Shown piece after piece: positions 1 through 64,000 of a DNA stretch of 64,000 bases. The stretch lies in the NCBI GenBank assembly GCA_003280985.1, contig QCDH01000002.1, positions 62,001 through 126,000 of the forward strand. The letters run 5' to 3'. Below the pieces are notes generated by a model, which searched no databases, was not told the DNA's origin, and worked only from the letters and a program-made list of their open reading frames with translations. Source of the DNA: Prochlorococcus sp. AG-355-A18. GTDB lineage: Bacteria; Cyanobacteriota; Cyanobacteriia; PCC-6307; Cyanobiaceae. Each line of letters opens with the position of its first letter. Position 1 is the stretch's first letter. A program made the translations under genes and the position numbers.

Positions 1-252
1 AGAAATGCCATCACTTACTGTTATAGTCCCAAACATCTGAGGCATCCCACCGGATCTTTTTATTGATTCTTCAGCTTTTAGAGCTAACTTATTTAAACCC
101 ATATTGCATGGTGTTATGGTGCTGTATCCATTTGCAACTCCAATAATAGGTTTATTAAAATCTTCATCATTAAATCCAACAGCTCTTAACATCGATCTGT
201 TAGGAGATCTTTGCACACCCTGGGTTATTGCAGATGATCTGAGTTTATTCAT
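1..252 (-). CDS. ilvD: Dihydroxy-acid dehydratase, N-terminal part (cut by window edge)
   Basis: Read on the minus strand from an ATG at 252, this gives an 84-residue N-terminus, M-N-K-L-R-S-S onward, that runs off the left edge of the window. It matches the start of IlvD: the stretches [13 protein letters not shown] and [17 protein letters not shown] are typical, and the Cys in TPCN is a conserved iron-sulfur cluster ligand. IlvD dehydrates dihydroxy acids to 2-keto acids in branched-chain amino acid synthesis. Only the first seventh or so of the protein is present, so the rest cannot be judged. The next gene upstream, at 276-566, is on the same strand 23 bases away. Confidence 0.93.
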
Positions 253-275
253 ATTATTTGAAAACCTTTTTTATT

Positions 276-566
276 CTATTGCCCCAACTCTTCAAGTTGC
301 TTCCTAACATCAGCAATTGCAGAATTAAGTTGCTCAACTTTCTTCTCCAGATTCTCTCCTTCCACTTCATTTATATTTTCATTTGAATCAATCGCTTCAG
401 ATCCGTCTTGAATTCTGGAGGAATACATCATTGCTTTTTGTTTTTTTTCCTCCTTTCTTTTGTCTGCTTCGGATATTAACCACCAAGCTAAACCTGCTGC
501 TCCAATAAAAGCACCGCTTATTAATGATAAAAGATTATTTGAAGACGAATCTCTGTATTCAGACAT
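276..566 (-). CDS. Conserved hypothetical protein with one N-terminal membrane segment
   Basis: A 96-residue protein. Residues about 11-31 (LLSLISGAFIGAAGLAWWLI) form one hydrophobic, Gly/Ala-rich membrane segment. After it comes a Lys/Glu-rich tail whose end (about 70-95) has a heptad-like pattern suggesting a short coiled coil. I do not recognise a named family; it resembles small membrane proteins common in picocyanobacteria. It sits just upstream of ilvD on the same strand and could share its transcript. No catalytic motif is visible, so I assign no function. Confidence 0.75.
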   Translation of the reverse strand: MSEYRDSSSNNLLSLISGAFIGAAGLAWWLISEADKRKEEKKQKAMMYSSRIQDGSEAIDSNENINEVEGENLEKKVEQLNSAIADVRKQLEELGQ

Positions 567-595
567 TGGTAAAATATTTACTCCTATATTCTATA

Positions 596-1213
596 TTAGT
601 TCTTATCTTGAAATATAGTACTTAAACGCGATAGAGGATTCCCAATACCCGGAACTAATAATTGTGTTTTTTCGTCTTCCTCATCTATGCAAGAAGTGTA
701 AATTACCTGATTAGGGAGTAATTTCGCAATTTCATTTAACCCTTTATTTGAGCAAATAGCAGTTATTAAAAGAATCCTATTTGAATCAACACCTAATTCC
801 TTCAATTTAATTAAAGTTTTTAATGTTGCTGATTTTGTCGTTATTTGTTCTGAATAAAATATAACTCCTTCATTTGATTCAATAGTTTTAGGAAGTTCTC
901 CTAATGAAAGGGTTGAATTAGGAATTACTTCTTTAGATCCAAACCAAAGAGATAACCCTTCGGGCAACATTGCGAGTACTTTTATTGGATAATAATTATT
1001 AATAAAGAATCCATCTGCCTCCCCATTATCAGTATTTACTATTTCTTTTTTATATGGCAGCCAATTACGTAATGCTTCATATGTAAGCCATTTCCCTAAT
1101 TGCTCATATCCTGTTGAGTACAAAATATTTGGAGTATTTTTTTCTCGCAATATTGAAAGCCAATGTTTTATTAATGGATGAGGAGGAACAATAACCTTTA
1201 GTGACATTGCCAT
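596..1213 (-). CDS. Uracil phosphoribosyltransferase homologue with degenerate active-site motifs
   Basis: A 205-residue protein of UPRTase size. Family landmarks are seen in order: HPLIKHWLSILRE near the start, E-Q-L-G-K-W-L-TYEALRNWLP (about 37-53), and near the end a uracil-loop-like IYTSCIDEE and PGIGNPLSRL. True UPRTases convert uracil and PRPP to UMP. Here the PRPP loop, normally an Asp-rich DPMLATGGSA-type motif, reads EQITTKSA, the canonical ILRAG element reads MLPEG, and the usual PGLGDAGDR reads PGIGNPLSR. Family membership is fairly clear, but catalysis by the standard mechanism is doubtful. It may be a non-catalytic or repurposed paralogue. Confidence 0.75.
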   Translation of the reverse strand: MAMSLKVIVPPHPLIKHWLSILREKNTPNILYSTGYEQLGKWLTYEALRNWLPYKKEIVNTDNGEADGFFINNYYPIKVLAMLPEGLSLWFGSKEVIPNSTLSLGELPKTIESNEGVIFYSEQITTKSATLKTLIKLKELGVDSNRILLITAICSNKGLNEIAKLLPNQVIYTSCIDEEDEKTQLLVPGIGNPLSRLSTIFQDKN

Positions 1214-1276
1214 ATATTTTCCTTTAAGATACTATTAGAAACTTTAAATACTTAAGTTCTAAAATACTGTCTTATT

Positions 1277-1789
1277 ATGATTAAATCAATTATTTTCCCT
1301 TCACTAAAGAATGCATTAATTACGTTGTTGTTCGTTGGGATTTTATTTTTTAATTCTGTAAATTCTGCATGGGCTAAAAGACCTCCTGAGATTAGAAACC
1401 AGCAAGACCTTAATTTAGAGCAAGATATGCATGGTCAAGATTTAAGCGGTAACGAATACGTTAAGTTTGATTTGAATGGATTTAATTTCAGTGAAAGTAA
1501 TTTAGAAGGCGCGGTGTTTAATAATAGTAAATTGCAAAATTCAAAGTTCAATGGAGCCAATTTAAGAGATGCACTAGCTTATGCAACAGATTTTACAGAT
1601 GCAGATCTTTCGGATGTTAATTTTACAAATGCTTTATTAATGGAGAGTAATTTTGAAGGAGCAAAAATAGATGGTGCAGATTTTACTGATGCTGTTCTTA
1701 GTCGTACGCAACAAAAACAATTATGTGCGATTGCTAATGGCACAAATAGTTCTACAGGAGAGAGTACAAAATATAGCTTAGGTTGTTAA
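1277..1789 (+). CDS. Exported pentapeptide-repeat protein (probable thylakoid lumen protein)
   Basis: A 170-residue protein. Residues 1-33 are a clear signal peptide with a hydrophobic core and a probable A-W-A or N-S-A cleavage region. Residues about 50-140 contain A(D/N)LXX-type pentapeptide repeats, for example SNLEGAVFNNSKLQNSKFNGANL and FTDADLSDVNFTNALL read as successive five-residue turns, which predict a right-handed beta helix. Two Cys near the C-terminus (LCAIA and SLGC) could form a disulfide, as in known lumenal pentapeptide proteins of cyanobacteria and plastids. The molecular role of this family is not settled. The stop overlaps the region just before the CobW gene. Confidence 0.82.
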   Translation: MIKSIIFPSLKNALITLLFVGILFFNSVNSAWAKRPPEIRNQQDLNLEQDMHGQDLSGNEYVKFDLNGFNFSESNLEGAVFNNSKLQNSKFNGANLRDALAYATDFTDADLSDVNFTNALLMESNFEGAKIDGADFTDAVLSRTQQKQLCAIANGTNSSTGESTKYSLGC

Positions 1790-1797
1790 TCATAAAG

Positions 1798-2862
1798 ATG
1801 AAAAAAAAAATACCAGTTATAGTTGTTTCGGGATTTCTTGGTTCAGGTAAAACAACTTTTCTAAGATATCTATTAAAAGAGAGTAATAAAAAATTTGGTT
1901 TAATAATTAATGAATTTGGGGATGTTGGGATTGACGGTGATTTGATTAAAAGTTGTGATAAATGTGATGAATCTGAAGACGACTGCGTAATCGAATTAAA
2001 CAATGGATGTTTATGTTGTATTGTTCAAGATGATTTTGTTCCATCAATAAAAGCTCTCCTAGAATTTAATCCTCCTATCGAATCAATAATTATAGAAACA
2101 AGTGGCTTGGCACTACCAATTCCTTTAATTCAAGCACTTAACTGGCCTGAGATTAGGTCTTCCATCTACCTTGATGTTGTTGTTGGTATCGTTAATGGAG
2201 AATCAATGCTTAATGGTTCACCAATTAATGATTTAAATAAAATAATAAAACAATATAATGAAACAGATAAAATTGATCACAACGCCACTATAGATGAACT
2301 TTTTGAGGAGCAACTAGAAGTTTCTGATATCGTTTTAGTCTCTAGATCAGATATCTTAAATGATGATCAGTTTGACGTTGTAAAAAATAAAATTCAAGGA
2401 AGTCTAAACTCATCTACACCAGTCCTTAAATCCAAGAATGGCAATATTGATTTGAATTATCTATTTGATTTTAATTTTAAAAAAGATACTTATAAGGAAT
2501 TTTTAACTGAAGAACATGACCATAATCATATTGAGCTTGTATCAGATTCAATTAAATTAAATTATTTCCTTGAAAAAGATGATTTTGAAAAAGAGATGTC
2601 AAAAATCTTTGATGAATTAAACATTCTTCGAATAAAAGGACGTATGTGGATACCAAACAAAACATTGCCTTTACAAATACAAATAGTTGGGAAAAAAATT
2701 AATACTTGGTTTGAAGAAGCTCCAGACAATTGTTGGAGACCAAATGATAATGCTGGTCTTGAATTAGTAATAATTTCTTTTGATGAAAAATCTATAAAAA
2801 CTTTCAAAAGAAAAATTAAAGAGAAATTTAAGATTTTAATTGAGCCAAAAATAGTAATTTGA
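1798..2862 (+). CDS. CobW/G3E-family GTPase, putative metal chaperone
   Basis: A 354-residue protein from the ATG at 1798. A TTG at 1783 would also be in frame, but it overlaps the preceding gene. Residues 12-20 form the P-loop GFLGSGKTT, followed by the INEFG element (about 37-41) and the hallmark CLCC metal site at 71-74. Three extra Cys (53, 56, 63) lie just before it, and EHDHNH is found in the C-terminal half. The C-terminal CobW_C domain follows. The usual NKxD base-recognition motif reads SRSD. G3E GTPases load or sequester metals such as Zn, Co or Ni; which metal this one serves cannot be told from the context. Confidence 0.85.
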   Translation: MKKKIPVIVVSGFLGSGKTTFLRYLLKESNKKFGLIINEFGDVGIDGDLIKSCDKCDESEDDCVIELNNGCLCCIVQDDFVPSIKALLEFNPPIESIIIETSGLALPIPLIQALNWPEIRSSIYLDVVVGIVNGESMLNGSPINDLNKIIKQYNETDKIDHNATIDELFEEQLEVSDIVLVSRSDILNDDQFDVVKNKIQGSLNSSTPVLKSKNGNIDLNYLFDFNFKKDTYKEFLTEEHDHNHIELVSDSIKLNYFLEKDDFEKEMSKIFDELNILRIKGRMWIPNKTLPLQIQIVGKKINTWFEEAPDNCWRPNDNAGLELVIISFDEKSIKTFKRKIKEKFKILIEPKIVI

Positions 2863-2908
2863 CTTTATAGTTAGCTGTCGAAATATTTACCACAGTAGAC
2901 AGTCCTAA

Positions 2909-3073
2909 ATGGAAAATCCAAAAATTGCTTTAAAACAAATAATCTTTGACGATGTAATATCAATTGATAGAATTAAATGCTCCAAATGCGGTGGGGCAGG
3001 AAATTTTAAATCACCTGAAAATTCAAGAAGAACATGCCTAGTTTGTTTTGGTAAAGGCTACATAAACATTTAA
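2909..3073 (+). CDS. Small DnaJ-type zinc-finger protein (54 aa)
   Basis: An ATG at 2909 opens a 54-residue frame ending in TAA at 3073. It carries two CxxCxGxG-like motifs, CSKCGGAG at 24-31 and CLVCFGKG at 43-50, the zinc-binding unit of the DnaJ cysteine-rich domain and of small plastid chaperones such as BSD2. No J domain is present. The presence of four paired Cys with conserved Gly spacing argues that this is a real coding sequence. It lies between the CobW gene and purS on the same strand. A zinc-bound protein-folding or metal-linked function is an inference. Confidence 0.75.
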   Translation: MENPKIALKQIIFDDVISIDRIKCSKCGGAGNFKSPENSRRTCLVCFGKGYINI

Positions 3074-3170
3074 AAATTCAGAAAATCTTTATGTAAAAAT
3101 ATTTGTTTATTAATCAATAGTACTTTTTATTAGAAATTAAACTAATCTTCTAGTAGAAATTATTTTTTAA

Positions 3171-3425
3171 TTGGACCAATTTGCTGTAAAAGTATTTGTA
3201 AGACTAAGACCTTCAGTTTTAGATCCAGCGGGGGAAGCTACCAAATCTGCTTCTATTAAACTTGGGGCAGAGGGAATAAAATCATTACGTATAGGAAAAA
3301 TGATTGAAGTAAAAATAGAAGGTAATGGTGAAAACGAAGTAAGAGAAAAAATTGATTTATTGTGTGATAGGTTATTCGCAAATACTGTTATTGAAGATTA
3401 TGAGTATTCACTAGAAAAATTATAA
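3171..3425 (+). CDS. purS: Phosphoribosylformylglycinamidine synthase subunit PurS
   Basis: An 84-residue protein starting at a TTG; no in-frame ATG is near. The sequence ([20 protein letters not shown], then a conserved VRLGK-like stretch reading [14 protein letters not shown]) matches PurS, the small dimeric subunit that bridges PurQ and PurL. The complex converts FGAR to FGAM in purine synthesis. It is separated from purQ by one base, so the two are very likely co-transcribed and translationally coupled. purL is not in this window. Confidence 0.93.
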
Positions 3426-3426
3426 A

Positions 3427-4092
3427 ATGGATAATTTTACTGTAGGAATTGTTGTCTTCCCTGGCTCTAATTGTGATCGTGATGTTTCATGGGCACTGGA
3501 AGGTTGTTTAGACATAAGAACAAAATACTTGTGGCATGAGTCTTCAGATTTAAGTGATGTAGATGCAATAGTTTTACCTGGAGGATTTAGCTATGGTGAT
3601 TATTTAAGATGCGGAGCAATTGCTAGATTCTCTCCATTAATAAATGCCTTGGATGAGTTTGTTAAAAGCGGAAAAAGAGTTTTAGGAATTTGTAATGGGT
3701 TTCAAATCTTGACAGAATCTGGCTTTTTGCCTGGTGCCCTTACTGCAAATAAAAACCTTAATTTCATCTGTGATGACGTTGAACTTGATATCATTTCTTC
3801 AAAAGGAGGTTGGTTTAATAATGGAGGTGAAAAACAAATTATTAAGTTGCCAATAGCGCATGGGGAAGGAAGATATTATTGTGATTCTGACACTTTAAAA
3901 AAACTTGTAGATAATGAATTGATCGCTTTGAGATATAAAAATAATCCCAATGGATCCTCCTTCGATATCGCAGGCATAACTAATGAAAAGGGAAATGTTC
4001 TTGGTTTAATGCCTCATCCAGAGCGTGCATGTGACGAGACAATTGGCGGGACTGATGGTCTCTTTACATTAAAATCTTTAATATTGAAATAA
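3427..4092 (+). CDS. purQ: Phosphoribosylformylglycinamidine synthase glutaminase subunit PurQ
   Basis: A 221-residue class I glutamine amidotransferase. The nucleophile is Cys89 in GICNGFQIL, and the catalytic His197 and Glu199 are in PHPERACDE. The [13 protein letters not shown] element typical of PurQ is at about 53-64. It releases ammonia from glutamine for the PurL synthetase. It starts one base after purS and ends directly at a strong hairpin terminator, so purS-purQ form a unit. Length is normal for the stand-alone bacterial PurQ. Confidence 0.97.
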
Positions 4093-4097
4093 AAAAA

Positions 4098-4124
4098 GAC
4101 CCCCAATTTTGGAGGTCTTTTTTT
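4098..4124. terminator. Bidirectional intrinsic terminator between purQ and the class II aldolase
   Basis: GACCCCC at 4098-4104 pairs with GGAGGTC at 4111-4117 (one C/A mismatch) around the loop AATTTT. A run of A precedes the stem and a run of seven T follows, and these can extend the stem. On both strands this gives a GC stem followed by a U tract, so it can end purQ and the convergent aldolase gene at 4143-5216. Confidence 0.9.
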
Positions 4125-4142
4125 ATTTAATGTGGGAAGAAA

Positions 4143-5216
4143 TTAAACAGTAGCTTTTACTTTTGGATCTAAATCACCTTTAGCGTAAAGATCAGCAAAA
4201 TAATTAGTGCTGTTTTGTTTGATCTTACTTGCTTGACCTTCGCACCAAAACTGTTTGTATCTATCAAGACAAACTTGCTTCATATATTTTCTAGCAGGCT
4301 TGTTGAAATGTCTTGGGTCAAAGTTTGCTTTATCAGAAAATGCTGCCTCTCTAACTGCGGCAGTGAAAGCAAGTCTGTTATCGGTATCGATGTTGACTTT
4401 CCTAACTCCATTTCTTATTCCCTCTTGAATCTCTTCAACAGGAACACCATATGTTTGAGGAATTTCACCACCATATTTGTTGATAATATCCAACCATTCT
4501 TGAGGAACTGAACTAGATCCATGCATTACAAGATGAGTATTTGGAAGTGCTTTATGAATTTCAGCAATTCTGCTTATTGCAAGAACTTCTCCTGTAGGTT
4601 TCCTTGTGAATTTATAAGCACCATGACTTGTACCTATAGCAATAGCTAGTGCATCAACTTTTGTTTTAGCGACAAAATCTGCAGCTTCTTCAGGATCAGT
4701 CAAAAGCATATCTGTAGAAAGTTCACCTTCAAATCCATGACCATCTTCTGCTTCACCTTTACCTGTTTCTAATGAACCTAAGCAACCTAATTCTCCTTCA
4801 ACACTAACTCCAACTGAATGAGCAAAATCTACTACTTTTTTAGTAACTGCAACATTATATTCGTAACTAGCGGGTGTCTTTGCATCTGCCTCTAGAGAAC
4901 CATCCATCATTACTGATGTGAAACCATTTATTGCTGCTGAATAGCATGTTGATGGCTCATTACCATGGTCTTGGTGCATTACTACTGGAATATTAGGATA
5001 TGTTTCTGTAGCGGCAAGTATTAGATGACGTAGGAAAATTTCTCCTGCATAATTTCTTGCCCCTCTTGAAGCTTGGAGGATTACAGGACTATCAGTTTCA
5101 TATGCTGCTTCCATGATTGCTTGAACTTGCTCAAGGTTATTAACATTGAAAGCTGGAATACCGTAACCATTCTCAGCAGCGTGATCTAAAAGTAGTCTTA
5201 GTGGAACGAGGGCCAT
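4143..5216 (-). CDS. cbbA: Fructose-bisphosphate aldolase, class II (zinc-dependent; Calvin cycle)
   Basis: A 357-residue class II aldolase of the CbbA type. It begins [19 protein letters not shown] and has the zinc and catalytic motif VVMHQDHG with Asp83 and His84, the glycine-rich VEGELGCLG segment, and VMHGSSS and NIDTDNRLA later on. It condenses dihydroxyacetone phosphate with glyceraldehyde 3-phosphate or erythrose 4-phosphate in the Calvin cycle and in glycolysis/gluconeogenesis. It is followed on the same strand, 147 bases upstream, by an unrelated class I aldolase. Confidence 0.96.
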
Positions 5217-5363
5217 AATTAAAATAAGTTAAATGCTATATAAAGCATATGTTTCCGAGAGTTTAGTATAAAGAGGTATCAAATGTCACGTCATTAGATA
5301 TACAAAATACTAAATTAAAGATACTAATTTTATGACCCAGAGTATATTTTTAGGATTTTTTAG

Positions 5364-6431
5364 TTAGTAAGTGTAGCCTGCCACAAACAATTGCTCATCA
5401 GATGAAGGTTGAGATCCTGCTACATAGGCACCTTTTGAAGCTTCAGAGTTTGCTTGAGCTCTTGCTATTAATGCTTTTTGACCTCCTTCAACGTCGCTTC
5501 CTTTCCAGGCCTTTAAGCATGAGTGCTGTAATGCTCTTCCATAGGAGAATGAAACATTCCATAAAGCTTTCCTGTAAAGAGTGTTCATATTATTTAGATA
5601 AACAGAAGCAGCTTCTTCGCTTAACCCTCCTGATAAGAAAACTATTCCAGGAACAGATGCAGGAACGTATCTTTCCATAGTTCTAATTGTCATTTCAGCA
5701 ACCTTCATAGGATCAGCCTTTGTTGGACAATCTGCTCCATTAACAGTCATAGAAGGTTTTAATAGAGTGCCTTCTAGAAAAACTCCATTTGCTTGACAGG
5801 CAATATAAACCTGCTTTATTACCTCTTCTTGAACTTCAGCAGTTTTTTCAATAGTATGGTCACCGTCCATTAAGATTTCAGGTTCAATAATTGGTACTAA
5901 CCCAGATTCTTGAACTGATCTTGCATACCTTGCTAATACCCAAGCATTCTCTTGAATTGATAGCTTTGAAGGACAACCATCATTTGTAATTTGCAGAACT
6001 GCTCTCCACTTTGCAAATCTGGCACCTTGTTCATAATATTTTGCGGCTCTTTCAACTAACCCATCTAGGCCAGAGCAAAAAGTTTCTACATCTCCCCCTC
6101 CTGGAAGTAGATTTAGGCCTTTATCGACCTTTATACCTGGGATAATACCTAATTCATTTAGTTTCTTAACCATTGGCTCGCCATCTTGGTGATTTTGATA
6201 AAGAGTTTCTTCGAAGAGGATTGCTCCACTTATATATTTGCCAAGACCCTCTGTAGTAAAAAGCATTCCTCTATATGCCTTCCTATTGTCTTCAGTATTC
6301 TCAACGCCAATTCCAGCGAGTCTTTTACCTACTGTTTTAGTGGATTCATCTACCGCTAATATTCCTTTTCCTTTAGAAGCTAGTAAGTGAGCATTTTCTT
6401 TAAGTTCATTTTTGTAATAATTTAAAGCCAT
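5364..6431 (-). CDS. fda: Fructose-bisphosphate aldolase, class I (Schiff-base type)
   Basis: A 355-residue protein of the eukaryote-like class I aldolase family: GKGILAVDEST at about 21-31, LFEETLYQ, KVDKGLNLLPG, KWRAVLQI, and the Schiff-base lysine Lys225 in FLEGTLLKPSMT. It catalyses the same reaction as the adjacent class II enzyme but needs no metal. The C-terminal Tyr (VAGYTY), important in class I aldolases, is present. In cyanobacteria this type is sometimes a second aldolase used in sugar breakdown or under stress; which one carries most flux here cannot be read from sequence. Confidence 0.95.
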   Translation of the reverse strand: MALNYYKNELKENAHLLASKGKGILAVDESTKTVGKRLAGIGVENTEDNRKAYRGMLFTTEGLGKYISGAILFEETLYQNHQDGEPMVKKLNELGIIPGIKVDKGLNLLPGGGDVETFCSGLDGLVERAAKYYEQGARFAKWRAVLQITNDGCPSKLSIQENAWVLARYARSVQESGLVPIIEPEILMDGDHTIEKTAEVQEEVIKQVYIACQANGVFLEGTLLKPSMTVNGADCPTKADPMKVAEMTIRTMERYVPASVPGIVFLSGGLSEEAASVYLNNMNTLYRKALWNVSFSYGRALQHSCLKAWKGSDVEGGQKALIARAQANSEASKGAYVAGSQPSSDEQLFVAGYTY

Positions 6432-6534
6432 TTTTTAATAATTCAGTTCAATTGATTTTTCCAGAATATGAAAAAAAAATAAAATCAATCCAATACTTTA
6501 TCGGGTGATAATTGCTACTTATAAATGTATAGCC

Positions 6535-7632
6535 TTAAATTTTGATACTTAATCCACTTTTGGAAGATTCTCTTATGGCTTCGCAAACTTTATGACTAGC
6601 AAGTCCCTCGCATAAGCCTGGGATTGCAGGTGTTCCATTAATTATACTCTGAGCCCATAAATTTTGAATTCTCAAAACTGGAGCTATTCTCCCATCAGTC
6701 CAGGTTTTTTCAAAATTAAAACTTGAATCTGCAGTTAGATTTAGTATTTTATTTTCGTTGTTTGAATATTTCAAATTAAAACCATGTACATAATCTTTTT
6801 GGTTTTCGCTTTTAAGAATTAGTGAACCTTCGCTTCCATATATTTCTAAACTAAATCCTCTACCATTTTTAGAAATTGATGATAAAGATACCTGACATGG
6901 AATAAGATTTGAGCTGTAGTTTGATATTTCTATATTGGCTAAACATACATCTTCACTCGTAACATCATTTAAATTAGATGAATTAGGTAAAGGTCTTTTT
7001 TTTATTGATGTTGCTAACTTGCCAGACACGTTTATTGCTTCTCCAAAAAACCAATTCAACATATCGAATGCATGAGTACCTAAAGCGCCAATAACTCCTC
7101 CACCTTTTTCTTCTAATGAATACCAATTCCAAGATCTTTTGGGGTCGGATCTACTGCCCATTAACCAATCTAATTTGACTAAATATATATCTCCTAAGAT
7201 ATTTTCATCAATAAGTTTTTTTGTCTGAAGGAAAAGAGGTACTGCTCTATATTCAAAATCAACACATACGCTTAAATTATTAATCAAAGATATTCTCTGA
7301 AGCTCTTCAATTTCTGAGGAGGATATTGAAACGGGTTTTTCTAGGAGCAAATTTTTATTGTTCTCAAGGGCTTGTTTTGCTAACTTAAATCTTGATTCGG
7401 GAGGAGTAGCAATAATAATTCCATCAATTTTTGGAGATTTAACTAAGTCTTCCCAATTGTGAAAAAAATCTAAGCCCGTTTCTTTTTCTAATATTGATTT
7501 TTGCTTTTTCTCGTAATGATAAATTGCTACAGGAGTTAAGTGATCAGACTTTTTTAATGCCTCTAAATGAACTTTTTTCCCAAATCCTAGTCCAGCGATT
7601 GCTATTTTTAATTTTTTATTTTTAGTATTCAT
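6535..7632 (-). CDS. Gfo/Idh/MocA-family NAD(P)-dependent oxidoreductase
   Basis: A 365-residue protein. The N-terminal Rossmann fold has IAIAGLGFGKKVHLEAL (about 10-26). The conserved EKP motif is in LLLEKPVS (about 96-103), and an HAFDMLNWF segment near 187 carries the expected catalytic-region His. The C-terminal half is the beta-sheet Gfo/Idh/MocA domain. Members oxidise or reduce sugars, inositol or related compounds, or biliverdin; the substrate cannot be assigned. It starts 2 bases after the end of the exported protein gene at 7635-8027, suggesting one transcript with it and accD upstream. Confidence 0.88.
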   Translation of the reverse strand: MNTKNKKLKIAIAGLGFGKKVHLEALKKSDHLTPVAIYHYEKKQKSILEKETGLDFFHNWEDLVKSPKIDGIIIATPPESRFKLAKQALENNKNLLLEKPVSISSSEIEELQRISLINNLSVCVDFEYRAVPLFLQTKKLIDENILGDIYLVKLDWLMGSRSDPKRSWNWYSLEEKGGGVIGALGTHAFDMLNWFFGEAINVSGKLATSIKKRPLPNSSNLNDVTSEDVCLANIEISNYSSNLIPCQVSLSSISKNGRGFSLEIYGSEGSLILKSENQKDYVHGFNLKYSNNENKILNLTADSSFNFEKTWTDGRIAPVLRIQNLWAQSIINGTPAIPGLCEGLASHKVCEAIRESSKSGLSIKI

Positions 7633-7634
7633 CC

Positions 7635-8027
7635 TTATTTATTAATAAACTCTGAACAGCTATTTTCAATAACAACATCTATAAGTTCATCATTATTAGA
7701 AGTTTGCCATTTTGAATTGAATTGAGGAATTCCATTTATTGATGTATCTTTGAACTTTTTTTCATTGCAATTAATTCTCATTACATAAAGTGATAACTCT
7801 CCATCATCATCAGAATTAGTTGGATTCTTAAAGAACTTAGTTAATACACTTATTTCACCATTTGGGAGCGACTTAATACTCCCTTTATCAAGCCATTCCT
7901 TCCCATCATCATTCTCTTTTAGGAGAACCCAATCAACATTTCCTATCGCATATGAATAGGAGGCAAAGTTTAAAATAAAGAGTAGAAGGCTTAAAGAAAA
8001 ATAAAATAAATTAGAAATTATTCTCAT
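7635..8027 (-). CDS. Exported hypothetical protein (surface-adhesin-E-like)
   Basis: A 130-residue protein with an N-terminal signal peptide (hydrophobic residues about 8-24, then SYA as likely cleavage site). The mature part begins VDWVLLKENDDGKEWLDKGSIK and has two Cys (INCNEKK and ENSCSEF), which may form a disulfide. The W...D-x-x-SI pattern resembles the short 'surface-adhesin E' type domain seen in exported bacterial proteins, but I hold this only weakly. It is wedged between accD (1 base away) and the oxidoreductase gene. Confidence 0.7.
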   Translation of the reverse strand: MRIISNLFYFSLSLLLFILNFASYSYAIGNVDWVLLKENDDGKEWLDKGSIKSLPNGEISVLTKFFKNPTNSDDDGELSLYVMRINCNEKKFKDTSINGIPQFNSKWQTSNNDELIDVVIENSCSEFINK

Positions 8028-8028
8028 T

Positions 8029-8910
8029 TTATATATTTGATTCTGCGAGTTCTTTTACACCATGAATTTTTAAAATTTTAGTCAGAGTATCCTTGAGATC
8101 TTTCCTTTTCACTATTACATCAACAAAACCATGCTCAAGCAGATATTCAGCTGTTTGAAAATTATCGGGTAATTTTTCTCTTAATGTTTGTTCTATAACC
8201 CTTCTTCCAGCAAATCCAATAAGTGCTTTAGGTTCCGCCAAAATTAAATCACCTAACATCGCAAAGCTGGCTGTTACCCCTCCAGTAGTTGGATGAGTTA
8301 ACAAGGGCATATATAGGAGATTTTTCTCTTTATGTTTTTTTAGTGCTCCAGATATTTTTGCCATTTGCATGAGACTTAACATACCTTCTTGCATCCTTGC
8401 TCCTCCTGATGCGCAAACAATAAGAATTGGAAAATTTTCCAAAGTTGCTCTCTCAATTATCCTTGTAATTTTTTCACCAACTACTGAACCCATTGATCCT
8501 CCCATAAATCTAAAATCCATAACAGCTAATGCTAAAGGCATTGAATTCACAGAACAGATACCTGTTACGACTCCATCTCTTAAACCTGTACCTGCTTGAC
8601 TTTCTTTAATTCGATCAGCATACGCTCTTCTATCTTTAAAACCCAAAGGATCTGTAGGACTTAGTGAACTATCAAATTCTTTGAATGAATTTTTATCAGC
8701 AATTATATTTATCCTTTCATCACTATTAATCCTATTGTGGTGTCCACAATTACTACAAACATTGAAATTTGAAATTAGGTCTTTTCTATAGGCTACTTGC
8801 GAACACTCTGAACATTTAACCCACAAACCATCTCCTTCGTCAGTATCTTGGGAAACTTTTCCAACAAATTGATCTTTACGCCTTGCGGCAAACCAGTCGA
8901 TTAATGACAC
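8029..8910 (-). CDS. accD: Acetyl-CoA carboxylase carboxyltransferase subunit beta
   Basis: A 293-residue AccD starting at a GTG (8910). The N-terminal zinc ribbon has Cys33, Cys36, Cys52 and Cys55 (CSECS and CSNCGHH). The crotonase-like carboxyltransferase domain follows, with [18 protein letters not shown] and the acyl-CoA-binding [12 protein letters not shown]. With AccA it transfers the carboxyl group from biotin to acetyl-CoA to form malonyl-CoA, the first step of fatty acid synthesis. accA, accB and accC are not in the window. Confidence 0.96.
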
Positions 8911-9049
8911 AACTTTTCCTGTTTTTTCTATTTAAATCTAAGTAAGGTACTTTTATCAAGAAAGATATATAAAAATTTGAGATCCTCTAGATTAAAAACT
9001 TCTCAAAATAAAAAAATAATGATTTAAGTTGATAATCGAAAATTAATTA

Positions 9050-9946
9050 TTATTTATTTTTCTCCTCAATCATTTTATGAATTATTGGAGTGAGAATTAG
9101 TTCCATTGCGAATCCCATTTTTCCTCCATTTACAACTATACTTGTTGGACTTGACATAAATGAATCATTAATCATTCCAAGCAAGTATTGAAAATCAATC
9201 CCCCATTTCTCTCTTGCCCCTTTTCTGAAATGTATGATCACAAAGCTCTCATCAGGAGTTGGGATATTCCTGCATATGAAAGGATTAGAAGTGTCAATTG
9301 TGGGAATTCTTTGGAAATTAATATCGGTTTTGCTGAATTGCGGGCATATATGATTTATATAATCAGGCATTCTTCTCAATATAGTATCTACAATGGTTTC
9401 CGCTGAGTAGCCTCTTTCTGCGTTATCTCTATGGATTTTTTGAATCCACTCTAAATTTGTTATCGGAACAACTCCAACAAGTAGATCAGCATAAGAGGCA
9501 ACATTGTATCCATCACCTTCTACCCCGCCATGCAAACCTTCATAAAAAAGTACATCTGTTCCCTCAGGAATATCTTCCCATGGAGTAAATTGCCCAGGTT
9601 CTAGGGATGTCCCAAGTCTTGTATTATGTTCTTCTGCTTCTTCAAGACTATGTAGATAATACCTTTTCTTTCCTCCTCCAGTTTCACCATAGATTTTAAA
9701 AAGTTCTTCTAGCTTGTCAAAAAGATTAGCCTCTGGACCAAAATGTGAGAAATTTTCACCTTTTGAAAGAGCGTCTGCCATAGCTTTTTTCATAGGCATT
9801 CTTTCAAATCTGTGGTAACTATCACCTTCAACAACTGCGGGAACAATATCTTCTCTGGCAAAAATATGCTCAAAGGCTCTTTTTACTGTACTTGTTCCTG
9901 CTCCTGAAGATCCTGTTACAGCAACTACTGGATGACGTTTTGACAT
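9050..9946 (-). CDS. prk: Phosphoribulokinase
   Basis: A 298-residue kinase with P-loop GSSGAGTST at 12-20 and the conserved EGDSYHRF (about 40-47) and FYEGLHGG segments. It phosphorylates ribulose 5-phosphate to ribulose 1,5-bisphosphate, the RuBisCO substrate, and so marks an autotroph using the Calvin cycle. It is shorter than the ~330-residue redox-regulated enzyme of freshwater cyanobacteria and plants, and it lacks their paired N-terminal regulatory Cys: there is no Cys before residue ~210. It is therefore probably the proteobacterial-like type, without thioredoxin or CP12 control at those positions (inference). Confidence 0.93.
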   Translation of the reverse strand: MSKRHPVVAVTGSSGAGTSTVKRAFEHIFAREDIVPAVVEGDSYHRFERMPMKKAMADALSKGENFSHFGPEANLFDKLEELFKIYGETGGGKKRYYLHSLEEAEEHNTRLGTSLEPGQFTPWEDIPEGTDVLFYEGLHGGVEGDGYNVASYADLLVGVVPITNLEWIQKIHRDNAERGYSAETIVDTILRRMPDYINHICPQFSKTDINFQRIPTIDTSNPFICRNIPTPDESFVIIHFRKGAREKWGIDFQYLLGMINDSFMSSPTSIVVNGGKMGFAMELILTPIIHKMIEEKNK

Positions 9947-10035
9947 TTTTTAAAAACAATATCTAATGATTCTGACAGGTCATATGCCAACTTTATGTTT
10001 TACTTAAAAATATTTTTTTATTTATTAATTTTTTT

Positions 10036-11109
10036 TTAAATTTCATCAATTATTTTATCTCCGATTTCACTGCAAGATAAAACTTCAGTAGACCCATCAG
10101 CTAAATCTGCTGTTCTAAATCCTTTTGATAAAACTTTATCAATGGCAGTTTCTAAATTTTCTGCAGCTTCTTCTTCATTTAATCCGATTTTTAACATCAT
10201 GGAAGCAGATAAAAGCATTGCAATAGGATTAGCTATGTTTTTACCAGCTATATCAGGAGCCGAACCATGAACAGGTTCAAAAACGCCTGGGCCATTATTG
10301 TTTAAAGAAGCAGATGGAAGCATACCAATAGAACCAGTTAACATTGCGGCTAAATCGCTTAAAATATCTCCAAATAAATTACTAGTTAAAATCACATCAA
10401 ATTGACCAGGATCTCTAACTAATTGCATTGCTGCATTATCAACGTACATATTGCTTAGAGATATATTTTTATCTTTTGAGGTGATATTTAAAACTGTATC
10501 TCTCCACAATTGACTAACCTCAAGAACGTTTGATTTATCAACAGAACATATTTTTTTATTTCTTTGGTTAGCAATTTTTATTGCTATTTCGGTTATTCTT
10601 TCTATTTCAGTCGAATCATAAACCATAGTATTGAAAGCTTTTGGGATTTTTGTATTTGTTATGTGTCCTCTTGGTTTTCCAAAATAAATTCCTCCTATTA
10701 ATTCTCTTACAACAATAAGATCTACATGCTCAACGATTTCTTTTTTTAATGTACTTGCATCTAATAGAGATTTTCTTATTTTGACAGGCCTGATATTTGC
10801 AAAAAGGTTTAGGGCAGATCTTAACTTTAGTAATCCACTTTCTGGCCTTAATTCTCTTGCAAGAGAATCATATTTAATATCTCCAACACATGCTAAAAGT
10901 ACTGCGTCACTTTTTTTACATTGATCTAGTGTCTCATCTGGAGCAGGAGTACCATATTTTTCATACGCTATCCCTCCAAATAATTTTTCAATAATCTCAA
11001 TATCGAAATTATGATTTTTTGATAGCTTTTTTAAAACTTTTTTTGAAACTTCTGAAATCTCTGGTCCAATTCCGTCTCCTGACAATAAAACAATCTTATA
11101 TTTCTTCAT
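10036..11109 (-). CDS. leuB: 3-isopropylmalate dehydrogenase
   Basis: A 357-residue decarboxylating dehydrogenase: LLSGDGIGPEI at about 8-18, the substrate-binding RPESGLLKLR, LIVVRELIGGIYFGKPRG, the metal-site NLFGDILSDLAAML, and the NAD-binding EPVHGSAPDIAGKNIANP. It oxidises 3-isopropylmalate to the leucine precursor 2-oxoisocaproate. Length and motifs are ordinary. lpxD lies 28 bases upstream on the same strand. Confidence 0.97.
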   Translation of the reverse strand: MKKYKIVLLSGDGIGPEISEVSKKVLKKLSKNHNFDIEIIEKLFGGIAYEKYGTPAPDETLDQCKKSDAVLLACVGDIKYDSLARELRPESGLLKLRSALNLFANIRPVKIRKSLLDASTLKKEIVEHVDLIVVRELIGGIYFGKPRGHITNTKIPKAFNTMVYDSTEIERITEIAIKIANQRNKKICSVDKSNVLEVSQLWRDTVLNITSKDKNISLSNMYVDNAAMQLVRDPGQFDVILTSNLFGDILSDLAAMLTGSIGMLPSASLNNNGPGVFEPVHGSAPDIAGKNIANPIAMLLSASMMLKIGLNEEEAAENLETAIDKVLSKGFRTADLADGSTEVLSCSEIGDKIIDEI

Positions 11110-11137
11110 TTAAATTTTTGTTTAATAGAACAATAAA

Positions 11138-12172
11138 TTATTGCTTGTCTAATTGTCTAAGTTTTTTTGCTAATTCTGGTAATTTTTTAAAAATACTTGA
11201 ACTCCTTAGCCATGATTTATTTTCCATCGCGGGGAAACCACTTATTACCTTGCCATCTTCAATGTCACAATGGATTCCGCATTTTGAACTCGCAATGACA
11301 TTATTACCAACTTTTACTCTATTATTGACTCCTACTTGCCCTGCCAAAATAACACCATCTCCAATATTTGCGCCTCCAGCGATACCAACTTGAGCTGCAA
11401 ATGCACAATTCTTTCCAATTTTTACGCCATGACCTATTTGTATTAAATTATCCAACTTTGTTCCCTCATCAATAAAAGTAAATCCAACTGCGGGTCTATC
11501 AATACAACAATTAGTTCCAATTTCTACAAAACTCATGATTTTAACACCACCTTTTTGCGGCATCTTTACCCATTTGCCATTTTCAGGAATAAAACCAAAT
11601 CCCTCTGATCCAATAACAGAATTTGAATTAATTACACAATTATTTTTTAGAGTGGTATTTTCGTAAATAACACAATTTGGATGAATTATATTATTATTTC
11701 CTATTTGAACATTGCCTAAAATTGATGATCCAGGAAGAATATGATTATTGTCTCCAATTACGGTATTTTCCCCAATATAGACATTAGGTCCAATATGGCA
11801 ATCTGCTCCAATTATTGCTGTTTTTTCTATTACTGCTGAAGCATGAATTCCTGGTTTGAAATTGATAGTTTTATATAAATAATCCAATAATTCTGCAAAT
11901 GCAATTCTTGGATTTTTAACGATTATGTTAGATATATTGAGTTTTTTTAGAGCACTAACGATTTCATCGTTGTTAGTAGTTATTATTGCTGAGGCTTTAG
12001 TTTGATCTAATTTTTCTTTAAGGATATTATTTTCCTCTAAAAAAGATATTTGATGTTTAACTGCAGCATCTAATGAGGCAGCATCATCTATATTTAAATC
12101 TTCGAAAATATTGGCACTAATAAAATTTGAATTTCCTTTTTTTATTAGATCAACTAAATCACTTAAAAGCAT
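11138..12172 (-). CDS. lpxD: UDP-3-O-(3-hydroxymyristoyl)glucosamine N-acyltransferase
   Basis: A 344-residue protein. The N-terminal uridine-binding domain is followed from about residue 105 by a long run of hexapeptide repeats (IGADCHIGPNVYIGENTVIG and more) that build a left-handed beta helix. GHGVKIGKNCAFAAQVG contains the catalytic-type His. LpxD adds the second acyl chain in lipid A synthesis, so the organism makes an LPS-type outer membrane. It sits between proB and leuB with short spacers. Confidence 0.94.
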   Translation of the reverse strand: MLLSDLVDLIKKGNSNFISANIFEDLNIDDAASLDAAVKHQISFLEENNILKEKLDQTKASAIITTNNDEIVSALKKLNISNIIVKNPRIAFAELLDYLYKTINFKPGIHASAVIEKTAIIGADCHIGPNVYIGENTVIGDNNHILPGSSILGNVQIGNNNIIHPNCVIYENTTLKNNCVINSNSVIGSEGFGFIPENGKWVKMPQKGGVKIMSFVEIGTNCCIDRPAVGFTFIDEGTKLDNLIQIGHGVKIGKNCAFAAQVGIAGGANIGDGVILAGQVGVNNRVKVGNNVIASSKCGIHCDIEDGKVISGFPAMENKSWLRSSSIFKKLPELAKKLRQLDKQ

Positions 12173-12191
12173 TTTTCAGTTTTAATTTTTT

Positions 12192-13274
12192 CTAAGAGAG
12201 AGCAAGAACATCTCTATGAACGACAATTATCGAGGAGTTGTTATTTTCTTTATTATTTAAGATACTTCTTAATTTGTCGCTACTTATTGATACTAAACCT
12301 TTTGCAACTTCTTTATCATTTGTATTTACGATTTTAACTGCCTGATTAATCGTAAAGTTTCCTTCTACATTCTTAACACCAACCGCTAAAAGTGAGGCAC
12401 CTTTTTTTTTAATTGCAAAAGAAGCGCCATCATCTAAAGTAATTTTCCCTACTGTTTGAATTGCGTGTGAAAGCCAACTTTTTTTGTTTCCAATAGGTTT
12501 TTCTACTGGATAAAATAAAGTTCCAATTTTATTATCATTAAATATTTCAATTAAGTTTTTTTTATTAGTTCCATCAACTAGTTGGACTTCGACTCCTCCT
12601 TTTGTTGCTATTTCTGCAGAAATTAATTTTGTAGAAATTCCTCCTGTTCCCCATTCATTATTTGAGTTTTGAATATTTTTATCTTTAATTTCCTTTAATT
12701 CACTATTATGAACTTCTTTAATAGGTTGCGCATCTTTATTATTACGTGGATCTTTTGAGTATAGATTTTCAATATCGGTTAATAAAATAAGCTTGTTAGC
12801 ATTTATAGCCAAGGCAACTAAAGCAGAGAGGGTATCATTATCTCCATATTTAAGCTCTTCATTTGCTACGGTATCATTTTCATTTACTATTGGAATAACA
12901 TTCAAATCGATTAATCTTTTTAAAGTTTTAGAAGCGTTATTAAAGGATTCTCGTGAATTGAAATCAGCTTTAGTTATTAAAATTTGAGCAATATTAAGAC
13001 CTAATTTATTAAATACTTTATCGTATAAGGACATTAAATTAACTTGACCTACTGCAGCAGTAGCTTGAAGGGTACTTAAATCATTTGGTCTTGTTTTAAT
13101 ATTTAACTTTTGGCAACCTAATCCAACGGCTCCACTAGTTACTAAAATTAACTTGTTTCCTTTTGAAAGAAAACTTGTAAAGGATCTAGAAAGGTTTTCA
13201 ATAACTTCTTCTGTAGATAGTTTCTCTGTTCCTCTTAAAATACTAGTACCAATTTTTATAACCCAAGTTTTCAT
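12192..13274 (-). CDS. proB: Glutamate 5-kinase
   Basis: A 360-residue kinase: VIKIGTSIL at the start, [10 protein letters not shown] near 43-52, [21 protein letters not shown] near 133-153, and [10 protein letters not shown] later. Residues about 275-355 form a C-terminal PUA domain. It makes gamma-glutamyl phosphate, the first step of proline synthesis. Its start codon overlaps by 4 bases the stop of the upstream YqeG-like phosphatase gene, so translation is probably coupled. Confidence 0.96.
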
Positions 13275-13765
13275 TTTATAAAATGAGAAATTAATTTTTC
13301 TATTGTCAAAGTTAAATTAAATTTTATAGGCAGGCCATCTCTATTTAATCTCTTAACTAATATTGTTTTTATATCACATCTATTCCCAACAACAATATCT
13401 GTAAAAATTCTGTCGCCAAGAATGGCTATATTTTTTGGCTCTCTGCCAATTTCTTTGATAGCAGACAAAGTTACTTTTTTTCTAGGTTTTGATGCATTGT
13501 ATTTATAACTTAAATTTAATTCTTTCGCTATTTTTTCGATTCTTTTTTTTGATGGATTATTACTTATTAGATATAAGGAGAAAAGTTTTTTAGATTCTAT
13601 TATCCAATTTTTTACAGCTTTTGGGATCATATTTGATTTTCTATTTACTAGAGTCCCATCCACGTCTAGCAATAAAGAATTAATTCCTTTTTTTTTCAAC
13701 TCAGATTGAGAAATATTATATATTGGTAAGTTTGAATCCCAATTGATATTTAGGATAGATCTCAT
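13271..13765 (-). CDS. YqeG-family HAD-IIIA phosphatase
   Basis: A 164-residue HAD-superfamily protein. Motif I is LLLDVDGTL with Asp34 and Asp36, motif II is the LISNNPS segment, and motif III/IV is [12 protein letters not shown]. The cap is minimal, as in the HAD-IIIA group. The substrate of the YqeG family in cyanobacteria is uncertain; related proteins act on phosphatidylglycerophosphate in plastids and mitochondria, which is interesting because pgsA lies in the same window. It overlaps proB by 4 bases. Confidence 0.85.
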
Positions 13766-13770
13766 TTATT

Positions 13771-14307
13771 TTAAGAACTACTTTTTTCAAGCTCAGTTTC
13801 AATCAAAGGTTGAATTTTATCGAACTCATCATCTTCAACTAATAAGACACCTTTGTCTTTTAATTTACCAACAATAAAAAAAGGATCTAGTGGTATATAT
13901 AAGCCATATTCTTGGTCAAAAAGATTAAAGTTAACTAGCAATTCATAACTCTCACTATCATCATCGACGTAATCTTCTTCTAATTCATCGTAAATTGGTT
14001 CTTCAAGTTCTCCTGATACTGTTAATGTAACTGCTGATCTGATAAGTCTTAAATCATGTTCTTGAAGGACAGCTTCAGCATTTTTTAGTATTTGTTCATT
14101 TTTATCTATTTTCTCAATTAGTTCAGGTTCATCTTTTTCATTTATCTTAAAAAGACTTACTGGTGTATCAACTGGCGTTAATAAAGCATATTCTTGGCCT
14201 TCAACACTTACTAATTGTTCAAGATAACAAAATAGCTCGTTTCCATTTGAGTCATTTAATAAAAGAGTCTGTGCATCATAATTATCATTTGAATTGGCTT
14301 CTTTCAT
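13771..14307 (-). CDS. DUF3727-domain protein
   Basis: A 178-residue acidic soluble protein. The first part (TLLLNDSNGNELFCYLEQLVSVEGQEYALLTPVDTP, read in pieces) looks like the DUF1292/DUF3727 beta domain shared by cyanobacteria and plastids. A second copy-like beta region, FNLFDQEYGLYIPLDPFFIVG, follows an acidic linker (EELEEDYVDDDSE). No catalytic residues are evident. It lies 5 bases upstream of the YqeG-like gene and close to ruvX; function unknown. Confidence 0.8.
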   Translation of the reverse strand: MKEANSNDNYDAQTLLLNDSNGNELFCYLEQLVSVEGQEYALLTPVDTPVSLFKINEKDEPELIEKIDKNEQILKNAEAVLQEHDLRLIRSAVTLTVSGELEEPIYDELEEDYVDDDSESYELLVNFNLFDQEYGLYIPLDPFFIVGKLKDKGVLLVEDDEFDKIQPLIETELEKSSS

Positions 14308-14333
14308 TTAAAAATTATTTATCCTTTTTAATA

Positions 14334-14795
14334 CTAATATTTTATCTGACGTTTACCAGCTATTTCTTCTAATTCAGGACCTTCTTCGATCCATTGTTCA
14401 AGTATTATTTTTGCTGAAAAACTATCAATCAATCCGGATTTATCTTTTTTTATTCCAAATCTTTCTGAAGATTCCCAAGTTGAACTATGTTCGTTGACAT
14501 AAGAAAATGGAAGCTTTAATTCATTTGAAAGTAATTGACCGTAATTTTTACAGTCAATAGCTTGAGTGGTCATTTTACCTTTTTCATCTAGCGGAATACC
14601 CACAATAAAACCAGTCAAATTAAAATCATTTATATAATTTCTAATGATTTTAATCTCTTGATTATTTTCAAATCGTTTTACTGCTGGAAGTATATTTGAT
14701 GTTATGCAGAGAGGATCACAATAAGCTAATCCTATTCTTTTGGTACCTATATCCAAACTCAAAATTGACTTGGGCTTCGGTTTGCAAAATTTCAC
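14334..14795 (-). CDS. ruvX: YqgF/RuvX-family RNase H-fold nuclease
   Basis: A 153-residue protein with [15 protein letters not shown] (about 13-27), the first Asp of the RNase H fold, [12 protein letters not shown], and [11 protein letters not shown], which carries the second acidic residue. The family is described as a putative Holliday junction resolvase and as a pre-16S rRNA 5' maturation nuclease. Its start overlaps the stop of the upstream GNAT-like gene by 4 bases (ATG within the preceding frame's end), so the pair is co-translated. Confidence 0.9.
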
Positions 14796-15847
14796 TTTGT
14801 TTTTAATGGAAAAGGAGATGGATATGGATTACCTTGTGGACTTAATTTTTCAAAGATTGATTCCAACGATTGATTTATTATATTTACTTGTTTGGCTTCA
14901 TTCTTAATTATTGTATTCCTAATAAGAATTATTTCTTGATTTTTTTCTTTGATATTACACTCTTCAAGAAAAACATTTAATTGAGAATTTTCTTTATAGG
15001 TTTTTAAATATGAAACAGGTGATTTTTCAAAAAATCTTTTTATAAATTCTTTTAAAATAGAATTGAATCTCTTATCCCAATATCTACTAATAGTTAAAGT
15101 ATAAATTTCCTCATTTTGATAATTAATATCTTTTAAAATTGTACATAAAACTGAATTTTCATATATTAAGGCACCACTCTTAGAGTTATTTCTTTTAAGA
15201 ATGTCGTCTTGATCAAAATCTAAAATATTTCTTATTAAGTGAGATTGATTTGATCTTATGAAATTAACTATTTTTAATATATTTTGTTTATTAATGTTTT
15301 GGAATTCATTAATTAATGTATAGGCATTGGTATTTTGATTTTTAGGTTTATTTAGGTCAGAACCATCCCAAAGGATTATCTCTCCTAAAGGTTGAAAGCC
15401 TAATTCTCTTGCGTTTGATATGAGGTCAACATTATTTATATCTGAATTAATTATCCAACTTGAAGTTTTGATTTCTTTTATTGAGATGGATTTTTTTATC
15501 AATCCTAAAGTTAATTGTTTATCGGTTAAAGAACACTTGCTTTTGATCAACTTGGGCTTACATATTTTTAAGCAAGTCTCTTTTTTGTTTAAAGGAAAAA
15601 TATTCAAATAACCAATGATTTCGTTTCCATATATAGCAATTATGCATTTATTTTTATTTTTCTTAAGATTATTCAAGAAGATTTTTAAGTCATCAAAGGT
15701 ATTGATAATTGCCATTTTTAAAAACCAATTATTCAATTCCTTATTTTTAATATCTATTAAAAGATTAATGTGCCGTATATGGAGTTCTTCAAAAGTTACT
15801 TCCATTCCTTTTTTAGATTGAAAAGAATAAGAGGTATCTTTTTTCAT
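14792..15847 (-). CDS. GNAT-like hypothetical protein (351 aa)
   Basis: A 351-residue Lys/Asn/Ile-rich protein. Residues about 15-160 show the rhythm of an acetyltransferase fold ([17 protein letters not shown], then [19 protein letters not shown], then [15 protein letters not shown]), and a second similar block spans about 195-320. It could be a tandem GNAT, but I see no clear acetyl-CoA Q/RxxGxG/A loop, so the call is weak. It ends within the ruvX start and begins 1 base after the F420-ligase-like gene ends, inside a tightly packed minus-strand run. Confidence 0.65.
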
Positions 15848-17014
15848 TTACTTTTTTTCTCTTATTAATACTATAGGGGTTTTTTCATCTCCATTGCCAG
15901 CTGGATTAGATAATAAGTTTTTTTTAAGTATTTTATTTACTTTTTTATTTGAACTTGCTAAGACTTTCACACCTCCAAGATCATTAACATCGACAACTGC
16001 AACATCTATATTTAGATAGTTCGAGACCTCCTTACAAAATAAATCCGCATTGAGAGGACCCATGACTATACTCTTGTCGTAAGGTGTAACTGTGCCGCTT
16101 ATATCATCAATGAGGGATGATTCTGAACCAGTTAACCTATAAAAAATACCTTTAATCCCAACTAATTTGAAGAGATATCCAACAAATAGTGCAAAGGTTA
16201 TTCTTGTGACACCGATTCTATTTATTAATAATTGCATCCCGCAAGCTGTTGCGAGACTGCTTGTAGGGTGAAAAAAATAACATAAAGCTTTCGAAAATAA
16301 ACTATATTCTAAATTTTGAGGGGAAATATATCTATTTTGCATAATCGCTAGCGGACTCTCACCGATAGTTAAAATATCATTTTTTTCTACAATTCCTTTG
16401 CAGTATTCAATCACAGTATTTACGGGGTTATCAAAGCAACCAAGTAAATCAGTTTTAATAGCAAGTGCTTTATATTTATTATTGATTGGAATTTCAAAAA
16501 CTTCTTTCGGCTTTTGTTTTTGACCATCTAAATTGATTAAGAAACAATCCTTATTATTTGAAATACCAAAATGTCCATAGTTCTCCCAATATATTTTTAA
16601 CCATAGATATTTTATTTTTTTTCTAAAATTATCATTGCTAAATTTATATATGATTCTTACAAATAATTCTGAATTTGACTTGATAATTGTTGTTGGCCAG
16701 TAATTATTTAAATTCTTAATTTTATTATTTTCATATATGTAAATATCTTGTTGATAATTAAAATTTTGGCAATATTCGTTACCTTTACTTTTAAAACAAT
16801 CTAACTCAAAATTTATATTAGAAACCATCGTCTCTTTAGTTTTACTTTTATTAGTTATTTTTAAATCAATAATTAATTCGTTTAAACCATCCTTTTTTTT
16901 GATTTTGTAATTTATAGGTACCAGATTTAACTTTGATTTGGGTGAGTTTTTAATATATAAATCTGAAATAATTAAAAAAATTAAAAGAACTAAGAAGATA
17001 TTTATTAATATCAT
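15848..17014 (-). CDS. Membrane-anchored F420-0:gamma-glutamyl-ligase-like protein (CofE fold)
   Basis: A 388-residue protein. Residues 2-22 (ILINIFLVLLIFLIISDLYI) form an N-terminal membrane anchor, followed by about 140 residues of variable beta-rich sequence. The C-terminal 220 residues match the F420-0:gamma-glutamyl ligase (CofE/FbiB N-domain) family: DILTIGESPLAIMQNR, IDDISGTVTPYD, AVVDVNDLGGVKVLASS and NPAGNGDEKTPIVLI. CofE adds glutamate to F420-0. No other F420 gene is seen here, so a different glutamylation substrate is possible. The neighbours are a thioredoxin-like exported protein and DUF3685. Confidence 0.78.
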   Translation of the reverse strand: MILINIFLVLLIFLIISDLYIKNSPKSKLNLVPINYKIKKKDGLNELIIDLKITNKSKTKETMVSNINFELDCFKSKGNEYCQNFNYQQDIYIYENNKIKNLNNYWPTTIIKSNSELFVRIIYKFSNDNFRKKIKYLWLKIYWENYGHFGISNNKDCFLINLDGQKQKPKEVFEIPINNKYKALAIKTDLLGCFDNPVNTVIEYCKGIVEKNDILTIGESPLAIMQNRYISPQNLEYSLFSKALCYFFHPTSSLATACGMQLLINRIGVTRITFALFVGYLFKLVGIKGIFYRLTGSESSLIDDISGTVTPYDKSIVMGPLNADLFCKEVSNYLNIDVAVVDVNDLGGVKVLASSNKKVNKILKKNLLSNPAGNGDEKTPIVLIREKK

Positions 17015-17020
17015 TTTTTT

Positions 17021-17572
17021 TTAATCAATTTTTGTTTTTATTTTTTTTTCAGAAATGATACTGTTGTATTCATTAAAACTTTCTACAGAAAATGTCGTTT
17101 CTTCTATATCAATTCCCTTTAGTTCTCCAATAACTTTGTTTAATTCATCGATATTAATCATTCCATTTTTATCAAATTTAACTTCACCATCACCATTTAA
17201 AATAATGGTTTGTGGAATTAATCCGTTCCAATAATAATTAGGTTCATTTCTAAGATCAGACTTTTCTTTATCCTGTAATTCATCAGTAGTTAGAGCAATG
17301 ATATCTATATTATTTCTCCATATCAAATCTAAACCGGATATTATCGGAGCCATAGCTTTACTATCCGAGCTGTCGTCAAGATAAAAAAATAAAACTGCAA
17401 CTCTTTTATTTTTTAATGATTCCTGAAGAGTTGACTGGGGAGGAACAATAGCCCCATTACCTGCGTATATTGGGAAAATGTTGCCATCGTAACTATCAGT
17501 ATCTCTAGAGGCATTTGCTTTTAATGGGCTTAAAAAAATTAATGCTATCAGGATCCATTGAATTATTTTCAT
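17021..17572 (-). CDS. Exported thioredoxin-fold protein lacking the CxxC motif
   Basis: A 183-residue protein with a signal peptide at 1-21 (IIQWILIALIFLSPLKANA). The mature part has a thioredoxin-like fold: VAVLFFYLDDSSDSKAMAP, where the CxxC would be, then IDIIALTTDE and the cis-Pro-like LIPQTIILNGDGEV. There is no Cys in the whole mature protein, so it cannot be a disulfide oxidoreductase. It resembles a cyanobacterial family that I recall as linked to photosystem I accumulation in thylakoids, but that link is from memory. It is packed between the F420-ligase-like and DUF3685 genes. Confidence 0.78.
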   Translation of the reverse strand: MKIIQWILIALIFLSPLKANASRDTDSYDGNIFPIYAGNGAIVPPQSTLQESLKNKRVAVLFFYLDDSSDSKAMAPIISGLDLIWRNNIDIIALTTDELQDKEKSDLRNEPNYYWNGLIPQTIILNGDGEVKFDKNGMINIDELNKVIGELKGIDIEETTFSVESFNEYNSIISEKKIKTKID

Positions 17573-17586
17573 TAAAGTTTAATAAC

Positions 17587-19203
17587 TTACTTTGAACTTG
17601 ATCTTCCTAATCCTTGAAGGATTCCTTTCCCCACTAAACCGATAGCTTTACCAACGACCTTTGTAAGGAAAGTTACGAAAAGATTACCGATATATTTTAC
17701 AGCAACTTCTAACTGCGGTGCTACGGCATCTCTTATCTCAACTAACAATGTAACTTGTTTTTGTAGCCATTCTAGATTCTCTAATTCTTTCTCCCTATTT
17801 TCATTTTTAAAGTAACGGGTAAATTTTTTATCGATAATATCAATATATTCTCTTTTACTCTCATACAAGTAGATAGGCATATAAATATAGTCATGCCAGC
17901 GATTGTAGTTATTAATATTATTTCTAAATCTTTCAAAATTTCTTGTCGATTGTAATTCGGGATTTATAAGTACAGTTCTTAATTCAGGCCAAGAAGAACA
18001 AATATTAAAGATTTCAGAAGCTAATAAATTACAGTTCCTTATTGTCCAGTTTGAAATAATATTTTCAAGTATCAAAAACGATTCTGTTTCATATAGAGGG
18101 AGTAATTTTCCATCATAGTCAAGAGCTTCATTTTTAATAATTGGCTCAATAAACATAATTGATTCATGTGATTCTCTATCTATCTCTTCGCAACTTACCT
18201 CACTATAAATAAAATCATTTATTGAAATAGATTCGCCTTCTTTTTTTAATCGAAAATAACTGTCTGTGATATTTGAAATTGTATTAACTTTAAGTTCTTT
18301 TATAAGAGAATTTAAATCATCTTTAAAATCTTTCTCCTTATAGTTTTCCTTAATATTTTTGACTAAATTATCTAACTCATCTAACATTTTGCAAATTAGT
18401 CGCGAAATGAATTCTTTCTTTATTCCAGAGAGAATTATTGATGAATTATTAAATTCAACCTGTAAGTTAGTTGAGCTATACCTTTCTTTTAGTCTATCTA
18501 AAATCAAATTCCATATTTCTGCTGTGTTTTTATCTTTAATGAAAACAGTTTTCTTATTTTCAAGATTAATTTTATTTTCAGTGTAAACTGCCTCTGTATA
18601 AAGTTCTAGTGAATTACCCCATAAGAAAATTAGAAAAGATTTTGCAGTAATAAGTTCTCTTAATCTTCCTTTTAAAATGAATTTATAAAATTCTGGTGTT
18701 GAATCAGAGTTGACATATTTAAATATATAGTTAATTTCAGAATCTATTTGTTTAAGACCTGAAGTTAGAATTTTTTGACTAAAAGAGAGAGGCTTATTTT
18801 TGTTTAATTGAACTCGGGAATTATTTTCAATATCAAATACCATTCCTCCATTTAAAATGGTATCAATAGATTCAAGAACTTTTTCTGCACTGGGATTTAA
18901 AAGAAAACCTTCAGCATTTAACGATGGGGGGGTATTTGATTCATAAACAAATTCGCCAGAGAGAATTATAAGAAACTTTGACTCATCATATCTTTCTCTT
19001 AATTTTAATAATTCTAACCTTATAAGATCTTCTGATTGGAAATTAAGAACATTCCATATAACTAAATCTGGAGTTTTATCACCTGTTCCATTATTAAAAT
19101 TAATTTCTAAATTTTGGTCTAGTGATGTTAACTTAAGCGATAAAGATTCCGCTATTAAGCTTGGAGCAATAATCAATATCGATTTTTTTGAAATTAATTC
19201 CAA
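17587..19203 (-). CDS. DUF3685 (Ycf55-like) protein
   Basis: A 538-residue protein. Residues about 1-125 look like a receiver-type alpha/beta domain (ILIIAPSLIAESLSLKL, DLVIWNVL, FLIILSGEF) but without a clear phosphoacceptor pocket. The C-terminal two thirds match DUF3685/Ycf55 of cyanobacteria and red-algal plastids, ending in VTFLTKVVGKAIGLVGKGILQGLGRSS, a hydrophobic/Gly-rich tail that may associate with membrane. Function is not known. It heads the run of three tightly spaced genes reading toward ruvX. Confidence 0.8.
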   Translation of the reverse strand: MELISKKSILIIAPSLIAESLSLKLTSLDQNLEINFNNGTGDKTPDLVIWNVLNFQSEDLIRLELLKLRERYDESKFLIILSGEFVYESNTPPSLNAEGFLLNPSAEKVLESIDTILNGGMVFDIENNSRVQLNKNKPLSFSQKILTSGLKQIDSEINYIFKYVNSDSTPEFYKFILKGRLRELITAKSFLIFLWGNSLELYTEAVYTENKINLENKKTVFIKDKNTAEIWNLILDRLKERYSSTNLQVEFNNSSIILSGIKKEFISRLICKMLDELDNLVKNIKENYKEKDFKDDLNSLIKELKVNTISNITDSYFRLKKEGESISINDFIYSEVSCEEIDRESHESIMFIEPIIKNEALDYDGKLLPLYETESFLILENIISNWTIRNCNLLASEIFNICSSWPELRTVLINPELQSTRNFERFRNNINNYNRWHDYIYMPIYLYESKREYIDIIDKKFTRYFKNENREKELENLEWLQKQVTLLVEIRDAVAPQLEVAVKYIGNLFVTFLTKVVGKAIGLVGKGILQGLGRSSSK

Positions 19204-19282
19204 GACTGGATTTCTTATCTCTTATACAAAATTAACTAACAATTACTGCAAACACCAGCCTTAAATCAATTTTTATACTCTT

Positions 19283-20050
19283 TTAAGCGTAGTAATTTGT
19301 GTTTAAATCAATGTCATTTAATCTCTCCGCTGACAATACATTATTCGCTTCGTTTATCGTGAATTTATTTTCATATAGAGCTTTACCTACTATTACTCCA
19401 AATAGGCCAGAGTTTTCAAATTTTACTAAGGATAATAAATCAGAAATTGAACCAATACCTCCTGAGGCTATTACTGGAATATCTGTAATTTCAAGTATGC
19501 TTTTTATGAATTCTTCATTTGTCCCTTCTAAAGTCCCATCTGTGTTTATATCTGTAACAATAAAACTAGCAATTTTAAATGAAGAAAACTCCTTTACTAG
19601 ATCTGTGGCAAAAATATTAGATTGCTCAAGCCACCCCCTTGTACTAACTTTTCCATCTTTTGCATCTATCCCAACAATTATCCTTCCAGGAAATTTATTT
19701 GATAAGTCTTTAACTAGTTCTTTATTTTCTATTGCAGAGGTTCCCATGATAACTTTCTCAATACCATAAGAAAATAATTGTTCTATCCTTTCTTGAGACC
19801 TTATACCCCCACCTATTTGAATAGGTATGTTTACTGTTTTTGCAATCTTTTTTATTGATTTATCGTTTGTTGGGGATCCAGTTTTTGCAGCATCCAAATC
19901 AACTATATGTATATATTTTGCTCCTTCGCTTTCCCAAAATTCAGCTTGCTCATGAGGCTCTTTGGCGAAGTCTTTTCTTTTATTAAAGTCGCCTTTAAAA
20001 AGCCTTACACACTTCCCATTCATTAAATCAATTGCTGGTATTAGGTCCAT
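19283..20050 (-). CDS. hisA: ProFAR isomerase HisA
   Basis: A 255-residue (beta/alpha)8 barrel: PAIDLMNGKCVRLFKGDF at the start with catalytic Asp8, VDLDAAKTG, IQIGGGIRS, VGIDAKDGKVSTRGW with the second catalytic Asp, and IPVIASGGIGS. It isomerises ProFAR to PRFAR in histidine synthesis. It is divergent from the CSP41-like gene, with about 90 bases between them for promoters. Confidence 0.96.
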   Translation of the reverse strand: MDLIPAIDLMNGKCVRLFKGDFNKRKDFAKEPHEQAEFWESEGAKYIHIVDLDAAKTGSPTNDKSIKKIAKTVNIPIQIGGGIRSQERIEQLFSYGIEKVIMGTSAIENKELVKDLSNKFPGRIIVGIDAKDGKVSTRGWLEQSNIFATDLVKEFSSFKIASFIVTDINTDGTLEGTNEEFIKSILEITDIPVIASGGIGSISDLLSLVKFENSGLFGVIVGKALYENKFTINEANNVLSAERLNDIDLNTNYYA

Positions 20051-20142
20051 AGAATCATCCTTTTCATTAATTACTTATTAGTAGTACTATTCAATATGTA
20101 ATTCTATTTAAGATTACTACTTCAGTTAAATATTTTTTGAAT

Positions 20143-21063
20143 ATGAAAATTCTTGTAATGGGTGGCACTAGATTTGTTGGCAAGTCTTTGGTTGGAAAGT
20201 TATTAAGTAAAAATTATGATATTGATATTTTCACAAGAGGTAATAAAAGTAATCCTGAAAAAACAAATTTAATTAAGGGTGATAGAAATAATTCAGAAGA
20301 TATCGTCAAGCTAAGAAATGAAAAGTATGATGTTGTTTTTGATATTTCTGGACGAGAGTTAGAACAAACCAAACTTCTTATAGAAAATTTAGATAACTCT
20401 TTCCAGAGATATATATATGTAAGCTCTGCAGGTGTTTATAAAGATAATTCTGAACTACCCTTATCCGAAGTTGATCCAATTGATACAGAAAGTAGGCACA
20501 AAGGAAAGTTTGAGACAGAAAATTGGTTAAAAAAACAAAAAATTCCTTTTACAAGTTTTAGACCTACTTATATTTATGGACCAGGAAATTATAATAAAAT
20601 TGAAAATTGGTTTTTTGAAAGGTTATTTACTAAAAAATCTATACCAATCCCTGGTGATGGTTCTTTAATTACTCAGCTAGGCCATGTTTCGGATCTAACT
20701 GATGTAATGATTAGGTGCATAAATTTTGAAAATTCCAGAAATAATATTTACAACTGTTCAGGTGAAAAAGGTGTAACAATCAAGGGTTTAATCTTTTTCT
20801 GTGCGAAAGTTCTTGGATTAAACCAAAATGAGATTTCTCTAAGAACATTTGATTATCAAAAATTAGATCCTAAGTCTCGAAAGGGATTTCCAATTAGATT
20901 AAATCATTATCAGACTGATATCTCTAAGATAAAACGTGATTTAGAGTGGGCGCCAACTTTTGATTTACTTAATGGTCTAAAGGATAGTTTTGTGAATGAT
21001 TTTAATAATAAAAAGAGTGAGGAGTTTGATGAAAATTCAGATAATATTCTTTTTAATTCTTAA
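20143..21063 (+). CDS. CSP41-like atypical SDR / NAD-dependent epimerase family protein
   Basis: A 306-residue protein from the ATG at 20143; a TTG two codons upstream is less likely. The N-terminal nucleotide-binding motif is GGTRFVGKSL, and the YVSSAGVYKD stretch stands where SDRs have Ser and Tyr. FRPTYIYGPGNYNKIENWFFER is typical of the chloroplast stem-loop binding protein (CSP41) group. In plastids this group binds RNA and stabilises transcripts; its role in cyanobacteria is less clear. The 3' end overlaps the convergent pgsA gene by 27 bases. Confidence 0.83.
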   Translation: MKILVMGGTRFVGKSLVGKLLSKNYDIDIFTRGNKSNPEKTNLIKGDRNNSEDIVKLRNEKYDVVFDISGRELEQTKLLIENLDNSFQRYIYVSSAGVYKDNSELPLSEVDPIDTESRHKGKFETENWLKKQKIPFTSFRPTYIYGPGNYNKIENWFFERLFTKKSIPIPGDGSLITQLGHVSDLTDVMIRCINFENSRNNIYNCSGEKGVTIKGLIFFCAKVLGLNQNEISLRTFDYQKLDPKSRKGFPIRLNHYQTDISKIKRDLEWAPTFDLLNGLKDSFVNDFNNKKSEEFDENSDNILFNS

Positions 21064-21576
21064 ATAGCCTAATAAAGTCACAAAAGTCAGGATGAATCCT
21101 AACCAATAAAAAATTAAAGCCAAATTATTCAATAAGGTAATTTTTAATGGCGTAAAGAAGGTAATTACTGAAATAAAAAAGAAAAATGTTTTATATTTTC
21201 CTAACATTGATGCTGGCAAACCGTCTTTTGTAGAGTTCCTTAGGCTAGAGATAATTAATTCTCTAAATAAAATTAATGACAAAGACCAGAAGGGTATAAA
21301 ATTATTTTTACAAAGGAAGGTCAAAGGAATTAAATAGAATACTTTATCGCTTAAGGGGTCAAGGATAGCTCCTAATCTGGTTTTAAGATTAAATTTCCTT
21401 GCAATTAACCCGTCAAAATAATCAGTCAAACCTCCAATAATAATCAATATAAATACATAAAAAGGTCTGTTAATTTCTAAAAAAAGTATTAATGGAAATA
21501 CAAGGAAAAGGCGAGATATCGATAATAAATTGGGAATATTCAATGCCAAATTTTTAAGATTTTTTCTTAATAACAA
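21037..21576 (-). CDS. pgsA: CDP-diacylglycerol-glycerol-3-phosphate 3-phosphatidyltransferase
   Basis: A 179-residue multi-pass membrane enzyme. The CDP-alcohol phosphatidyltransferase signature DG(x2)AR(x8)G(x3)D(x3)D is seen in FDGLIARKFNLKTRLGAIL followed by DPLSD. It makes phosphatidylglycerophosphate, the precursor of phosphatidylglycerol, a lipid needed for photosystems. It overlaps the convergent CSP41-like gene tail-to-tail by 27 bases with no terminator between. Confidence 0.93.
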   Translation of the reverse strand: MLLRKNLKNLALNIPNLLSISRLFLVFPLILFLEINRPFYVFILIIIGGLTDYFDGLIARKFNLKTRLGAILDPLSDKVFYLIPLTFLCKNNFIPFWSLSLILFRELIISSLRNSTKDGLPASMLGKYKTFFFFISVITFFTPLKITLLNNLALIFYWLGFILTFVTLLGYLRIKKNII

Positions 21577-21759
21577 ATTAGTTTTTGTATATAAAAATAT
21601 ATTACACTCTAAACAAGCTTAAATTTTAAGTAAAAATTTTAAATGGTTTTTGATGCAAGATTCTAAAATTTAATTTAAATCTGAATCCTAAAGATTATAA
21701 ACTCAGCTTCTCTTTATGAATGATGATGTTTTATATTACAAAATTATTCCTTATATTTA

Positions 21760-22371
21760 ATGCAGCCTCATAGCCTAAAGCTATCTCCAGAATCTGATTT
21801 GATAAATTCAATTAAAGAATATTCCTTATCGAATAATTTATACGGGTATGTTTCTGGAGTGGTTGGTAATCTTAGAACAGTTTGTATTCAATGCCCAGGT
21901 AATCAAGAGATAAATAAATTTGAAGGAAATCTAGAGATAGTTTCTTTAAACGGACATTTTAATAAAGGAGATGTTCACTTACATTTGAGTTTTGCAGATG
22001 AGGGATGTAATGTGTTTGGCGGGCATCTTGAGGAGGGATGTATTGTAAAAAAAGGTACTGATATATTATTACTTTCTTTTGAACAGAAAATTATTAATAT
22101 CTCTAATCATGATTTAATCACTAATGAATCACGTGTAAAAGCATATATTTTAAAGGATTGTCCTTGGTCTAAAAGAGCAATTAGGTTGCTTAATTCTTTA
22201 TCTATCCCTCATGAAGTTACTCTAATAGACAATGATGAGAGCTTTCAAAAAATTATGGCTCAAAGTAGCCATAATACTTTCCCTCAAATATTTTTGGATA
22301 ATAAATTTTTTGGAGGATATGATGAACTTTCAGAGCAAGCAAAATTGGATAACTTAATTTCATTTAAGTAA
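21760..22371 (+). CDS. PPC/DUF296 domain fused to a glutaredoxin
   Basis: A 203-residue two-domain protein. Residues about 1-118 are a PPC/DUF296 domain (GYVSGVVGNLRTVCIQCPG, LNGHFNKGDVHLHLSFAD, VFGGHLEEGCIV), a fold found alone in bacteria and next to AT hooks in plants. Residues about 125-203 are a glutaredoxin with active site CPWS at 134-137, cis-Pro in TFPQIFLD and GGYDEL near the end. The single active-site Cys suggests monothiol chemistry. The start has no close neighbour; a 180-base AT-rich gap precedes it. Confidence 0.85.
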   Translation: MQPHSLKLSPESDLINSIKEYSLSNNLYGYVSGVVGNLRTVCIQCPGNQEINKFEGNLEIVSLNGHFNKGDVHLHLSFADEGCNVFGGHLEEGCIVKKGTDILLLSFEQKIINISNHDLITNESRVKAYILKDCPWSKRAIRLLNSLSIPHEVTLIDNDESFQKIMAQSSHNTFPQIFLDNKFFGGYDELSEQAKLDNLISFK

Positions 22372-22381
22372 TCTAAATTTT

Positions 22382-22570
22382 TTATTTATCACGATTAGTA
22401 AGCTTTTCAGCAACTAATTCGTCCTCTAACTGCTTTATTAATCGTGATACAAGACTTTGAAATTCTGGTTGACAGCCTTTAAATGCAGCTTTATGTCTTA
22501 TTGGCTCATTTCTAGTTCTTAAATCAGTAAGCATCAATTGTAATGCGTCAATTTTGGGATTTATTTTCAT
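22382..22570 (-). CDS. Small conserved hypothetical protein (62 aa)
   Basis: A 62-residue, highly charged, helical protein (LQLMLTDLRTRNEPIRHKAAFKG in pieces, one Cys, then LVSRLIKQLEDELVAEK). It ends 10 bases from the convergent DUF296-glutaredoxin gene. It shows no signal peptide or membrane segment. I do not recognise the family; the even amphipathic pattern and normal codon use support a real gene. Confidence 0.65.
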   Translation of the reverse strand: MKINPKIDALQLMLTDLRTRNEPIRHKAAFKGCQPEFQSLVSRLIKQLEDELVAEKLTNRDK

Positions 22571-22596
22571 AGTTTTAATTTATATATTTACATCTT

Positions 22597-23256
22597 TTAA
22601 ATCATTTGCATAGCTTTTTTAAAAGATATCTTTTTATTATCATTCGAACTTGTAACTTCTATTAATTTATTTATGGAGTCTTTGTTTTTTAAAGAATCTA
22701 TACAACATTGCGCAACTAATCTTCTTGGGATTGATCCATTAATTTGAGTATCCTCTTTTGAATAATTTATATTTTCTGATTTAATATCTTCATCTTCCTT
22801 TAAACCTCCGGGTCTAACAATAGTCCATTCAAAATTTGAATTGCGTAGAAAGTTTTCACCTAATTTCTTCCAAATAAGAATTAAACCAAATAAGTTTAAT
22901 GGATGAAATAATTTACCCGTACAAAGGGAACTAACTAAAATAACTCTTTTAATACCAACTCTTTTGCAACTCTCTAATTGCCTGTATACACCTAATGCAT
23001 CAACCTTTGCAGGACCAGTTAAATCTAATGATGCTCTCGCTCCAGTCGCAATTATCAAAGCATCAATATCTTTTAAAGCTTCATCAAGTTCTTCTTTTTT
23101 GTCTAATGAAACCCTAAATGTTTCTAAACGCTCTAGTCCTGCTGAGACTTTTGAATTCTTTCTGATGATTTGCCTTACTTTATATCCTTTCTTAACTGCT
23201 TCTTCGGAAATTCTATAACCTGTTTTCCCCGATGCACCAGAAATTGCTATTTTCAT
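22597..23256 (-). CDS. NAD(P)-binding atypical SDR family protein
   Basis: A 219-residue Rossmann-fold protein. ISGASGKTGYRISEEA is the nucleotide-binding loop, DALIIATGARASLD follows, then VILVSSLCTG and TIVRPGGLKEDE. It lacks the full Tyr-x3-Lys pair of classical SDRs, as usual for the NAD(P)H-binding/NmrA-like group that includes photosystem assembly factors such as Ycf39. The substrate is unknown. It lies 26 bases upstream of the 62-residue gene. Confidence 0.82.
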   Translation of the reverse strand: MKIAISGASGKTGYRISEEAVKKGYKVRQIIRKNSKVSAGLERLETFRVSLDKKEELDEALKDIDALIIATGARASLDLTGPAKVDALGVYRQLESCKRVGIKRVILVSSLCTGKLFHPLNLFGLILIWKKLGENFLRNSNFEWTIVRPGGLKEDEDIKSENINYSKEDTQINGSIPRRLVAQCCIDSLKNKDSINKLIEVTSSNDNKKISFKKAMQMI

Positions 23257-23291
23257 GATTAAAAAACTAATTTAATTATTATATAAATTTC

Positions 23292-23945
23292 TTAAGGCTT
23301 TTTACATATAAATTTCTTTTTTCTTTTGGGATAAAGAATGCGACATAAATAACATTTTGTTCCATCACAACCTCTTGCTGTGCAGTATTCTCTGCCATAA
23401 AAGATTATTTGCAAATGTAAGGTATTCCAATCATTAACAGGAAATATTTTTTTTAGGTCTTTTTCTGTTTGAACTACGCTATCGCCATTTGATAGGCCCC
23501 ATCTTTGTGCCAACCTGTGTATGTGAGTATCTACTGGGAATGAGGGTATTTTAAACACTTGAGACATTACAACTGATGCTGTTTTATGACCTACCCCTGG
23601 AAGAGATTCAAGCTTCTCAAAAGAATCTGGGACCGTACCATTATGCTTCTCAATCAATAATTTAGATAAGTTATAAATGTTCTTTGATTTTTGATTAGAT
23701 AGACCTAAATATTTTATGAATTCGTAAATGCCATTAATACCTAGCTGCATCATCTTTTCTGGATTATCTGCAACTTTAAATAAGCTTTTTGTTAATTCAT
23801 TAACTTTCTTATCTGTTGATTGAGCACTTAAAACTACGGCGACTAGAAGTGTATATGCATTTGTATGATCAAGGGGTATTGGAGGCGATGGATATAGCTT
23901 TTTGAGTTCTTTACGTATTATTTCAGCTCTTTCAGACTTTCTCAT
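23292..23945 (-). CDS. nth: Endonuclease III (DNA glycosylase/AP lyase)
   Basis: A 217-residue HhH-GPD glycosylase. The hairpin LPGVGHKTA carries catalytic Lys121, and VDTHIHRLAQRWGL carries Asp139. It removes oxidised pyrimidines and cleaves abasic sites. The C-terminal cysteine set reads C-TARG-C-DGTK-C-YL-C, with a final Cys near the end. This differs in spacing from the Cx6Cx2Cx5C cluster loop of E. coli Nth; I recall a similar layout in cyanobacteria and plants, so a 4Fe-4S cluster is still likely. Confidence 0.94.
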   Translation of the reverse strand: MRKSERAEIIRKELKKLYPSPPIPLDHTNAYTLLVAVVLSAQSTDKKVNELTKSLFKVADNPEKMMQLGINGIYEFIKYLGLSNQKSKNIYNLSKLLIEKHNGTVPDSFEKLESLPGVGHKTASVVMSQVFKIPSFPVDTHIHRLAQRWGLSNGDSVVQTEKDLKKIFPVNDWNTLHLQIIFYGREYCTARGCDGTKCYLCRILYPKRKKKFICKKP

Positions 23946-23965
23946 TAAATTTGAAAATTAAATGG

Positions 23966-23981
23966 TGTATAAAATTATACA
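23966..23981. promoter_or_regulatory. Perfect TGTA-N8-TACA palindrome (NtcA-like) between nth and the iron ABC ATPase gene
   Basis: The 16-mer TGTATAAAATTATACA has 7-base arms around AA and matches the NtcA consensus GTA-N8-TAC exactly. It lies 60 bases upstream of the GTG of the plus-strand ABC gene and about 20 bases upstream of the nth start. A TATTTT follows at 24000 with 19 bases of spacing, slightly short for a class II NtcA promoter. In such AT-rich DNA a chance palindrome is possible. Confidence 0.35.
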
Positions 23982-24040
23982 TGGGATATTTAAGGTGAAT
24001 ATTTTCTGCTAACTTAATATATTTAAATAAGAAGAACTTA

Positions 24041-25099
24041 GTGAAAAATGATGCGTTAATAATTGATGATTTGCATCATAAATATGATAAGCGAGAATGT
24101 TCAAATTGGATATTAAACGATATTAACCTGAAAATTGAAAATGGCGAATTATTAGGGTTACTTGGTCCTTCAGGTTGCGGAAAAACTACTCTTTTAAGAT
24201 TAATTGCGGGGTTCGAATATCCCTCTAAAGGAAGGATTTCTCTAAATGATAAGGAAATTTCAAGTAGAAAAAAAATTCTTAGTCCTGAGAAAAGAAATAT
24301 TGGTATGGTTTTTCAAGACTATGCACTTTTTCCTCACTTAACTGTTTTGGAAAATGTAATTTTTGGTTTGAAAAACAAAAAAGACAGATCTAGAGTTGAT
24401 TATTTATTGAATGTTGTTGGTCTTGATAGTTTTATTGAAAGGTACCCACATGAACTGTCTGGAGGCCAAAAACAAAGACTCGCAATTGCGAGAGCTCTTG
24501 CTCCAGGTACAAATTTTATTTTATTGGATGAACCTTTTTGTAGTCTTGATATGCATGTCAAATTAAAATTGAGAAGCGAACTCCCTAATATCCTAAAAGG
24601 TTGTAATGCAAGCGGATTGATGGTTACTCATGATCCAGAAGAAGCGATGTCAATTTGCGATAAGGTCGCCGTTATGAATGATGGGAAAATACATCAAATT
24701 GATACGCCAATTAACCTTTTAAATAATCCCAAGACCATATTTGTTAGTAGTTTTATTTTGGGTAATAATATTATTAATCTCAAAAAAAAAGGTAATTCAT
24801 ATATTTCTTGTTTAGGTGAAATAAATTGTTCAGAGTATTTGAAAAATACAGGTATCAAAAGTATGTCAATTTCGCCTAAATTTATTTCAATTAAAAGATC
24901 AGAATCTGGTGATGCGATTGTTATATCTAAAGAATTTCTTGGAGAATTTCTTATATATAAAGTATCTATTAATGGAAACATATTAAGGGTTAGAACTGAT
25001 ATTAATAATCTCCTTAATAATGGCGATAAATGTTCTCTTTCTATTAATACAAATAGTTATTATTTTTTATATCCTGGAGTATATAAGGAGCATATATAA
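24041..25099 (+). CDS. futC: Ferric-iron-type ABC transporter ATP-binding protein
   Basis: A 352-residue ABC ATPase starting at a GTG. Walker A is GPSGCGKTT (about 43-51), the Q-loop is VFQDYALFPHLTVLENV, the signature is LSGGQKQRLA, Walker B is FILLDEPF, and the H-loop is VTHDPEEA. Residues about 245-352 are a C-terminal TOBE-like regulatory domain. The Q-loop style and domain order fit the FbpC/FutC iron(III) or sulfate/spermidine group; the nearby ferritin and Fur-like sites favour iron. Permease and binding protein genes are not adjacent, as is usual in Prochlorococcus. Confidence 0.8.
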   Translation: MKNDALIIDDLHHKYDKRECSNWILNDINLKIENGELLGLLGPSGCGKTTLLRLIAGFEYPSKGRISLNDKEISSRKKILSPEKRNIGMVFQDYALFPHLTVLENVIFGLKNKKDRSRVDYLLNVVGLDSFIERYPHELSGGQKQRLAIARALAPGTNFILLDEPFCSLDMHVKLKLRSELPNILKGCNASGLMVTHDPEEAMSICDKVAVMNDGKIHQIDTPINLLNNPKTIFVSSFILGNNIINLKKKGNSYISCLGEINCSEYLKNTGIKSMSISPKFISIKRSESGDAIVISKEFLGEFLIYKVSINGNILRVRTDINNLLNNGDKCSLSINTNSYYFLYPGVYKEHI

Positions 25100-25239
25100 A
25101 TTTTTTTTATAGGCAATTACACTTGCCCCCCTTCCAATTAGAGCATTTTTTCTTTTTACATTTCTTTTTTTTACTGTTATATATTTTATTAGTTAATAGC
25201 AGTTCAGAAAATCTGCACTGTAAATTCATTTATAGTATT

Positions 25240-25258
25240 GAGATTGATTTTCATTATC
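25240..25258 (+). promoter_or_regulatory. Fur-box-like site upstream of ferritin
   Basis: The 19-mer GAGATTGATTTTCATTATC matches the Fur consensus GATAATGATTATCATTATC at 16 of 19 positions by eye. It is 79 bases upstream of the ferritin start. Fur normally represses under iron sufficiency, so direct control of ferritin could be repression or activation. Confidence 0.55.
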
Positions 25259-25336
25259 ATATTATTTAATTTAATTTAAAGGATTAATTAATTACTAATT
25301 TATACAAAATGTTGTATTATTTTATTAGCTTCTTAT

Positions 25337-25897
25337 ATGGCAATGAAAGAAAATAATCTAAAGTTAAAGAAATTAATTAATTTTGGTCCATCTGGAAGAG
25401 CTGTCGCACAACCAATTGACAAAAGTTTATTGGATAATATTTTTGAACATTTAACAATGGAAAGATACGCCAATGTTCAATATTTTTCTATATATCTCTG
25501 GTTTCAAGAACGTGATTTAAATGGATTTGCTTCTCATTTTCTAAGTGAATCACAAGGTGAAATGGAACATGCTCAGAAATTTGCAGATTACTTAATCGCA
25601 AGAGGACAAAGCGTAAAATTAGATGAAATTCCTGCACCAGTTCAATCATGGGATTCAATAGAGGATCTGATTTCTTATTCTTTCAACATGGAGGCTGATT
25701 TAACTTCATCTCTGCAACAACTTTATTCTATTTCAGAAAGAATTTCAGATACAAGAACTAATGTATTTTTAGATCCAATCATTGAGGCTCAAACTAAATC
25801 AGAAGATGAATTCGCAAACATACTTGGTAAAGTAAAGTTTGCTTCTAATCAACCTTCTGCAATCTTATTGATAGATAGTTATTTAAAGAAAAAATAG
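25337..25897 (+). CDS. Ferritin (iron storage)
   Basis: A 186-residue four-helix ferritin. The ferroxidase residues are visible: Glu in HLTMERYANVQYF, the ESQGEMEHAQKFADYL helix with E-x-x-H, MEADLTSSLQQLY, and EAQTKSEDEFANIL on the fourth helix. It oxidises Fe(II) and stores Fe(III) in the 24-mer shell. Length and helix order are normal for bacterial non-heme ferritin. It lies behind a Fur-like site and overlaps by 15 bases, tail to tail, a small coiled-coil gene on the other strand. Confidence 0.93.
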   Translation: MAMKENNLKLKKLINFGPSGRAVAQPIDKSLLDNIFEHLTMERYANVQYFSIYLWFQERDLNGFASHFLSESQGEMEHAQKFADYLIARGQSVKLDEIPAPVQSWDSIEDLISYSFNMEADLTSSLQQLYSISERISDTRTNVFLDPIIEAQTKSEDEFANILGKVKFASNQPSAILLIDSYLKKK

Positions 25898-26173
25898 ATT
25901 ACTTTCAAATTTATTTTCATTCAATGTTCTTTTCGTTATTTCAACTAGTAAATTAGAAAAGTTAATATTCTCAGTATTGTTTTTATTTAAGAGCTCAGCT
26001 ATTTTATAAATCTCATTAACTCTTTTAAAAAGATTTCTGTTTTCAGAAAATAATCTACCTTTCAATGCTTTATTTTCTGTAGATTTGTAGGATTGCTTGA
26101 TATTTCTAAGTCTATTCGATAAAACTTCAACTTCCATTAATAAGCTGTTAGTAAGTGATTGTGATTCCTTCAT
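25883..26173 (-). CDS. Small coiled-coil hypothetical protein downstream of the CRP-family regulator
   Basis: A 96-residue protein from the ATG at 26173; a longer frame back to 26233 would run inside the regulator gene. It is almost all helix-forming, with heptad-like Leu/Ile spacing (LLMEVEVLSNRLRNIKQSY, then LFKRVNEIYKIAELL). It starts 4 bases after the regulator gene ends, so the two are probably one transcript. No known domain is recognised; a role with the regulator or with iron is only suggested by position. Confidence 0.65.
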   Translation of the reverse strand: MKESQSLTNSLLMEVEVLSNRLRNIKQSYKSTENKALKGRLFSENRNLFKRVNEIYKIAELLNKNNTENINFSNLLVEITKRTLNENKFESNLFFL

Positions 26174-26177
26174 ATTT

Positions 26178-26765
26178 TTATAGCGGCGATGTTTCAATAA
26201 AAGAAGGAGCAACACTAACTGTTTGGGTTCCAATAGGAGCTATTAATAACTCGGATGATCTTAATTTAGAAATTAATCTTGTTGATGTTACTCGTGTAGA
26301 ACCGATTAATTCACCAATCCTTTCATGAGTCAACCTAAAAGGTAACTCACACCATTGACCACATCTTCTACCTAGACGATTTACTAGTATTGAAAATAAC
26401 GCTTGTAACCGCTGTTCTGCATTTCCTAAGTGCCTAATCCTAAGGAGTTGTAAAGTCCATTCATTTACTGCATCGAAACCAATATTCTCATCAATATTTA
26501 CATTGCTGTGAAAAGACAAATCTGTTAGTGCTTCTACACAGACACCTTCGCTACATAAAAGGTCGGTTCTTAATTGATCTCCTGATTGTAAAAATGCGAG
26601 TGTCATTCCTTCAGTTTCTTCACATGGACAATAAACTCTTGTAATTCCACTTTCAACTTCTAGGCATGTCCCTTTTGGTCTTGATGAAGGATCTATTAAT
26701 ACGGATTGTCCAGTTATTATCCTTACTGATTTTGACGGAGATTCTCCATAACTATGGAAATTCAT
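26178..26765 (-). CDS. Cysteine-rich CRP/FNR-family transcriptional regulator
   Basis: A 195-residue regulator. Residues about 140-190 form the CRP helix-turn-helix (RLTHERIGELIGSTRVTSTRL). The N-terminal sensor is a degenerate cupin that lacks the usual cyclic-nucleotide pocket motifs but carries Cys at 34, 46, 48, 71, 76, 135 and 139, arranged as CPC, C-x4-C and C-x3-C. This suggests iron, an iron-sulfur cluster or thiol redox sensing (inference). A near-consensus Fur box lies 12 bases before its start, and ferritin is just downstream on the opposite strand, which points to iron regulation. It is not NtcA. Confidence 0.85.
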   Translation of the reverse strand: MNFHSYGESPSKSVRIITGQSVLIDPSSRPKGTCLEVESGITRVYCPCEETEGMTLAFLQSGDQLRTDLLCSEGVCVEALTDLSFHSNVNIDENIGFDAVNEWTLQLLRIRHLGNAEQRLQALFSILVNRLGRRCGQWCELPFRLTHERIGELIGSTRVTSTRLISKLRSSELLIAPIGTQTVSVAPSFIETSPL

Positions 26766-26776
26766 TTATTTAAAAT

Positions 26777-26795
26777 GATAATGAGAATTATTATC
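26777..26795 (-). promoter_or_regulatory. Near-consensus Fur box in front of the CRP-family regulator
   Basis: GATAATGAGAATTATTATC matches the 19-base Fur consensus GATAATGATAATCATTATC at 17 positions by eye. It starts 12 bases upstream of the regulator's ATG, within the likely promoter/5' region, and is 123 bases from the divergent zinc-ribbon gene. Confidence 0.75.
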
Positions 26796-26821
26796 AATTA
26801 TGCACTAAAAAATTACTTATT

Positions 26822-26840
26822 GCAATAGATTCTCATTATC
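26822..26840 (+). promoter_or_regulatory. Second Fur-box-like half site between the divergent genes
   Basis: GCAATAGATTCTCATTATC keeps the right arm of the Fur consensus (TCATTATC) exactly and matches 14 of 19 positions overall. It lies between the stronger box at 26777 and the zinc-ribbon gene at 26918, so Fur could act on both divergent genes. Confidence 0.45.
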
Positions 26841-26917
26841 ATCACATTTCTGAAGTTTTTCTTTACAAAGCATTTATGAATATAATTTAGGTAGAATTTC
26901 TAAATAATTTATTTTAA

Positions 26918-27106
26918 ATGAGCGTAAGTAGAGTTTGCTTTAATTGTGGAAGTTCTTCATTCGTCTCAGACCGATCTTTAGGAGGTAAGATTGTCTGCTC
27001 TAAATGTGGATCTTCTTCATTTAAAAATAAATCCTCTTCATTTTTAAAGAGTAAAAAATTATTATTTCTTGCTATTGCGATAGTTATTTTTATAATTGTT
27101 ATTTAG
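26918..27106 (+). CDS. Small zinc-ribbon membrane protein
   Basis: A 62-residue protein. Residues 7-10 and 27-30 are CFNC and CSKC, a two-knuckle zinc ribbon separated by a Gly/Ser stretch. A C-terminal membrane segment covers about 47-62 (LLFLAIAIVIFIIVI). It is divergent from the cysteine-rich regulator, with Fur-like sites between, and its stop overlaps the convergent ABC gene by 8 bases. The four Cys could also bind iron. No function is known to me. Confidence 0.72.
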   Translation: MSVSRVCFNCGSSSFVSDRSLGGKIVCSKCGSSSFKNKSSSFLKSKKLLFLAIAIVIFIIVI

Positions 27107-27887
27107 ATAATCTGTTTATATTCCAAAGTCCATTATTATTAGTAACCTCTACTTGAATACCAAATAACTTATTAAAATTTTCACTATTCATAACCTTATT
27201 TTGATCTCCATCAGCGATTATTTTGCCATCTTTCAGCATTATGACCCGGTCATAAATTTTGGTAATCGTTGAAATATCATGAGTGACGCATAAAATTTTC
27301 GTATTTAATTTTGATAATTCATTAACCTTATCAAGTACAAAAAACTTTGATTTATAATCTAAATTTGAAATTGGTTCATCAAGGATTAAAATTTCCGGTT
27401 TTTTGATTAATGCCCTTGCAATGAGAGAAATTTGTTTTTCTCCATCTGATAAATAGGAAAAATTCTTTTTAGATAAATAAGAAATATTCATTTTCTTCAT
27501 GATTTTTTCCACCTTATAAGAATCTCTTTCAGATTTTTTTTGCACGTAACAATATCTTCCATATAGTCCACTTAAAATTAAATCAAAAACTTGTAAATTT
27601 GGATTTATTCTATTTTTTATATCATTATTTACAGTACTTATTTTATTTCTTAGTTCCCATAAATTTACAAGTTCTTTGTCAAATATCTTTAGTTTTGATT
27701 CATTAGCTACTACTGGGTATAAGTTTCTATTAATTATTTCAATTAGAGATGATTTCCCTGAACCATTTGGTCCAATTAATATTACATTTTCTGAATAAGA
27801 TATCTTTAAATTTAAATCTTTAATTACTCTAAAGCCATTTTTAAAACAATTTATATTTTTTGCGTCAAACCAAAATTTATTAAACAC
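27099..27887 (-). CDS. ABC transporter ATP-binding protein with atypical signature
   Basis: A 262-residue ABC ATPase starting at a GTG whose G is also the last base of the upstream peptide's TAG. Walker A is GPNGSGKSS (about 38-46), Walker B is ILILDEPISNLD, and the H-loop is CVTHDIS. The signature is YLSDGEKQ instead of LSGGQ, as in ModF- and FepC-like or soluble ABC proteins. No permease gene is adjacent apart from the 33-residue membrane peptide. It appears co-transcribed with the Rieske oxygenase. Substrate unknown. Confidence 0.82.
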   Translation of the reverse strand: MFNKFWFDAKNINCFKNGFRVIKDLNLKISYSENVILIGPNGSGKSSLIEIINRNLYPVVANESKLKIFDKELVNLWELRNKISTVNNDIKNRINPNLQVFDLILSGLYGRYCYVQKKSERDSYKVEKIMKKMNISYLSKKNFSYLSDGEKQISLIARALIKKPEILILDEPISNLDYKSKFFVLDKVNELSKLNTKILCVTHDISTITKIYDRVIMLKDGKIIADGDQNKVMNSENFNKLFGIQVEVTNNNGLWNINRLSK

Positions 27888-27988
27888 TAAAACTTATTAC
27901 TCCAAAATATAATCAATTGAATCGAGCTTAAAATAAATATAAAGAGATAAAGCCAATTTAACCATGAAGGTCTATCTACTTTCTTCAT
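27887..27988 (-). CDS. Single-span membrane peptide (33 aa) between the Rieske and ABC genes
   Basis: An ATG at 27988 opens a 33-codon frame: a short basic head (MKKVDRPSW), one hydrophobic span (LNWLYLFIFILSSIQLIIF) and the tail WSNKF, ending in TAG. It starts 3 bases after the Rieske gene stop, and its stop shares one base with the ABC gene's GTG start. This exact stop-start packing, plus the charge-span-charge layout, is the argument that it is a real gene. Confidence 0.6.
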   Translation of the reverse strand: MKKVDRPSWLNWLYLFIFILSSIQLIIFWSNKF

Positions 27989-27991
27989 GGA

Positions 27992-29314
27992 TTATATTAT
28001 TAACATAAAAAATATAAGCGGAGCAGCAAATCTTACAAATGTTTTTCTAATAATATCTATATTATTTGCAATTTCTAACTTCTTTATCTCAGGAGGATAT
28101 TTCAATATAACTTTGTCATATACGTCAAGATTTTGAGTTTTGTTAATATTTTTCAATGGTTCATCTTTATCTTCAGACTTCTTGTACCACTTCCAAAAAT
28201 AATTTATTATCCTATCTTCTCCCAATAATTTTATTTCATCCTTACTTATAAATCCCATATCGTGATTATATGTTTGTGTTTTTAAAATCATATAATCCTC
28301 ATCGAATATCTTATAAAAAATCTTTCTTTGAGTTTCTTTAAATAATAAGAGATTATTAAGCAGTTTGTTTTGTAGAAATTTCCTGTAGTGTCTTACTATC
28401 ACTCTTGCTTTGTTTTTTCCTAGAGGGATATGATCTAAAACTTGTAAATATCTTGATGTGGAAGGATCACCTTTGTAAATTAATATCCTTCCTGGAGGTA
28501 TGTACTTTATCCGAATAAATTCTTTTTTAGGGTCATTCTTGTAATAATAAATACTTTCAATGTATGAGGGATTAATATTAATTTTCTGGTTAAAACTAAC
28601 CAATACGTTTTTATTCACATCTTTATCTGGGATTGTATCGCCATGAACCCAAAAGATATGAAGGATATCTAGGTGATTTTCAATAATCCTTGACCAATCA
28701 CATTTGAAGTCGACTAATACCTCCTCAAAGACATAATCCTTATGTGAAAAACCATTTTCATATAATTCGTAGTTACTAATAGGTGTGTCTTCACTTATAT
28801 TATTTAAATCAGTCTCAGATTTTTTAGAAAAATGTACAAAAATATATCCATTTTTTTCTGAAGTTTTGTATTGAGATAAATGAATCCTTTTAGCGTAGTT
28901 ATCGTAGTTATTATCAACTATATGGCGACATGTTATTCTGTCGAGATTTTGGCAACTTCCTCCAGATGAAAACTTGGCTCCATGATATGGGCAGGTTATT
29001 ACTCCATCTGATAAAGTCCCTCCAAAAAAGGAGGCCCCTCTATGTGGACAAATATTTTTAATGCACCTAACGTTTTTATTTTCATCTCTATAAAGAACAA
29101 GAGGCTCATCATAGAGTGAAAAATAATATAGCTTATTTTTTTTTAGTTCTTTAGAGGGACAAATTGCATACCAACCATATAAACCTATATTTAAATCTTT
29201 TTGAGTTTCTCTAATATCAAACGAGTCAATTTTTACTACCGTCCCTTTTTTAAATGGCTTAAGAACGGTATTAAAGTCTTTTGATTTAAAAAAATTAATT
29301 TGTCTGTTTTCCAT
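27992..29314 (-). CDS. Rieske non-heme iron oxygenase, PaO/Tic55-like, membrane-anchored
   Basis: A 440-residue protein. The Rieske 2Fe-2S site is Cys89-x-His91 and Cys108-x2-His111 (CPHRGASFFGG and CPYHGAKF). The mononuclear iron site is N-H-L-D-I-L-H219-x4-H224. The C-terminus (about 425-440) is hydrophobic (FAAPLIFFMLII), consistent with a tail anchor. This architecture matches the pheophorbide a oxygenase / Tic55 / CAO-like group of oxygenic phototrophs. Substrate is not known and could be a tetrapyrrole. It heads a three-gene operon with the 33-residue peptide and the ABC ATPase. Confidence 0.87.
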   Translation of the reverse strand: MENRQINFFKSKDFNTVLKPFKKGTVVKIDSFDIRETQKDLNIGLYGWYAICPSKELKKNKLYYFSLYDEPLVLYRDENKNVRCIKNICPHRGASFFGGTLSDGVITCPYHGAKFSSGGSCQNLDRITCRHIVDNNYDNYAKRIHLSQYKTSEKNGYIFVHFSKKSETDLNNISEDTPISNYELYENGFSHKDYVFEEVLVDFKCDWSRIIENHLDILHIFWVHGDTIPDKDVNKNVLVSFNQKININPSYIESIYYYKNDPKKEFIRIKYIPPGRILIYKGDPSTSRYLQVLDHIPLGKNKARVIVRHYRKFLQNKLLNNLLLFKETQRKIFYKIFDEDYMILKTQTYNHDMGFISKDEIKLLGEDRIINYFWKWYKKSEDKDEPLKNINKTQNLDVYDKVILKYPPEIKKLEIANNIDIIRKTFVRFAAPLIFFMLII

Positions 29315-29472
29315 AAATTAATTTCTTTTTTTAAATGACTGTTTATCTTTCGGAACTATAACCCAAGTAAATAATCAATTTCTTATAAAAAGAAAATTCT
29401 CTATTATTTGTAGCAATAATTATGTAGTTATCGAAAAATATTGAGTTTCAATCGTATCTATGTATCTTTATT

Positions 29473-29667
29473 TCATGTTTTTTGTATCTTTTGTGATTCT
29501 TTCAAATTTTTAATGTAATCAATAGCATCATCAATATTTTTGTGGAAATTACATTGACCCAAGTAACAACCTATAAATCTTAAAAATTTTCTCTTGCCAC
29601 CACTAATTTCATATCTATGTATTGTTCCGCCATCTATAGGAGCATAAATAAGTTCTGGTAGTGCCAT
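29473..29667 (-). CDS. Small hypothetical protein (64 aa)
   Basis: A 64-residue soluble protein: PELIYAPIDGGTIHRYEISGGKRKFLRFIGCYLG, then a charged helix IDDAIDYIKNLKESQ. The first half looks like a short beta hairpin and has two Cys (GCYLGQC). I do not recognise a family, though small proteins of this look are common in Prochlorococcus. It marks the start of a low-density stretch of small genes. Confidence 0.6.
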   Translation of the reverse strand: MALPELIYAPIDGGTIHRYEISGGKRKFLRFIGCYLGQCNFHKNIDDAIDYIKNLKESQKIQKT

Positions 29668-29833
29668 ATTAATTTTGTATTTAATACTTAATTAAAACAA
29701 TAATTCATGTTTAAATACATTTCCATAGCTCAATCCATATATTTAATAATTAATTTACTTATTTTTATATAATTATTTATTGAATACCCATGTATTATTT
29801 GTTATCTATTAATTATTGATATGGTTTTTTATT

Positions 29834-29929
29834 ATGCCAAAAGCATTTAGGCGTTTTTTAAAAAAATTACCAAAAAAAATTCAAACTATAAAATACTCAT
29901 TTAGAGAGTTTTTATCATCCAAAATATGA
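29834..29929 (+). CDS. Very small basic peptide ORF (31 aa), uncertain
   Basis: An ATG at 29834 and a TGA at 29929 give a 31-residue, Lys/Arg-rich amphipathic peptide beginning MPKAFRRFLKKLPKK. It lies alone in a 368-base stretch (29668-30035) where I see nothing else. Composition is distinct from random AT-rich frames, but there is no clear ribosome binding site, so it may be spurious. Confidence 0.3.
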   Translation: MPKAFRRFLKKLPKKIQTIKYSFREFLSSKI

Positions 29930-30035
29930 AATAGCTTTTCTAGTTAATAAATTTTTAATTTCTATAATTTTTAATAAAACATAGTCGTCAGAGTTAAATT
30001 TTAAACTATATTAAATTTGCAATTTTTGAAATATT

Positions 30036-30377
30036 ATGATCAAAAGGGTTTTTGCGATATTCACTTTAACTTTGCTTTTTCTATTTAGTAGTCCTGTTTA
30101 TTCATTAGATACTTCTTCAAAAACTCTTGAAAAGTATACTAAAAAGATTTCTAGCAAGTTCACTAGAACTTACTGCAACTCTACCAAATTTGGTATTTCT
30201 TATGAAGGAGCTTTGGCTTTTGCTATTGGAGAAACTAATAAGGAATTTAAAAATAATAAACTCAATAAGTTGATAGATTATTCTCTATTAAAAAATTCAA
30301 TAGTTAATGATTTAGAAAATAATTGTCAGGTTTATGATTTCGAGATTAGTAATTTAGAAAATTTGAAGTTTAACTAG
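30036..30377 (+). CDS. Exported hypothetical protein (113 aa)
   Basis: A 113-residue protein with a clear signal peptide (KRVFAIFTLTLLFLFSSPVYS, cleavage about 23-24). The mature part has two Cys (RTYCNST and NNCQVYDF) that could pair in the periplasm or lumen. It contains the stretch SYEGALAFAIGETNKEFK, which I recall as typical of small secreted Prochlorococcus proteins of unknown function. It stands alone on the plus strand. Confidence 0.7.
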   Translation: MIKRVFAIFTLTLLFLFSSPVYSLDTSSKTLEKYTKKISSKFTRTYCNSTKFGISYEGALAFAIGETNKEFKNNKLNKLIDYSLLKNSIVNDLENNCQVYDFEISNLENLKFN

Positions 30378-30398
30378 AAAATGTATATTGTATGAGTC

Positions 30399-30581
30399 TT
30401 ATTTTTTACCTATCCAATCATTTGGTTTCTCCATCATCCATTCGAAAACTCCCTTTGCATCAAGGTTTTTAGAAGCACAAACAAATAAAATTGGAAATAT
30501 TAAAATTACTGCGCCAATAACTGCTAACTCTATTTTACCGATCCCCATCTCAGAAACTGTTAAAGCAAAATAATTAATCAT
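30399..30581 (-). CDS. Small membrane protein (60 aa)
   Basis: A 60-residue frame from the ATG at 30581; an upstream in-frame ATG at 30641 would add 20 residues of Asn/Lys/Phe-rich sequence that looks non-coding. One membrane span (IELAVIGAVILIFPILFVC, about 18-36) precedes a soluble tail ending EWMMEKPNDWIGKK. Unrecognised family. Confidence 0.6.
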   Translation of the reverse strand: MINYFALTVSEMGIGKIELAVIGAVILIFPILFVCASKNLDAKGVFEWMMEKPNDWIGKK

Positions 30582-30746
30582 TATATTTATTGAATTAAAT
30601 TTATTTCTACATAATTTATGAAAAAATTTGAATCCATTCACTTTTTTATCAAATTTCTTAATTATTTATAGCGAAGGATATTTGTATAAAGTACCTATTT
30701 TATTGATGCAAAAATTTTAATAATTTAAATAATAGGCTTTTGTTTG

Positions 30747-30896
30747 ATGTTTATGAATCATGAAATTATTATTTTTACACCTATTTTTGCATTATCGATT
30801 GGATTTATAGTATTGAGAATATTAAAAAAAAGAAAGAGATCAGCTAAAAGTATTTATAAATTAATAGATGATTTGGAAAAAAAATACATATATTGA
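30747..30896 (+). CDS. Small single-span membrane protein (49 aa)
   Basis: A 49-residue frame: a short head, one hydrophobic span (IIIFTPIFALSIGFIVL, about 7-23), then a very basic stretch (LKKRKRSAKS) and a charged helix. The positive-inside pattern predicts the C-terminus in the cytoplasm. It is too short for confident family assignment, but the layout supports a real membrane protein. Confidence 0.5.
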   Translation: MFMNHEIIIFTPIFALSIGFIVLRILKKRKRSAKSIYKLIDDLEKKYIY

Positions 30897-30917
30897 TATC
30901 TTTTGTATGAAAAAAGA

Positions 30918-31214
30918 TTAATCAAATTCTATTCCAACTTCTTCTTTTAAATTTCTTTCCAAATCTGGAAGATGAGGTTCAACCCAATGATCTTTGTTAT
31001 CAATTCCTGCGGCATTTACATAATTCATAATATGTTGATCCACTTGCTTGTAAAGATCATGCAAATTTAAATCCATACGAATATCATGTGCAATTTCAGA
31101 GACTTGTTTTTCTGTTAGACAATGATCCGGATGAAGTAAATCACAACATGGGATTCTTTTCTCGATCAATTCATTTAGATTGATTTTTATTTCGTAATCT
31201 TGATGGACAGTCAT
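30918..31214 (-). CDS. Conserved hypothetical protein with Cys/His cluster (98 aa)
   Basis: A 98-residue acidic soluble protein. Residues about 21-34 (IPCCDLLHPDHCLTE) hold three Cys and two His in a short span, a plausible metal site. The rest is helical and His-rich (MDLNLHDLYKQVDQHIMNYV). No named domain is recognised. Codon use is like the neighbours. Confidence 0.65.
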   Translation of the reverse strand: MTVHQDYEIKINLNELIEKRIPCCDLLHPDHCLTEKQVSEIAHDIRMDLNLHDLYKQVDQHIMNYVNAAGIDNKDHWVEPHLPDLERNLKEEVGIEFD

Positions 31215-31310
31215 TGAATTTATAGCTTTAATACTTTAATTCTAATTATGTTTAAGGTTTTGTATATCTTTAGTCAAGAAACAAAGTTCTTTCATGGATA
31301 TACGGTAATT

Positions 31311-31460
31311 TTAAATAAATAGATCTTCCAAATCTTTATACAAATCATCATTCTCTTTTTGGTTTTCTATAAGTTCATGGTGATCTAGTGAAAGTTCTTT
31401 TTTTGAAGTATAGAAAAGATATCCAAGGGCTCCTAAGAGTAATGTTGTTGGTAAAATCAT
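31311..31460 (-). CDS. Small membrane-anchored acidic peptide (49 aa)
   Basis: An ATG at 31460 opens a 49-residue frame ending in TAA at 31311. The N-terminal span (ILPTTLLLGALGYLFYTS) is followed by an acidic helical tail (ELIENQKENDD and DLYKDLEDLFI). It is divergent from the RHH-like gene, so the two start regions share about 75 bases. Unrecognised, but the layout is protein-like. Confidence 0.5.
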   Translation of the reverse strand: MILPTTLLLGALGYLFYTSKKELSLDHHELIENQKENDDLYKDLEDLFI

Positions 31461-31491
31461 TAGCAATAAATTGACTTATAATGAATATAGT

Positions 31492-31517
31492 GCAACACTT
31501 ATTACAGTCAAGTGCTG
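31492..31517. repeat. Inverted repeat (operator-like) upstream of the RHH-like gene
   Basis: CAACACTT (31493-31500) and AAGTGCTG (31510-31517) form an 8-base inverted repeat with one mismatch, spaced by ATTACAGTC, 20 bases before the start of the gene. The outer motif GCAACACTT reappears inverted as AAGTGTTGC just after the same gene (31895-31903). Ribbon-helix-helix proteins bind such short inverted repeats, so autoregulation is plausible. Confidence 0.45.
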
Positions 31518-31536
31518 AACTTTAATTAATTTTTAA

Positions 31537-31893
31537 ATGCCTACCAAGAAAAAGAGAGTTGGTTTTATTCCAAGAGAAGATGTTATGAGAATAATTGAAA
31601 AGTTGAGCACAGAGAGCAATTTAAGTAATTCAAAAATAATAAGTATTTTGGTAGAAGAAGCACTTTCCATAAGAGGTATATTTAATAAAAAAAATGGTAA
31701 AATAACTCAATCACATCAATTAAATAACGATAATTCACAAATCTCAATTCCTAATATCTTAGGAAATCATTTTATTTCTAGAAAATCAACCAATTTAAAT
31801 GAGGAGAACCAGGACACTTTTGACTTGCAAACTTATAAAAAGTTTTTGTCATTCCTAAAATTTCAGGAAATGATGGATAAATATAATACTTAA
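31537..31893 (+). CDS. Ribbon-helix-helix-like putative DNA-binding protein (118 aa)
   Basis: A 118-residue protein. Its first 50 residues (KKRVGFIPREDVMRIIEKL, then LSNSKIISILVEEAL) have the strand-helix-helix rhythm of CopG/Arc-type regulators: a basic strand, then two helices with a turn at S-N-L-S-N. The remainder is Asn/Ser-rich and probably flexible, ending in a short helix. There is no toxin partner next to it. Short inverted repeats flank the gene on both sides, supporting a self-regulated DNA-binding protein. Confidence 0.6.
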   Translation: MPTKKKRVGFIPREDVMRIIEKLSTESNLSNSKIISILVEEALSIRGIFNKKNGKITQSHQLNNDNSQISIPNILGNHFISRKSTNLNEENQDTFDLQTYKKFLSFLKFQEMMDKYNT

Positions 31894-31894
31894 A

Positions 31895-31920
31895 AAGTGT
31901 TGCTAAGTGATACACTGTGC
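31895..31920. repeat. Repeat cluster after the RHH-like gene
   Basis: AAGTGTTGC at 31895-31903 is the inverse of GCAACACTT upstream of the gene at 31492. It is followed at once by the short palindrome AGTG-ATA-CACT (31906-31916). Together with the upstream repeat they bracket the RHH-like coding sequence. Confidence 0.4.
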
Positions 31921-32019
31921 GTTAAATTTTATTTGTATTTATAGGTGATTTACGTATTTAAGTTATTTTTCATCATTTCAAAAATCTAAATTCAATTAAT
32001 CTATAAAATATTTATTCCT

Positions 32020-32334
32020 ATGAATTCATCTCTCCCAGTTCTATCTGTAAATCTTCTCCCTCCAGACAAGTTATATTGTAATTTTAGTTATTGGAGTTCT
32101 TTGTTCTCTCAGGATATGCAAATTTTATGGGATAGAGCGCATGGAGTACCTTTAGAAAAACTGCCAAAAGGAGTTTCTGATATGATTTTTCCGTATTTAT
32201 TGCTTGCACTCTCAGACTATAAGACTTCCCAAATAAATAAAATGAATGGAATAGGATTAGATAATCTATTAAGCCTTTGGTTTGATAAATACTTATTAAA
32301 TAAAAATGGTTACTTTGAGCTAATTAAAAAATAA
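32020..32334 (+). CDS. Hypothetical protein (104 aa)
   Basis: A 104-residue protein with no signal peptide. It has aromatic-rich helical stretches (YCNFSYWSSLFSQDMQILWDRA in parts, then MIFPYLLLALSDYK and LSLWFDKYLL). No family is recognised. The composition, with several Trp and Pro and few Lys/Asn runs, is unlike a random AT-rich frame and supports coding. Confidence 0.55.
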   Translation: MNSSLPVLSVNLLPPDKLYCNFSYWSSLFSQDMQILWDRAHGVPLEKLPKGVSDMIFPYLLLALSDYKTSQINKMNGIGLDNLLSLWFDKYLLNKNGYFELIKK

Positions 32335-32465
32335 TATTTAAAATTAGTTATTAATATCAAATTTGATTGCTTTAAAAATTTACTACGTTTTAAAAGATTT
32401 TCAAGTGATTCTTTTCTAATTGGCACATAAATAGTCTTGCTATAAATAAATTAAAAGGTTTGATT

Positions 32466-32558
32466 ATGAAATCTTTAAATTTCTTTTTAGCAAATATGTT
32501 TATTGTCGTTTTTATAATGCAAATCAAAAAAGATATAAAATTAAGAAAAGCAAGATAA
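32466..32558 (+). CDS. Tiny membrane peptide ORF (30 aa), uncertain
   Basis: A 30-residue frame with one hydrophobic span (LNFFLANMFIVVFIM) and a basic tail. It is followed without a gap by another tiny frame (TAA-ATG junction at 32558-32559). Region 32335-32734 holds only this and that frame; both could be spurious in AT-rich DNA, though the back-to-back start suggests coupled translation. Confidence 0.3.
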   Translation: MKSLNFFLANMFIVVFIMQIKKDIKLRKAR

Positions 32559-32630
32559 ATGAAATTTAATTCAAAAACCCTAAGCTTGATATTAAATCTG
32601 TTATTTTGCTTGTTTATATTTATAATTTAA
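32559..32630 (+). CDS. Tiny hydrophobic peptide ORF (23 aa), uncertain
   Basis: A 23-residue frame, mostly hydrophobic (LSLILNLLFCLFIFII), starting directly after the preceding stop codon. Size and position are the only support. Treat as tentative. Confidence 0.2.
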   Translation: MKFNSKTLSLILNLLFCLFIFII

Positions 32631-32734
32631 TTTTTTAGTCTTTATTTATTTTCAAAAAATTCAAAAATTAATATACTTATTTGGTTGACTTTTATTGTTA
32701 ATGCGATGATAATGTCAAAAATAAATTTTTAATT

Positions 32735-32908
32735 GTGAATCTTCTTTCAGAAACTTTTGATGATTTTGTTGATGATCTACTATCATCCGATGTTAATTTG
32801 TTGAAAGGGGAACTTGATATTCTGCTTATGCAACATTTATTTAATTCAACAGATTTGAATTATATTAATAAAACTGAAATTGAAGATAACGAATCATTAG
32901 CTGCTTAA
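32735..32908 (+). CDS. Small acidic hypothetical protein (57 aa)
   Basis: A GTG at 32735 opens a 57-residue frame: NLLSETFDDFVDDLLSS, then LLKGELDILLMQHLFNSTD, ending LAA. Asp/Glu are concentrated in an amphipathic first helix, and the C-terminus is also acidic. It resembles no family I know. The next small ORF starts 6 bases downstream, suggesting a shared transcript. Confidence 0.45.
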   Translation: MNLLSETFDDFVDDLLSSDVNLLKGELDILLMQHLFNSTDLNYINKTEIEDNESLAA

Positions 32909-32914
32909 TATTTT

Positions 32915-33025
32915 ATGAAATATTTTTATGAAAAGTTTTGGGTCCCAGTTTTTGGTTATATTTTATCAAAATTTGTTTTTTTAATAGAAGGTAAAAAGCA
33001 AGATTCTAAAAATAAAAAAAAATAG
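32915..33025 (+). CDS. Small basic-tailed peptide ORF (36 aa)
   Basis: A 36-residue frame, YFYEKFWVPVFGYILSKFVFL followed by a Lys-rich tail. The first part is aromatic and hydrophobic enough to sit in a membrane. It starts 6 bases after the preceding small ORF. Short length keeps confidence low. Confidence 0.4.
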   Translation: MKYFYEKFWVPVFGYILSKFVFLIEGKKQDSKNKKK

Positions 33026-33166
33026 ATTAATTACTTTTTGACTTTATAAAGTATCTTTAACTACATATTTAAAGTCAATATATTTTGATAACAACAAAAG
33101 TTGTGCTTTAAATTTACGAATATATGCATGGTTGAAATGTAGATAATTGCTTTTTAGCAAATTAAA

Positions 33167-33346
33167 ATGAACAAAAATAATATGTTGAAGCCATATACAG
33201 TGTATTACCGTGATTTTCAAAATATAAGATTAGAAAACTGTTTTTATGCTTTTGACGCTTACGAGGCTAGAACACTCGCAATGGAATTTAATAAGTATAT
33301 AAACGAGCATCCAAACAGCATAGATCTTATAAGATGCGAAAAATGA
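33167..33346 (+). CDS. Small hypothetical protein (59 aa)
   Basis: An ATG at 33167 gives a 59-residue soluble protein (LKPYTVYYRDFQNIRLENCFYAFDAYEA in parts, then ARTLAMEFNKYINEHPNSIDLIRCE). A YTVYYRDFQN strand followed by a Y-x-A-F-D-A-Y-EAR helix looks like a short beta-alpha unit, seen in small phage-like or cyanobacterial proteins with substrates unknown. The composition supports a real gene. Confidence 0.55.
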   Translation: MNKNNMLKPYTVYYRDFQNIRLENCFYAFDAYEARTLAMEFNKYINEHPNSIDLIRCEK

Positions 33347-33379
33347 AAATGTTTTTTATTAATTTAAAATAATAATTTA

Positions 33380-34090
33380 TTAAACACTCAAGAATTTATC
33401 AATAACCGTTTGACTCAACTCACTAGTATTTCCGCTAGCAACAATACCTCCGCGTTGCATCGCATAATATCTACTGGCTTGTCTTACAAAATGCAAATGT
33501 TGTTCAACTAATAAAACACCAATTCCTGTATCTCTAATTATCTGGTTAATTGCATTTTCAATGTCTAAAACTATATTCGGCTGAATACCTTCCGTTGGTT
33601 CGTCAAGCAATAGAAGTTGAGGTTTGCCTAGCAATGCTCTCGCAATAGCTAATTGCTGTTGTTGTCCTCCACTAAGATCTCCTCCTTTCCTTTGTAGAAA
33701 ATCTTTAAGGATTGGGAAGAGATCATAGATAAATGTATCTATTTTCTTGTTCTTAGATAATCCACCTGGTAGAGACTCCATCCCTAACATAAGATTCTCT
33801 TCAACTGATAGGTATGGAATAATTTCTCTCCCTTGAGGAACGTAAGCCATTCCTTTCCTAGCCCTCTGATGAGGTGCTTTTCTGTTAATATTTTCACCAA
33901 TGAAATAAATATCTCCTTTTTTTTGTTTTAACAAACCAATCAGTGATTTCAATAAAGTTGTTTTGCCAACTCCATTTCTTCCAATCAAACAAACCATTTC
34001 TCCTGATTTAACGTTTAAATCTACGTCCCTAAGAATATGACTCTCGCCATAATAAGTATTTAACGATTTTATTTCTAGTAATTTTTCCAT
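33380..34090 (-). CDS. urtE: Urea ABC transporter ATP-binding protein UrtE
   Basis: A 236-residue LivF-type ATPase: Walker A GRNGVGKTT (about 38-46), signature LSGGQQQQLA, Walker B LLLLDEPTEGIQ. The last gene of the urt operon, starting 2 bases after urtD ends. Together with UrtD it powers high-affinity urea uptake through UrtBC. Assigned to urea rather than amino acids from the position next to urease and the full urtABCDE order. Confidence 0.94.
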   Translation of the reverse strand: MEKLLEIKSLNTYYGESHILRDVDLNVKSGEMVCLIGRNGVGKTTLLKSLIGLLKQKKGDIYFIGENINRKAPHQRARKGMAYVPQGREIIPYLSVEENLMLGMESLPGGLSKNKKIDTFIYDLFPILKDFLQRKGGDLSGGQQQQLAIARALLGKPQLLLLDEPTEGIQPNIVLDIENAINQIIRDTGIGVLLVEQHLHFVRQASRYYAMQRGGIVASGNTSELSQTVIDKFLSV

Positions 34091-34092
34091 AA

Positions 34093-34842
34093 CTACTCCT
34101 CAGGTCTTCCTAAATAAACATCAATAACTTTTTTGTCTTTTTGTATTGTTTCCATGGTTCCCTCACATAATACTGTGCCTTGATTTAATACTGAAACATT
34201 ACTATCAAGTCTTCTTATGAATTCCATATCGTGATCTATTACCACTACTGTATTTTCGCCTGATAAAGATTTTAATAAATCAGCTGTAAGATCTGTTTCT
34301 TCATCAGTTAAACCGGCGACAGGTTCATCTACCAACATTAAATCTGGCTTCTGTCCTACTAACATGGCTATCTCGAGCCATTGCTTTTGGCCATGTGATA
34401 GAGATCCAGCTTTTGAATCAACTTTTTGAGCTAAATTAACAATGTTCATAAGACGATCAATCTCATTAAGCTGCTCATCCTTAATATTTTTATTTATAAG
34501 GTTTAAGGGACTTTTAGGAGTTGTCACCGATAATTCAAGATTTTCTTTAACTGTTAGATTTTCAAAGATTCTTGGACTTTGGAACTTCCTTCCAACTCCA
34601 AGTCTGGCTATTTTATGTTCCTTTCTACCTACTAAAGATTTCCCTTTAAAAATTACTTCACCGTTTGTTGGCTTAACCTTTCCAGTTATTACATCAAGAA
34701 ATGTTGTTTTACCTGCGCCATTTGGTCCTATTACAGCTCTTAATTCTCCTTTCTTCAAATTTAAATTAAGTTTGTTGAGAGCTAAAAAACCCTCGAAACT
34801 AACAGTAATATCTATTAAATTGAGAAGATCTTTATTATTCAT
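34093..34842 (-). CDS. urtD: Urea ABC transporter ATP-binding protein UrtD
   Basis: A 249-residue LivG-type ATPase from the ATG at 34842. An in-frame start at 34887 would add 15 residues inside urtC and is unlikely. Walker A is GPNGAGKTT, the signature is LSHGQKQWLEIA, which is the usual LSHGQKQ of this group, and Walker B is LMLVDEPVAGL. Its start overlaps the end of urtC by 8 bases. Confidence 0.93.
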   Translation of the reverse strand: MNNKDLLNLIDITVSFEGFLALNKLNLNLKKGELRAVIGPNGAGKTTFLDVITGKVKPTNGEVIFKGKSLVGRKEHKIARLGVGRKFQSPRIFENLTVKENLELSVTTPKSPLNLINKNIKDEQLNEIDRLMNIVNLAQKVDSKAGSLSHGQKQWLEIAMLVGQKPDLMLVDEPVAGLTDEETDLTADLLKSLSGENTVVVIDHDMEFIRRLDSNVSVLNQGTVLCEGTMETIQKDKKVIDVYLGRPEE

Positions 34843-35965
34843 TATTACCCTCCTTATTATTAACTTCCAAGCTTGGATAGGTTTCAATCTTTCTTTTCAA
34901 ACCATATCTTTGAAGAAGATTCCTAGGACCATCTCCTTGAATCCATCCTAAAACGCCTTCTGGTAAAGCTGTTACAACTAATATAAATAACCCACCTTGA
35001 ATAAACATCCAGCTAGCAGGTAAAGCTTCACTTACTAGACTTTTTGCATAGTTGATGAAAACTGCTCCTAGTATCGCTCCCAATAAAGTTCCTCTTCCTC
35101 CAACCGCAACCCATATAACCATTTCTATAGAAAAGGGAACCGTCATAAATTGAGGGGATACTATTCCAGACTGAACGGTATATAAAGCTCCCGAAATTCC
35201 TGCGAGACCTCCAGCAATAGAAAATATTATCGTCTTGAATATAACTGGATTGTATCCTGTAAACCTAACTCTTGGTTCATCATCTCGTATTCCTATAAGG
35301 ATATTTCCAAATCTTCCTTTAACTACCCACTTTGCAAAAAACCATGCGGCTATTACTAGTATGGCGGTTATCCAAAAGAATATTCTTTGCATAGACTCGG
35401 AGCCTACCATCTGACCAAATAGTTGTGTTACATCTGTTTTTAATCCATTTGTTCCATTTATAAGTTTTTGTTGTCCATTAAAGAAGTTAAAGAATACAAG
35501 AAGAGAAGCTTGAGTAAGTATAGAGAAATAAACCCCTTTGATTCTATTCCTGAAAACAAGAAATCCAATTAAACCTGCAACTAATGCTGGAATTATCCAG
35601 ATAGCAAAGAAGGTAAAAAAAGGCGATCTAAAAGGTTCCCAGAAAAAAGGTAATTTTTCAACACCATATAAAGCAAAAAATTCAGGAATATTATTTGGAA
35701 ATTCAGAGGAGCTGGTTATTTGTAAATACATTGCTGCACAATATCCACCTAGTGCAAAAAATATACCTTGTCCAAGACTTAGTAAACCTGTATATCCCCA
35801 GATAAGATCAACACCAAGTGCAACTATAGATAAGGATAAGTATCTACCTAGAAGGTTTAGTCTAAATACAGGGAGTAAAGTTGGTGCTGCAATAATTAAG
35901 GCTATTAATATTATCCAAAATGATAATACTATTTTTTTATCAAATTTAATTTTACTTAAGGACAT
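34835..35965 (-). CDS. urtC: Urea ABC transporter permease UrtC
   Basis: A 376-residue LivM-type permease with about ten membrane segments (for example SLSIVALGVDLIWGYTGLLSLGQG and the EAA-like loop GIRDDEPRVRFTGYN). Its ATG shares one base with the urtB stop (TAATG). With UrtB it forms the membrane channel for urea. Length is normal. Confidence 0.94.
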   Translation of the reverse strand: MSLSKIKFDKKIVLSFWIILIALIIAAPTLLPVFRLNLLGRYLSLSIVALGVDLIWGYTGLLSLGQGIFFALGGYCAAMYLQITSSSEFPNNIPEFFALYGVEKLPFFWEPFRSPFFTFFAIWIIPALVAGLIGFLVFRNRIKGVYFSILTQASLLVFFNFFNGQQKLINGTNGLKTDVTQLFGQMVGSESMQRIFFWITAILVIAAWFFAKWVVKGRFGNILIGIRDDEPRVRFTGYNPVIFKTIIFSIAGGLAGISGALYTVQSGIVSPQFMTVPFSIEMVIWVAVGGRGTLLGAILGAVFINYAKSLVSEALPASWMFIQGGLFILVVTALPEGVLGWIQGDGPRNLLQRYGLKRKIETYPSLEVNNKEGNNE

Positions 35966-37119
35966 TAGTTTTCAACCATCCTTCCTTTTTGAGGAAATAA
36001 ACCAGTAGGTTTAAATTGTAAGAATAAAACAATTAGTGCAAATATCATTACTCTTGCCATACTTGTGGTCGCAAAAAAGTTAATTGTGTTTGATAAAGGT
36101 AAAGGCATATTTGGCCATATTGATAAGAACCTTCCAGCTCCAATCAAATCAGTCATTATTCCTATTCCAAATGAAGCAAGTACTGTTCCTAATAAATTTC
36201 CTACTCCTCCCAGCACTACAACCATAAAACAACCAACTATATAGTTTCCGCCAACATTTGGTCCTACAGAACCTAAAAGAGATACTGCTACCCCAGCAAC
36301 TCCTGCTAAGCCAGATCCAATTCCAAAAGTAATTATATCCACTTTTTCAGTAGATATACCAAGACAGTCACTCATTTGTCGGTTTTGAGTAACTGCTCTT
36401 ATACGCATCCCCCAAGCACTTTGTTTAAGAAATAATGTTATTGCTATTACAGAGATTAGAGTAATGACAATTATCATTAATCTTGTTTTAGGGAAGGTAG
36501 TGCCAATAATTTCTACTTGACCTCTCATCCACGAGGGAGCTGTTACATCAACATTTCGAGCGCTTGCTCTACTAAGTTTGCCGATAGAAGATGAGATTAA
36601 GCTACCTGTCAGGACCCCAGTTAAAGCAGCAAATATCCAAGAACTAAATTTAAAATATTTGAAATTTATTGATTCTTTTATTTTTGTAGGGAATGTTGTT
36701 GGTAAGAATAAACCAATTAAAAGACTTATAATCAGACCGGTCCCATAAGCTAAAGGTACACTTCTGACAAATTGTTGAAGAATTAAGCTTACCCCCCAAG
36801 TTGCAAGAAGTGTTTCTAGTGGACTTCCATAAAGCTTTCTTATTATAGTTTTTTCTAGAAGAATGCCTACTACTCCACTAACAATAAAAGCAAGGAAAAT
36901 AGAAACTATTATGTACGAATTGTAAAAAGGTTTTAATATAGGTAATTTGAAAATTAATTGCGTTACGTATGTTGTGTAAGCTCCAAGCATCATAAGTTCT
37001 CCATGGGCAAGATTTATTACACCCATGAGACCAAAAACAATTGCTAGACCTAATGCAGCTACAAGTAGAACAGATCCGATTGCAACACCATTAAAAAGAC
37101 TATCGAGAAGTAACTCCAA
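35965..37119 (-). CDS. urtB: Urea ABC transporter permease UrtB
   Basis: A 384-residue LivH-type permease; typical are GLAIVFGLMGVINLAHGELMMLGAY near the start and MRIRAVTQNRQMSDCLGIS in the cytoplasmic loop. It is separated from urtA by 83 bases containing a long hairpin, so it may be expressed at a lower level than the binding protein. Confidence 0.94.
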   Translation of the reverse strand: MELLLDSLFNGVAIGSVLLVAALGLAIVFGLMGVINLAHGELMMLGAYTTYVTQLIFKLPILKPFYNSYIIVSIFLAFIVSGVVGILLEKTIIRKLYGSPLETLLATWGVSLILQQFVRSVPLAYGTGLIISLLIGLFLPTTFPTKIKESINFKYFKFSSWIFAALTGVLTGSLISSSIGKLSRASARNVDVTAPSWMRGQVEIIGTTFPKTRLMIIVITLISVIAITLFLKQSAWGMRIRAVTQNRQMSDCLGISTEKVDIITFGIGSGLAGVAGVAVSLLGSVGPNVGGNYIVGCFMVVVLGGVGNLLGTVLASFGIGIMTDLIGAGRFLSIWPNMPLPLSNTINFFATTSMARVMIFALIVLFLQFKPTGLFPQKGRMVEN

Positions 37120-37148
37120 TTTTAAAAAAGAAAATATTTGATTATATA

Positions 37149-37180
37149 AAATAAAAGGAGGCCTTAACCTCCCTTTATTT
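37149..37180 (-). terminator. Attenuator-like stem-loop between urtA and urtB
   Basis: AAATAAAAGGAGG (37149-37161) pairs over 13 bases (one G-T pair in the transcript) with CCTCCCTTTATTT (37168-37180), leaving a 6-base loop. Read on the minus strand, the arm ends in a T-rich tract. It may act as a partial terminator or a 3'-end stabiliser that raises the urtA message above urtBCDE, as seen after binding-protein genes of other ABC operons. Confidence 0.75.
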
Positions 37181-37202
37181 TGAAGTATAGGTTTTAACTA
37201 GA

Positions 37203-38480
37203 TTAAAGCTTATACTTTTCTCCTTTTGAAGGATCTGTCCAATCGCATGCAAATCCTTTTGAACTTGGATGCTTTTGGTTCCATGCTTGAGGAAGAACAA
37301 CTCCAGTCTCTTCAAGGATTGTAAATCCACCCTCTGCATTAATCTCTCCAATTCTTACTGTTTGAGATAAGTGGTGATTTGGCATAACTTCAACAGGACC
37401 TTGTGGAGCATCAAACTTTTGTCCAACAAGTGCTTCTCTTACTGCGTTGTCGTCGAATGTTCCAGCATCTTCTACTGCCTGTTTCCATAAGTAAACCATG
37501 TTATATGCAGATTCTTGTGGATCAGCTACAACACGATCTGCTCCCCATCTTTTCTTGAAACTTGCAGCAAATTTCTTAGATGCAGGAGTATCAATGGACA
37601 TCATGTAGTTCCAAGCACCGTAGTGACCTTCAAGGAATTCAGGACCAATTGTACTAATCTCTTCTTCAGCAATTGAATAGTTCATAACATAGTACCCACT
37701 TGATGGTGTAATACCTGCGTCTTGAATCTGTTTGAAGAATGCAACGTTTTGGTCACCATTAAGTGTGTTAATGATAATTCCACCGTCAGGCAACGCTTTT
37801 TTGATTTTTGAGATAATTGGAGCAACTTCAGTATTTCCTAATGGAAGATAATCTTCTCCAACAACTGTGCCTCCTAACTGTTCTACCTGAGCTTTTGTAA
37901 TTGTGTTTGAAGTTCTTGGGAAAACATAATCAGAACCTACAAGGAAGAAATCTCCACCCGCTGCAGGAGAACGCTTATACATGAAATCTGTAGCGGGTTC
38001 TGACTGTTGGTTTGGTGTGGCTCCTGTATAGAATATGTTGTTAGAACATTCTTGAGCTTCATATTGAATTGGGTAGTAAAGGAAAGCATCCTTTGATTCG
38101 TAGACTGGTAACATTGCCTTTCTACTCGCAGATGTCCAACCACCAAATACTACAGGGACACCGTCTTGGTCTATAAGTTTCTTAGATTTTTCAGCAAAAG
38201 TAGGCCAGTCAGAAGCACCATCTTCAACAATGTATTCTATTTTGTAGCTTTTGCCGCCAACTTTTACACCACCAGCAGCATTTATCTCTTCAATAGCCAT
38301 TTTTTCAGTATCAACAAGGGTTGATTCAGAAATCGCCATTGTTCCAGATAACGAATGTAAAATACCAACGGTGACTGTATCATCGAAACTTCCGGAGGTT
38401 CCACCTCCACCGCATGAAGTCGCTGTGACAGCAAGTGAGGCAGTAGCTAATCCTGCCAAAATACGCCTTGAAATTCTCAT
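37203..38480 (-). CDS. urtA: Urea ABC transporter substrate-binding lipoprotein UrtA
   Basis: A 425-residue periplasmic binding protein. It begins with a signal peptide (RISRRILAGLATASLAVTATSC) with a Cys at 23 that fits a lipobox followed by GGGG. The LivJ-type fold follows: VTVGILHSLSGTMAISE, FGGWTSASRKAMLPV, IIINTLNGDQNVAFFKQ. It captures urea for the UrtBCDE transporter. An NtcA-type promoter precedes it, and it lies downstream of ureG on the same strand. Confidence 0.95.
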   Translation of the reverse strand: MRISRRILAGLATASLAVTATSCGGGGTSGSFDDTVTVGILHSLSGTMAISESTLVDTEKMAIEEINAAGGVKVGGKSYKIEYIVEDGASDWPTFAEKSKKLIDQDGVPVVFGGWTSASRKAMLPVYESKDAFLYYPIQYEAQECSNNIFYTGATPNQQSEPATDFMYKRSPAAGGDFFLVGSDYVFPRTSNTITKAQVEQLGGTVVGEDYLPLGNTEVAPIISKIKKALPDGGIIINTLNGDQNVAFFKQIQDAGITPSSGYYVMNYSIAEEEISTIGPEFLEGHYGAWNYMMSIDTPASKKFAASFKKRWGADRVVADPQESAYNMVYLWKQAVEDAGTFDDNAVREALVGQKFDAPQGPVEVMPNHHLSQTVRIGEINAEGGFTILEETGVVLPQAWNQKHPSSKGFACDWTDPSKGEKYKL

Positions 38481-38528
38481 GAATTAGGATAAATTAGGTA
38501 ATTGACCCTCATTAGGGGGATAAAGTAA

Positions 38529-38570
38529 AAGTTATTAACGAGTGAGGATTAGTTTTGTATCAGTCGTAAC
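38529..38570 (-). promoter_or_regulatory. urtA: NtcA-activated-type promoter of urtA
   Basis: On the minus strand, GTTACGACTGATAC (38570-38557) fits the NtcA box GTA-N8-TAC with one mismatch. Twenty-two bases later comes TAACTT (38534-38529), a TAN3T-type -10 element. This N22 spacing is what class II NtcA promoters show. The start of urtA lies about 50 bases downstream. NtcA control of urea uptake genes is established in cyanobacteria. Confidence 0.6.
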
Positions 38571-38614
38571 TTTTTGTTGAATCCAATATATTAGTAAAGC
38601 GCATTTTTCAAGTT

Positions 38615-39220
38615 TCAATTGTTTGGTATATGGGATTCTAAAAATTGAATTATTTCTTTAATTCCTATGCCGCTACACAGGTTGGTAAAAAACCAAGGTT
38701 TCCCATTTCTCATAAATTCCGTATCACTTTTCATAATATTTAAATCTGCACCAACCATATCTGCTAAGTCAATTTTGTTTATTAATAATAAATCTGATCT
38801 TGTTATGCCTGGCCCCCCTTTTCTGGGAATTTTGTCTCCTGCAGATACATCAATCACGTATATTGATAAATCTACAAGTTCTGGACTAAAACTTGATGCT
38901 AAATTATCACCTCCACTTTCCACAAAAACAAAATCTAAAGGATGATATTTATTTTCTAAATCTAAAACTGCATTTTTATTTAAGGAACAATCCTCTCTAA
39001 TCGCTGTATGGGGACAACCTCCTGTTTCTACACCAATAATCCTTCCTTCCTCTAAAACTTTTTTATTTATTAGAAAATTAGCATCTTCTTTGGTGTAAAT
39101 ATCATTTGTGACAACTGCTATCTCATAATTTTTTTTCAGGCTTAAGCATAGAGTCTCTACTAATGCAGTTTTTCCTGAACCTACAGGCCCAGCAACCCCT
39201 ATTCTCAATTTGCTGCTCAT
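38615..39220 (-). CDS. ureG: Urease accessory GTPase UreG
   Basis: A 201-residue GTPase: P-loop GPVGSGKT (11-18), the metal-binding [13 protein letters not shown] segment, ESGGDNLA, and NKIDLAD as the base-recognition motif. It hydrolyses GTP while delivering nickel to urease with UreD, UreE and UreF. It follows ureF with a 3-base spacer and is upstream of urtA. Confidence 0.96.
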
Positions 39221-39223
39221 AAA

Positions 39224-39910
39224 TTAATTTCTAAAAAGTTTTGTATAAAGGTCATTATGATTTTGTTGTGCCATAGCTAAACCTACATTGCCAAAATAGA
39301 TGTCATCAATTTCTTTGTCCATAATTTCTTTAGAAACTTTTGAAATTATTGCTAATAAGTCTCTCTGAATTAATTGTGCTTTGGTTGAGCCAATAGGAAT
39401 AATTCTTAATGCTGCACTAAGCTGGTTTGCACTCCACGCGTAGAAAAAATTCTCAACCATTTCTAACTTCGTAATTTCAAAACAATAACAAGCCCAACTC
39501 CACGATAATGACCAGGAGCTTTTTTTATTATTTTCATATAGATATTCAAATCCAAATTCTTTGGTTAAATCAAAAAGAGATTTTGACATTTGAATTTGTT
39601 GTTCTCTCATTTCTAGAGAGTCCTTTGATGAGAGGATCCATTTATCCAAACTCAATAGCTTTTGCAAATTAATTTTAAAATTTTTGCTGTCGTTTAGCTC
39701 ATTGAAAATATCAAAAAATTCTAGTAAAAGACGTGCATCTAGTCTGATCTGGCCAATTTTTAGTTCACTTATGATTAATTCTTTTACGGAATTTGAGTCT
39801 TTTAAATTTTTATTATGAAGATAACTCTCCATTCCCTCCGAATAACAAAATCCTCCAACTGGTAAGTTAGGACTTATTAATAAATATTTTAATAAGCGAC
39901 TTTTACTCAT
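39224..39910 (-). CDS. ureF: Urease accessory protein UreF
   Basis: A 228-residue all-helical protein from the ATG at 39910; an in-frame GTG at 39922 would add four residues. SPNLPVGGFCYSEGMESYL is the typical UreF start, and AWSANQLSAALRIIPIGSTKAQ is near the end. UreF scaffolds the UreD-UreF-UreG activation complex. The start lies inside the last codons of ureE, so the genes are coupled. Confidence 0.93.
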   Translation of the reverse strand: MSKSRLLKYLLISPNLPVGGFCYSEGMESYLHNKNLKDSNSVKELIISELKIGQIRLDARLLLEFFDIFNELNDSKNFKINLQKLLSLDKWILSSKDSLEMREQQIQMSKSLFDLTKEFGFEYLYENNKKSSWSLSWSWACYCFEITKLEMVENFFYAWSANQLSAALRIIPIGSTKAQLIQRDLLAIISKVSKEIMDKEIDDIYFGNVGLAMAQQNHNDLYTKLFRN

Positions 39911-40352
39911 GACTATGGGCACCTCTTTCCGGAAAAAACTTTTTCTTGGTATTTTTTACATCAACTTTAAAATTAAGGAGCATATTTTTAATAACATAAT
40001 CACTTTTTGTTAAAAGAATGCCTTCTTCGATTTCTACTTCTACGTGCCTATTTCCTAGATGATAAGCAATTTTAATAAGCTCAATTTGTGAATTTGAACT
40101 TATTTCAATTAAATTTTCTATTTTTGCAATTATTTCTACATATATGTTGGATTCATTAGTTGAAAGAATATCTCCATCGTTTAATTTGCCCTTTCTAGGT
40201 AATTGTAAAATTATTTCTTGATCACAATCCGTTAATCTTTTGCCTCGTAAGATTCTTCTTTCATCTGAACTTAAGGTAAGTCTTAAAATTGAACATGATT
40301 TTGGTTTTTCCTTAATCCAATCAGTTACAACAATTTGTTCATTCATTCTCAT
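39903..40352 (-). CDS. ureE: Urease accessory nickel chaperone UreE
   Basis: A 149-residue protein from the ATG at 40352 (other in-frame starts: TTG 40358, ATG 40346). LTLSSDERRILRGKRLTDCDQEIILQLPRKG is the UreE N-domain in pieces, and LGNRHVEVEIEEGILL holds the conserved His of the metal-binding domain. UreE normally ends in a His-rich nickel-binding tail; here the tail is short, ERGAHSHE. It is divergent from ureD, sharing a ~48-base intergenic region. Confidence 0.92.
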   Translation of the reverse strand: MRMNEQIVVTDWIKEKPKSCSILRLTLSSDERRILRGKRLTDCDQEIILQLPRKGKLNDGDILSTNESNIYVEIIAKIENLIEISSNSQIELIKIAYHLGNRHVEVEIEEGILLTKSDYVIKNMLLNFKVDVKNTKKKFFPERGAHSHE

Positions 40353-40367
40353 AATCAAAATTTTTGG

Positions 40368-40384
40368 TTACTTTAATTTAGTAA
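40368..40384. repeat. Palindrome in the ureE-ureD divergent promoter region
   Basis: TTACT (40368-40372) and AGTAA (40380-40384) form an inverted repeat with 7 bases between, in the only gap separating ureE and ureD. It does not fit GTA-N8-TAC. It might be a regulatory site for both operons or chance in AT-rich DNA. Confidence 0.25.
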
Positions 40385-40400
40385 TTAAAGAAAACAATTT

Positions 40401-41303
40401 ATGATTAAAACTTCATGGGAAGGTAATTGTTTCTTAAATTTTTTCAATAATAAAACAAGTTTAGGAAATGTTAATAAAACAATCTTAAAATCCAAATCAA
40501 CTTCTCCTTATAAAATATTGAAGTCTACTCATGATCAAGAGGGTAGATGCATTTTGCCTGTTCTACATACTGCAGGGGGATTGGTTGGAGGAGATTTACT
40601 TGACTTTGAAGTAAATCTTGAAAAAAACTCTAAGGTTTTGTTAACTACCTCTTCAGCTCAGAAAGTATATGGATCAGTTGGAAGATCTAAAATTAATCCA
40701 AAAGGAAGTTTTTCAAAGCAAAAGAATCTTATAAACATTCTTGAAAATTCTCATTTGGAATATCTCCCCCAAGAAACAATTATTTTTGCAAATGGTTTAT
40801 ATGAGCAAACGTTTAAAGTATCTATCTCCGAAACTTCAAGTTTTTTATTTACTGATTTAATTAGACTCGGCAGATCTTCTTCTGGAGAGTCTATTGAAAG
40901 TGGAGTTTACAGGTCCAAATTAGAAATTATGAGAAATAATGATTTATATGATGATTGGGAATATGTTGATCAAATTGAATTATCAAAAGCAAGTTATGTG
41001 GCTAAGTCAGGCATGGATTATATGCCTGTTTTTGGATCCTTAATTTGGATTTGTGAAAAAGATTTTTCCAAAACAAAAATAAATAATCTAGTGGTAAAAA
41101 TTAAAAAAATTCTTTATGAAAATGATAATAATTTATCTATTGGAATTCTTGAAAATGGAATTTCTGTACGATTCCTAGGGAGTTCTTCTCAAGAAGCAAG
41201 GGAATGTTTTTTTTGTATTTGGAAACAAATTAGGTCTGTTTGTGGATTTTGTGAGCCAAAATATCAAGGTGTATGGCCTTTACAAGATTCTATGAATTAT
41301 TAA
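40401..41303 (+). CDS. ureD: Urease accessory protein UreD
   Basis: A 300-residue protein with the UreD core: [35 protein letters not shown] (in pieces), [16 protein letters not shown], and LGRSSSGE. UreD binds apo-urease and supports nickel insertion. It is the first plus-strand gene of ureDABC, divergent from ureEFG. Sequence is normal length for the family. Confidence 0.93.
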
Positions 41304-41354
41304 TTATGTTCACAGAGAACCTTTTTTAAGAATTTATAGATTAATTTTTATAAT

Positions 41355-41657
41355 ATGCATCTTTCACCTCAAGAAAAGGATAAATTATTGATTTTTTCTG
41401 CTGCGCTCTTAGCTGAAAGAAGACTTAATCGAGGTCTGAAGCTGAATTATCCGGAAACAATCGCTTTTTTAAGTTTTCAGGTTCTTGAGGGAGCTAGAGA
41501 TGGGAAAAGTGTAAGTCAATTAATGTCAGAGGGAACTACCTGGCTTTCGAAATCACAAGTTATGGAGGGCATTCCGGAAATGGTTGATGAAGTTCAAATA
41601 GAAGCGGTTTTTCCTGATGGGACTAAATTAGTTACTATTCACAATCCAATTAATTAA
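41355..41657 (+). CDS. ureA: Urease subunit gamma
   Basis: A 100-residue Ure[21 protein letters not shown] at the start, [20 protein letters not shown] and ending [10 protein letters not shown]. The smallest structural subunit of the (UreABC)3 urease. A TATAAT sits right before the ATG (41349-41354), too close to serve as this gene's -10 unless the transcript is leaderless; a promoter further upstream is likely. ureB follows after 2 bases. Confidence 0.97.
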
Positions 41658-41659
41658 TT

Positions 41660-41980
41660 ATGAGTAAGTTAATTCCTGGCGAAATAATTCCAGAACAAGG
41701 TGCAATCGAATTAAATTTTGGTAAGGATATAAAAACAGTAACAGTTTCTAATTCTGGAGATAGACCTGTGCAAGTTGGATCTCATTATCATTTTTTTGAA
41801 GCTAATAAAGCTTTAATTTTTGATCGAGAATTAACAAAAGGGATGCGCCTTGACATTCCTGCAGGAACAGCAATTAGATTTGAACCTGGAGATACGACAG
41901 ATGTCAAACTAGTTCCATATAAAGGTTTAAGAAATGTATATGGTTTTAATTCATTAGTTAATGGTTCTTTAGATATTTAA
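41660..41980 (+). CDS. ureB: Urease subunit beta
   Basis: A 106-residue Ure[42 protein letters not shown] and the [13 protein letters not shown] segment are all diagnostic. It packs with UreA and UreC in the urease trimer. It starts 2 bases after ureA and ends 4 bases before ureC, so the three subunits are translated in step. Confidence 0.97.
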
Positions 41981-41984
41981 AATT

Positions 41985-43694
41985 ATGTCGTATAAAATTG
42001 ACAGAAATACTTATGCTCAAACATACGGTCCCACTATTGGGGATAGAGTAAGACTTGCTGACACTGAACTATTTATTGAAGTAGAAAAAGATTTAACTAC
42101 TTACGGAGATGAAGTTAAATTTGGAGGAGGTAAAGTTATTCGAGATGGGATGGGACAGTCTCAAGTAACAAGAGAAGATGGAGCTGTAGATACCGTAATA
42201 ACTAATGCCCTGATCGTAGATTGGTGGGGAATAATTAAAGCTGATGTGGGTATAAAAGATGGCATAATTTTTGATATCGGTAAAGCTGGTAATCCTGATA
42301 TCCAAGATAACGTTAATATTGTTATCGGCGCCTCAACAGAAGTAATAGCTGGAGAAGGCCATATTCTTACTGCAGGATCAATAGATACTCATATACATTT
42401 TATATGTCCCCAACAAATTGAAACAGCTCTTGCTTCAGGAATTACAACTATGTTGGGAGGTGGAACTGGACCAGCGACTGGAACAAACGCCACTACCTGC
42501 ACTCCAGGTCGTTTTCATATTTCTCGAATGCTTCAATCTGCAGAAGCATTTCCTATGAATTTAGGTTTTTTTGGTAAAGGAAATTCTATGAATGAAAGAA
42601 ATCTTATTGATCAAGTCGAAGCTGGTGCATGTGGATTAAAGCTCCATGAGGATTGGGGAACGACTCCATCTACAATAAATTCTTGTTTAAATGTTGCAGA
42701 TAACTTTGATGTTCAAGTTTGTATTCATACTGATACTTTAAATGAGGCAGGTTTTGTTGAAGATACCATCAATGCTATTGCAGGAAGAACAATTCATACT
42801 TTTCACACCGAAGGAGCAGGTGGAGGTCATGCCCCAGATATTATTAAAATCTGTGGGGAAAAAAATGTTCTCCCAAGTAGTACTAATCCAACAAGACCTT
42901 ATACAAGAAACACACTTGAAGAACATCTTGATATGTTGATGGTATGTCATCATTTAGATTCTAAAATTCCAGAAGACATCGCATTTGCGGAATCAAGGAT
43001 AAGAAGAGAGACTATTGCCGCAGAGGATATTCTGCATGATTTAGGCGCCTTTTCAATTATTGCTAGTGACTCTCAAGCTATGGGAAGAGTTGGGGAAGTA
43101 ATAACAAGAACTTTTCAAACTGCTCACAAAATGAAAGTTCAAAGAGGGCCTCTATCAGAGGATTCTGATAGGAACGATAATTACAGAGTAAAGCGATATA
43201 TCTCAAAAGTTACAATAAATCCTGCAATAGCTCATGGTATTAATAAATATGTTGGATCTATAGAAAAGGGGAAAATTGCAGACTTAGTATTGTGGAAACC
43301 TTCATTTTTTGCGGTAAAGCCTGAATTAGTTGTTAAAGGAGGATCTATAGTTTGGTCCCAAATGGGTGATGCAAATGCTTCAATTCCTACTCCAGGCCCA
43401 GTACATGGTCGACCTATGTTTGCAAGTTTCGGTCAATCTCTAATTAAGAGTTCTTTTACCTTTTTAAGTAAAAATTCAATTGATCAAAATATTCCAACAA
43501 AATTAGGTTTGCAAAAGGAATGTATTGCCGTAGAAAATACGAGGAATATTAATAAATCACACTTAAAACTTAATAGCAAACTACCAAATATTTCTGTTGA
43601 TCCTCAAACTTATGAAGTTTTTTCCGATGGGGAACTTCTTACTTGTGAACCACTTGATGAAGTCCCCATGACTCAGAGGTATTTTTTGCTTTAG
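41985..43694 (+). CDS. ureC: Urease subunit alpha (catalytic)
   Basis: A 569-residue UreC. Nickel ligands are visible: His136 and His138 in [11 protein letters not shown], the carbamylated Lys219 in [10 protein letters not shown], His248 in CIHTD and His274 in [15 protein letters not shown]. The catalytic His lies in MVCHHLD near 322. It hydrolyses urea to ammonia and carbamate, giving the cell a nitrogen source. The stop overlaps the convergent gpgS stop by 4 bases with no terminator. Confidence 0.98.
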
Positions 43695-44917
43695 AAGTTT
43701 TTAATTAATGCTTTTTCAATTGTCTTTATGTCTTTTGACCCAGCAATAGCTAAATCTTCTTGCAGTTTGTTCTCACAAGACAGAACTCTTGACCAACTTG
43801 GTAATTGCCTTGTGGTAGGGCAAGCTAGATAATCCTCTCTAGCAGGTCTTAATAGTTTCGCAAACTTTTGTACGGATAATTCTTCTTCGTGCCTATCGTA
43901 TGGAAGTTGATTAACTGCTGAATCTAATCCAAATTGTTTTACCCGATCTTCTCCAACTCTTTTGTAGAGAACTTCTAAAGTTGCTAATTGGGTACTAGTT
44001 AAGGTCTCGGCTTGATGCTCCATGAGACCTCTTAAAACACTTGAAAGTATTTCTGTACACATTTTTTGCAATCCTTCTTTAGATGAATCTCCAATATTCT
44101 TATGTTTATGATCAAATAAACCCAGGTCAACTTGGGCTATTTTGGAGGTTCTTACGTTTCTATATACCTCTGATAATAAACCTATCTCTAAACCCCAGTC
44201 ACAAGGTATTCTTAAATTCATAGCAAGGTCTTTAGTAAAAGCAAACTCTCCTGCTAATGGATATCTAAACGATTGAAGATATTGTAAAAACGGCCCCTTC
44301 CCAACTAACTGCTCAAGACTTGCTAACAAAGGACCCACGAATAATCTTGTTGCTCTACCTTGCAATTGATTTGTTTCTAAGGATAACCTACTGTAAAAAG
44401 CTTTTACATATGAAATTCCATATGATTCATCTAGAAGTGGCAGTATCATTCTTGAAGGATATAAAGGACTAAAAGTTCTTATATCAGCATCAAAAAGAGC
44501 AACAACTTCTGATTTTCTAGTAGCAACTCCTATGCCTTGCCATACAGCCCATCCTTTACCTGGAGTTCCTAAAAGCTCTAAGCCATTTTTTTCTTGGCTT
44601 TTTAATAGCTCTATTACAGAGGGGGAAATAGTCCATTGAACGTGAACTGGGAATGGCATTGAGTCAAAAAATGATTTTGCTGCCTTAACTTGCTCAACAG
44701 TTTTTGCAGAGAGAGCAATCACTAATTCATTTAAGCCTGTTAGGTTTTTTAAAACTTCTCTTATATCTTTTAATGCTGGACGCTCAAACTCTTCATATAA
44801 GCAGGGTATTAAAATGCTAGTTGGTCTTTTTTTAAGACTTTTGTTTAATTCTTTAAGTAAATTTCCTGTAACTCCATATTCATGTATTGTTGTGATTAAC
44901 CCTTGTTGAAAGTCCAT
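43691..44917 (-). CDS. gpgS: Glucosyl-3-phosphoglycerate synthase (GT81-type)
   Basis: A 408-residue glycosyltransferase. The GT-A metal motif DAD is at 143-145 ([10 protein letters not shown]), preceded by [22 protein letters not shown] and [27 protein letters not shown] holds the typical GpgS acidic/Trp motif. It transfers glucose from a nucleotide sugar to 3-phosphoglycerate, the first step toward the compatible solute glucosylglycerate, which Prochlorococcus is known to accumulate. It diverges from the phosphorylase-phosphatase-kinase operon at 44968. Confidence 0.88.
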
Positions 44918-44967
44918 TTTCTAAATGATGTGCAGAATGGTATTAATACTTCGATAATTTTTTCAAA

Positions 44968-46728
44968 GTGAAGCAAAATGATTCAGAGAAAAAATTAGAT
45001 AGATTGAAAATTAATAAATTGTTAAAAACAATTTATTCAAATCATACTACAGAAGAAATTAATTTTATTTCAAATCAATTATTGCAGATTTTAGATGATT
45101 TCTCAGACAAATCTTCTTATGAAGAAATTAGAGATAAGGAAAGGTGGAATGAATCTCATTCGGTTTTGATAACTTATGCAGATAGTATTTATGAAAATGG
45201 CGAGTCAACATTAATAACTCTTAGGAAGTTGTTAAGTAAACATTTTGGCAGTCTTTCTAAAGTTGTTCATATTCTTCCTTTTCTGAAATCCACAAGCGAT
45301 GGAGGTTTCGCAGTCTCTAGTTATGATTCTTTAGAAGAAAAATTTGGTGTTTGGGATGATCTCAAAAGTATTTCTAAAAATCATGATCTGATGGCTGATT
45401 TGGTACTAAACCATGTTTCATCATCTCACCCATGGGTTCAACAATTTATTAAATCCCAAGAACCAGGCATATCAAATGTTTTTTCACCGAAACAAAATCT
45501 TGACTGGTCAAATGTAGTTAGACCTAGAAGTTCTTCCTTGTTTTCTCAAATAAATACTGAAGATGGCCCTAAACAAGTTTGGACAACTTTTGGTCCAGAT
45601 CAAATTGATTTGAATTGGCATAATCCAGTAATGACTCTTGAGTTCTTAAATTTAATTATTACTTATTTATCTAATGGAATTAAATGGTTAAGGCTTGATG
45701 CTGTAGGTTTTATTTGGAAAGAATCAGGGACTACATGCTTACATTTGCCGAAAGCGCATTCAATTGTGAAACTCTTAAGAGTTCTTTTAAATGATCTTCT
45801 TGATGAGGGAGTTTTAATAACTGAAACTAATGTTCCTCAGAAGGAAAATCTATCTTATCTGATTCCTGATGATGAAGCCCACATGGCATATAATTTCCCA
45901 TTACCTCCTCTTCTCCTAGAGGCAATTATTACTTCAAGAGCTGATATTCTAAACTCATGGATTTTTGATTGGCCCATATTGCCTGAAGATACTACTTTAT
46001 TTAATTTCACTGCATCGCACGATGGTGTTGGGCTTAGAGCTCTTGAGGGTTTAATGAATGAGAAGAGAATTAAAGATTTATTAATTAATTGTGAGAAAAG
46101 AGGCGGATTAGTAAGTCATAGACGTTTATCAAATGGTGAGGATAAACCTTATGAATTAAATATTAGTTGGTGGAGTGCTATGGAAGATTCCAGTAGAGAT
46201 GCTAAAAGATTTCAATATGAGAGATTTATTTTGAGTCAATTATTAGTAATGGCTCTGAAAGGGGTCCCTGCTTTTTATCTACCAGCATTACTAGCTTCAG
46301 AAAATGATATCAAAAGTTTTTCTATGACAGGTCAAAGAAGGGATCTAAACAGAGAAAAGTTTAAGTCAGAAAATCTTTTAGCCGTTTTAAATAATCCTGA
46401 ATCTAATGCTAACAAAAACTTAAAATATCTCCGTAATGCAATGGATGTTAGATCAGAATTAAAGCAATTTCACCCTTGTTCGGAAATGAAATGTTTGTCT
46501 AAAGGTAGAAGTGATATTGTTGTAATCAAGAGAAGTAAAGGCCCTAAATCAGTTTTTGCAATCCACAATATGACTGAAAATAAAATTAATTATCAATTGA
46601 ATGATAATGATCTACCAAAAATAATTGATAATGATTTCAATACCCATGATTTTTTAACATCCACTAAATACAATTGTAAAAATATAAGTCTTGACCCTTT
46701 TCAAGTAATTTGGCTTAGTGCTTTATAA
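44968..46728 (+). CDS. GH13_18 sugar phosphorylase, probably glucosylglycerate phosphorylase
   Basis: A 586-residue GH13 protein starting at a GTG. The four GH13 regions are intact: ADLVLNHVSSSHPW (region I), KWLRLDAVGFIWK with nucleophile Asp244, LITETNVPQKEN with acid/base Glu286, and FTASHDGVGLR with Asp352. This set is that of the sucrose-phosphorylase subfamily GH13_18, which also includes sucrose 6-phosphate, glucosylglycerol and glucosylglycerate phosphorylases. The neighbours gpgS, a phosphatase and a glycerate kinase favour glucosylglycerate as substrate (inference); sucrose phosphorylase is the main alternative. Confidence 0.8.
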   Translation: MKQNDSEKKLDRLKINKLLKTIYSNHTTEEINFISNQLLQILDDFSDKSSYEEIRDKERWNESHSVLITYADSIYENGESTLITLRKLLSKHFGSLSKVVHILPFLKSTSDGGFAVSSYDSLEEKFGVWDDLKSISKNHDLMADLVLNHVSSSHPWVQQFIKSQEPGISNVFSPKQNLDWSNVVRPRSSSLFSQINTEDGPKQVWTTFGPDQIDLNWHNPVMTLEFLNLIITYLSNGIKWLRLDAVGFIWKESGTTCLHLPKAHSIVKLLRVLLNDLLDEGVLITETNVPQKENLSYLIPDDEAHMAYNFPLPPLLLEAIITSRADILNSWIFDWPILPEDTTLFNFTASHDGVGLRALEGLMNEKRIKDLLINCEKRGGLVSHRRLSNGEDKPYELNISWWSAMEDSSRDAKRFQYERFILSQLLVMALKGVPAFYLPALLASENDIKSFSMTGQRRDLNREKFKSENLLAVLNNPESNANKNLKYLRNAMDVRSELKQFHPCSEMKCLSKGRSDIVVIKRSKGPKSVFAIHNMTENKINYQLNDNDLPKIIDNDFNTHDFLTSTKYNCKNISLDPFQVIWLSAL

Positions 46729-46730
46729 AA

Positions 46731-47528
46731 ATGATAGAAAATTCTTCTATTTGGGTAGTTAGTGATGTAGATGGTACTTTAATGGATCACTCATATGATT
46801 TATCACCTGCCAAAGAAACTATAAAAAAACTACAAAAATTATCCATACCCGTAATTCTTTGTACAAGCAAAACTGCTTCTGAAGTAAAAGTAATTAGAAA
46901 GGAACTTAACTTGACTGATCCTTATATTGTAGAGAATGGTGCGGCAATATATGGCGAATCTCTTGAAGGAGTAAATGGAGAAATTATTCTCGGGATAAAG
47001 TACGAATCTCTTGAAGAAATCTTAAATTTTATTTCTAATGAAATCGATTATAAACTTACCCCTCTTAATGATCTCACTGATGAAGAAGCCACTCAGCTAA
47101 CAGGTTTAGAAGGCAATTCATTGAATTTAATGCGTGATAGGCATTGGAGTATGCCTTTTTTAAATCCGCCAAGTTATTTAGAAGAGAAAATTAATATCTG
47201 TTGTAAAAATTTCAATGTTGATATTTTTAAGGGAAATAGAATGAGTCACTTATTATCTACAAAATCGAATAAAGGTATAGCAATAAATGCTCTTAAAGAA
47301 TATTCAAATGTTCAAAATATTGAAATTATAGGTTTAGGTGATTCTCCAAATGATTTGCCTTTACTTTTAAACTCAGATATTAAAATCGTTATTCCTGGTA
47401 TAGAAGGCCCTAACTTAAATTTACTAGATCAATTAAAAGATTTGGATTTTATTTTAGCTTCTGAACCAAATGGATATGGTTGGAAAAATGAAATCAATAA
47501 ATTGATAAATAAGCGAGAACTAAGTTAG
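46731..47528 (+). CDS. Glucosyl-3-phosphoglycerate phosphatase (MPGP-type HAD)
   Basis: A 265-residue Cof/MPGP-type HAD phosphatase: VSDVDGTLMD with Asp12 and Asp14, LCTSKTASEV (motif II), IVENGAAIYG, and GLGDSPNDLPLL (motif IV). The mannosyl-3-phosphoglycerate phosphatase branch acts on glycosyl-phosphoglycerates. Next to gpgS it most likely converts glucosyl-3-phosphoglycerate to glucosylglycerate. It starts 2 bases after the phosphorylase gene. Confidence 0.83.
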   Translation: MIENSSIWVVSDVDGTLMDHSYDLSPAKETIKKLQKLSIPVILCTSKTASEVKVIRKELNLTDPYIVENGAAIYGESLEGVNGEIILGIKYESLEEILNFISNEIDYKLTPLNDLTDEEATQLTGLEGNSLNLMRDRHWSMPFLNPPSYLEEKINICCKNFNVDIFKGNRMSHLLSTKSNKGIAINALKEYSNVQNIEIIGLGDSPNDLPLLLNSDIKIVIPGIEGPNLNLLDQLKDLDFILASEPNGYGWKNEINKLINKRELS

Positions 47529-47532
47529 AAAG

Positions 47533-48477
47533 ATGAAAGATTTAAATATTAATTTTCCTCTTGAAAAATTTGAAAGATTAATTATTGATATTGGTTGGGA
47601 ATCCTTGGATGATTGGTTCAATTTTTGGAATAAGAAAAGAAACATTCTTTCAATTGATCAATTTTGGAACAATAAAGTAAATGACGACTGGATTTGGGGT
47701 TTATCTTTACCTCTTTTATCACAGGCTTATAAATTTCAAAATAATTTTTCTGAAAGAAAAATTATTGGAATCTCAGCTTTACCTGGTACAGGTAAAACAA
47801 CACTAGGTAAATGGCTCGAAGCTATATCGTTAAAATTAAACTTCAAAATTGCTGTTATTTCAATTGACGACTTTTATCTCCCATCAAATGAAATGAAATT
47901 AGCAATTAAGAATAACCCTTGGAATGTTTCAAGAGGGTTTCCAGGTAGTCACTCAGTAAAATTAATGCATGAAAAATTATCAAATTGGAAGATAAATGGA
48001 GAATTAAATGTACCAGTTTTCGATAAATCTTTAAGAAATGGTTTAGGAGATAGATCTCATTGGAGATTAGATAAGCCTGATTTATTAATTCTTGAGGGAT
48101 GGTTTTTGGGAATTAAACCTTATTGCATTGATATAAATGATCAATCCTTAGATACAACAAATTTAAGTCTTCATGAATCATCTTATGTATTAAAAATTCA
48201 AAATAACCTAAACGAATATTTAAATATTTGGACTTTAATAGACACGATTTGGCACTTAAAGCCCTTGAAGATTGAATATATGAATATGTGGAAAACAAAT
48301 CAGGAAAAAGAAATGTTTTTACAGAAAGGTAAAGCTCTTAAAGATGAAAAATTATCTAATTTCTTGAGAATGCTTAATGTCTCAATTCCTCATAAAAGTT
48401 TTGATGTCATAAAATCTTACGCGCTTTTATTAATTGATCAAGAAAGAAATGTAGTTGAGGCTGGATTGAATTTGTAG
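47533..48477 (+). CDS. Glycerate kinase (plant/cyanobacterial GLYK-type P-loop kinase)
   Basis: A 314-residue P-loop kinase with Walker A ALPGTGKTTLG (82-92), SIDDFYLPSNEM, RGFPGSHS and DLLILEGWFLG, a pattern of the GLYK/uridine-kinase-like group that includes D-glycerate 3-kinase. The product, 3-phosphoglycerate, is the acceptor for GpgS. It starts 4 bases after the phosphatase gene, completing a four-gene set. It would also serve photorespiratory glycerate. Confidence 0.82.
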   Translation: MKDLNINFPLEKFERLIIDIGWESLDDWFNFWNKKRNILSIDQFWNNKVNDDWIWGLSLPLLSQAYKFQNNFSERKIIGISALPGTGKTTLGKWLEAISLKLNFKIAVISIDDFYLPSNEMKLAIKNNPWNVSRGFPGSHSVKLMHEKLSNWKINGELNVPVFDKSLRNGLGDRSHWRLDKPDLLILEGWFLGIKPYCIDINDQSLDTTNLSLHESSYVLKIQNNLNEYLNIWTLIDTIWHLKPLKIEYMNMWKTNQEKEMFLQKGKALKDEKLSNFLRMLNVSIPHKSFDVIKSYALLLIDQERNVVEAGLNL

Positions 48478-48570
48478 AATTATCTAAATTTTCTGTTTTA
48501 AAGTAATTCTTTATACATTTTTTTTAGCTTTAAATAGTGTTTAATTAAAATTAAAATTTGCTGCTTAGTA

Positions 48571-48798
48571 ATGGTTGAGTTTTCTTACAAAAATGAAGGT
48601 TGTAGGATGGTTGTTTTGAGATGTGTTGGTCCATCAAATTTTTTCTTAGAGAGAGTTTTATTCCCAACTGACATTCTTACTTTTATGGCCCCAAATGATT
48701 CAAGAGTTGAAATCTGGGGAAATGAATTATATGGGCCTAAGTTGGAAGAAAGAATAAGAATTTCTGCTGATAACGAAGATTCGACTTTAGTGGCATAG
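48571..48798 (+). CDS. DUF1830 protein (75 aa)
   Basis: A 75-residue protein matching DUF1830: FSYKNEGCRMVVLRCVGPSNFFLERVLFP (in pieces) then the F-x-A-P-x-x-S-x-VEIWG pattern. A small cyanobacterial family without known function. No signal or membrane segment. A 93-base AT-rich gap separates it from the kinase gene. Confidence 0.78.
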   Translation: MVEFSYKNEGCRMVVLRCVGPSNFFLERVLFPTDILTFMAPNDSRVEIWGNELYGPKLEERIRISADNEDSTLVA

Positions 48799-48887
48799 AA
48801 CAGATATTATTTAATTGTCTTCGAGTCAAAATTTTTTACAAATACCAAGTTTTTATTGATATTATCTAACTAGTTTTAGTTTTATAG

Positions 48888-49013
48888 ATGTATTATTTTT
48901 CTTCCTTTGCAATAGGGGGTTTCGTTCCTTCTGCAGCTATTGCCGGAGTTTTACTTTTAGTTGGCTTAGGAGCCTTCTTTTATCTTGGCATTAAAGGACC
49001 TACAGATTATTAA
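48888..49013 (+). CDS. Small single-span membrane protein (41 aa), possible photosynthetic or NDH subunit
   Basis: An ATG at 48888 opens a 41-residue frame: SSFAIGGFVPSAAIAGVLLLVG and FFYLGIKGPTDY. One membrane span with short polar ends is the layout of small subunits of photosystems, cytochrome b6f or NDH-1. I cannot match it confidently to PetL, NdhP or similar, so I leave it unnamed. The next small protein starts 64 bases downstream. Confidence 0.65.
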   Translation: MYYFSSFAIGGFVPSAAIAGVLLLVGLGAFFYLGIKGPTDY

Positions 49014-49076
49014 ACATTAGTTAATCAACAATTCGTAATTTTAGTTTTTCATAACCTCCTTTAATAAGTTAACAAA

Positions 49077-49211
49077 ATGGATTTAACAACTATTTTATTT
49101 ATATTAAGCTTACCTTTCGTATTATTGACAGTTTATTTTGGAACAAAAAATGATTTTTACGAGAGTGAAAATTATAAAGGTGATGGTTGTGCGCACGATG
49201 TTAAAAGGTAA
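49077..49211 (+). CDS. Small single-span membrane protein (44 aa)
   Basis: An ATG at 49077 gives a 44-residue frame: one span (TTILFILSLPFVLLTVYFG), then a polar tail with Cys and His (DFYESENYKGDGCAHDVKR). The tail is conserved-looking rather than random. A good ribosome binding site-like CCTCC is not on this strand, so the start is the nearest ATG. Function unknown. Confidence 0.55.
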   Translation: MDLTTILFILSLPFVLLTVYFGTKNDFYESENYKGDGCAHDVKR

Positions 49212-49219
49212 CTTTATTA

Positions 49220-49489
49220 CTAATCACCTCTAAATACACAGGTCCATTTACTATCAAATTGCCAAACAGGTTTGTATATTTCATTAGTAATTTTTTCGCC
49301 TGCCTTATTACAAGTTTCTAAATCTTTCATGGGAATAGAATGTAAGGAAGGACTCGTTATTCCACTAACCTCTGGCCTTCCTCCAGGCCCTTGTCTATAA
49401 GTTCCAATTATTAACCAATAGTTAGCTTTCGCAGAACCAGAAAAGATTAAGGAAAGAAAAAATAATATTAAAATAGATTTTTTTTTCAT
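49220..49489 (-). CDS. Exported hypothetical protein (89 aa)
   Basis: An 89-residue protein with a signal peptide (KKKSILILFFLSLIFSGSAKA, about 1-22). The mature part starts NYWLIIGTYRQGPGGRPEVSGI and has two Cys (DLETCNKAGEKI and KWTCVFRGD), consistent with a disulfide in the periplasm or lumen. It belongs to a small secreted cyanobacterial type I cannot name. It ends 9 bases from the preceding convergent ORF. Confidence 0.68.
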   Translation of the reverse strand: MKKKSILILFFLSLIFSGSAKANYWLIIGTYRQGPGGRPEVSGITSPSLHSIPMKDLETCNKAGEKITNEIYKPVWQFDSKWTCVFRGD

Positions 49490-49556
49490 TTTTCCATACT
49501 AGCTTTTAATTTTTAAATGTAAATTGCTATTAATTAATTAGGTAATTCAATAATTA

Positions 49557-50357
49557 TTGGAATATTTAAAATTTGTTATATATGGATTAATTCAAGGGTT
49601 GACGGAATTTATCCCTGTAAGTAGTACAGCACACTTAAAAGTTATTTCTCTTTTTTTAGGTATTGATGATCCTGGAGCCTCTTTGTCCGCTACTATTCAA
49701 CTTGGAAGTGTTCTAGCCATAGCTTGGTATTTTAGAGATGATATTTTTGATTTCAGAAGTCAATCTTCAAAAAAATTTCTTAAATACCTCTTAAATAAAA
49801 GATTATCAAAATCTATTTTGATTGGGACTATACCAATTGTTTTGCTTGGTGGGAGTATAAAAATATTTATCCCTTCTTTTTTTGAAAACGTTCTACGTTC
49901 AAATTTATCAATAGCATTGGTCTCATTTTTAATGGCTTTTTTTATGTACTTGGCAGATATTTCGAAAAAAGGTTCTATTAATATTAAAAACCATAATTAT
50001 TCAAATAGTTTTTTGATAGGTTTCTTTCAAGCATTTGCAATTTTTCCAGGTGTTTCAAGATCTGGGGTCACTATTTCTAGCGCTTTAATATCAGGATGGG
50101 AAAGAGGCGATGCTGCGAAATTTTCTTTTCTTTTAGGGATGCCAGCTATTTCTCTCGCTGCGATTGTTGAGTTTATTTCTTCATTTAATGATTTTTTTTT
50201 ATTAGGATTCCCTCCCCTTTTTGTTGGTCTTATTACGACATTTTTGTCCTCTTTATTAGCGATAGATTTCTTATTAAAGTATTTTTCTTCAAATGGGTTG
50301 AAAATATTTATTATCTATCGTGTAATTTTTGGTGTCGTAATTCTTTTGAATTTATAA
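49557..50357 (+). CDS. uppP: Undecaprenyl-diphosphatase UppP (BacA)
   Basis: A 266-residue multi-pass membrane phosphatase starting at TTG. GLTEFIPVSSTAHL (15-27) has the catalytic Glu17, the PVSS and His26, and the second motif is PGVSRSG. It recycles undecaprenyl diphosphate for cell-wall synthesis. About eight membrane segments are visible. No in-frame ATG exists near the start, so TTG is well supported by the motif position. Confidence 0.94.
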   Translation: MEYLKFVIYGLIQGLTEFIPVSSTAHLKVISLFLGIDDPGASLSATIQLGSVLAIAWYFRDDIFDFRSQSSKKFLKYLLNKRLSKSILIGTIPIVLLGGSIKIFIPSFFENVLRSNLSIALVSFLMAFFMYLADISKKGSINIKNHNYSNSFLIGFFQAFAIFPGVSRSGVTISSALISGWERGDAAKFSFLLGMPAISLAAIVEFISSFNDFFLLGFPPLFVGLITTFLSSLLAIDFLLKYFSSNGLKIFIIYRVIFGVVILLNL

Positions 50358-50414
50358 TTTGATGAAAAAAAAATTTTTTGGAATTGTGTTAAGGTTTTAA
50401 AAAATTCTATCTTA

Positions 50415-50567
50415 ATGAACAATTTTCTATCTTTCCAATTAGGTGAAGTGGAAGTTTCAAATCTTACTATTTTGGTTTTAGCTTTTTTTTCTTCTTTTAC
50501 ATTCATAGCAGTAGGTATAAGTTCATATAAACTATACAAATCACTAATAAATGAAGACGATAAGTAA
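50415..50567 (+). CDS. Small membrane protein (50 aa) abutting tRNA-Pro
   Basis: A 50-residue frame from ATG 50415: a polar head (NNFLSFQLGEVEVS), one span (LTILVLAFFSSFTFIAVGISS) and an acidic tail ending EDDK. Its stop is 1 base before the 3' end of the tRNA gene that lies on the other strand. The layout is like small photosynthetic subunits, but I cannot name it. Confidence 0.55.
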   Translation: MNNFLSFQLGEVEVSNLTILVLAFFSSFTFIAVGISSYKLYKSLINEDDK

Positions 50568-50568
50568 T

Positions 50569-50641
50569 CGGAACGGCGGGATTTGAACCCACGACCCCCA
50601 CTACCCCAAAGTGGTGCGCTACCAAACTGCGCTACGCCCCG
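50569..50641 (-). tRNA. tRNA-Pro (anticodon GGG)
   Basis: Read on the minus strand the cloverleaf closes: acceptor CGGGGCG with CGTTCCG (two G-T pairs), D-arm AGCGCAGTTTGGTAGCG, anticodon stem CCACT/AGTGG with loop TTGGGGT giving anticodon GGG, and T-arm GTGGG-TTCAAAT-CCCGC. The discriminator is A and no CCA is encoded, so CCA is added post-transcriptionally. Confidence 0.93.
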
Positions 50642-50668
50642 TGTCTTTACTATAAAGATTAGATTGAT

Positions 50669-51397
50669 TTAAATGTTATTCTTTATAGGATTGTTATCAG
50701 ATCTCAATACACACTTGTCAACTTCCCAATTAAAGTTTTCCCATATATGGTCTTCTAATTTATAGTTGCTTCCAGTAAAAGCTCCTAACTTAACTTTTGT
50801 AGGTGAAGCGGAACAATACTGCCTGCTTCCAGCTGAGGCAAGATATTGTTGATGGTAATCTTCCGCATAAAAATATGAATCAATCATTTTTATTTCCGTT
50901 TCAATTTTGCCAAAATTTTTTTTGCTTAGTTCCGTTTGATATTCTTCCTTACTGGCTAATATGGTTTTAATATTATTTTCATTTTTGTAATATATTGCTG
51001 ATCTATATTGAGTTCCCATATCATTACCTTGCCTGTTTTTTTGAGTAGGGTCATGACATTCCCAAAACATTTTTAATAAATCACTTACATCTACTTCCCT
51101 TTTATCCCATATAACTCTTACAACTTCTGAATGACCAGTTAAGCCGGAACATACCTCATAATAAGTTGGATTGTTTTTTTCACCTCCAGCATAACCTACA
51201 GAAGTTGTGACAACTCCAGGAAGTTTCCAGAAACATTTTTCCGCTCCCCAGAAACAACCACATCCAAAAATTATTTCATCTTCTTCTACACTAGGAAATT
51301 TTTTGATATCAGTTTTTAATATTCTATGTAATGAATAAGCATCATTAGTTAAATTTACGTCGACATTTTTCATAATGTTTTTTAAGAATTTAAACAT
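50669..51397 (-). CDS. msrA: Peptide methionine sulfoxide reductase MsrA
   Basis: A 242-residue MsrA with the catalytic GCGCFWGAE (Cys48), GYAGGEKNNPTYYEVCSG, and GTQYRSAIYY. Residues about 1-40 are an extra N-terminal extension. It reduces methionine-S-sulfoxide, repairing oxidative damage. A Cys two residues before the catalytic one (Cys46) and Cys194 near QYCSAS may serve in recycling. It sits 28 bases from tRNA-Pro on the same strand. Confidence 0.94.
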   Translation of the reverse strand: MFKFLKNIMKNVDVNLTNDAYSLHRILKTDIKKFPSVEEDEIIFGCGCFWGAEKCFWKLPGVVTTSVGYAGGEKNNPTYYEVCSGLTGHSEVVRVIWDKREVDVSDLLKMFWECHDPTQKNRQGNDMGTQYRSAIYYKNENNIKTILASKEEYQTELSKKNFGKIETEIKMIDSYFYAEDYHQQYLASAGSRQYCSASPTKVKLGAFTGSNYKLEDHIWENFNWEVDKCVLRSDNNPIKNNI

Positions 51398-51434
51398 AAT
51401 TTAAATTTATTTATCATAAGTAAAAAAATTAATT

Positions 51435-53180
51435 TTAGCTCTTAACAATTCTTGTAGCCAGTTCTCTTTCCCAAAGTTGTTTATATAGCCCATTCACTTT
51501 GACTAAATCTTTATGAGCCCCCTCTTGTACTATTTCTCCTTTATCCATTACTAAAACCCTATCACAGGTAGCTGCAACAGAAAGTTGGTGACTAATCATT
51601 ATAATTGTTTTATTACTTCTATTACTCATTTCATCTATTATTCTTGCGGCTGTTTTATTATCAACGCTTGCTAAAGCATCATCAAGAACAACAATAGGTG
51701 AATTAACAAGTAGTGCTCTTCCTAGTGCTGTTCTTTGCCTTTGTCCACCACTTAATGTAATACCTCTTTCACCAACAATAGTTTTAAACCTTTGTGGAAA
51801 ACTATTGATATCATCGATTAATCCAGCTTTTGTAGCGCTTTCTTTGACTAAATATTCAGAAGCTTTGGGTTCACCAAATCTTAGATTTTCTGTGATTGTA
51901 GAAGTAAATAAGAATGCTTCTTGGGGAACGATTGAAATATTTTTTCTAAGATCGCTTAATTTTAAAGTTTTTACATCAATTTCATCTAAAAATAATTGAT
52001 TGTCTGGAATTTCAATAGTCCGTCCTAGAGACTTTGCTAGTGTCGTCTTGCCACAACCTACTGGGCCAACAATTGCAATTAGTTCTCCAGGATAAATTTT
52101 AAAATTGAGACTATTCAAAGAGTTAAATTTTGATCCTGGATACTTTATAGTTAAATTTTTTGCTTCTAATAAACCTTTAACCTTTCTTTTTAAAAATTTA
52201 GTTTCTGCTCTATCTACAATATTTGGGTTGTTCTGAAAGATTTCTTCCACACGATCTAGACTTACTTGACCAAGTTGAAAAGTATTTAAAGTAAAGCCTA
52301 ATAGAGCTGTAGGGAAGACAAGTCTTTCTACGTAAAGAATTAAAGCTACTAAACCACCTATTGAAATAAATCCACTCTCTAATTGAAAAGTTCCTAAAGA
52401 TAATAAAATCAATAGTGAAATTGAGGAAATACCTTGTAACAAAGGGAATAAGGTACTCGCTGTTCTTGCAAGTTTTATCGCTGAATTTCTATAGTCATTA
52501 TTATATATATTAAATTCTTTTCTCTCAGCATTCTCTTGAGCATAAATTTTAATGGCGCTTATACCAGATAGATCTTCTTGTATTAGATCACTAAGTTTTG
52601 ATAAAGATTCTTGTTGAGCTTTTCTTTGTTTAACCATTTTTCCTCCAAATAGACTTACAATCCCCAGGATTGCTGGAAATATCATTAAAGCTGATATTGT
52701 TAATGTTTTATTAATCGAAAACATTGAAGGAATAGTGAATGAATAAGCTAAGACAATGTTGCACAAGCTTAAAACTGTAAAACCTAAAAGTCTTCTTATG
52801 TTTTCAACATCGCTTGTAGCTCTACTAATAATGTCTCCACTACCTTTTTTTTGAATCCATTCTGGATCTTGAATAAGTAAATGATCAAAAAGTTTTTGAC
52901 GAAGATTTACTTCTACTTTTCTACCTATACCAAAGACAATTTGTCTTGAAAATAATCTTATTAAGCCCATACATGTTGCTAAAAATATCAACCATAAAGA
53001 TTTAGAAATAACAAAATCCGAAGAAAACCCATTTTGTAATTGGTCAATTATATTTTTTACTTCTAAGGGTATTACAACACTAAGTATATTTACTAATAAG
53101 AGAGCTAAAGCTCCATATAAAAATTCTTTTTTGTAAGGTCTTAGGTATTTAGATATAACTTTTATCTTTAAATTTTTCAT
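51435..53180 (-). CDS. ABC transporter, half-size exporter (permease-ATPase fusion, MsbA-like)
   Basis: A 581-residue fusion. Residues about 1-310 contain six membrane segments of a type I exporter. Residues about 340-581 are the ATPase: GPVGCGKTT, the Q-loop, LSGGQRQRTALGRALL, and VVLDDALASVD, where the catalytic Glu of Walker B (usually DEAxSxxD) is replaced by Asp. The group exports lipids, drugs or peptides; the substrate is unknown. A degenerate catalytic Glu suggests that it may need a partner site. Confidence 0.85.
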   Translation of the reverse strand: MKNLKIKVISKYLRPYKKEFLYGALALLLVNILSVVIPLEVKNIIDQLQNGFSSDFVISKSLWLIFLATCMGLIRLFSRQIVFGIGRKVEVNLRQKLFDHLLIQDPEWIQKKGSGDIISRATSDVENIRRLLGFTVLSLCNIVLAYSFTIPSMFSINKTLTISALMIFPAILGIVSLFGGKMVKQRKAQQESLSKLSDLIQEDLSGISAIKIYAQENAERKEFNIYNNDYRNSAIKLARTASTLFPLLQGISSISLLILLSLGTFQLESGFISIGGLVALILYVERLVFPTALLGFTLNTFQLGQVSLDRVEEIFQNNPNIVDRAETKFLKRKVKGLLEAKNLTIKYPGSKFNSLNSLNFKIYPGELIAIVGPVGCGKTTLAKSLGRTIEIPDNQLFLDEIDVKTLKLSDLRKNISIVPQEAFLFTSTITENLRFGEPKASEYLVKESATKAGLIDDINSFPQRFKTIVGERGITLSGGQRQRTALGRALLVNSPIVVLDDALASVDNKTAARIIDEMSNRSNKTIIMISHQLSVAATCDRVLVMDKGEIVQEGAHKDLVKVNGLYKQLWERELATRIVKS

Positions 53181-53260
53181 TTTATTTTGCCGATATGATT
53201 AAGATAATGTTTCATTTTTGAATATGTGAGCTAATTTTATAAATGATTCAGTATTTATTT

Positions 53261-53557
53261 ATGAGTAACGAGCAAACTCATCCATTACATGAAACAGACA
53301 AGAACATTATAGATTCCCTTATCACTAAAAAAACGCCAGAAGAACTTGACTATATAAATTTAGCTAGATTAATAAATCGTTATACTAATTTCCCAGGAGA
53401 AATTGAAATTAAAAACGATATTGAAAAAATTTTAAATTTTTGGAAGATCACTAAAAATGAACTGTTTTCAAAAACAAAAAACATTTGGTCAAAAAGCTTC
53501 AGGCCTTCTAATACAAATAAAGATTTAGTTGGCTCAGGTTTTGATACCTCTAATTAA
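53261..53557 (+). CDS. DUF3288 protein
   Basis: A 98-residue soluble protein from the ATG at 53261; the frame opens at 53243. It has EQTHPLHETDKNIIDSLI and NLARLINRYTNFPGEIEIKNDI, the hallmark of DUF3288, a small cyanobacterial family. Function unknown. It is followed by trpD on the same strand after 33 bases. Confidence 0.8.
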   Translation: MSNEQTHPLHETDKNIIDSLITKKTPEELDYINLARLINRYTNFPGEIEIKNDIEKILNFWKITKNELFSKTKNIWSKSFRPSNTNKDLVGSGFDTSN

Positions 53558-53590
53558 ACTTTATCTGCATAATTTTTCTTCCATAAATAA

Positions 53591-54625
53591 ATGTCTTCTA
53601 ATCTATCAAACGCTGAAATCCTAAATAATTTGTTGGAGGGAAGGGACCTTGATGAGTTAACTTCTAAATCCTTAATGCATAGATGGCTTAATGATGAAAT
53701 TTCAGATGTTGAAACAGGAGCTTTTTTGAGTGCTTTGAGAGCAAAGAGTTCTACAGGCGTCGAACTATGTTCTATGGCTGAGGAACTCTTAAATGTTTGC
53801 GAATTGCCGGTAGCAAGACCAAATTTGTATTTGGTAGATACTTGTGGTACCGGGGGTGATGGAGCTAATACATTCAATATTTCAACTGCAGTTGCTTTTG
53901 TAGCTGCATCTTGTGGGGTAAAAATTGCAAAACATGGAAATAAAAGTGCTAGTGGAAAAGTTGGCTCTGCTGATGTTTTGTTAAATCTTGGTTTGAATTT
54001 AAATTGTTCATTAGAAAAAGTAATCAATGCCGTTAGTGAAATTGGAATAACTTTTTTGTTCGCACCTGTCTGGCATAAATCTTTAATAAAACTTGCTCCA
54101 TTAAGAAAGACCCTTGGAATTAGGACAGTATTTAATCAACTTGGACCATTGGTAAATCCTTTAAGACCCAATGCACAAGTTTTGGGTGTTGCTTCTGAGG
54201 ATCTTTTGAAACCTATGGGAAGCGCGCTCTTGAAAATGGGTATGAATAGAGCAATTGTTGTTCATGGGTCTGGTGGCCTTGATGAAGCTTCGCTTCAGGG
54301 AGAAAATAAATTAGTATTTGTGGATAATGGTGAATTACGGTTTTCAGAAATAAATATTTCAGACTTTAACCATGAAAATATATCTAACGAAAAGCTTGTA
54401 GTTTCTGATTTTGATTCTAACGAGGAAATATTAAAGTCTGTCTTAAATGGTTCTGGACAAGAATCTCATATTAATGTAGTTGCCTTGAACTCTGCTTTAG
54501 TGCTTTGGGCCGCGGGCATTGAGGATGATATAAATGAAGGATTTAAAAAAGCATTATTTTCGATTAATCAAGGAGATCCTTGGAAAAAGTTTTTACTTTT
54601 AAAAAATTATTTCCATACAAATTAA
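53591..54625 (+). CDS. trpD: Anthranilate phosphoribosyltransferase
   Basis: A 344-residue enzyme with [15 protein letters not shown] (PRPP loop), [17 protein letters not shown], and the NQLGPLVNP element. It joins anthranilate to PRPP in tryptophan synthesis. The 3' end runs close to carA, which follows 14 bases later on the same strand. Confidence 0.97.
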
Positions 54626-54639
54626 TTAATTTCAAATTG

Positions 54640-55779
54640 ATGATTAATTCATATAAGAAAAACGCGAAATTGGTTTTAAGTAATGGAATTGTATTCCCAG
54701 GATTCTTTTTTGGTGCTTCTGGTACAGCTATTGGTGAAATAGTTTTTAATACGGGAATGACCGGATATCAGGAAGTTATTACTGATCCAAGTTATTATGG
54801 ACAAATATTAACATTCACTTATCCAGAGATTGGAAATACTGGTATTAATTTTGAAGATTCAGAATCTAATATTAACGTTAAAGGTATAATTGTTAGAAAT
54901 TTTTCATCTAATAGCAGCAATTGGAGATCTAAAAAGAATTTTAATCAATGGTTAGTTGAGAAAAATATAATAGGTCTATATGGAATTGATACAAGGGCTC
55001 TTGTTAAAATTTTAAGATCTAGTGGTGCGATGAATGGAGTTATTACCTCTCTAGATAAAACTGATGAAAGTTGTTTAAAGATAATTTGTGATACACCAAA
55101 TATGGAGGGATTAAATTTATCAAAAGTTGTTTCAACAAATCAACAATATTTATGGAAAAGTCATACGCAAACAATTTTTGATTTAAGAAAAAGATATGAT
55201 GAATCTTCTAAAAAGTTAAAAATAGTAGCAATTGATTTTGGAATTAAAAATTCAATTCTAAATAGACTTGTATCCCATGGTTGTGAAGTTTTGGTTTTAC
55301 CTTCTCGAACTTCTCTAAATGATGTTCTCTCTAACAAGCCGGATGGGATATTCTTCTCAAATGGTCCAGGCGATCCTTCTTCTGTTTCTGAAGGTATAGA
55401 TTTAGCGAAATCACTCATTGAATATGGTGAAATACCTATGTTTGGTATTTGCCTTGGCCACCAAATTTTTGGATTAGCCTTAGGAGGTTCAACTTATAAA
55501 TTACCTTTTGGACATCGTGGTTTAAATCATCCTTGTGGTGAAAATAATAAAATTGAGATAACTAGTCAAAATCATGGCTTTGCTATTGATCCCAATTCAC
55601 TCTCAAAGGACATAGTTAGAATCACCCATTATAACCTTAACGATAATACTGTGGCTGGCCTAGAAGTTTATGATAAGCCAATATTTAGTGTGCAATATCA
55701 TCCAGAATCAGGACCTGGCCCACATGATTCAGATTATTTATTTAAAAAATTTGTTTCTCTAATGTTAGAAAGATGTTGA
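54640..55779 (+). CDS. carA: Carbamoyl-phosphate synthase small subunit (glutaminase)
   Basis: A 379-residue CarA from the ATG at 54640; a longer in-frame frame runs back to 54580 inside trpD and is rejected. The N-domain is FNTGMTGYQEVITDPSYYGQI. The glutaminase has the nucleophile Cys in GICLGHQIFGLALGG and the His/Glu pair in QYHPESGPGPHDS. It supplies ammonia to CarB for arginine and pyrimidine synthesis. carB is not in the window. Confidence 0.96.
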   Translation: MINSYKKNAKLVLSNGIVFPGFFFGASGTAIGEIVFNTGMTGYQEVITDPSYYGQILTFTYPEIGNTGINFEDSESNINVKGIIVRNFSSNSSNWRSKKNFNQWLVEKNIIGLYGIDTRALVKILRSSGAMNGVITSLDKTDESCLKIICDTPNMEGLNLSKVVSTNQQYLWKSHTQTIFDLRKRYDESSKKLKIVAIDFGIKNSILNRLVSHGCEVLVLPSRTSLNDVLSNKPDGIFFSNGPGDPSSVSEGIDLAKSLIEYGEIPMFGICLGHQIFGLALGGSTYKLPFGHRGLNHPCGENNKIEITSQNHGFAIDPNSLSKDIVRITHYNLNDNTVAGLEVYDKPIFSVQYHPESGPGPHDSDYLFKKFVSLMLERC

Positions 55780-55828
55780 CATATTGTTTTCTTTTGATTT
55801 GATAATTACATTTGATATATTAATTTTT

Positions 55829-55833
55829 GGAGG
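55829..55833 (+). promoter_or_regulatory. Strong ribosome binding site deciding the STAS gene start
   Basis: GGAGG is a near-perfect Shine-Dalgarno, rare in this AT-rich genome. It is 6 bases before ATC 55840 and 9 before ATA 55843, both in the STAS frame. The downstream ATG at 55906 has only a weak GAGG 14 bases upstream. Confidence 0.55.
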
Positions 55834-55839
55834 TATGAG

Positions 55840-56205
55840 ATCATAGAAGATTTCCAGAAGTTAACCGTTTCTTTAAGAGCAAACCTTGAGGTTAACACAA
55901 ACATTATGGTTTTTACTTTTAAAGGCCAACTTGATGCTTTCTCAGAAAAACAATTTAAGGCTTTTGTTACTAATAATTTAAAAAATGACTTCCCATTCGT
56001 TATCGATCTTACAAAAATAGATTTTTTAGATTCCTCGGGTCTTGGAGCACTTGTTCAAACTGCAAAAGAATGCAAAAAATCGAAACTTGGGTTCTCTGTC
56101 GTGGGTAATTCGAGAGTGGCCCAAACTATTAAACTTGTTCGTTTAGGGGATTTTCTTAACTTGAAATCAAGCCTTGAAGATGCATTAGATTATTTAAAGA
56201 ATTGA
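55840..56205 (+). CDS. STAS-domain protein (anti-sigma-factor-antagonist-like), start probably AUC/AUA
   Basis: The ATG at 55906 gives 99 residues beginning inside the STAS domain (VFTFKGQLDAFSEKQF). The frame stays open upstream, and 22 more residues (I-E-D-F-Q-K-L-T-V-S-L-R-A-N-L-E and on) restore the missing first strand. No ATG, GTG or TTG exists in this stretch. A strong GGAGG at 55829-55833 lies 6-9 bases before ATC (55840) and ATA (55843), while the ATG at 55835 is out of frame and stops after three codons. The domain keeps the phosphorylatable D-S-S-G-L-G. No partner kinase is adjacent. Confidence 0.8.
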   Translation: MIEDFQKLTVSLRANLEVNTNIMVFTFKGQLDAFSEKQFKAFVTNNLKNDFPFVIDLTKIDFLDSSGLGALVQTAKECKKSKLGFSVVGNSRVAQTIKLVRLGDFLNLKSSLEDALDYLKN

Positions 56206-56600
56206 ATTATTGGATTCAAAACTTGGTTCCACATGGATCTCCCGAGGATATAGGTGTTATTCAACTTGCTTGGCTGGGAGATTCGGTATGGGAGCTCCAC
56301 CAAAGACTAAGGCATGTTCATTTCCCTTTAAAATCTAAAGACCTCCATTTATCTGTAGTAAACGAAGTAAAAGCAAAATCCCAGTCAAAATCATTAAGTC
56401 AAATTGAACATTTATTAAATTCATATGAAATGGATCTAATTAGGCGTGCTAGAAATAAAACAAAGAGATATCCAAAATCTTCGGACCCAACCATCTACTC
56501 TAGAGCAACTGGTTTTGAAACTCTTGTTGGTTGGTTATTTTTAAAAGATCCTCAAAGATTATCAATACTTTTTGAATATTTAGAATTAAAAATGAATTGA
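56202..56600 (+). CDS. mrnC: Mini-ribonuclease 3
   Basis: A 132-residue RNase III catalytic-domain-only protein starting at TTG, which overlaps the STAS stop (TTGA). IQLAWLGDSVWELHQRLRHV has the conserved LGDxVxE signature with catalytic Asp/Glu, and SRATGFETLVGWLFL has the second acidic motif. Mini-III trims 23S rRNA ends. The dsRNA-binding domain is absent, as expected for this group. Confidence 0.9.
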   Translation: MNYWIQNLVPHGSPEDIGVIQLAWLGDSVWELHQRLRHVHFPLKSKDLHLSVVNEVKAKSQSKSLSQIEHLLNSYEMDLIRRARNKTKRYPKSSDPTIYSRATGFETLVGWLFLKDPQRLSILFEYLELKMN

Positions 56601-56604
56601 ATCT

Positions 56605-57609
56605 ATGAAAAACTCCTCAAATAAATTTCGCAAAAAAAATCATAAAGAGTACAAAAAAAATTCAGATTTTGGTTATCATCCAAAAAATACTAATCGTGCA
56701 GAAGAAAATGATAGATTTTTGAATAATCCTGCTAAAAATAAGAAAGTTGATAATTTAAAAAAAAATGATGAAAATAATACTTATTCGTCTTCAAAAAGAA
56801 GAAATCCAAGATTTAAATCTAAAACAGAATTTCCTAATAAAAATTCTGATATGGATCAAAAGTTTACCAATAAGAGAAATTTTGATGATTGGATATGGGG
56901 TAAACATTCGGTTTATGAAGCTCTTAGTAGTGGTAGAGCGATTAATAGGATTTGGTGTACTTCGGAAATTTTTTCTTCAGATAAATTTTATATCTTGCTT
57001 AAGGATCTTAAATCAAAAGGAGTTCTCATTGAAGAGGTTTCTTGGAATAGGCTTTCGCAATTGACATATGGTGCTTCACATCAAGGTGTCGCATTGCAGT
57101 TAGCATTCTCTAAAACTATATCACTAGAACAATTAATCGATTTTTCTAAGCACAATTGTCCAAATCCTATAATAGTCGCATTAGACGGTATAACTGATCC
57201 TCATAATGTTGGTGCGATTATAAGATCAGCGGAAGCATTTAATTGCAAGGGTGTAATTATTCCTCAGAGAAGGTCTGCAGGATTGACAGGAACAGTCGCC
57301 AAGGTTGCTGCAGGAGCCTTAGAACACCTTCATGTAAGCAGAGTTGTTAACTTAAATAGAGCACTTGAGGAACTTAAGAAAAATGGTTTTCTCGTTGTTG
57401 GGTTATCTGGTGATGGTCAAATATCAATCTCAAATTTTCAAGAAAAAGCCCCTTTGGTAGTTGTAGTTGGCTCTGAAGATAAAGGTATTTCTTTGCTTAC
57501 TCAAAAAAAATGCGATTTTATGTTAAGTATTTCTCTTAAAGGTAAGACTTCAAGCTTAAATGCCTCTGTGGCGGCCGCCATATCCTTATTTCAGTTTACA
57601 GCTAAATAA
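56605..57609 (+). CDS. rlmB: RlmB/TrmH-family 2'-O-methyltransferase (likely 23S rRNA G2251)
   Basis: A 334-residue SPOUT enzyme. Residues 1-95 are a Lys/Asn/Arg-rich extension, unusual in composition and probably RNA-binding or disordered. IWGKHSVYEAL starts the substrate domain. The trefoil knot is seen in LDGITDPHNVGAIIRSAEAF, VVVGSEDKGIS and LNASVAAAISLFQF. It methylates the ribose of a conserved 23S guanosine. It follows mrnC by 4 bases, another rRNA-maturation gene. Confidence 0.9.
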   Translation: MKNSSNKFRKKNHKEYKKNSDFGYHPKNTNRAEENDRFLNNPAKNKKVDNLKKNDENNTYSSSKRRNPRFKSKTEFPNKNSDMDQKFTNKRNFDDWIWGKHSVYEALSSGRAINRIWCTSEIFSSDKFYILLKDLKSKGVLIEEVSWNRLSQLTYGASHQGVALQLAFSKTISLEQLIDFSKHNCPNPIIVALDGITDPHNVGAIIRSAEAFNCKGVIIPQRRSAGLTGTVAKVAAGALEHLHVSRVVNLNRALEELKKNGFLVVGLSGDGQISISNFQEKAPLVVVVGSEDKGISLLTQKKCDFMLSISLKGKTSSLNASVAAAISLFQFTAK

Positions 57610-57755
57610 TTTTATTGTTTTTAATTACTGTTTTGTTAGACCACTAAAATGTTGTTGTTTCAATATATTTATATGATTAATAAAAATTTATTGAATTTTC
57701 ACTACAAAATTGTATAGAATTTAACAAGAATTGATGGTCTTACAGGCCAATAAAA

Positions 57756-57971
57756 TTGATTAGAAATTTTGGAAACAAACTCGGTTTAGCTTGGTGGGCT
57801 AAAATTGAGACAGATCAACCTAGTAGTACCTACTGGTTCGGACCATTTATTACTAAACGTAGTTTAAAAGAAAATATGTCTTCTTTTATAAAAGATCTTT
57901 CTGATGAAGGGGCTAAAAATATTAAACACAGTTTAGTACGTTGCAAAAAAGAAGAACCATTAACTGTCTGA
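57756..57971 (+). CDS. DUF1816 protein (71 aa)
   Basis: A 71-residue soluble protein starting at TTG: GLAWWAKIETDQPSSTYWFGPF, then ENMSSFIKDLSDEGAKNI. This W-A-x-I-x-T...Y-x-F-G-P pattern is DUF1816, related to small phycobilisome-linker-like or CpcD-type cyanobacterial proteins. I assign no function. It is preceded by 146 bases in which I see only a low-complexity AT-rich stretch. Confidence 0.78.
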   Translation: MIRNFGNKLGLAWWAKIETDQPSSTYWFGPFITKRSLKENMSSFIKDLSDEGAKNIKHSLVRCKKEEPLTV

Positions 57972-58000
57972 TAACTTTGATTTTAAGAAATAAATAAGAT

Positions 58001-59449
58001 ATGAATTTTAATTCTTTAAGAAAAGAAATTACCAGTAATAATGTTTCTGTTAAGGAATTAGTTAATGATATCTTTGCAAAAATCAATCAAAAAGATCCTG
58101 AAATTAACTCATATATTTGTATTACAAAAGATAATGCTATTGAGCAAGCAGAGAACATTGATAGATTAATTAAAAATAAAGAAAAACTGCCTCCTCTCGC
58201 AGGGATCCCAATAGCAATAAAGGATAATATTTGCACCAAAGGAGTTGCAACTACTTGTGCAAGTAAAATGCTCAAAAGCTTTGTTTCGCCTTATGAATCC
58301 ACTGCTTCGAGTAAATTATGGTCTTCAGGGGGAATTTGTTTAGGAAAAACAAATTTAGACGAATTTGCAATGGGTAGTTCAACGGAAACTTCTGTATTTG
58401 GAGTCACTTCAAATCCTTGGGATATTAATAGAGTGCCAGGAGGCAGCTCAGGCGGAAGTGCTGCTTCAGTTGCCGCTGGATTTTGTGCTGCGGCTATAGG
58501 TTCTGATACAGGAGGATCAATAAGGCAACCAGCTTCTTTTTGTGGAGTCGTAGGTCTTAAACCTACTTATGGCAGAGTTAGTAGATGGGGACTTGTAGCA
58601 TTTGCTAGCTCTCTTGATCAAATTGGCCCAATTACTAATACCGTCTCAGATGCTGCCGAAATTCTTTATTCAATATCTGGTAAGGACCCCTTTGACTCGA
58701 CGTGTCTTGACAAGCCAGTACCAAATTATTTGACTGACTTAAATAAATCTATAAAGGGTTTAAAAATTGGAATCATTAAAGAATGTTTTGAACACCCAGG
58801 ACTTAATCCCGAAGTTAAGGAATCTGTTCTTTCTGGAGTTGATAGATTCCAAGCTTTAGGGGCTGAAATTATCGAAATTGAATGTCCTAGATTTAACGAT
58901 GGAATTGCGACATATTATGTCATTGCACCATCTGAAGCCTCGGCAAATTTAGCTAGATATGATGGAGTTAAATATGGCTACAGATCGAATGAAGGTTCAA
59001 ATCTTATAGACATGACTTCAAAAAGTAGAGCTGAAGGTTTTGGAGATGAGGTGCAAAGAAGAATTTTGATAGGTACTTATGCTTTGTCAGCTGGATACAG
59101 TGATGCCTACTACAAGAAGGCACAAAAAGTTAGGACACTTATAAGAAAAGATTTTGATTATGCTTTTAAGAAAGTAGATGTTTTATTAACTCCAACTTGC
59201 CCAACCACTGCTTTTTTAAAGGGAGATTTTGTAAATGATCCACTTTCAATGTATTTGTCTGATCTATTAACTGTTCCTGCTAATTTAGCAGGCCTCCCAG
59301 CAATCAGTATCCCTTGTGGTTTTGATAATAAAGGATTGCCTATAGGAATGCAATTAATAGGCAATGTATTAGAAGAAGATAGAATATTGAATGCCGCAAA
59401 TATCTTTGAAATTGATGCTGAGGTAATTAAGAATAGACCTTTATTTTAA
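58001..59449 (+). CDS. gatA: Glutamyl-tRNA(Gln) amidotransferase subunit A
   Basis: A 482-residue amidase. The Ser-cisSer-Lys triad is Lys74 (AIKDNIC), Ser149 (PGGSSGGSA) and Ser173 ([14 protein letters not shown]). It supplies ammonia in the conversion of Glu-tRNA(Gln) to Gln-tRNA(Gln). gatB and gatC are not next to it. The start codon follows the DUF1816 stop by 29 bases. Confidence 0.97.
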
Positions 59450-59533
59450 ATTTGTATTAATAATTAATTTGTAATCACAAAGTATAGATCTTTTAGAAAT
59501 TTTCTCTATCTTGTATATATAAATTATTTGAAT

Positions 59534-62500
59534 ATGACTTTCGTTCCGCTTCATAATCATAGTGACTACAGTTTGCTTGATGGTGCCAGTCAAATTTCAA
59601 AAATTGTTGATAGAGCTTGTGATCTTGGTATGGAATCGATAGCTCTTACTGATCATGGAGTTATGTATGGTGTTCTTGATTTGGTCAAAAAGTGTAAAGA
59701 GAAAGGTATAAAACCAATTATTGGTAATGAAATGTATGTGATTAATGGTTCTATTGATGATCCTCAACCAAAAAAAGAAAAAAGATATCATTTGGTGGTG
59801 TTAGCAAAAAATCATACTGGATATAAGAATCTTGTAAAGTTAACAACAATTAGTCACCTAAATGGGATGAGAGGTCGAGGCATTTTTTCTAGACCATGTA
59901 TTGATAAATCTCTTTTAAGCAAATATAGTGATGGTTTGATAGTTTCTACAGCTTGTCTTGGTGGAGAGATACCTCAGGCTATTTTAAAAGGTAGATTAGA
60001 CGTCGCAGAAGATATAGCTATTTGGTATAAAAAATTATTTGCAGATGACTTTTATCTAGAAATACAAGATCACGGCTCTATTGAGGATAGAATTGTTAAC
60101 GTTGAATTAATAAAAATTGGTAAGAAGCATCAAATAAAAGTCATCGCGACCAACGACGCACACTACCTATCAAGTATGGATGTTGAAGCACATGACGCCT
60201 TGCTTTGTGTATTAACAGGAAAACTAATAAGTGATGAAAAAAGATTGAGATATACCGGTACAGAATATATTAAAAGTGAAAGTGAAATGCTTGAACTTTT
60301 CAAAGATCATATTGATGATGAATCAATTATTGAGGCAGTTAACAATACAGTAGAAATTTCTCAAAAAGTTGAAGAATTTGATTTGTTTGGTAATTATAGA
60401 ATGCCAAAATTCCCTCTTAACGAAGATACAGATTCATTTTCTTTCCTTACACAATTATCTAATAAAGGCCTTTTAAAAAGACTTAAAAAAAATGATCTTA
60501 CAGAAGTTGATGAGAACTATAAAAAAAGACTATCTTCCGAATTAAAAATTATTAAAGATATGGGCTTCCCAGATTATTTTTTGGTTGTTTGGGACTACAT
60601 CAAATTTGCTAGAGACAACTCTATCCCTGTAGGACCAGGTAGAGGTTCTGCGGCAGGCTCATTAGTAGCTTATGCTCTTCAAATTACAAATATAGATCCT
60701 GTTGAGCATGGATTGTTGTTTGAGAGATTTTTAAATCCAGCAAGAAAGTCAATGCCAGATATTGATACCGACTTTTGTATTGATAGGAGAAATGAAGTTA
60801 TAGATTATGTTACTAATCGTTATGGAGAGGATAAAGTTGCCCAAATAATTACTTTCAATAAGATGACCTCCAAGGCGGTTTTAAAAGATGTTGCAAGGGT
60901 TCTTGACATACCATATGGAGAGGCGGATAAATTGGCTAAGTTAATACCGGTTGTAAGAGGGAAACCGTATAAATTAAATGAAATGATAGACAAGAATACT
61001 CCTAGCCAAGAGTTTAGAGAAAAATATATTAATGATAATAGGGTGAAAAAATGGGTTGATTTGGCTTTGAGAATTGAAGGGACTAATAAAACATATGGAG
61101 TCCATGCTGCTGGAGTTGTTATCGCATCAGATCCTCTTGACGAACTTGTACCTCTTCAAAGAAATAATGAAGGGCAAATAATAACCCAATATTCTATGGA
61201 CGATATCGAATCACTTGGATTATTGAAAATGGATTTCTTGGGTCTTAAAAATCTGACAATGATTGAAAAAACAGTTTCTCTAATTAATCAATCTACTGGA
61301 AGGAAAATAAATATTGATGAGTTACCAAAAAATGATGGTAAAACCTTTGATCTTATCGGGAGAGGAGATCTTGAAGGTATTTTTCAACTTGAATCTTCCG
61401 GTATGAAACAGGTCGTTAGGGATTTCAAACCTAGTTCTCTAGAGGATATTTCGTCCATATTGGCTCTTTATAGACCTGGTCCTCTTGATGCAGGCCTTAT
61501 ACCTAAATTCATAAATAGAAAAAATGGGAACGAAAAGGTTGATTTCCCTCATCCTTTTATTAAATCAATCCTCACTGAAACCTATGGAATTATGGTTTAC
61601 CAAGAACAAATCATGAAAATTGCTCAAGACCTAGCCGGTTATTCTCTGGGTGAGGCTGATTTACTTCGAAGAGCAATGGGGAAAAAGAAAGTTTCTGAAA
61701 TGGTAAAGCATAGGAATATTTTTGTAGACGGTTCCATGAAGAAAGGTGTAAATGAAAAATTAGCTAATGATCTTTTTGATCAAATGGTTTTATTCGCAGA
61801 ATATTGTTTTAACAAAAGCCACTCAACTGCTTATGGTGCTGTAACTTATCAAACTGCATTTTTGAAAGCCCATTTTCCTGTTGCATATATGGCAGCCCTT
61901 TTAAGCGTTAATTCTGGCTCTAGCGATAAGATGCAAAGATATATTTCTAATTGTTATTCCATGGGAATAGAGGTTATTTCACCGAGCATTAATTTTTCTG
62001 GTGTTGATTTCACTATTAAGAATAATCGGATTTTATTTGGGTTATCTGCAATTAAGAATTTAGGAGATTCTGCAATAAGAAATATAATTGAAAACCGAAA
62101 TAGTTTTGGAACCTTTAATTCATTATCAGATTTGTGCGACCGTTTACCTTCTAATGTTCTTAACAAGAGAAGTCTTGAATCTCTAATTCATTGTGGAGCA
62201 TTAGATGAGTTTTCAAATGATAATAATAGAGCTCAGTTATTGTCAGATCTTGAACATGTTATTGAATGGGCCTCTTCAAGAAATCGTGATAGATTATTGG
62301 GCCAAGGAAATCTATTTGACGCTAAAGAAGAATTTTCTAATGTTGCTTTTTCAGATTCACAATTAGCTAAGGTTGATGATTATTCACTTATTGAGAAGTT
62401 AAAGTTAGAAAAACAGCTATTAGGCTTTTATTTATCTGATCATCCTCTTAAGCATTTAACTAAGCCAGCAAAACTTGTATCACCTATAAGCATTTCTCAG

Positions 62501-63031
62501 TTAGAAGAAACAAAAGATAGAACCAAAGTATCTTTAGTAGGGATGATCCCTGAATTGAAGCAAATTACAACAAGAAAAGGAGATAGGATGGCTATAGTTC
62601 AGCTTGAAGATCTTTCTGGAAGTTGCGAAGCAATAGTTTTTCCAAAAACCTATGTCAGATTATCAGAATTTCTTTTGACTGACACTAGATTATTGGTATG
62701 GGGATCTATAGATAAAAAAAGTGATAAGACTCAATTAATAATTGATGATTGTAGAGAAATAGATAATCTTAAATTGCTTATTATTAATCTTGAAAGTTCT
62801 CAAGCATCAGATATAAGAATACAAAACACTTTGAGAGACTGTTTAACTAAATTTAAACCAGATAAAGGTAGATGTGGAATCAAGATTCCAGTTTTAGCTG
62901 CAGTAAGAAATAAAAATAGTGTTACCTACGTTAAATTTGGTGAGCAATTCTGTGTTGGAGATATTCAAGGAGCATGCAAATTATTAGAAGATAAATCATT
63001 CCAAGTTAATTTGAAATCTTTAGTTTCCTAG
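59534..63031 (+). CDS. dnaE: DNA polymerase III subunit alpha
   Basis: A 1165-residue DnaE from the ATG at 59534; a TTG two codons upstream is also in frame. The N-terminal PHP domain has PLHNHSDYSLLDG and LTDHGVMYG. The palm carries the catalytic carboxylates in PDIDTDFC (about residue 409). GPGRGSAAGSLVAYAL lies before it. The C-terminal OB fold is around 995-1060 (VSLVGMIPELKQIT). No intein is seen, and the frame is continuous. Confidence 0.97.
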   Translation: MTFVPLHNHSDYSLLDGASQISKIVDRACDLGMESIALTDHGVMYGVLDLVKKCKEKGIKPIIGNEMYVINGSIDDPQPKKEKRYHLVVLAKNHTGYKNLVKLTTISHLNGMRGRGIFSRPCIDKSLLSKYSDGLIVSTACLGGEIPQAILKGRLDVAEDIAIWYKKLFADDFYLEIQDHGSIEDRIVNVELIKIGKKHQIKVIATNDAHYLSSMDVEAHDALLCVLTGKLISDEKRLRYTGTEYIKSESEMLELFKDHIDDESIIEAVNNTVEISQKVEEFDLFGNYRMPKFPLNEDTDSFSFLTQLSNKGLLKRLKKNDLTEVDENYKKRLSSELKIIKDMGFPDYFLVVWDYIKFARDNSIPVGPGRGSAAGSLVAYALQITNIDPVEHGLLFERFLNPARKSMPDIDTDFCIDRRNEVIDYVTNRYGEDKVAQIITFNKMTSKAVLKDVARVLDIPYGEADKLAKLIPVVRGKPYKLNEMIDKNTPSQEFREKYINDNRVKKWVDLALRIEGTNKTYGVHAAGVVIASDPLDELVPLQRNNEGQIITQYSMDDIESLGLLKMDFLGLKNLTMIEKTVSLINQSTGRKINIDELPKNDGKTFDLIGRGDLEGIFQLESSGMKQVVRDFKPSSLEDISSILALYRPGPLDAGLIPKFINRKNGNEKVDFPHPFIKSILTETYGIMVYQEQIMKIAQDLAGYSLGEADLLRRAMGKKKVSEMVKHRNIFVDGSMKKGVNEKLANDLFDQMVLFAEYCFNKSHSTAYGAVTYQTAFLKAHFPVAYMAALLSVNSGSSDKMQRYISNCYSMGIEVISPSINFSGVDFTIKNNRILFGLSAIKNLGDSAIRNIIENRNSFGTFNSLSDLCDRLPSNVLNKRSLESLIHCGALDEFSNDNNRAQLLSDLEHVIEWASSRNRDRLLGQGNLFDAKEEFSNVAFSDSQLAKVDDYSLIEKLKLEKQLLGFYLSDHPLKHLTKPAKLVSPISISQLEETKDRTKVSLVGMIPELKQITTRKGDRMAIVQLEDLSGSCEAIVFPKTYVRLSEFLLTDTRLLVWGSIDKKSDKTQLIIDDCREIDNLKLLIINLESSQASDIRIQNTLRDCLTKFKPDKGRCGIKIPVLAAVRNKNSVTYVKFGEQFCVGDIQGACKLLEDKSFQVNLKSLVS

Positions 63032-63032
63032 A

Positions 63033-63482
63033 TTAACTTTTATCCTCGAAATTTTGTGTTGCAGGTTTGAACGCTGCTTTTGCGCGTTTTATGTTCATTG
63101 GAATATTTTCAATACCAAAAAAAGATCCAGGTTCTTTATCCCAACTAGCTGATAATATTCCAAAACTCAATCCTGCTAGACCTAACAAAAAAAACAATGC
63201 TGAAATTGCAATTGTTGATGAAGGAGGAATTTCAGCAATATTTCTCGTTACTATAATGTAGCTAACTACAAAAACAGACATCCCTAATATTGTGGGAATT
63301 CCTGCTGTAAAAAATATTCTTCTTGCCATTCTATCAGCAACATATTTTGGTATCCCAGTTGATGATCTTTTTGAGGTAGTTGCAGTACTTGATGATTTTT
63401 CTAGATTAGCAAACGCAGTTTTCTCAGAATAATTTTTTTTCTTTTTAAATTGTGTCTTTTTTTTAGATTGCTTTTTTTTCAT
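63033..63482 (-). CDS. PAM68-family photosystem II assembly protein (DUF3464)
   Basis: A 149-residue protein. Residues 1-50 are a Lys/Ser/Thr-rich cytoplasmic head, then GIPKYVADRMARRI. Two membrane segments follow (IFFTAGIPTILGMSVFVVSYI and AISALFFLLGLAGLSFGILS). The pattern is that of PAM68/DUF3464, needed for photosystem II assembly in plants and cyanobacteria. Its stop is 1 base from the convergent dnaE stop. rpsO lies 9 bases upstream. Confidence 0.87.
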   Translation of the reverse strand: MKKKQSKKKTQFKKKKNYSEKTAFANLEKSSSTATTSKRSSTGIPKYVADRMARRIFFTAGIPTILGMSVFVVSYIIVTRNIAEIPPSSTIAISALFFLLGLAGLSFGILSASWDKEPGSFFGIENIPMNIKRAKAAFKPATQNFEDKS

Positions 63483-63491
63483 TAATTGAAA

Positions 63492-63761
63492 TCATCCTCT
63501 GATTCCAATTTTCTTTACTAGCTCTTGATATCTCTCAACGTTTTTGTCTTTTATGAAAGAAAGTAATCTTTTCCTTTTACCGATCATTTTTAATAATCCT
63601 TGCCTTGAAGCGAAATCATGAATGTTTCCTTGGAGGTGGTCACTTAATTTCGATATTCTTTTTGAAAGCAGTGCTACTTGAACTTCGGCTGAACCTGTAT
63701 CAGTTGGATGTACTTGATGACTCTCAATCAGCTTCTGTTTTTCAGCTGTATCTAATGACAT
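63492..63761 (-). CDS. rpsO: 30S ribosomal protein S15
   Basis: An 89-residue S15: [32 protein letters not shown] (in pieces), LTKHLQxxxxD-like [18 protein letters not shown], and [12 protein letters not shown]. It binds 16S rRNA helices in the 30S platform. Length is exactly the family's. It lies between ruvA and the PAM68 gene on one strand. Confidence 0.97.
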
Positions 63762-63791
63762 AAATTTTTTCTTTTACTCTATGATACTACG

Positions 63792-64000
63792 TCAACTAGC
63801 TATATTACTACTTTCCTTATCTAGATAATTCATAGCTAATTTCAATAAATTTTCAAATGATAAATTATTTTCTTTTCTTGCAAGGAAATCTACTTCATTG
63901 ATAATAATTGGCAAAATATTCTTGATTTCTTTATTTTTGTAATTTAATGATTGAAGAGTTAACTGAAGATCTTCGATCATTTTATTAATTTCTGGATCCT
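63792..64000 (-). CDS. ruvA: Holliday junction helicase subunit RuvA, C-terminal part (cut by window edge)
   Basis: The minus-strand frame is open to the right edge and ends in TGA at 63792. The last 69 residues (DPEINKMIEDLQLTLQSLNYKNKEI, in pieces, then LLKLAMNYLDKE) are compatible with the RuvA domain III, the flexible helical C-domain that contacts RuvB. No diagnostic catalytic motif is present in this part, so the call also leans on the position next to rpsO and the RuvA-like 'LxxALxxLGY' rhythm. Confidence 0.65.
   Translation of the reverse strand, partial: DPEINKMIEDLQLTLQSLNYKNKEIKNILPIIINEVDFLARKENNLSFENLLKLAMNYLDKESSNIAS

Follow-up and report, generated by a model that had tools for sequence, protein, structure and literature searches.

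A candidate glucosylglycerate synthesis and recycling cluster with a possibly re-dedicated glycerate kinase in Prochlorococcus

Does a divergent group of four genes in a Prochlorococcus genome encode both the synthesis and the recycling of glucosylglycerate (GGA), a compatible solute, and why does a glycerate kinase belong to it? The genes lie in the window, the whole stretch of 64,000 nucleotides that was analysed.

Layout, predicted cycle and distribution

Four open reading frames place gpgS divergently from closely packed phosphorylase, phosphatase and kinase genes (Table 1), as the preliminary description had reported. In the window's ORF list, gpgS and ggaP are separated by 50 bases, ggaP and gpgP by 2, and gpgP and glyK by 4. 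The gpgS gene overlaps the end of ureC tail-to-tail by 4 bases. In the window and the eight fetched loci of its genus, ureC flanks the cluster at one end, and the opposite flank holds short ORFs and uppP. Eighty related loci from named records were compared. In four, one flank did not extend far enough for the order to be evaluated, and gene order and strands were identical in the remaining 76 of 76, which argues that the four-gene arrangement is not due to chance. The GTG start of ggaP is conserved in 80 of 80 loci.

Table 1. Positions of the cluster genes and the region between the divergent pair
Feature	Positions	Strand	Size
gpgS, glucosyl-3-phosphoglycerate synthase (GT81 type)	43691-44917	-	408 aa
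divergent intergenic region gpgS/ggaP	44918-44967		50 bases
ggaP, GH13_18 glucosylglycerate phosphorylase (predicted)	44968-46728	+	586 aa, GTG start
gpgP, HAD-IIB glucosyl(mannosyl)-3-phosphoglycerate phosphatase	46731-47528	+	265 aa
glyK, plant-type (class III) D-glycerate 3-kinase (predicted)	47533-48477	+	314 aa

The GpgS protein matches NF040724 over nearly its whole length (6e-119), at 397 bits against a model cut-off of 700, and matches the solved GpgS structures 7pdo and 7p5l at about 2e-17 over residues 114-284. GpgP scores 560.6 bits (3.9e-169) with NF001215, the HAD-IIB MPGP model, above the cut-off of 488, which places it among the MPGP/GpgP proteins; the solved structures 1xvi (putative MPGP) and 3ztw (MPGP) match at 3e-27 and 3.4e-16. 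NF001215 is named for mannosyl-3-phosphoglycerate, so the sequence does not fix whether the sugar is glucosyl or mannosyl. GlyK aligns with the solved GLYK structures 7xpc (9.1e-17, residues 23-278) and 6ckg (2.5e-16) and has the features of a class III kinase with a P-loop. The P-loop reads GTGKTT, and a SIDDFYL stretch is also present.

The cluster very probably encodes a pathway for making and recycling GGA. GpgS would join 3-phosphoglycerate and NDP-glucose, and GpgP would remove the phosphate to yield GGA. GGaP would convert GGA and phosphate to glucose 1-phosphate and D-glycerate, and GLYK would return the glycerate to 3-phosphoglycerate at the expense of one ATP. Family matches and specificity motifs uphold these predicted enzyme assignments and, on paper, the four-step cycle as it was first described. 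The word 'reversible' applies to the phosphorylase only, since a full turn would cost a nucleotide sugar and one ATP. GGA itself is phosphate-free; its synthesis releases Pi and its phosphorolysis consumes Pi. A solute without phosphate is a store of carbon only, and the carbon and phosphate store proposed earlier is accordingly reduced to its carbon part. For a very abundant phototroph, the pathway would provide a solute free of nitrogen and phosphorus that could serve both as osmolyte and as a reserve of carbon.

Neither the cycle nor the gene association is new. Coe 2024 (PMC11631117) describes an operon in Prochlorococcus NATL2A, of the same genus, with co-located genes for GGA synthesis and for recycling to glucose 1-phosphate and 3-phosphoglycerate. 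A transporter gene is immediately adjacent in that account, whereas urease genes stand beside gpgS in the window. In a 2020 review (PMC7178133), GGaP is associated with glycerate kinase, gpgS or gpgP, as in the window. E. coli YcjM belongs to a different operon that lacks gpgS. Three of the window's four genes are together in Synechococcus PCC 7002 (gpgS-ggaP-gpgP, consecutive locus tags A2021-A2023; PMC10873239), in marine Synechococcus (gpgS-gmgG-gpgG; PMC7522525, citing Scanlan 2009) and in WH8102 (SYNW2434-2436; PMC2874817), where the middle gene entered an osmolyte network by operon prediction. Unlike the window, these clusters as named contain no kinase.

Occurrence was counted in 121 genomes of the family, using at least 450 bits for gpgS and at least 76 bits for the class III kinase. 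Matches set aside before counting were GH13 hits scoring no more than 120 bits, which are other proteins of the amylase family, the gpgS matches of G011, G042, G014 and G060, kinase matches below 60 bits (G012, G018, G023, G043, G051, G063 and G064) and GlcD matches near 80-95 bits. The gpgS and gpgP genes occupy an identical set of 56 genomes. Intact ggaP occurs in 55 of them, and in the remaining genome (G055) a fragment with 5 stops is all that stands at its position. None of the 65 gpgS-less genomes has gpgP, in agreement with the expectation that the phosphatase is not widespread without gpgS. The kinase is present in 110 of the 121 genomes and in 57 of the 65 without gpgS, an outcome set in advance as a refutation of the self-contained cycle. 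The co-occurrence proposed for four genes therefore holds for gpgS, ggaP and gpgP and fails for the kinase.

These counts bear on whether the operon mainly uses GGA imported from other cells, for example Alteromonas, rather than the cell's own pool. For NATL2A, uptake was proposed because transcripts of recycling and transporter genes were enriched (PMC11631117). Two genomes of a different genus (g32) carry a 257-residue ORF adjoining gpgS, and the one that was scanned (L046) is a TauE/SafE permease. Among the longer ORFs, which were scanned, no transporter adjoins the cluster in the window or in the eight fetched loci of its genus, and gpgS is kept in every one of the 56 gpgP genomes, which means that synthesis is never dropped while recycling stays. 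We consider a mainly uptake-driven operon unlikely.

The glycerate kinase and photorespiration

PMC2063504 describes the class III glycerate kinase as general in cyanobacteria, including Prochlorococcus, and gives 3-phosphoglycerate as the product for the plant and fungal enzymes. Of the 121 genomes, 2 have a class I kinase and none has a class II kinase; the window's genus has neither. Plant GLYK, which is homologous over most of the length of the window kinase, closes the photorespiratory cycle, whereas the photorespiratory supply genes searched for in the window's genus were not found. Full-length GlcD, GOX/LOX and a tartronate-semialdehyde-reductase-like protein were detected in none of its nine sampled genomes (completeness 99% or more in eight, 70% in that of the window), and all nine retain the kinase inside the operon. 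A Pseudoalteromonas plasmid encodes a fusion of a class III kinase with GpgP, whose neighbours are GpgS and a phosphorylase of the GGaP type.

The kinase could be an ordinary photorespiratory enzyme whose position in the operon is incidental. This would suit its wide occurrence, including the genomes without gpgS, its separation from the cluster in 27 of the 53 gpgS genomes with a clear kinase, and the GlcD-like match (E 1e-21 to 1e-23) that remains in eight of the nine genomes. It is at odds with the retention of the kinase in nine genomes in which the supply genes were not found, with the kinase-GpgP fusion, and with the report that MIT9312 also lacks 2-phosphoglycolate phosphatase (PMC9723591), and we regard it as rather improbable. 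The comparative data suggest instead that, in the window's genus, the solute cycle may have taken over a kinase of photorespiration, with a GlcD2-like protein and possible serine/hydroxypyruvate routes to glycerate as caveats. Among the papers searched, none was found on glycerate kinase together with glucosylglycerate in cyanobacteria.

The history of the linkage was traced on a kinase tree of 33 hand-chosen rows: 20 linked genomes out of 26 (that of the window among them), G014, whose kinase lies beside a gpgS remnant and was scored as linked, and 12 of the 83 other genomes with a clear kinase. One of the sequences (L055) is partial, and L069, the weak kinase match of G012, was omitted. The linked label requires at least three changes on this tree, and a single change was obtained in 0% of 200 bootstrap trees. 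One gain with subsequent losses is possible.

A fuller account of high-light Prochlorococcus, to which we give even chances of being right or wrong, would run as follows. A plant-type glycerate kinase, standalone elsewhere in the family and able to close photorespiration, would have joined the operon for GGA in an ancestor of a Prochlorococcus-like lineage. Glycolate oxidation and the tartronate-semialdehyde step would then have disappeared from the high-light branch, with the kinase kept solely for the glycerate that solute recycling still supplies. One divergent promoter of 50 bases, strongly conserved, would drive both the operon and gpgS and serve as a make-or-recycle switch. Re-dedication would give a reason for a glycerate kinase in high-light Prochlorococcus despite one strain reportedly lacking the 2-phosphoglycolate salvage enzymes. 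The comparative result offers a testable account of a streamlined genome that keeps an enzyme after losing its presumed pathway.

Specificity of the phosphorylase

The alignment of the GH13_18 protein contains both published marks of GGaP. The TETN motif (T285-E286-T287-N288), which fits the (T/S)ETN of strand beta-5, is invariant in 14 of 14 sequences including YcjM, and Glu396 of loop A (in PYE) takes the place of Gln in the same 14 of 14. Loop A has YQ in the solved structures 1r7a and 7qqj, as it does in two proteins with a sucrose phosphorylase annotation, and DKPYELN stands where the sucrose phosphorylase motif N(L/V)D(I/L/V)YQ would be. Among NCBIfam models, the sucrose phosphorylase model TIGR03852 fits the protein best, at 163.6 bits and below the cut-off of 334.4. 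YcjM (221.1) and two plasmid GGaP-type proteins (181.8 and 189.6) are also below it, and two plasmid-encoded proteins that carry the annotation sucrose phosphorylase pass (881.4 and 439.6). Identity to YcjM, annotated as glucosylglycerate phosphorylase, is 33% over 574 aligned positions, and gpgS, gpgP and glycerate kinase are the neighbours expected for GGaP. The strict GGaP enzymes (EC 2.4.1.352, GH13_18) of Allomeiothermus/Meiothermus silvanus, Spirochaeta thermophila and E. coli (YcjM) share the TETN and loop-A Glu with the window, as well as the association with gpgS, gpgP and glycerate kinase (PMC7178133). The motifs and the sub-threshold score favour the glucosylglycerate type predicted at the outset over a sucrose phosphorylase.

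A GH13_18 tree had been suggested for the same purpose. Its references were YcjM, the one characterised enzyme included in full, and the two annotated sucrose phosphorylases, with which YcjM grouped at 90/73; long branches meet here, so the tree was not taken as proof. Despite the TIGR03852 match, the protein is very unlikely to be a sucrose phosphorylase or to combine activity on sucrose and glycerate in the manner of XpGP, the dual GH13_18 enzyme of Xylanimonas proteatiae (PMC11009771), given its score, the replacement of E(I/V)H and YQ by ETN and YE, and the co-occurrence of ggaP with gpgS and gpgP.

The 50-base divergent region

The gpgS/ggaP intergenic region is exactly 50 bases long in 80 of 80 loci. 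Across 81 sequences, 32 of its 50 columns are invariant and pi is 0.046, compared to four-fold-site pi values of 0.28 for ggaP and 0.26 for gpgS (1 and 6 of the 81 sequences, respectively, dropped for differing length). The promoters for gpgS and for ggaP-gpgP-glyK probably overlap in this region. A scan gave 27 promoter-like sites against 27.5 expected, thus no excess, with one on the minus strand within the region. The near-palindromic TATTAATA could be a shared -10 box, which is our own reading of the bases. Among the papers searched, none was found on a gpgS transcription start in Prochlorococcus.

Terminator-like sites number 9 against 2.8 (sd 1.5) expected, mostly within genes. Three of them are on the plus strand, at 46251 in ggaP, 47139 in gpgP and 47696 in glyK, which makes one presumptive transcript across the whole operon less than certain.

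Synthesis (gpgS) and recycling (ggaP and glyK) would be transcribed in opposite directions from this one region, and the cell could thereby favour either process and avoid a futile cycle. The strong conservation would be as expected for a make-or-recycle switch. A simple switch of this type is incomplete, because gpgP, a synthesis gene, is located in the recycling operon. The region offers a place to study how the cell decides between producing the solute and consuming it. In NATL2A, synthesis and recycling genes are reported to show opposite transcript changes (Coe 2024, PMC11631117).

Gene order, enzyme assignments and the solute cycle

The ORF call places the four genes where the preliminary description had put them. 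The divergent gpgS and ggaP genes are separated by 50 bases, ggaP and gpgP by 2, and gpgP and glyK by 4; gpgS and ureC overlap end to end by 4 bases, and the G+C content of the region is 31%. A search of named genomes for related loci gave, as its best 80 relatives, 77 Prochlorococcus and 3 'uncultured Synechococcaceae' sequences by title. The order and strand of all four genes are kept in the 76 evaluable loci among them (76/76). One cultured isolate noticed in this set is MIT 9302 (89% identity), which we take to be a member of a high-light clade, and the genus of the window (g1) is presumably 'high-light' Prochlorococcus. The 89-residue ORF stays between the operon and uppP in several genera.

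Features of the locus and of a related plasmid locus (L154)
Feature	Coordinates	Strand	Remark
gpgS	43691-44917	minus	ORF in the window
ggaP	44968-46728	plus	ORF in the window
Terminator-like site	46251	plus	inside ggaP
Terminator-like site	47139	plus	inside gpgP
Terminator-like site	47696	plus	inside glyK
Short ORFs	48570-49015	plus	downstream of glyK, before the 89-aa ORF; noted by eye
89-aa ORF	49220-49489	minus	no Pfam match
Kinase-GpgP fusion, 581 aa	L154:2829-4571		Pseudoalteromonas plasmid pPBSW1

GpgS matches NF040724 at 6e-119, yet falls under the cut-off of that model, and matches solved GpgS at about 2e-17 over residues 114-284. The phosphatase scores above the NF001215 cut-off and has solved MPGP proteins as relatives. 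The kinase matches the solved D-glycerate 3-kinases 7xpc and 6ckg; a Pfam search assigned it no family. A review (PMC7178133) distinguishes glucosylglycerate phosphorylase (GGaP) from sucrose phosphorylase by two marks: the motif (T/S)ETN, and Glu in loop A at a position that is Gln in most other clades. The window phosphorylase carries TETN at 285-288 and Glu396, and both marks are invariant in the 14 aligned sequences (14/14), which include E. coli YcjM, named glucosylglycerate phosphorylase in RefSeq (33% identity over 574 aligned positions). The sucrose phosphorylases in the alignment have E(I/V)H and YQ at those positions. The TIGR03852 score also tells the two types apart: four GGaP-type proteins score 163.6-221.1 bits and two annotated sucrose phosphorylases 439.6 and 881.4 bits, against a cut-off of 334.4. 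The prediction that 'sucrose phosphorylase' would be the default label was only half right, because both plasmid proteins of GGaP type carry the label 'sugar phosphorylase'.

The GpgP step is irreversible, the GGaP step is reversible, and the glycerate kinase spends ATP. Over a full turn of the cycle, NDP-glucose and ATP become glucose 1-phosphate, NDP and ADP, and phosphorolysis saves one ATP per glucose relative to hydrolysis. Glucosylglycerate contains no nitrogen and no phosphorus; its earlier portrayal as a phosphate store is therefore wrong on established chemistry.

Distribution of the solute genes and the kinase

Co-occurrence was scored in 121 genomes of the family, drawn evenly from a larger group and comprising the window's own (70% complete) and 120 of at least 90% completeness, with cut-offs of at least 450 bits for gpgS and 500 bits for ggaP. 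The proposed co-occurrence held for three genes: gpgS is present in 56 genomes, gpgP in exactly those genomes, and ggaP in all but one of them (55). The exception, G055, has a fragment broken by five stops where ggaP would lie. G014 carries an incomplete gpgS, interrupted by three stops, next to the kinase; neither ggaP nor gpgP was found in that genome. The shared genomes and these broken remnants indicate that the solute module tends to stay or go as one unit. Both decaying clusters retain an open kinase ORF. Outside the family, the pPBSW1 fusion joins a class III glycerate kinase (about residues 49-293) to a GpgP-type phosphatase (about 302-564), adjoins GpgS and a GGaP-type phosphorylase, and is annotated merely as a HAD-IIB hydrolase. 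An alphaproteobacterial plasmid groups the phosphorylase, GpgS, the phosphatase and galU.

The kinase is not confined to gpgS genomes, an outcome that the preliminary description itself had named as refuting. Class III kinase is present at 76 bits or more in 110/121 genomes, of which 53 have gpgS and 57 lack it; 7 further genomes have a weak match and 4 none. Class I enzymes occur in 2/121 (G026 and G069, both of genus g26) and class II in 0/121, so the glycerate kinase that the family ordinarily carries is of class III. Class III was not found in any of the three sampled g26 genomes, the third of which (G053) yielded neither class I nor class III; in g26 it has probably been replaced by the unrelated class I enzyme.

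Among the 56 gpgS genomes, the kinase lies less than 2 kb from gpgP in 26, elsewhere in 27, and is unclear in 3. The unlinked kinases are on the same contig at a distance of at least 155 kb (17) or on another contig (10). At one unlinked locus (L071) the kinase is surrounded by HAD, DUF565, FtsH and UPF0182 genes, and five others (L054, L057, L058, L066 and L067) have similar ORF sizes and order as judged by eye. In a 33-row kinase tree, the 21 linked rows and 4 free rows (G010, G029, G030 and G033, all without gpgS) form one group with support 94/95. The grouping would fit a single move of the kinase into the cluster and a later loss of the solute genes, but the tree needs at least three changes in linkage and does not prove a single move.

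Glycerate supply in high-light Prochlorococcus

Full-length GlcD (more than 480 bits, though no match reaches the family's cut-off) is present in 94/121 genomes and a GOX/LOX-type oxidase in 17/121, never together, as if one glycolate oxidiser had taken the place of the other. The GOX genomes span six genera, all of which except g10 include sampled linked-kinase genomes. Neither oxidiser was found in 10/121: all nine sampled g1 genomes, in which the kinase stays inside the operon (9/9), and G013. G013 is alone in having a clear kinase with neither glycerate supply. A tartronate-semialdehyde-reductase-like protein is found in 91/121 genomes, in 0/9 of g1 and in 17/17 other linked-kinase genomes (counted by eye); the G055 gene has an internal stop. 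Its absence is less telling than that of the oxidases because it is also missing from 21 further genomes and no match reaches the family's cut-off. PMC9723591 independently reports that strain MIT9312 is without 2-phosphoglycolate phosphatase, that GOX/LOX is absent from every high-light genome in that study, and that MIT9312 has a GlcD2 of unclear function. Weak GlcD matches in 8/9 g1 genomes may be GlcD2. The simplest reading of these gene contents is that glucosylglycerate would be the main recognisable glycerate source for the kinase in high-light Prochlorococcus, with serine, via hydroxypyruvate, as a possible further one.

The divergent region and relation to known systems

In 80/80 of the best relatives the two divergent genes are exactly 50 bases apart and the ggaP start codon is GTG; in L034, one of eight separately fetched g1 genomes, the gap is 49 bases by ORF ends. 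Across 81 sequences (the best 80 and the window), 32/50 columns do not vary and the mean diversity is 0.046, versus 0.28 at four-fold sites of ggaP (4/100 invariant, 80 sequences) and 0.26 at those of gpgS (4/112 invariant, 75 sequences). Selection therefore acts on this stretch, as it would on overlapping promoters or operators. The stretch contains the near-palindrome TATTAATA; a promoter scan found no excess of promoter-like sites. Nine terminator-like sites lie in 43600-49700 versus 2.8 expected, and those inside genes caution against assuming a single operon transcript. Outside g1, a motif like GCAACAGAAT lies about 12 bases upstream of the gpgS start in seven loci (L040-L045 and L048) and is absent upstream of gpgS in L046, L047 and L049. 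It resembles GTGCAGAAT of the window's genus and is possibly an older regulatory element.

PMC11631117 already describes the operon and its recycling role in Prochlorococcus NATL2A; NATL2A was not among the named sequences compared. In dark-tolerant NATL2A, precursor-synthesis transcripts were fewer and recycling transcripts more abundant (Coe 2024, PMC11631117), as a make-or-recycle switch would give. In Synechococcus PCC 7002 the locus tags of gpgS, ggaP and gpgP run consecutively (PMC10873239), and in marine Synechococcus the three genes are clustered (PMC7522525, PMC2874817). PMC7178133 already links GGaP to glycerate kinase, and a 2007 paper (PMC2063504) deals with kinase distribution. 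Literature searches on glucosylglycerate and glycerate kinase in cyanobacteria, which gave no paper, and on D-glycerate 3-kinase and Prochlorococcus, which gave the 2007 paper, yielded no description of a move of the kinase into the cluster or of what became of it once photorespiratory genes were lost. As far as these searches show, that part of the account is new; all else at the locus is a further case of an already known system.

Table 4 of a low-salinity study (PMC9606707) lists gpgP as PMM0515/NATL1_05721, a number far from that of gpgS (PMM0962/NATL1_09131). Because gpgP adjoins ggaP and gpgS in every evaluable locus among the best 80, that study may, judging from locus numbers alone, have followed another phosphatase. 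In genus g32, 257-residue ORFs adjoin gpgS (L046:3228-3998 and L047:3111-3884). A family scan of L046 identifies its ORF as a TauE/SafE permease, a candidate for the transporter that NATL2A is reported to have.
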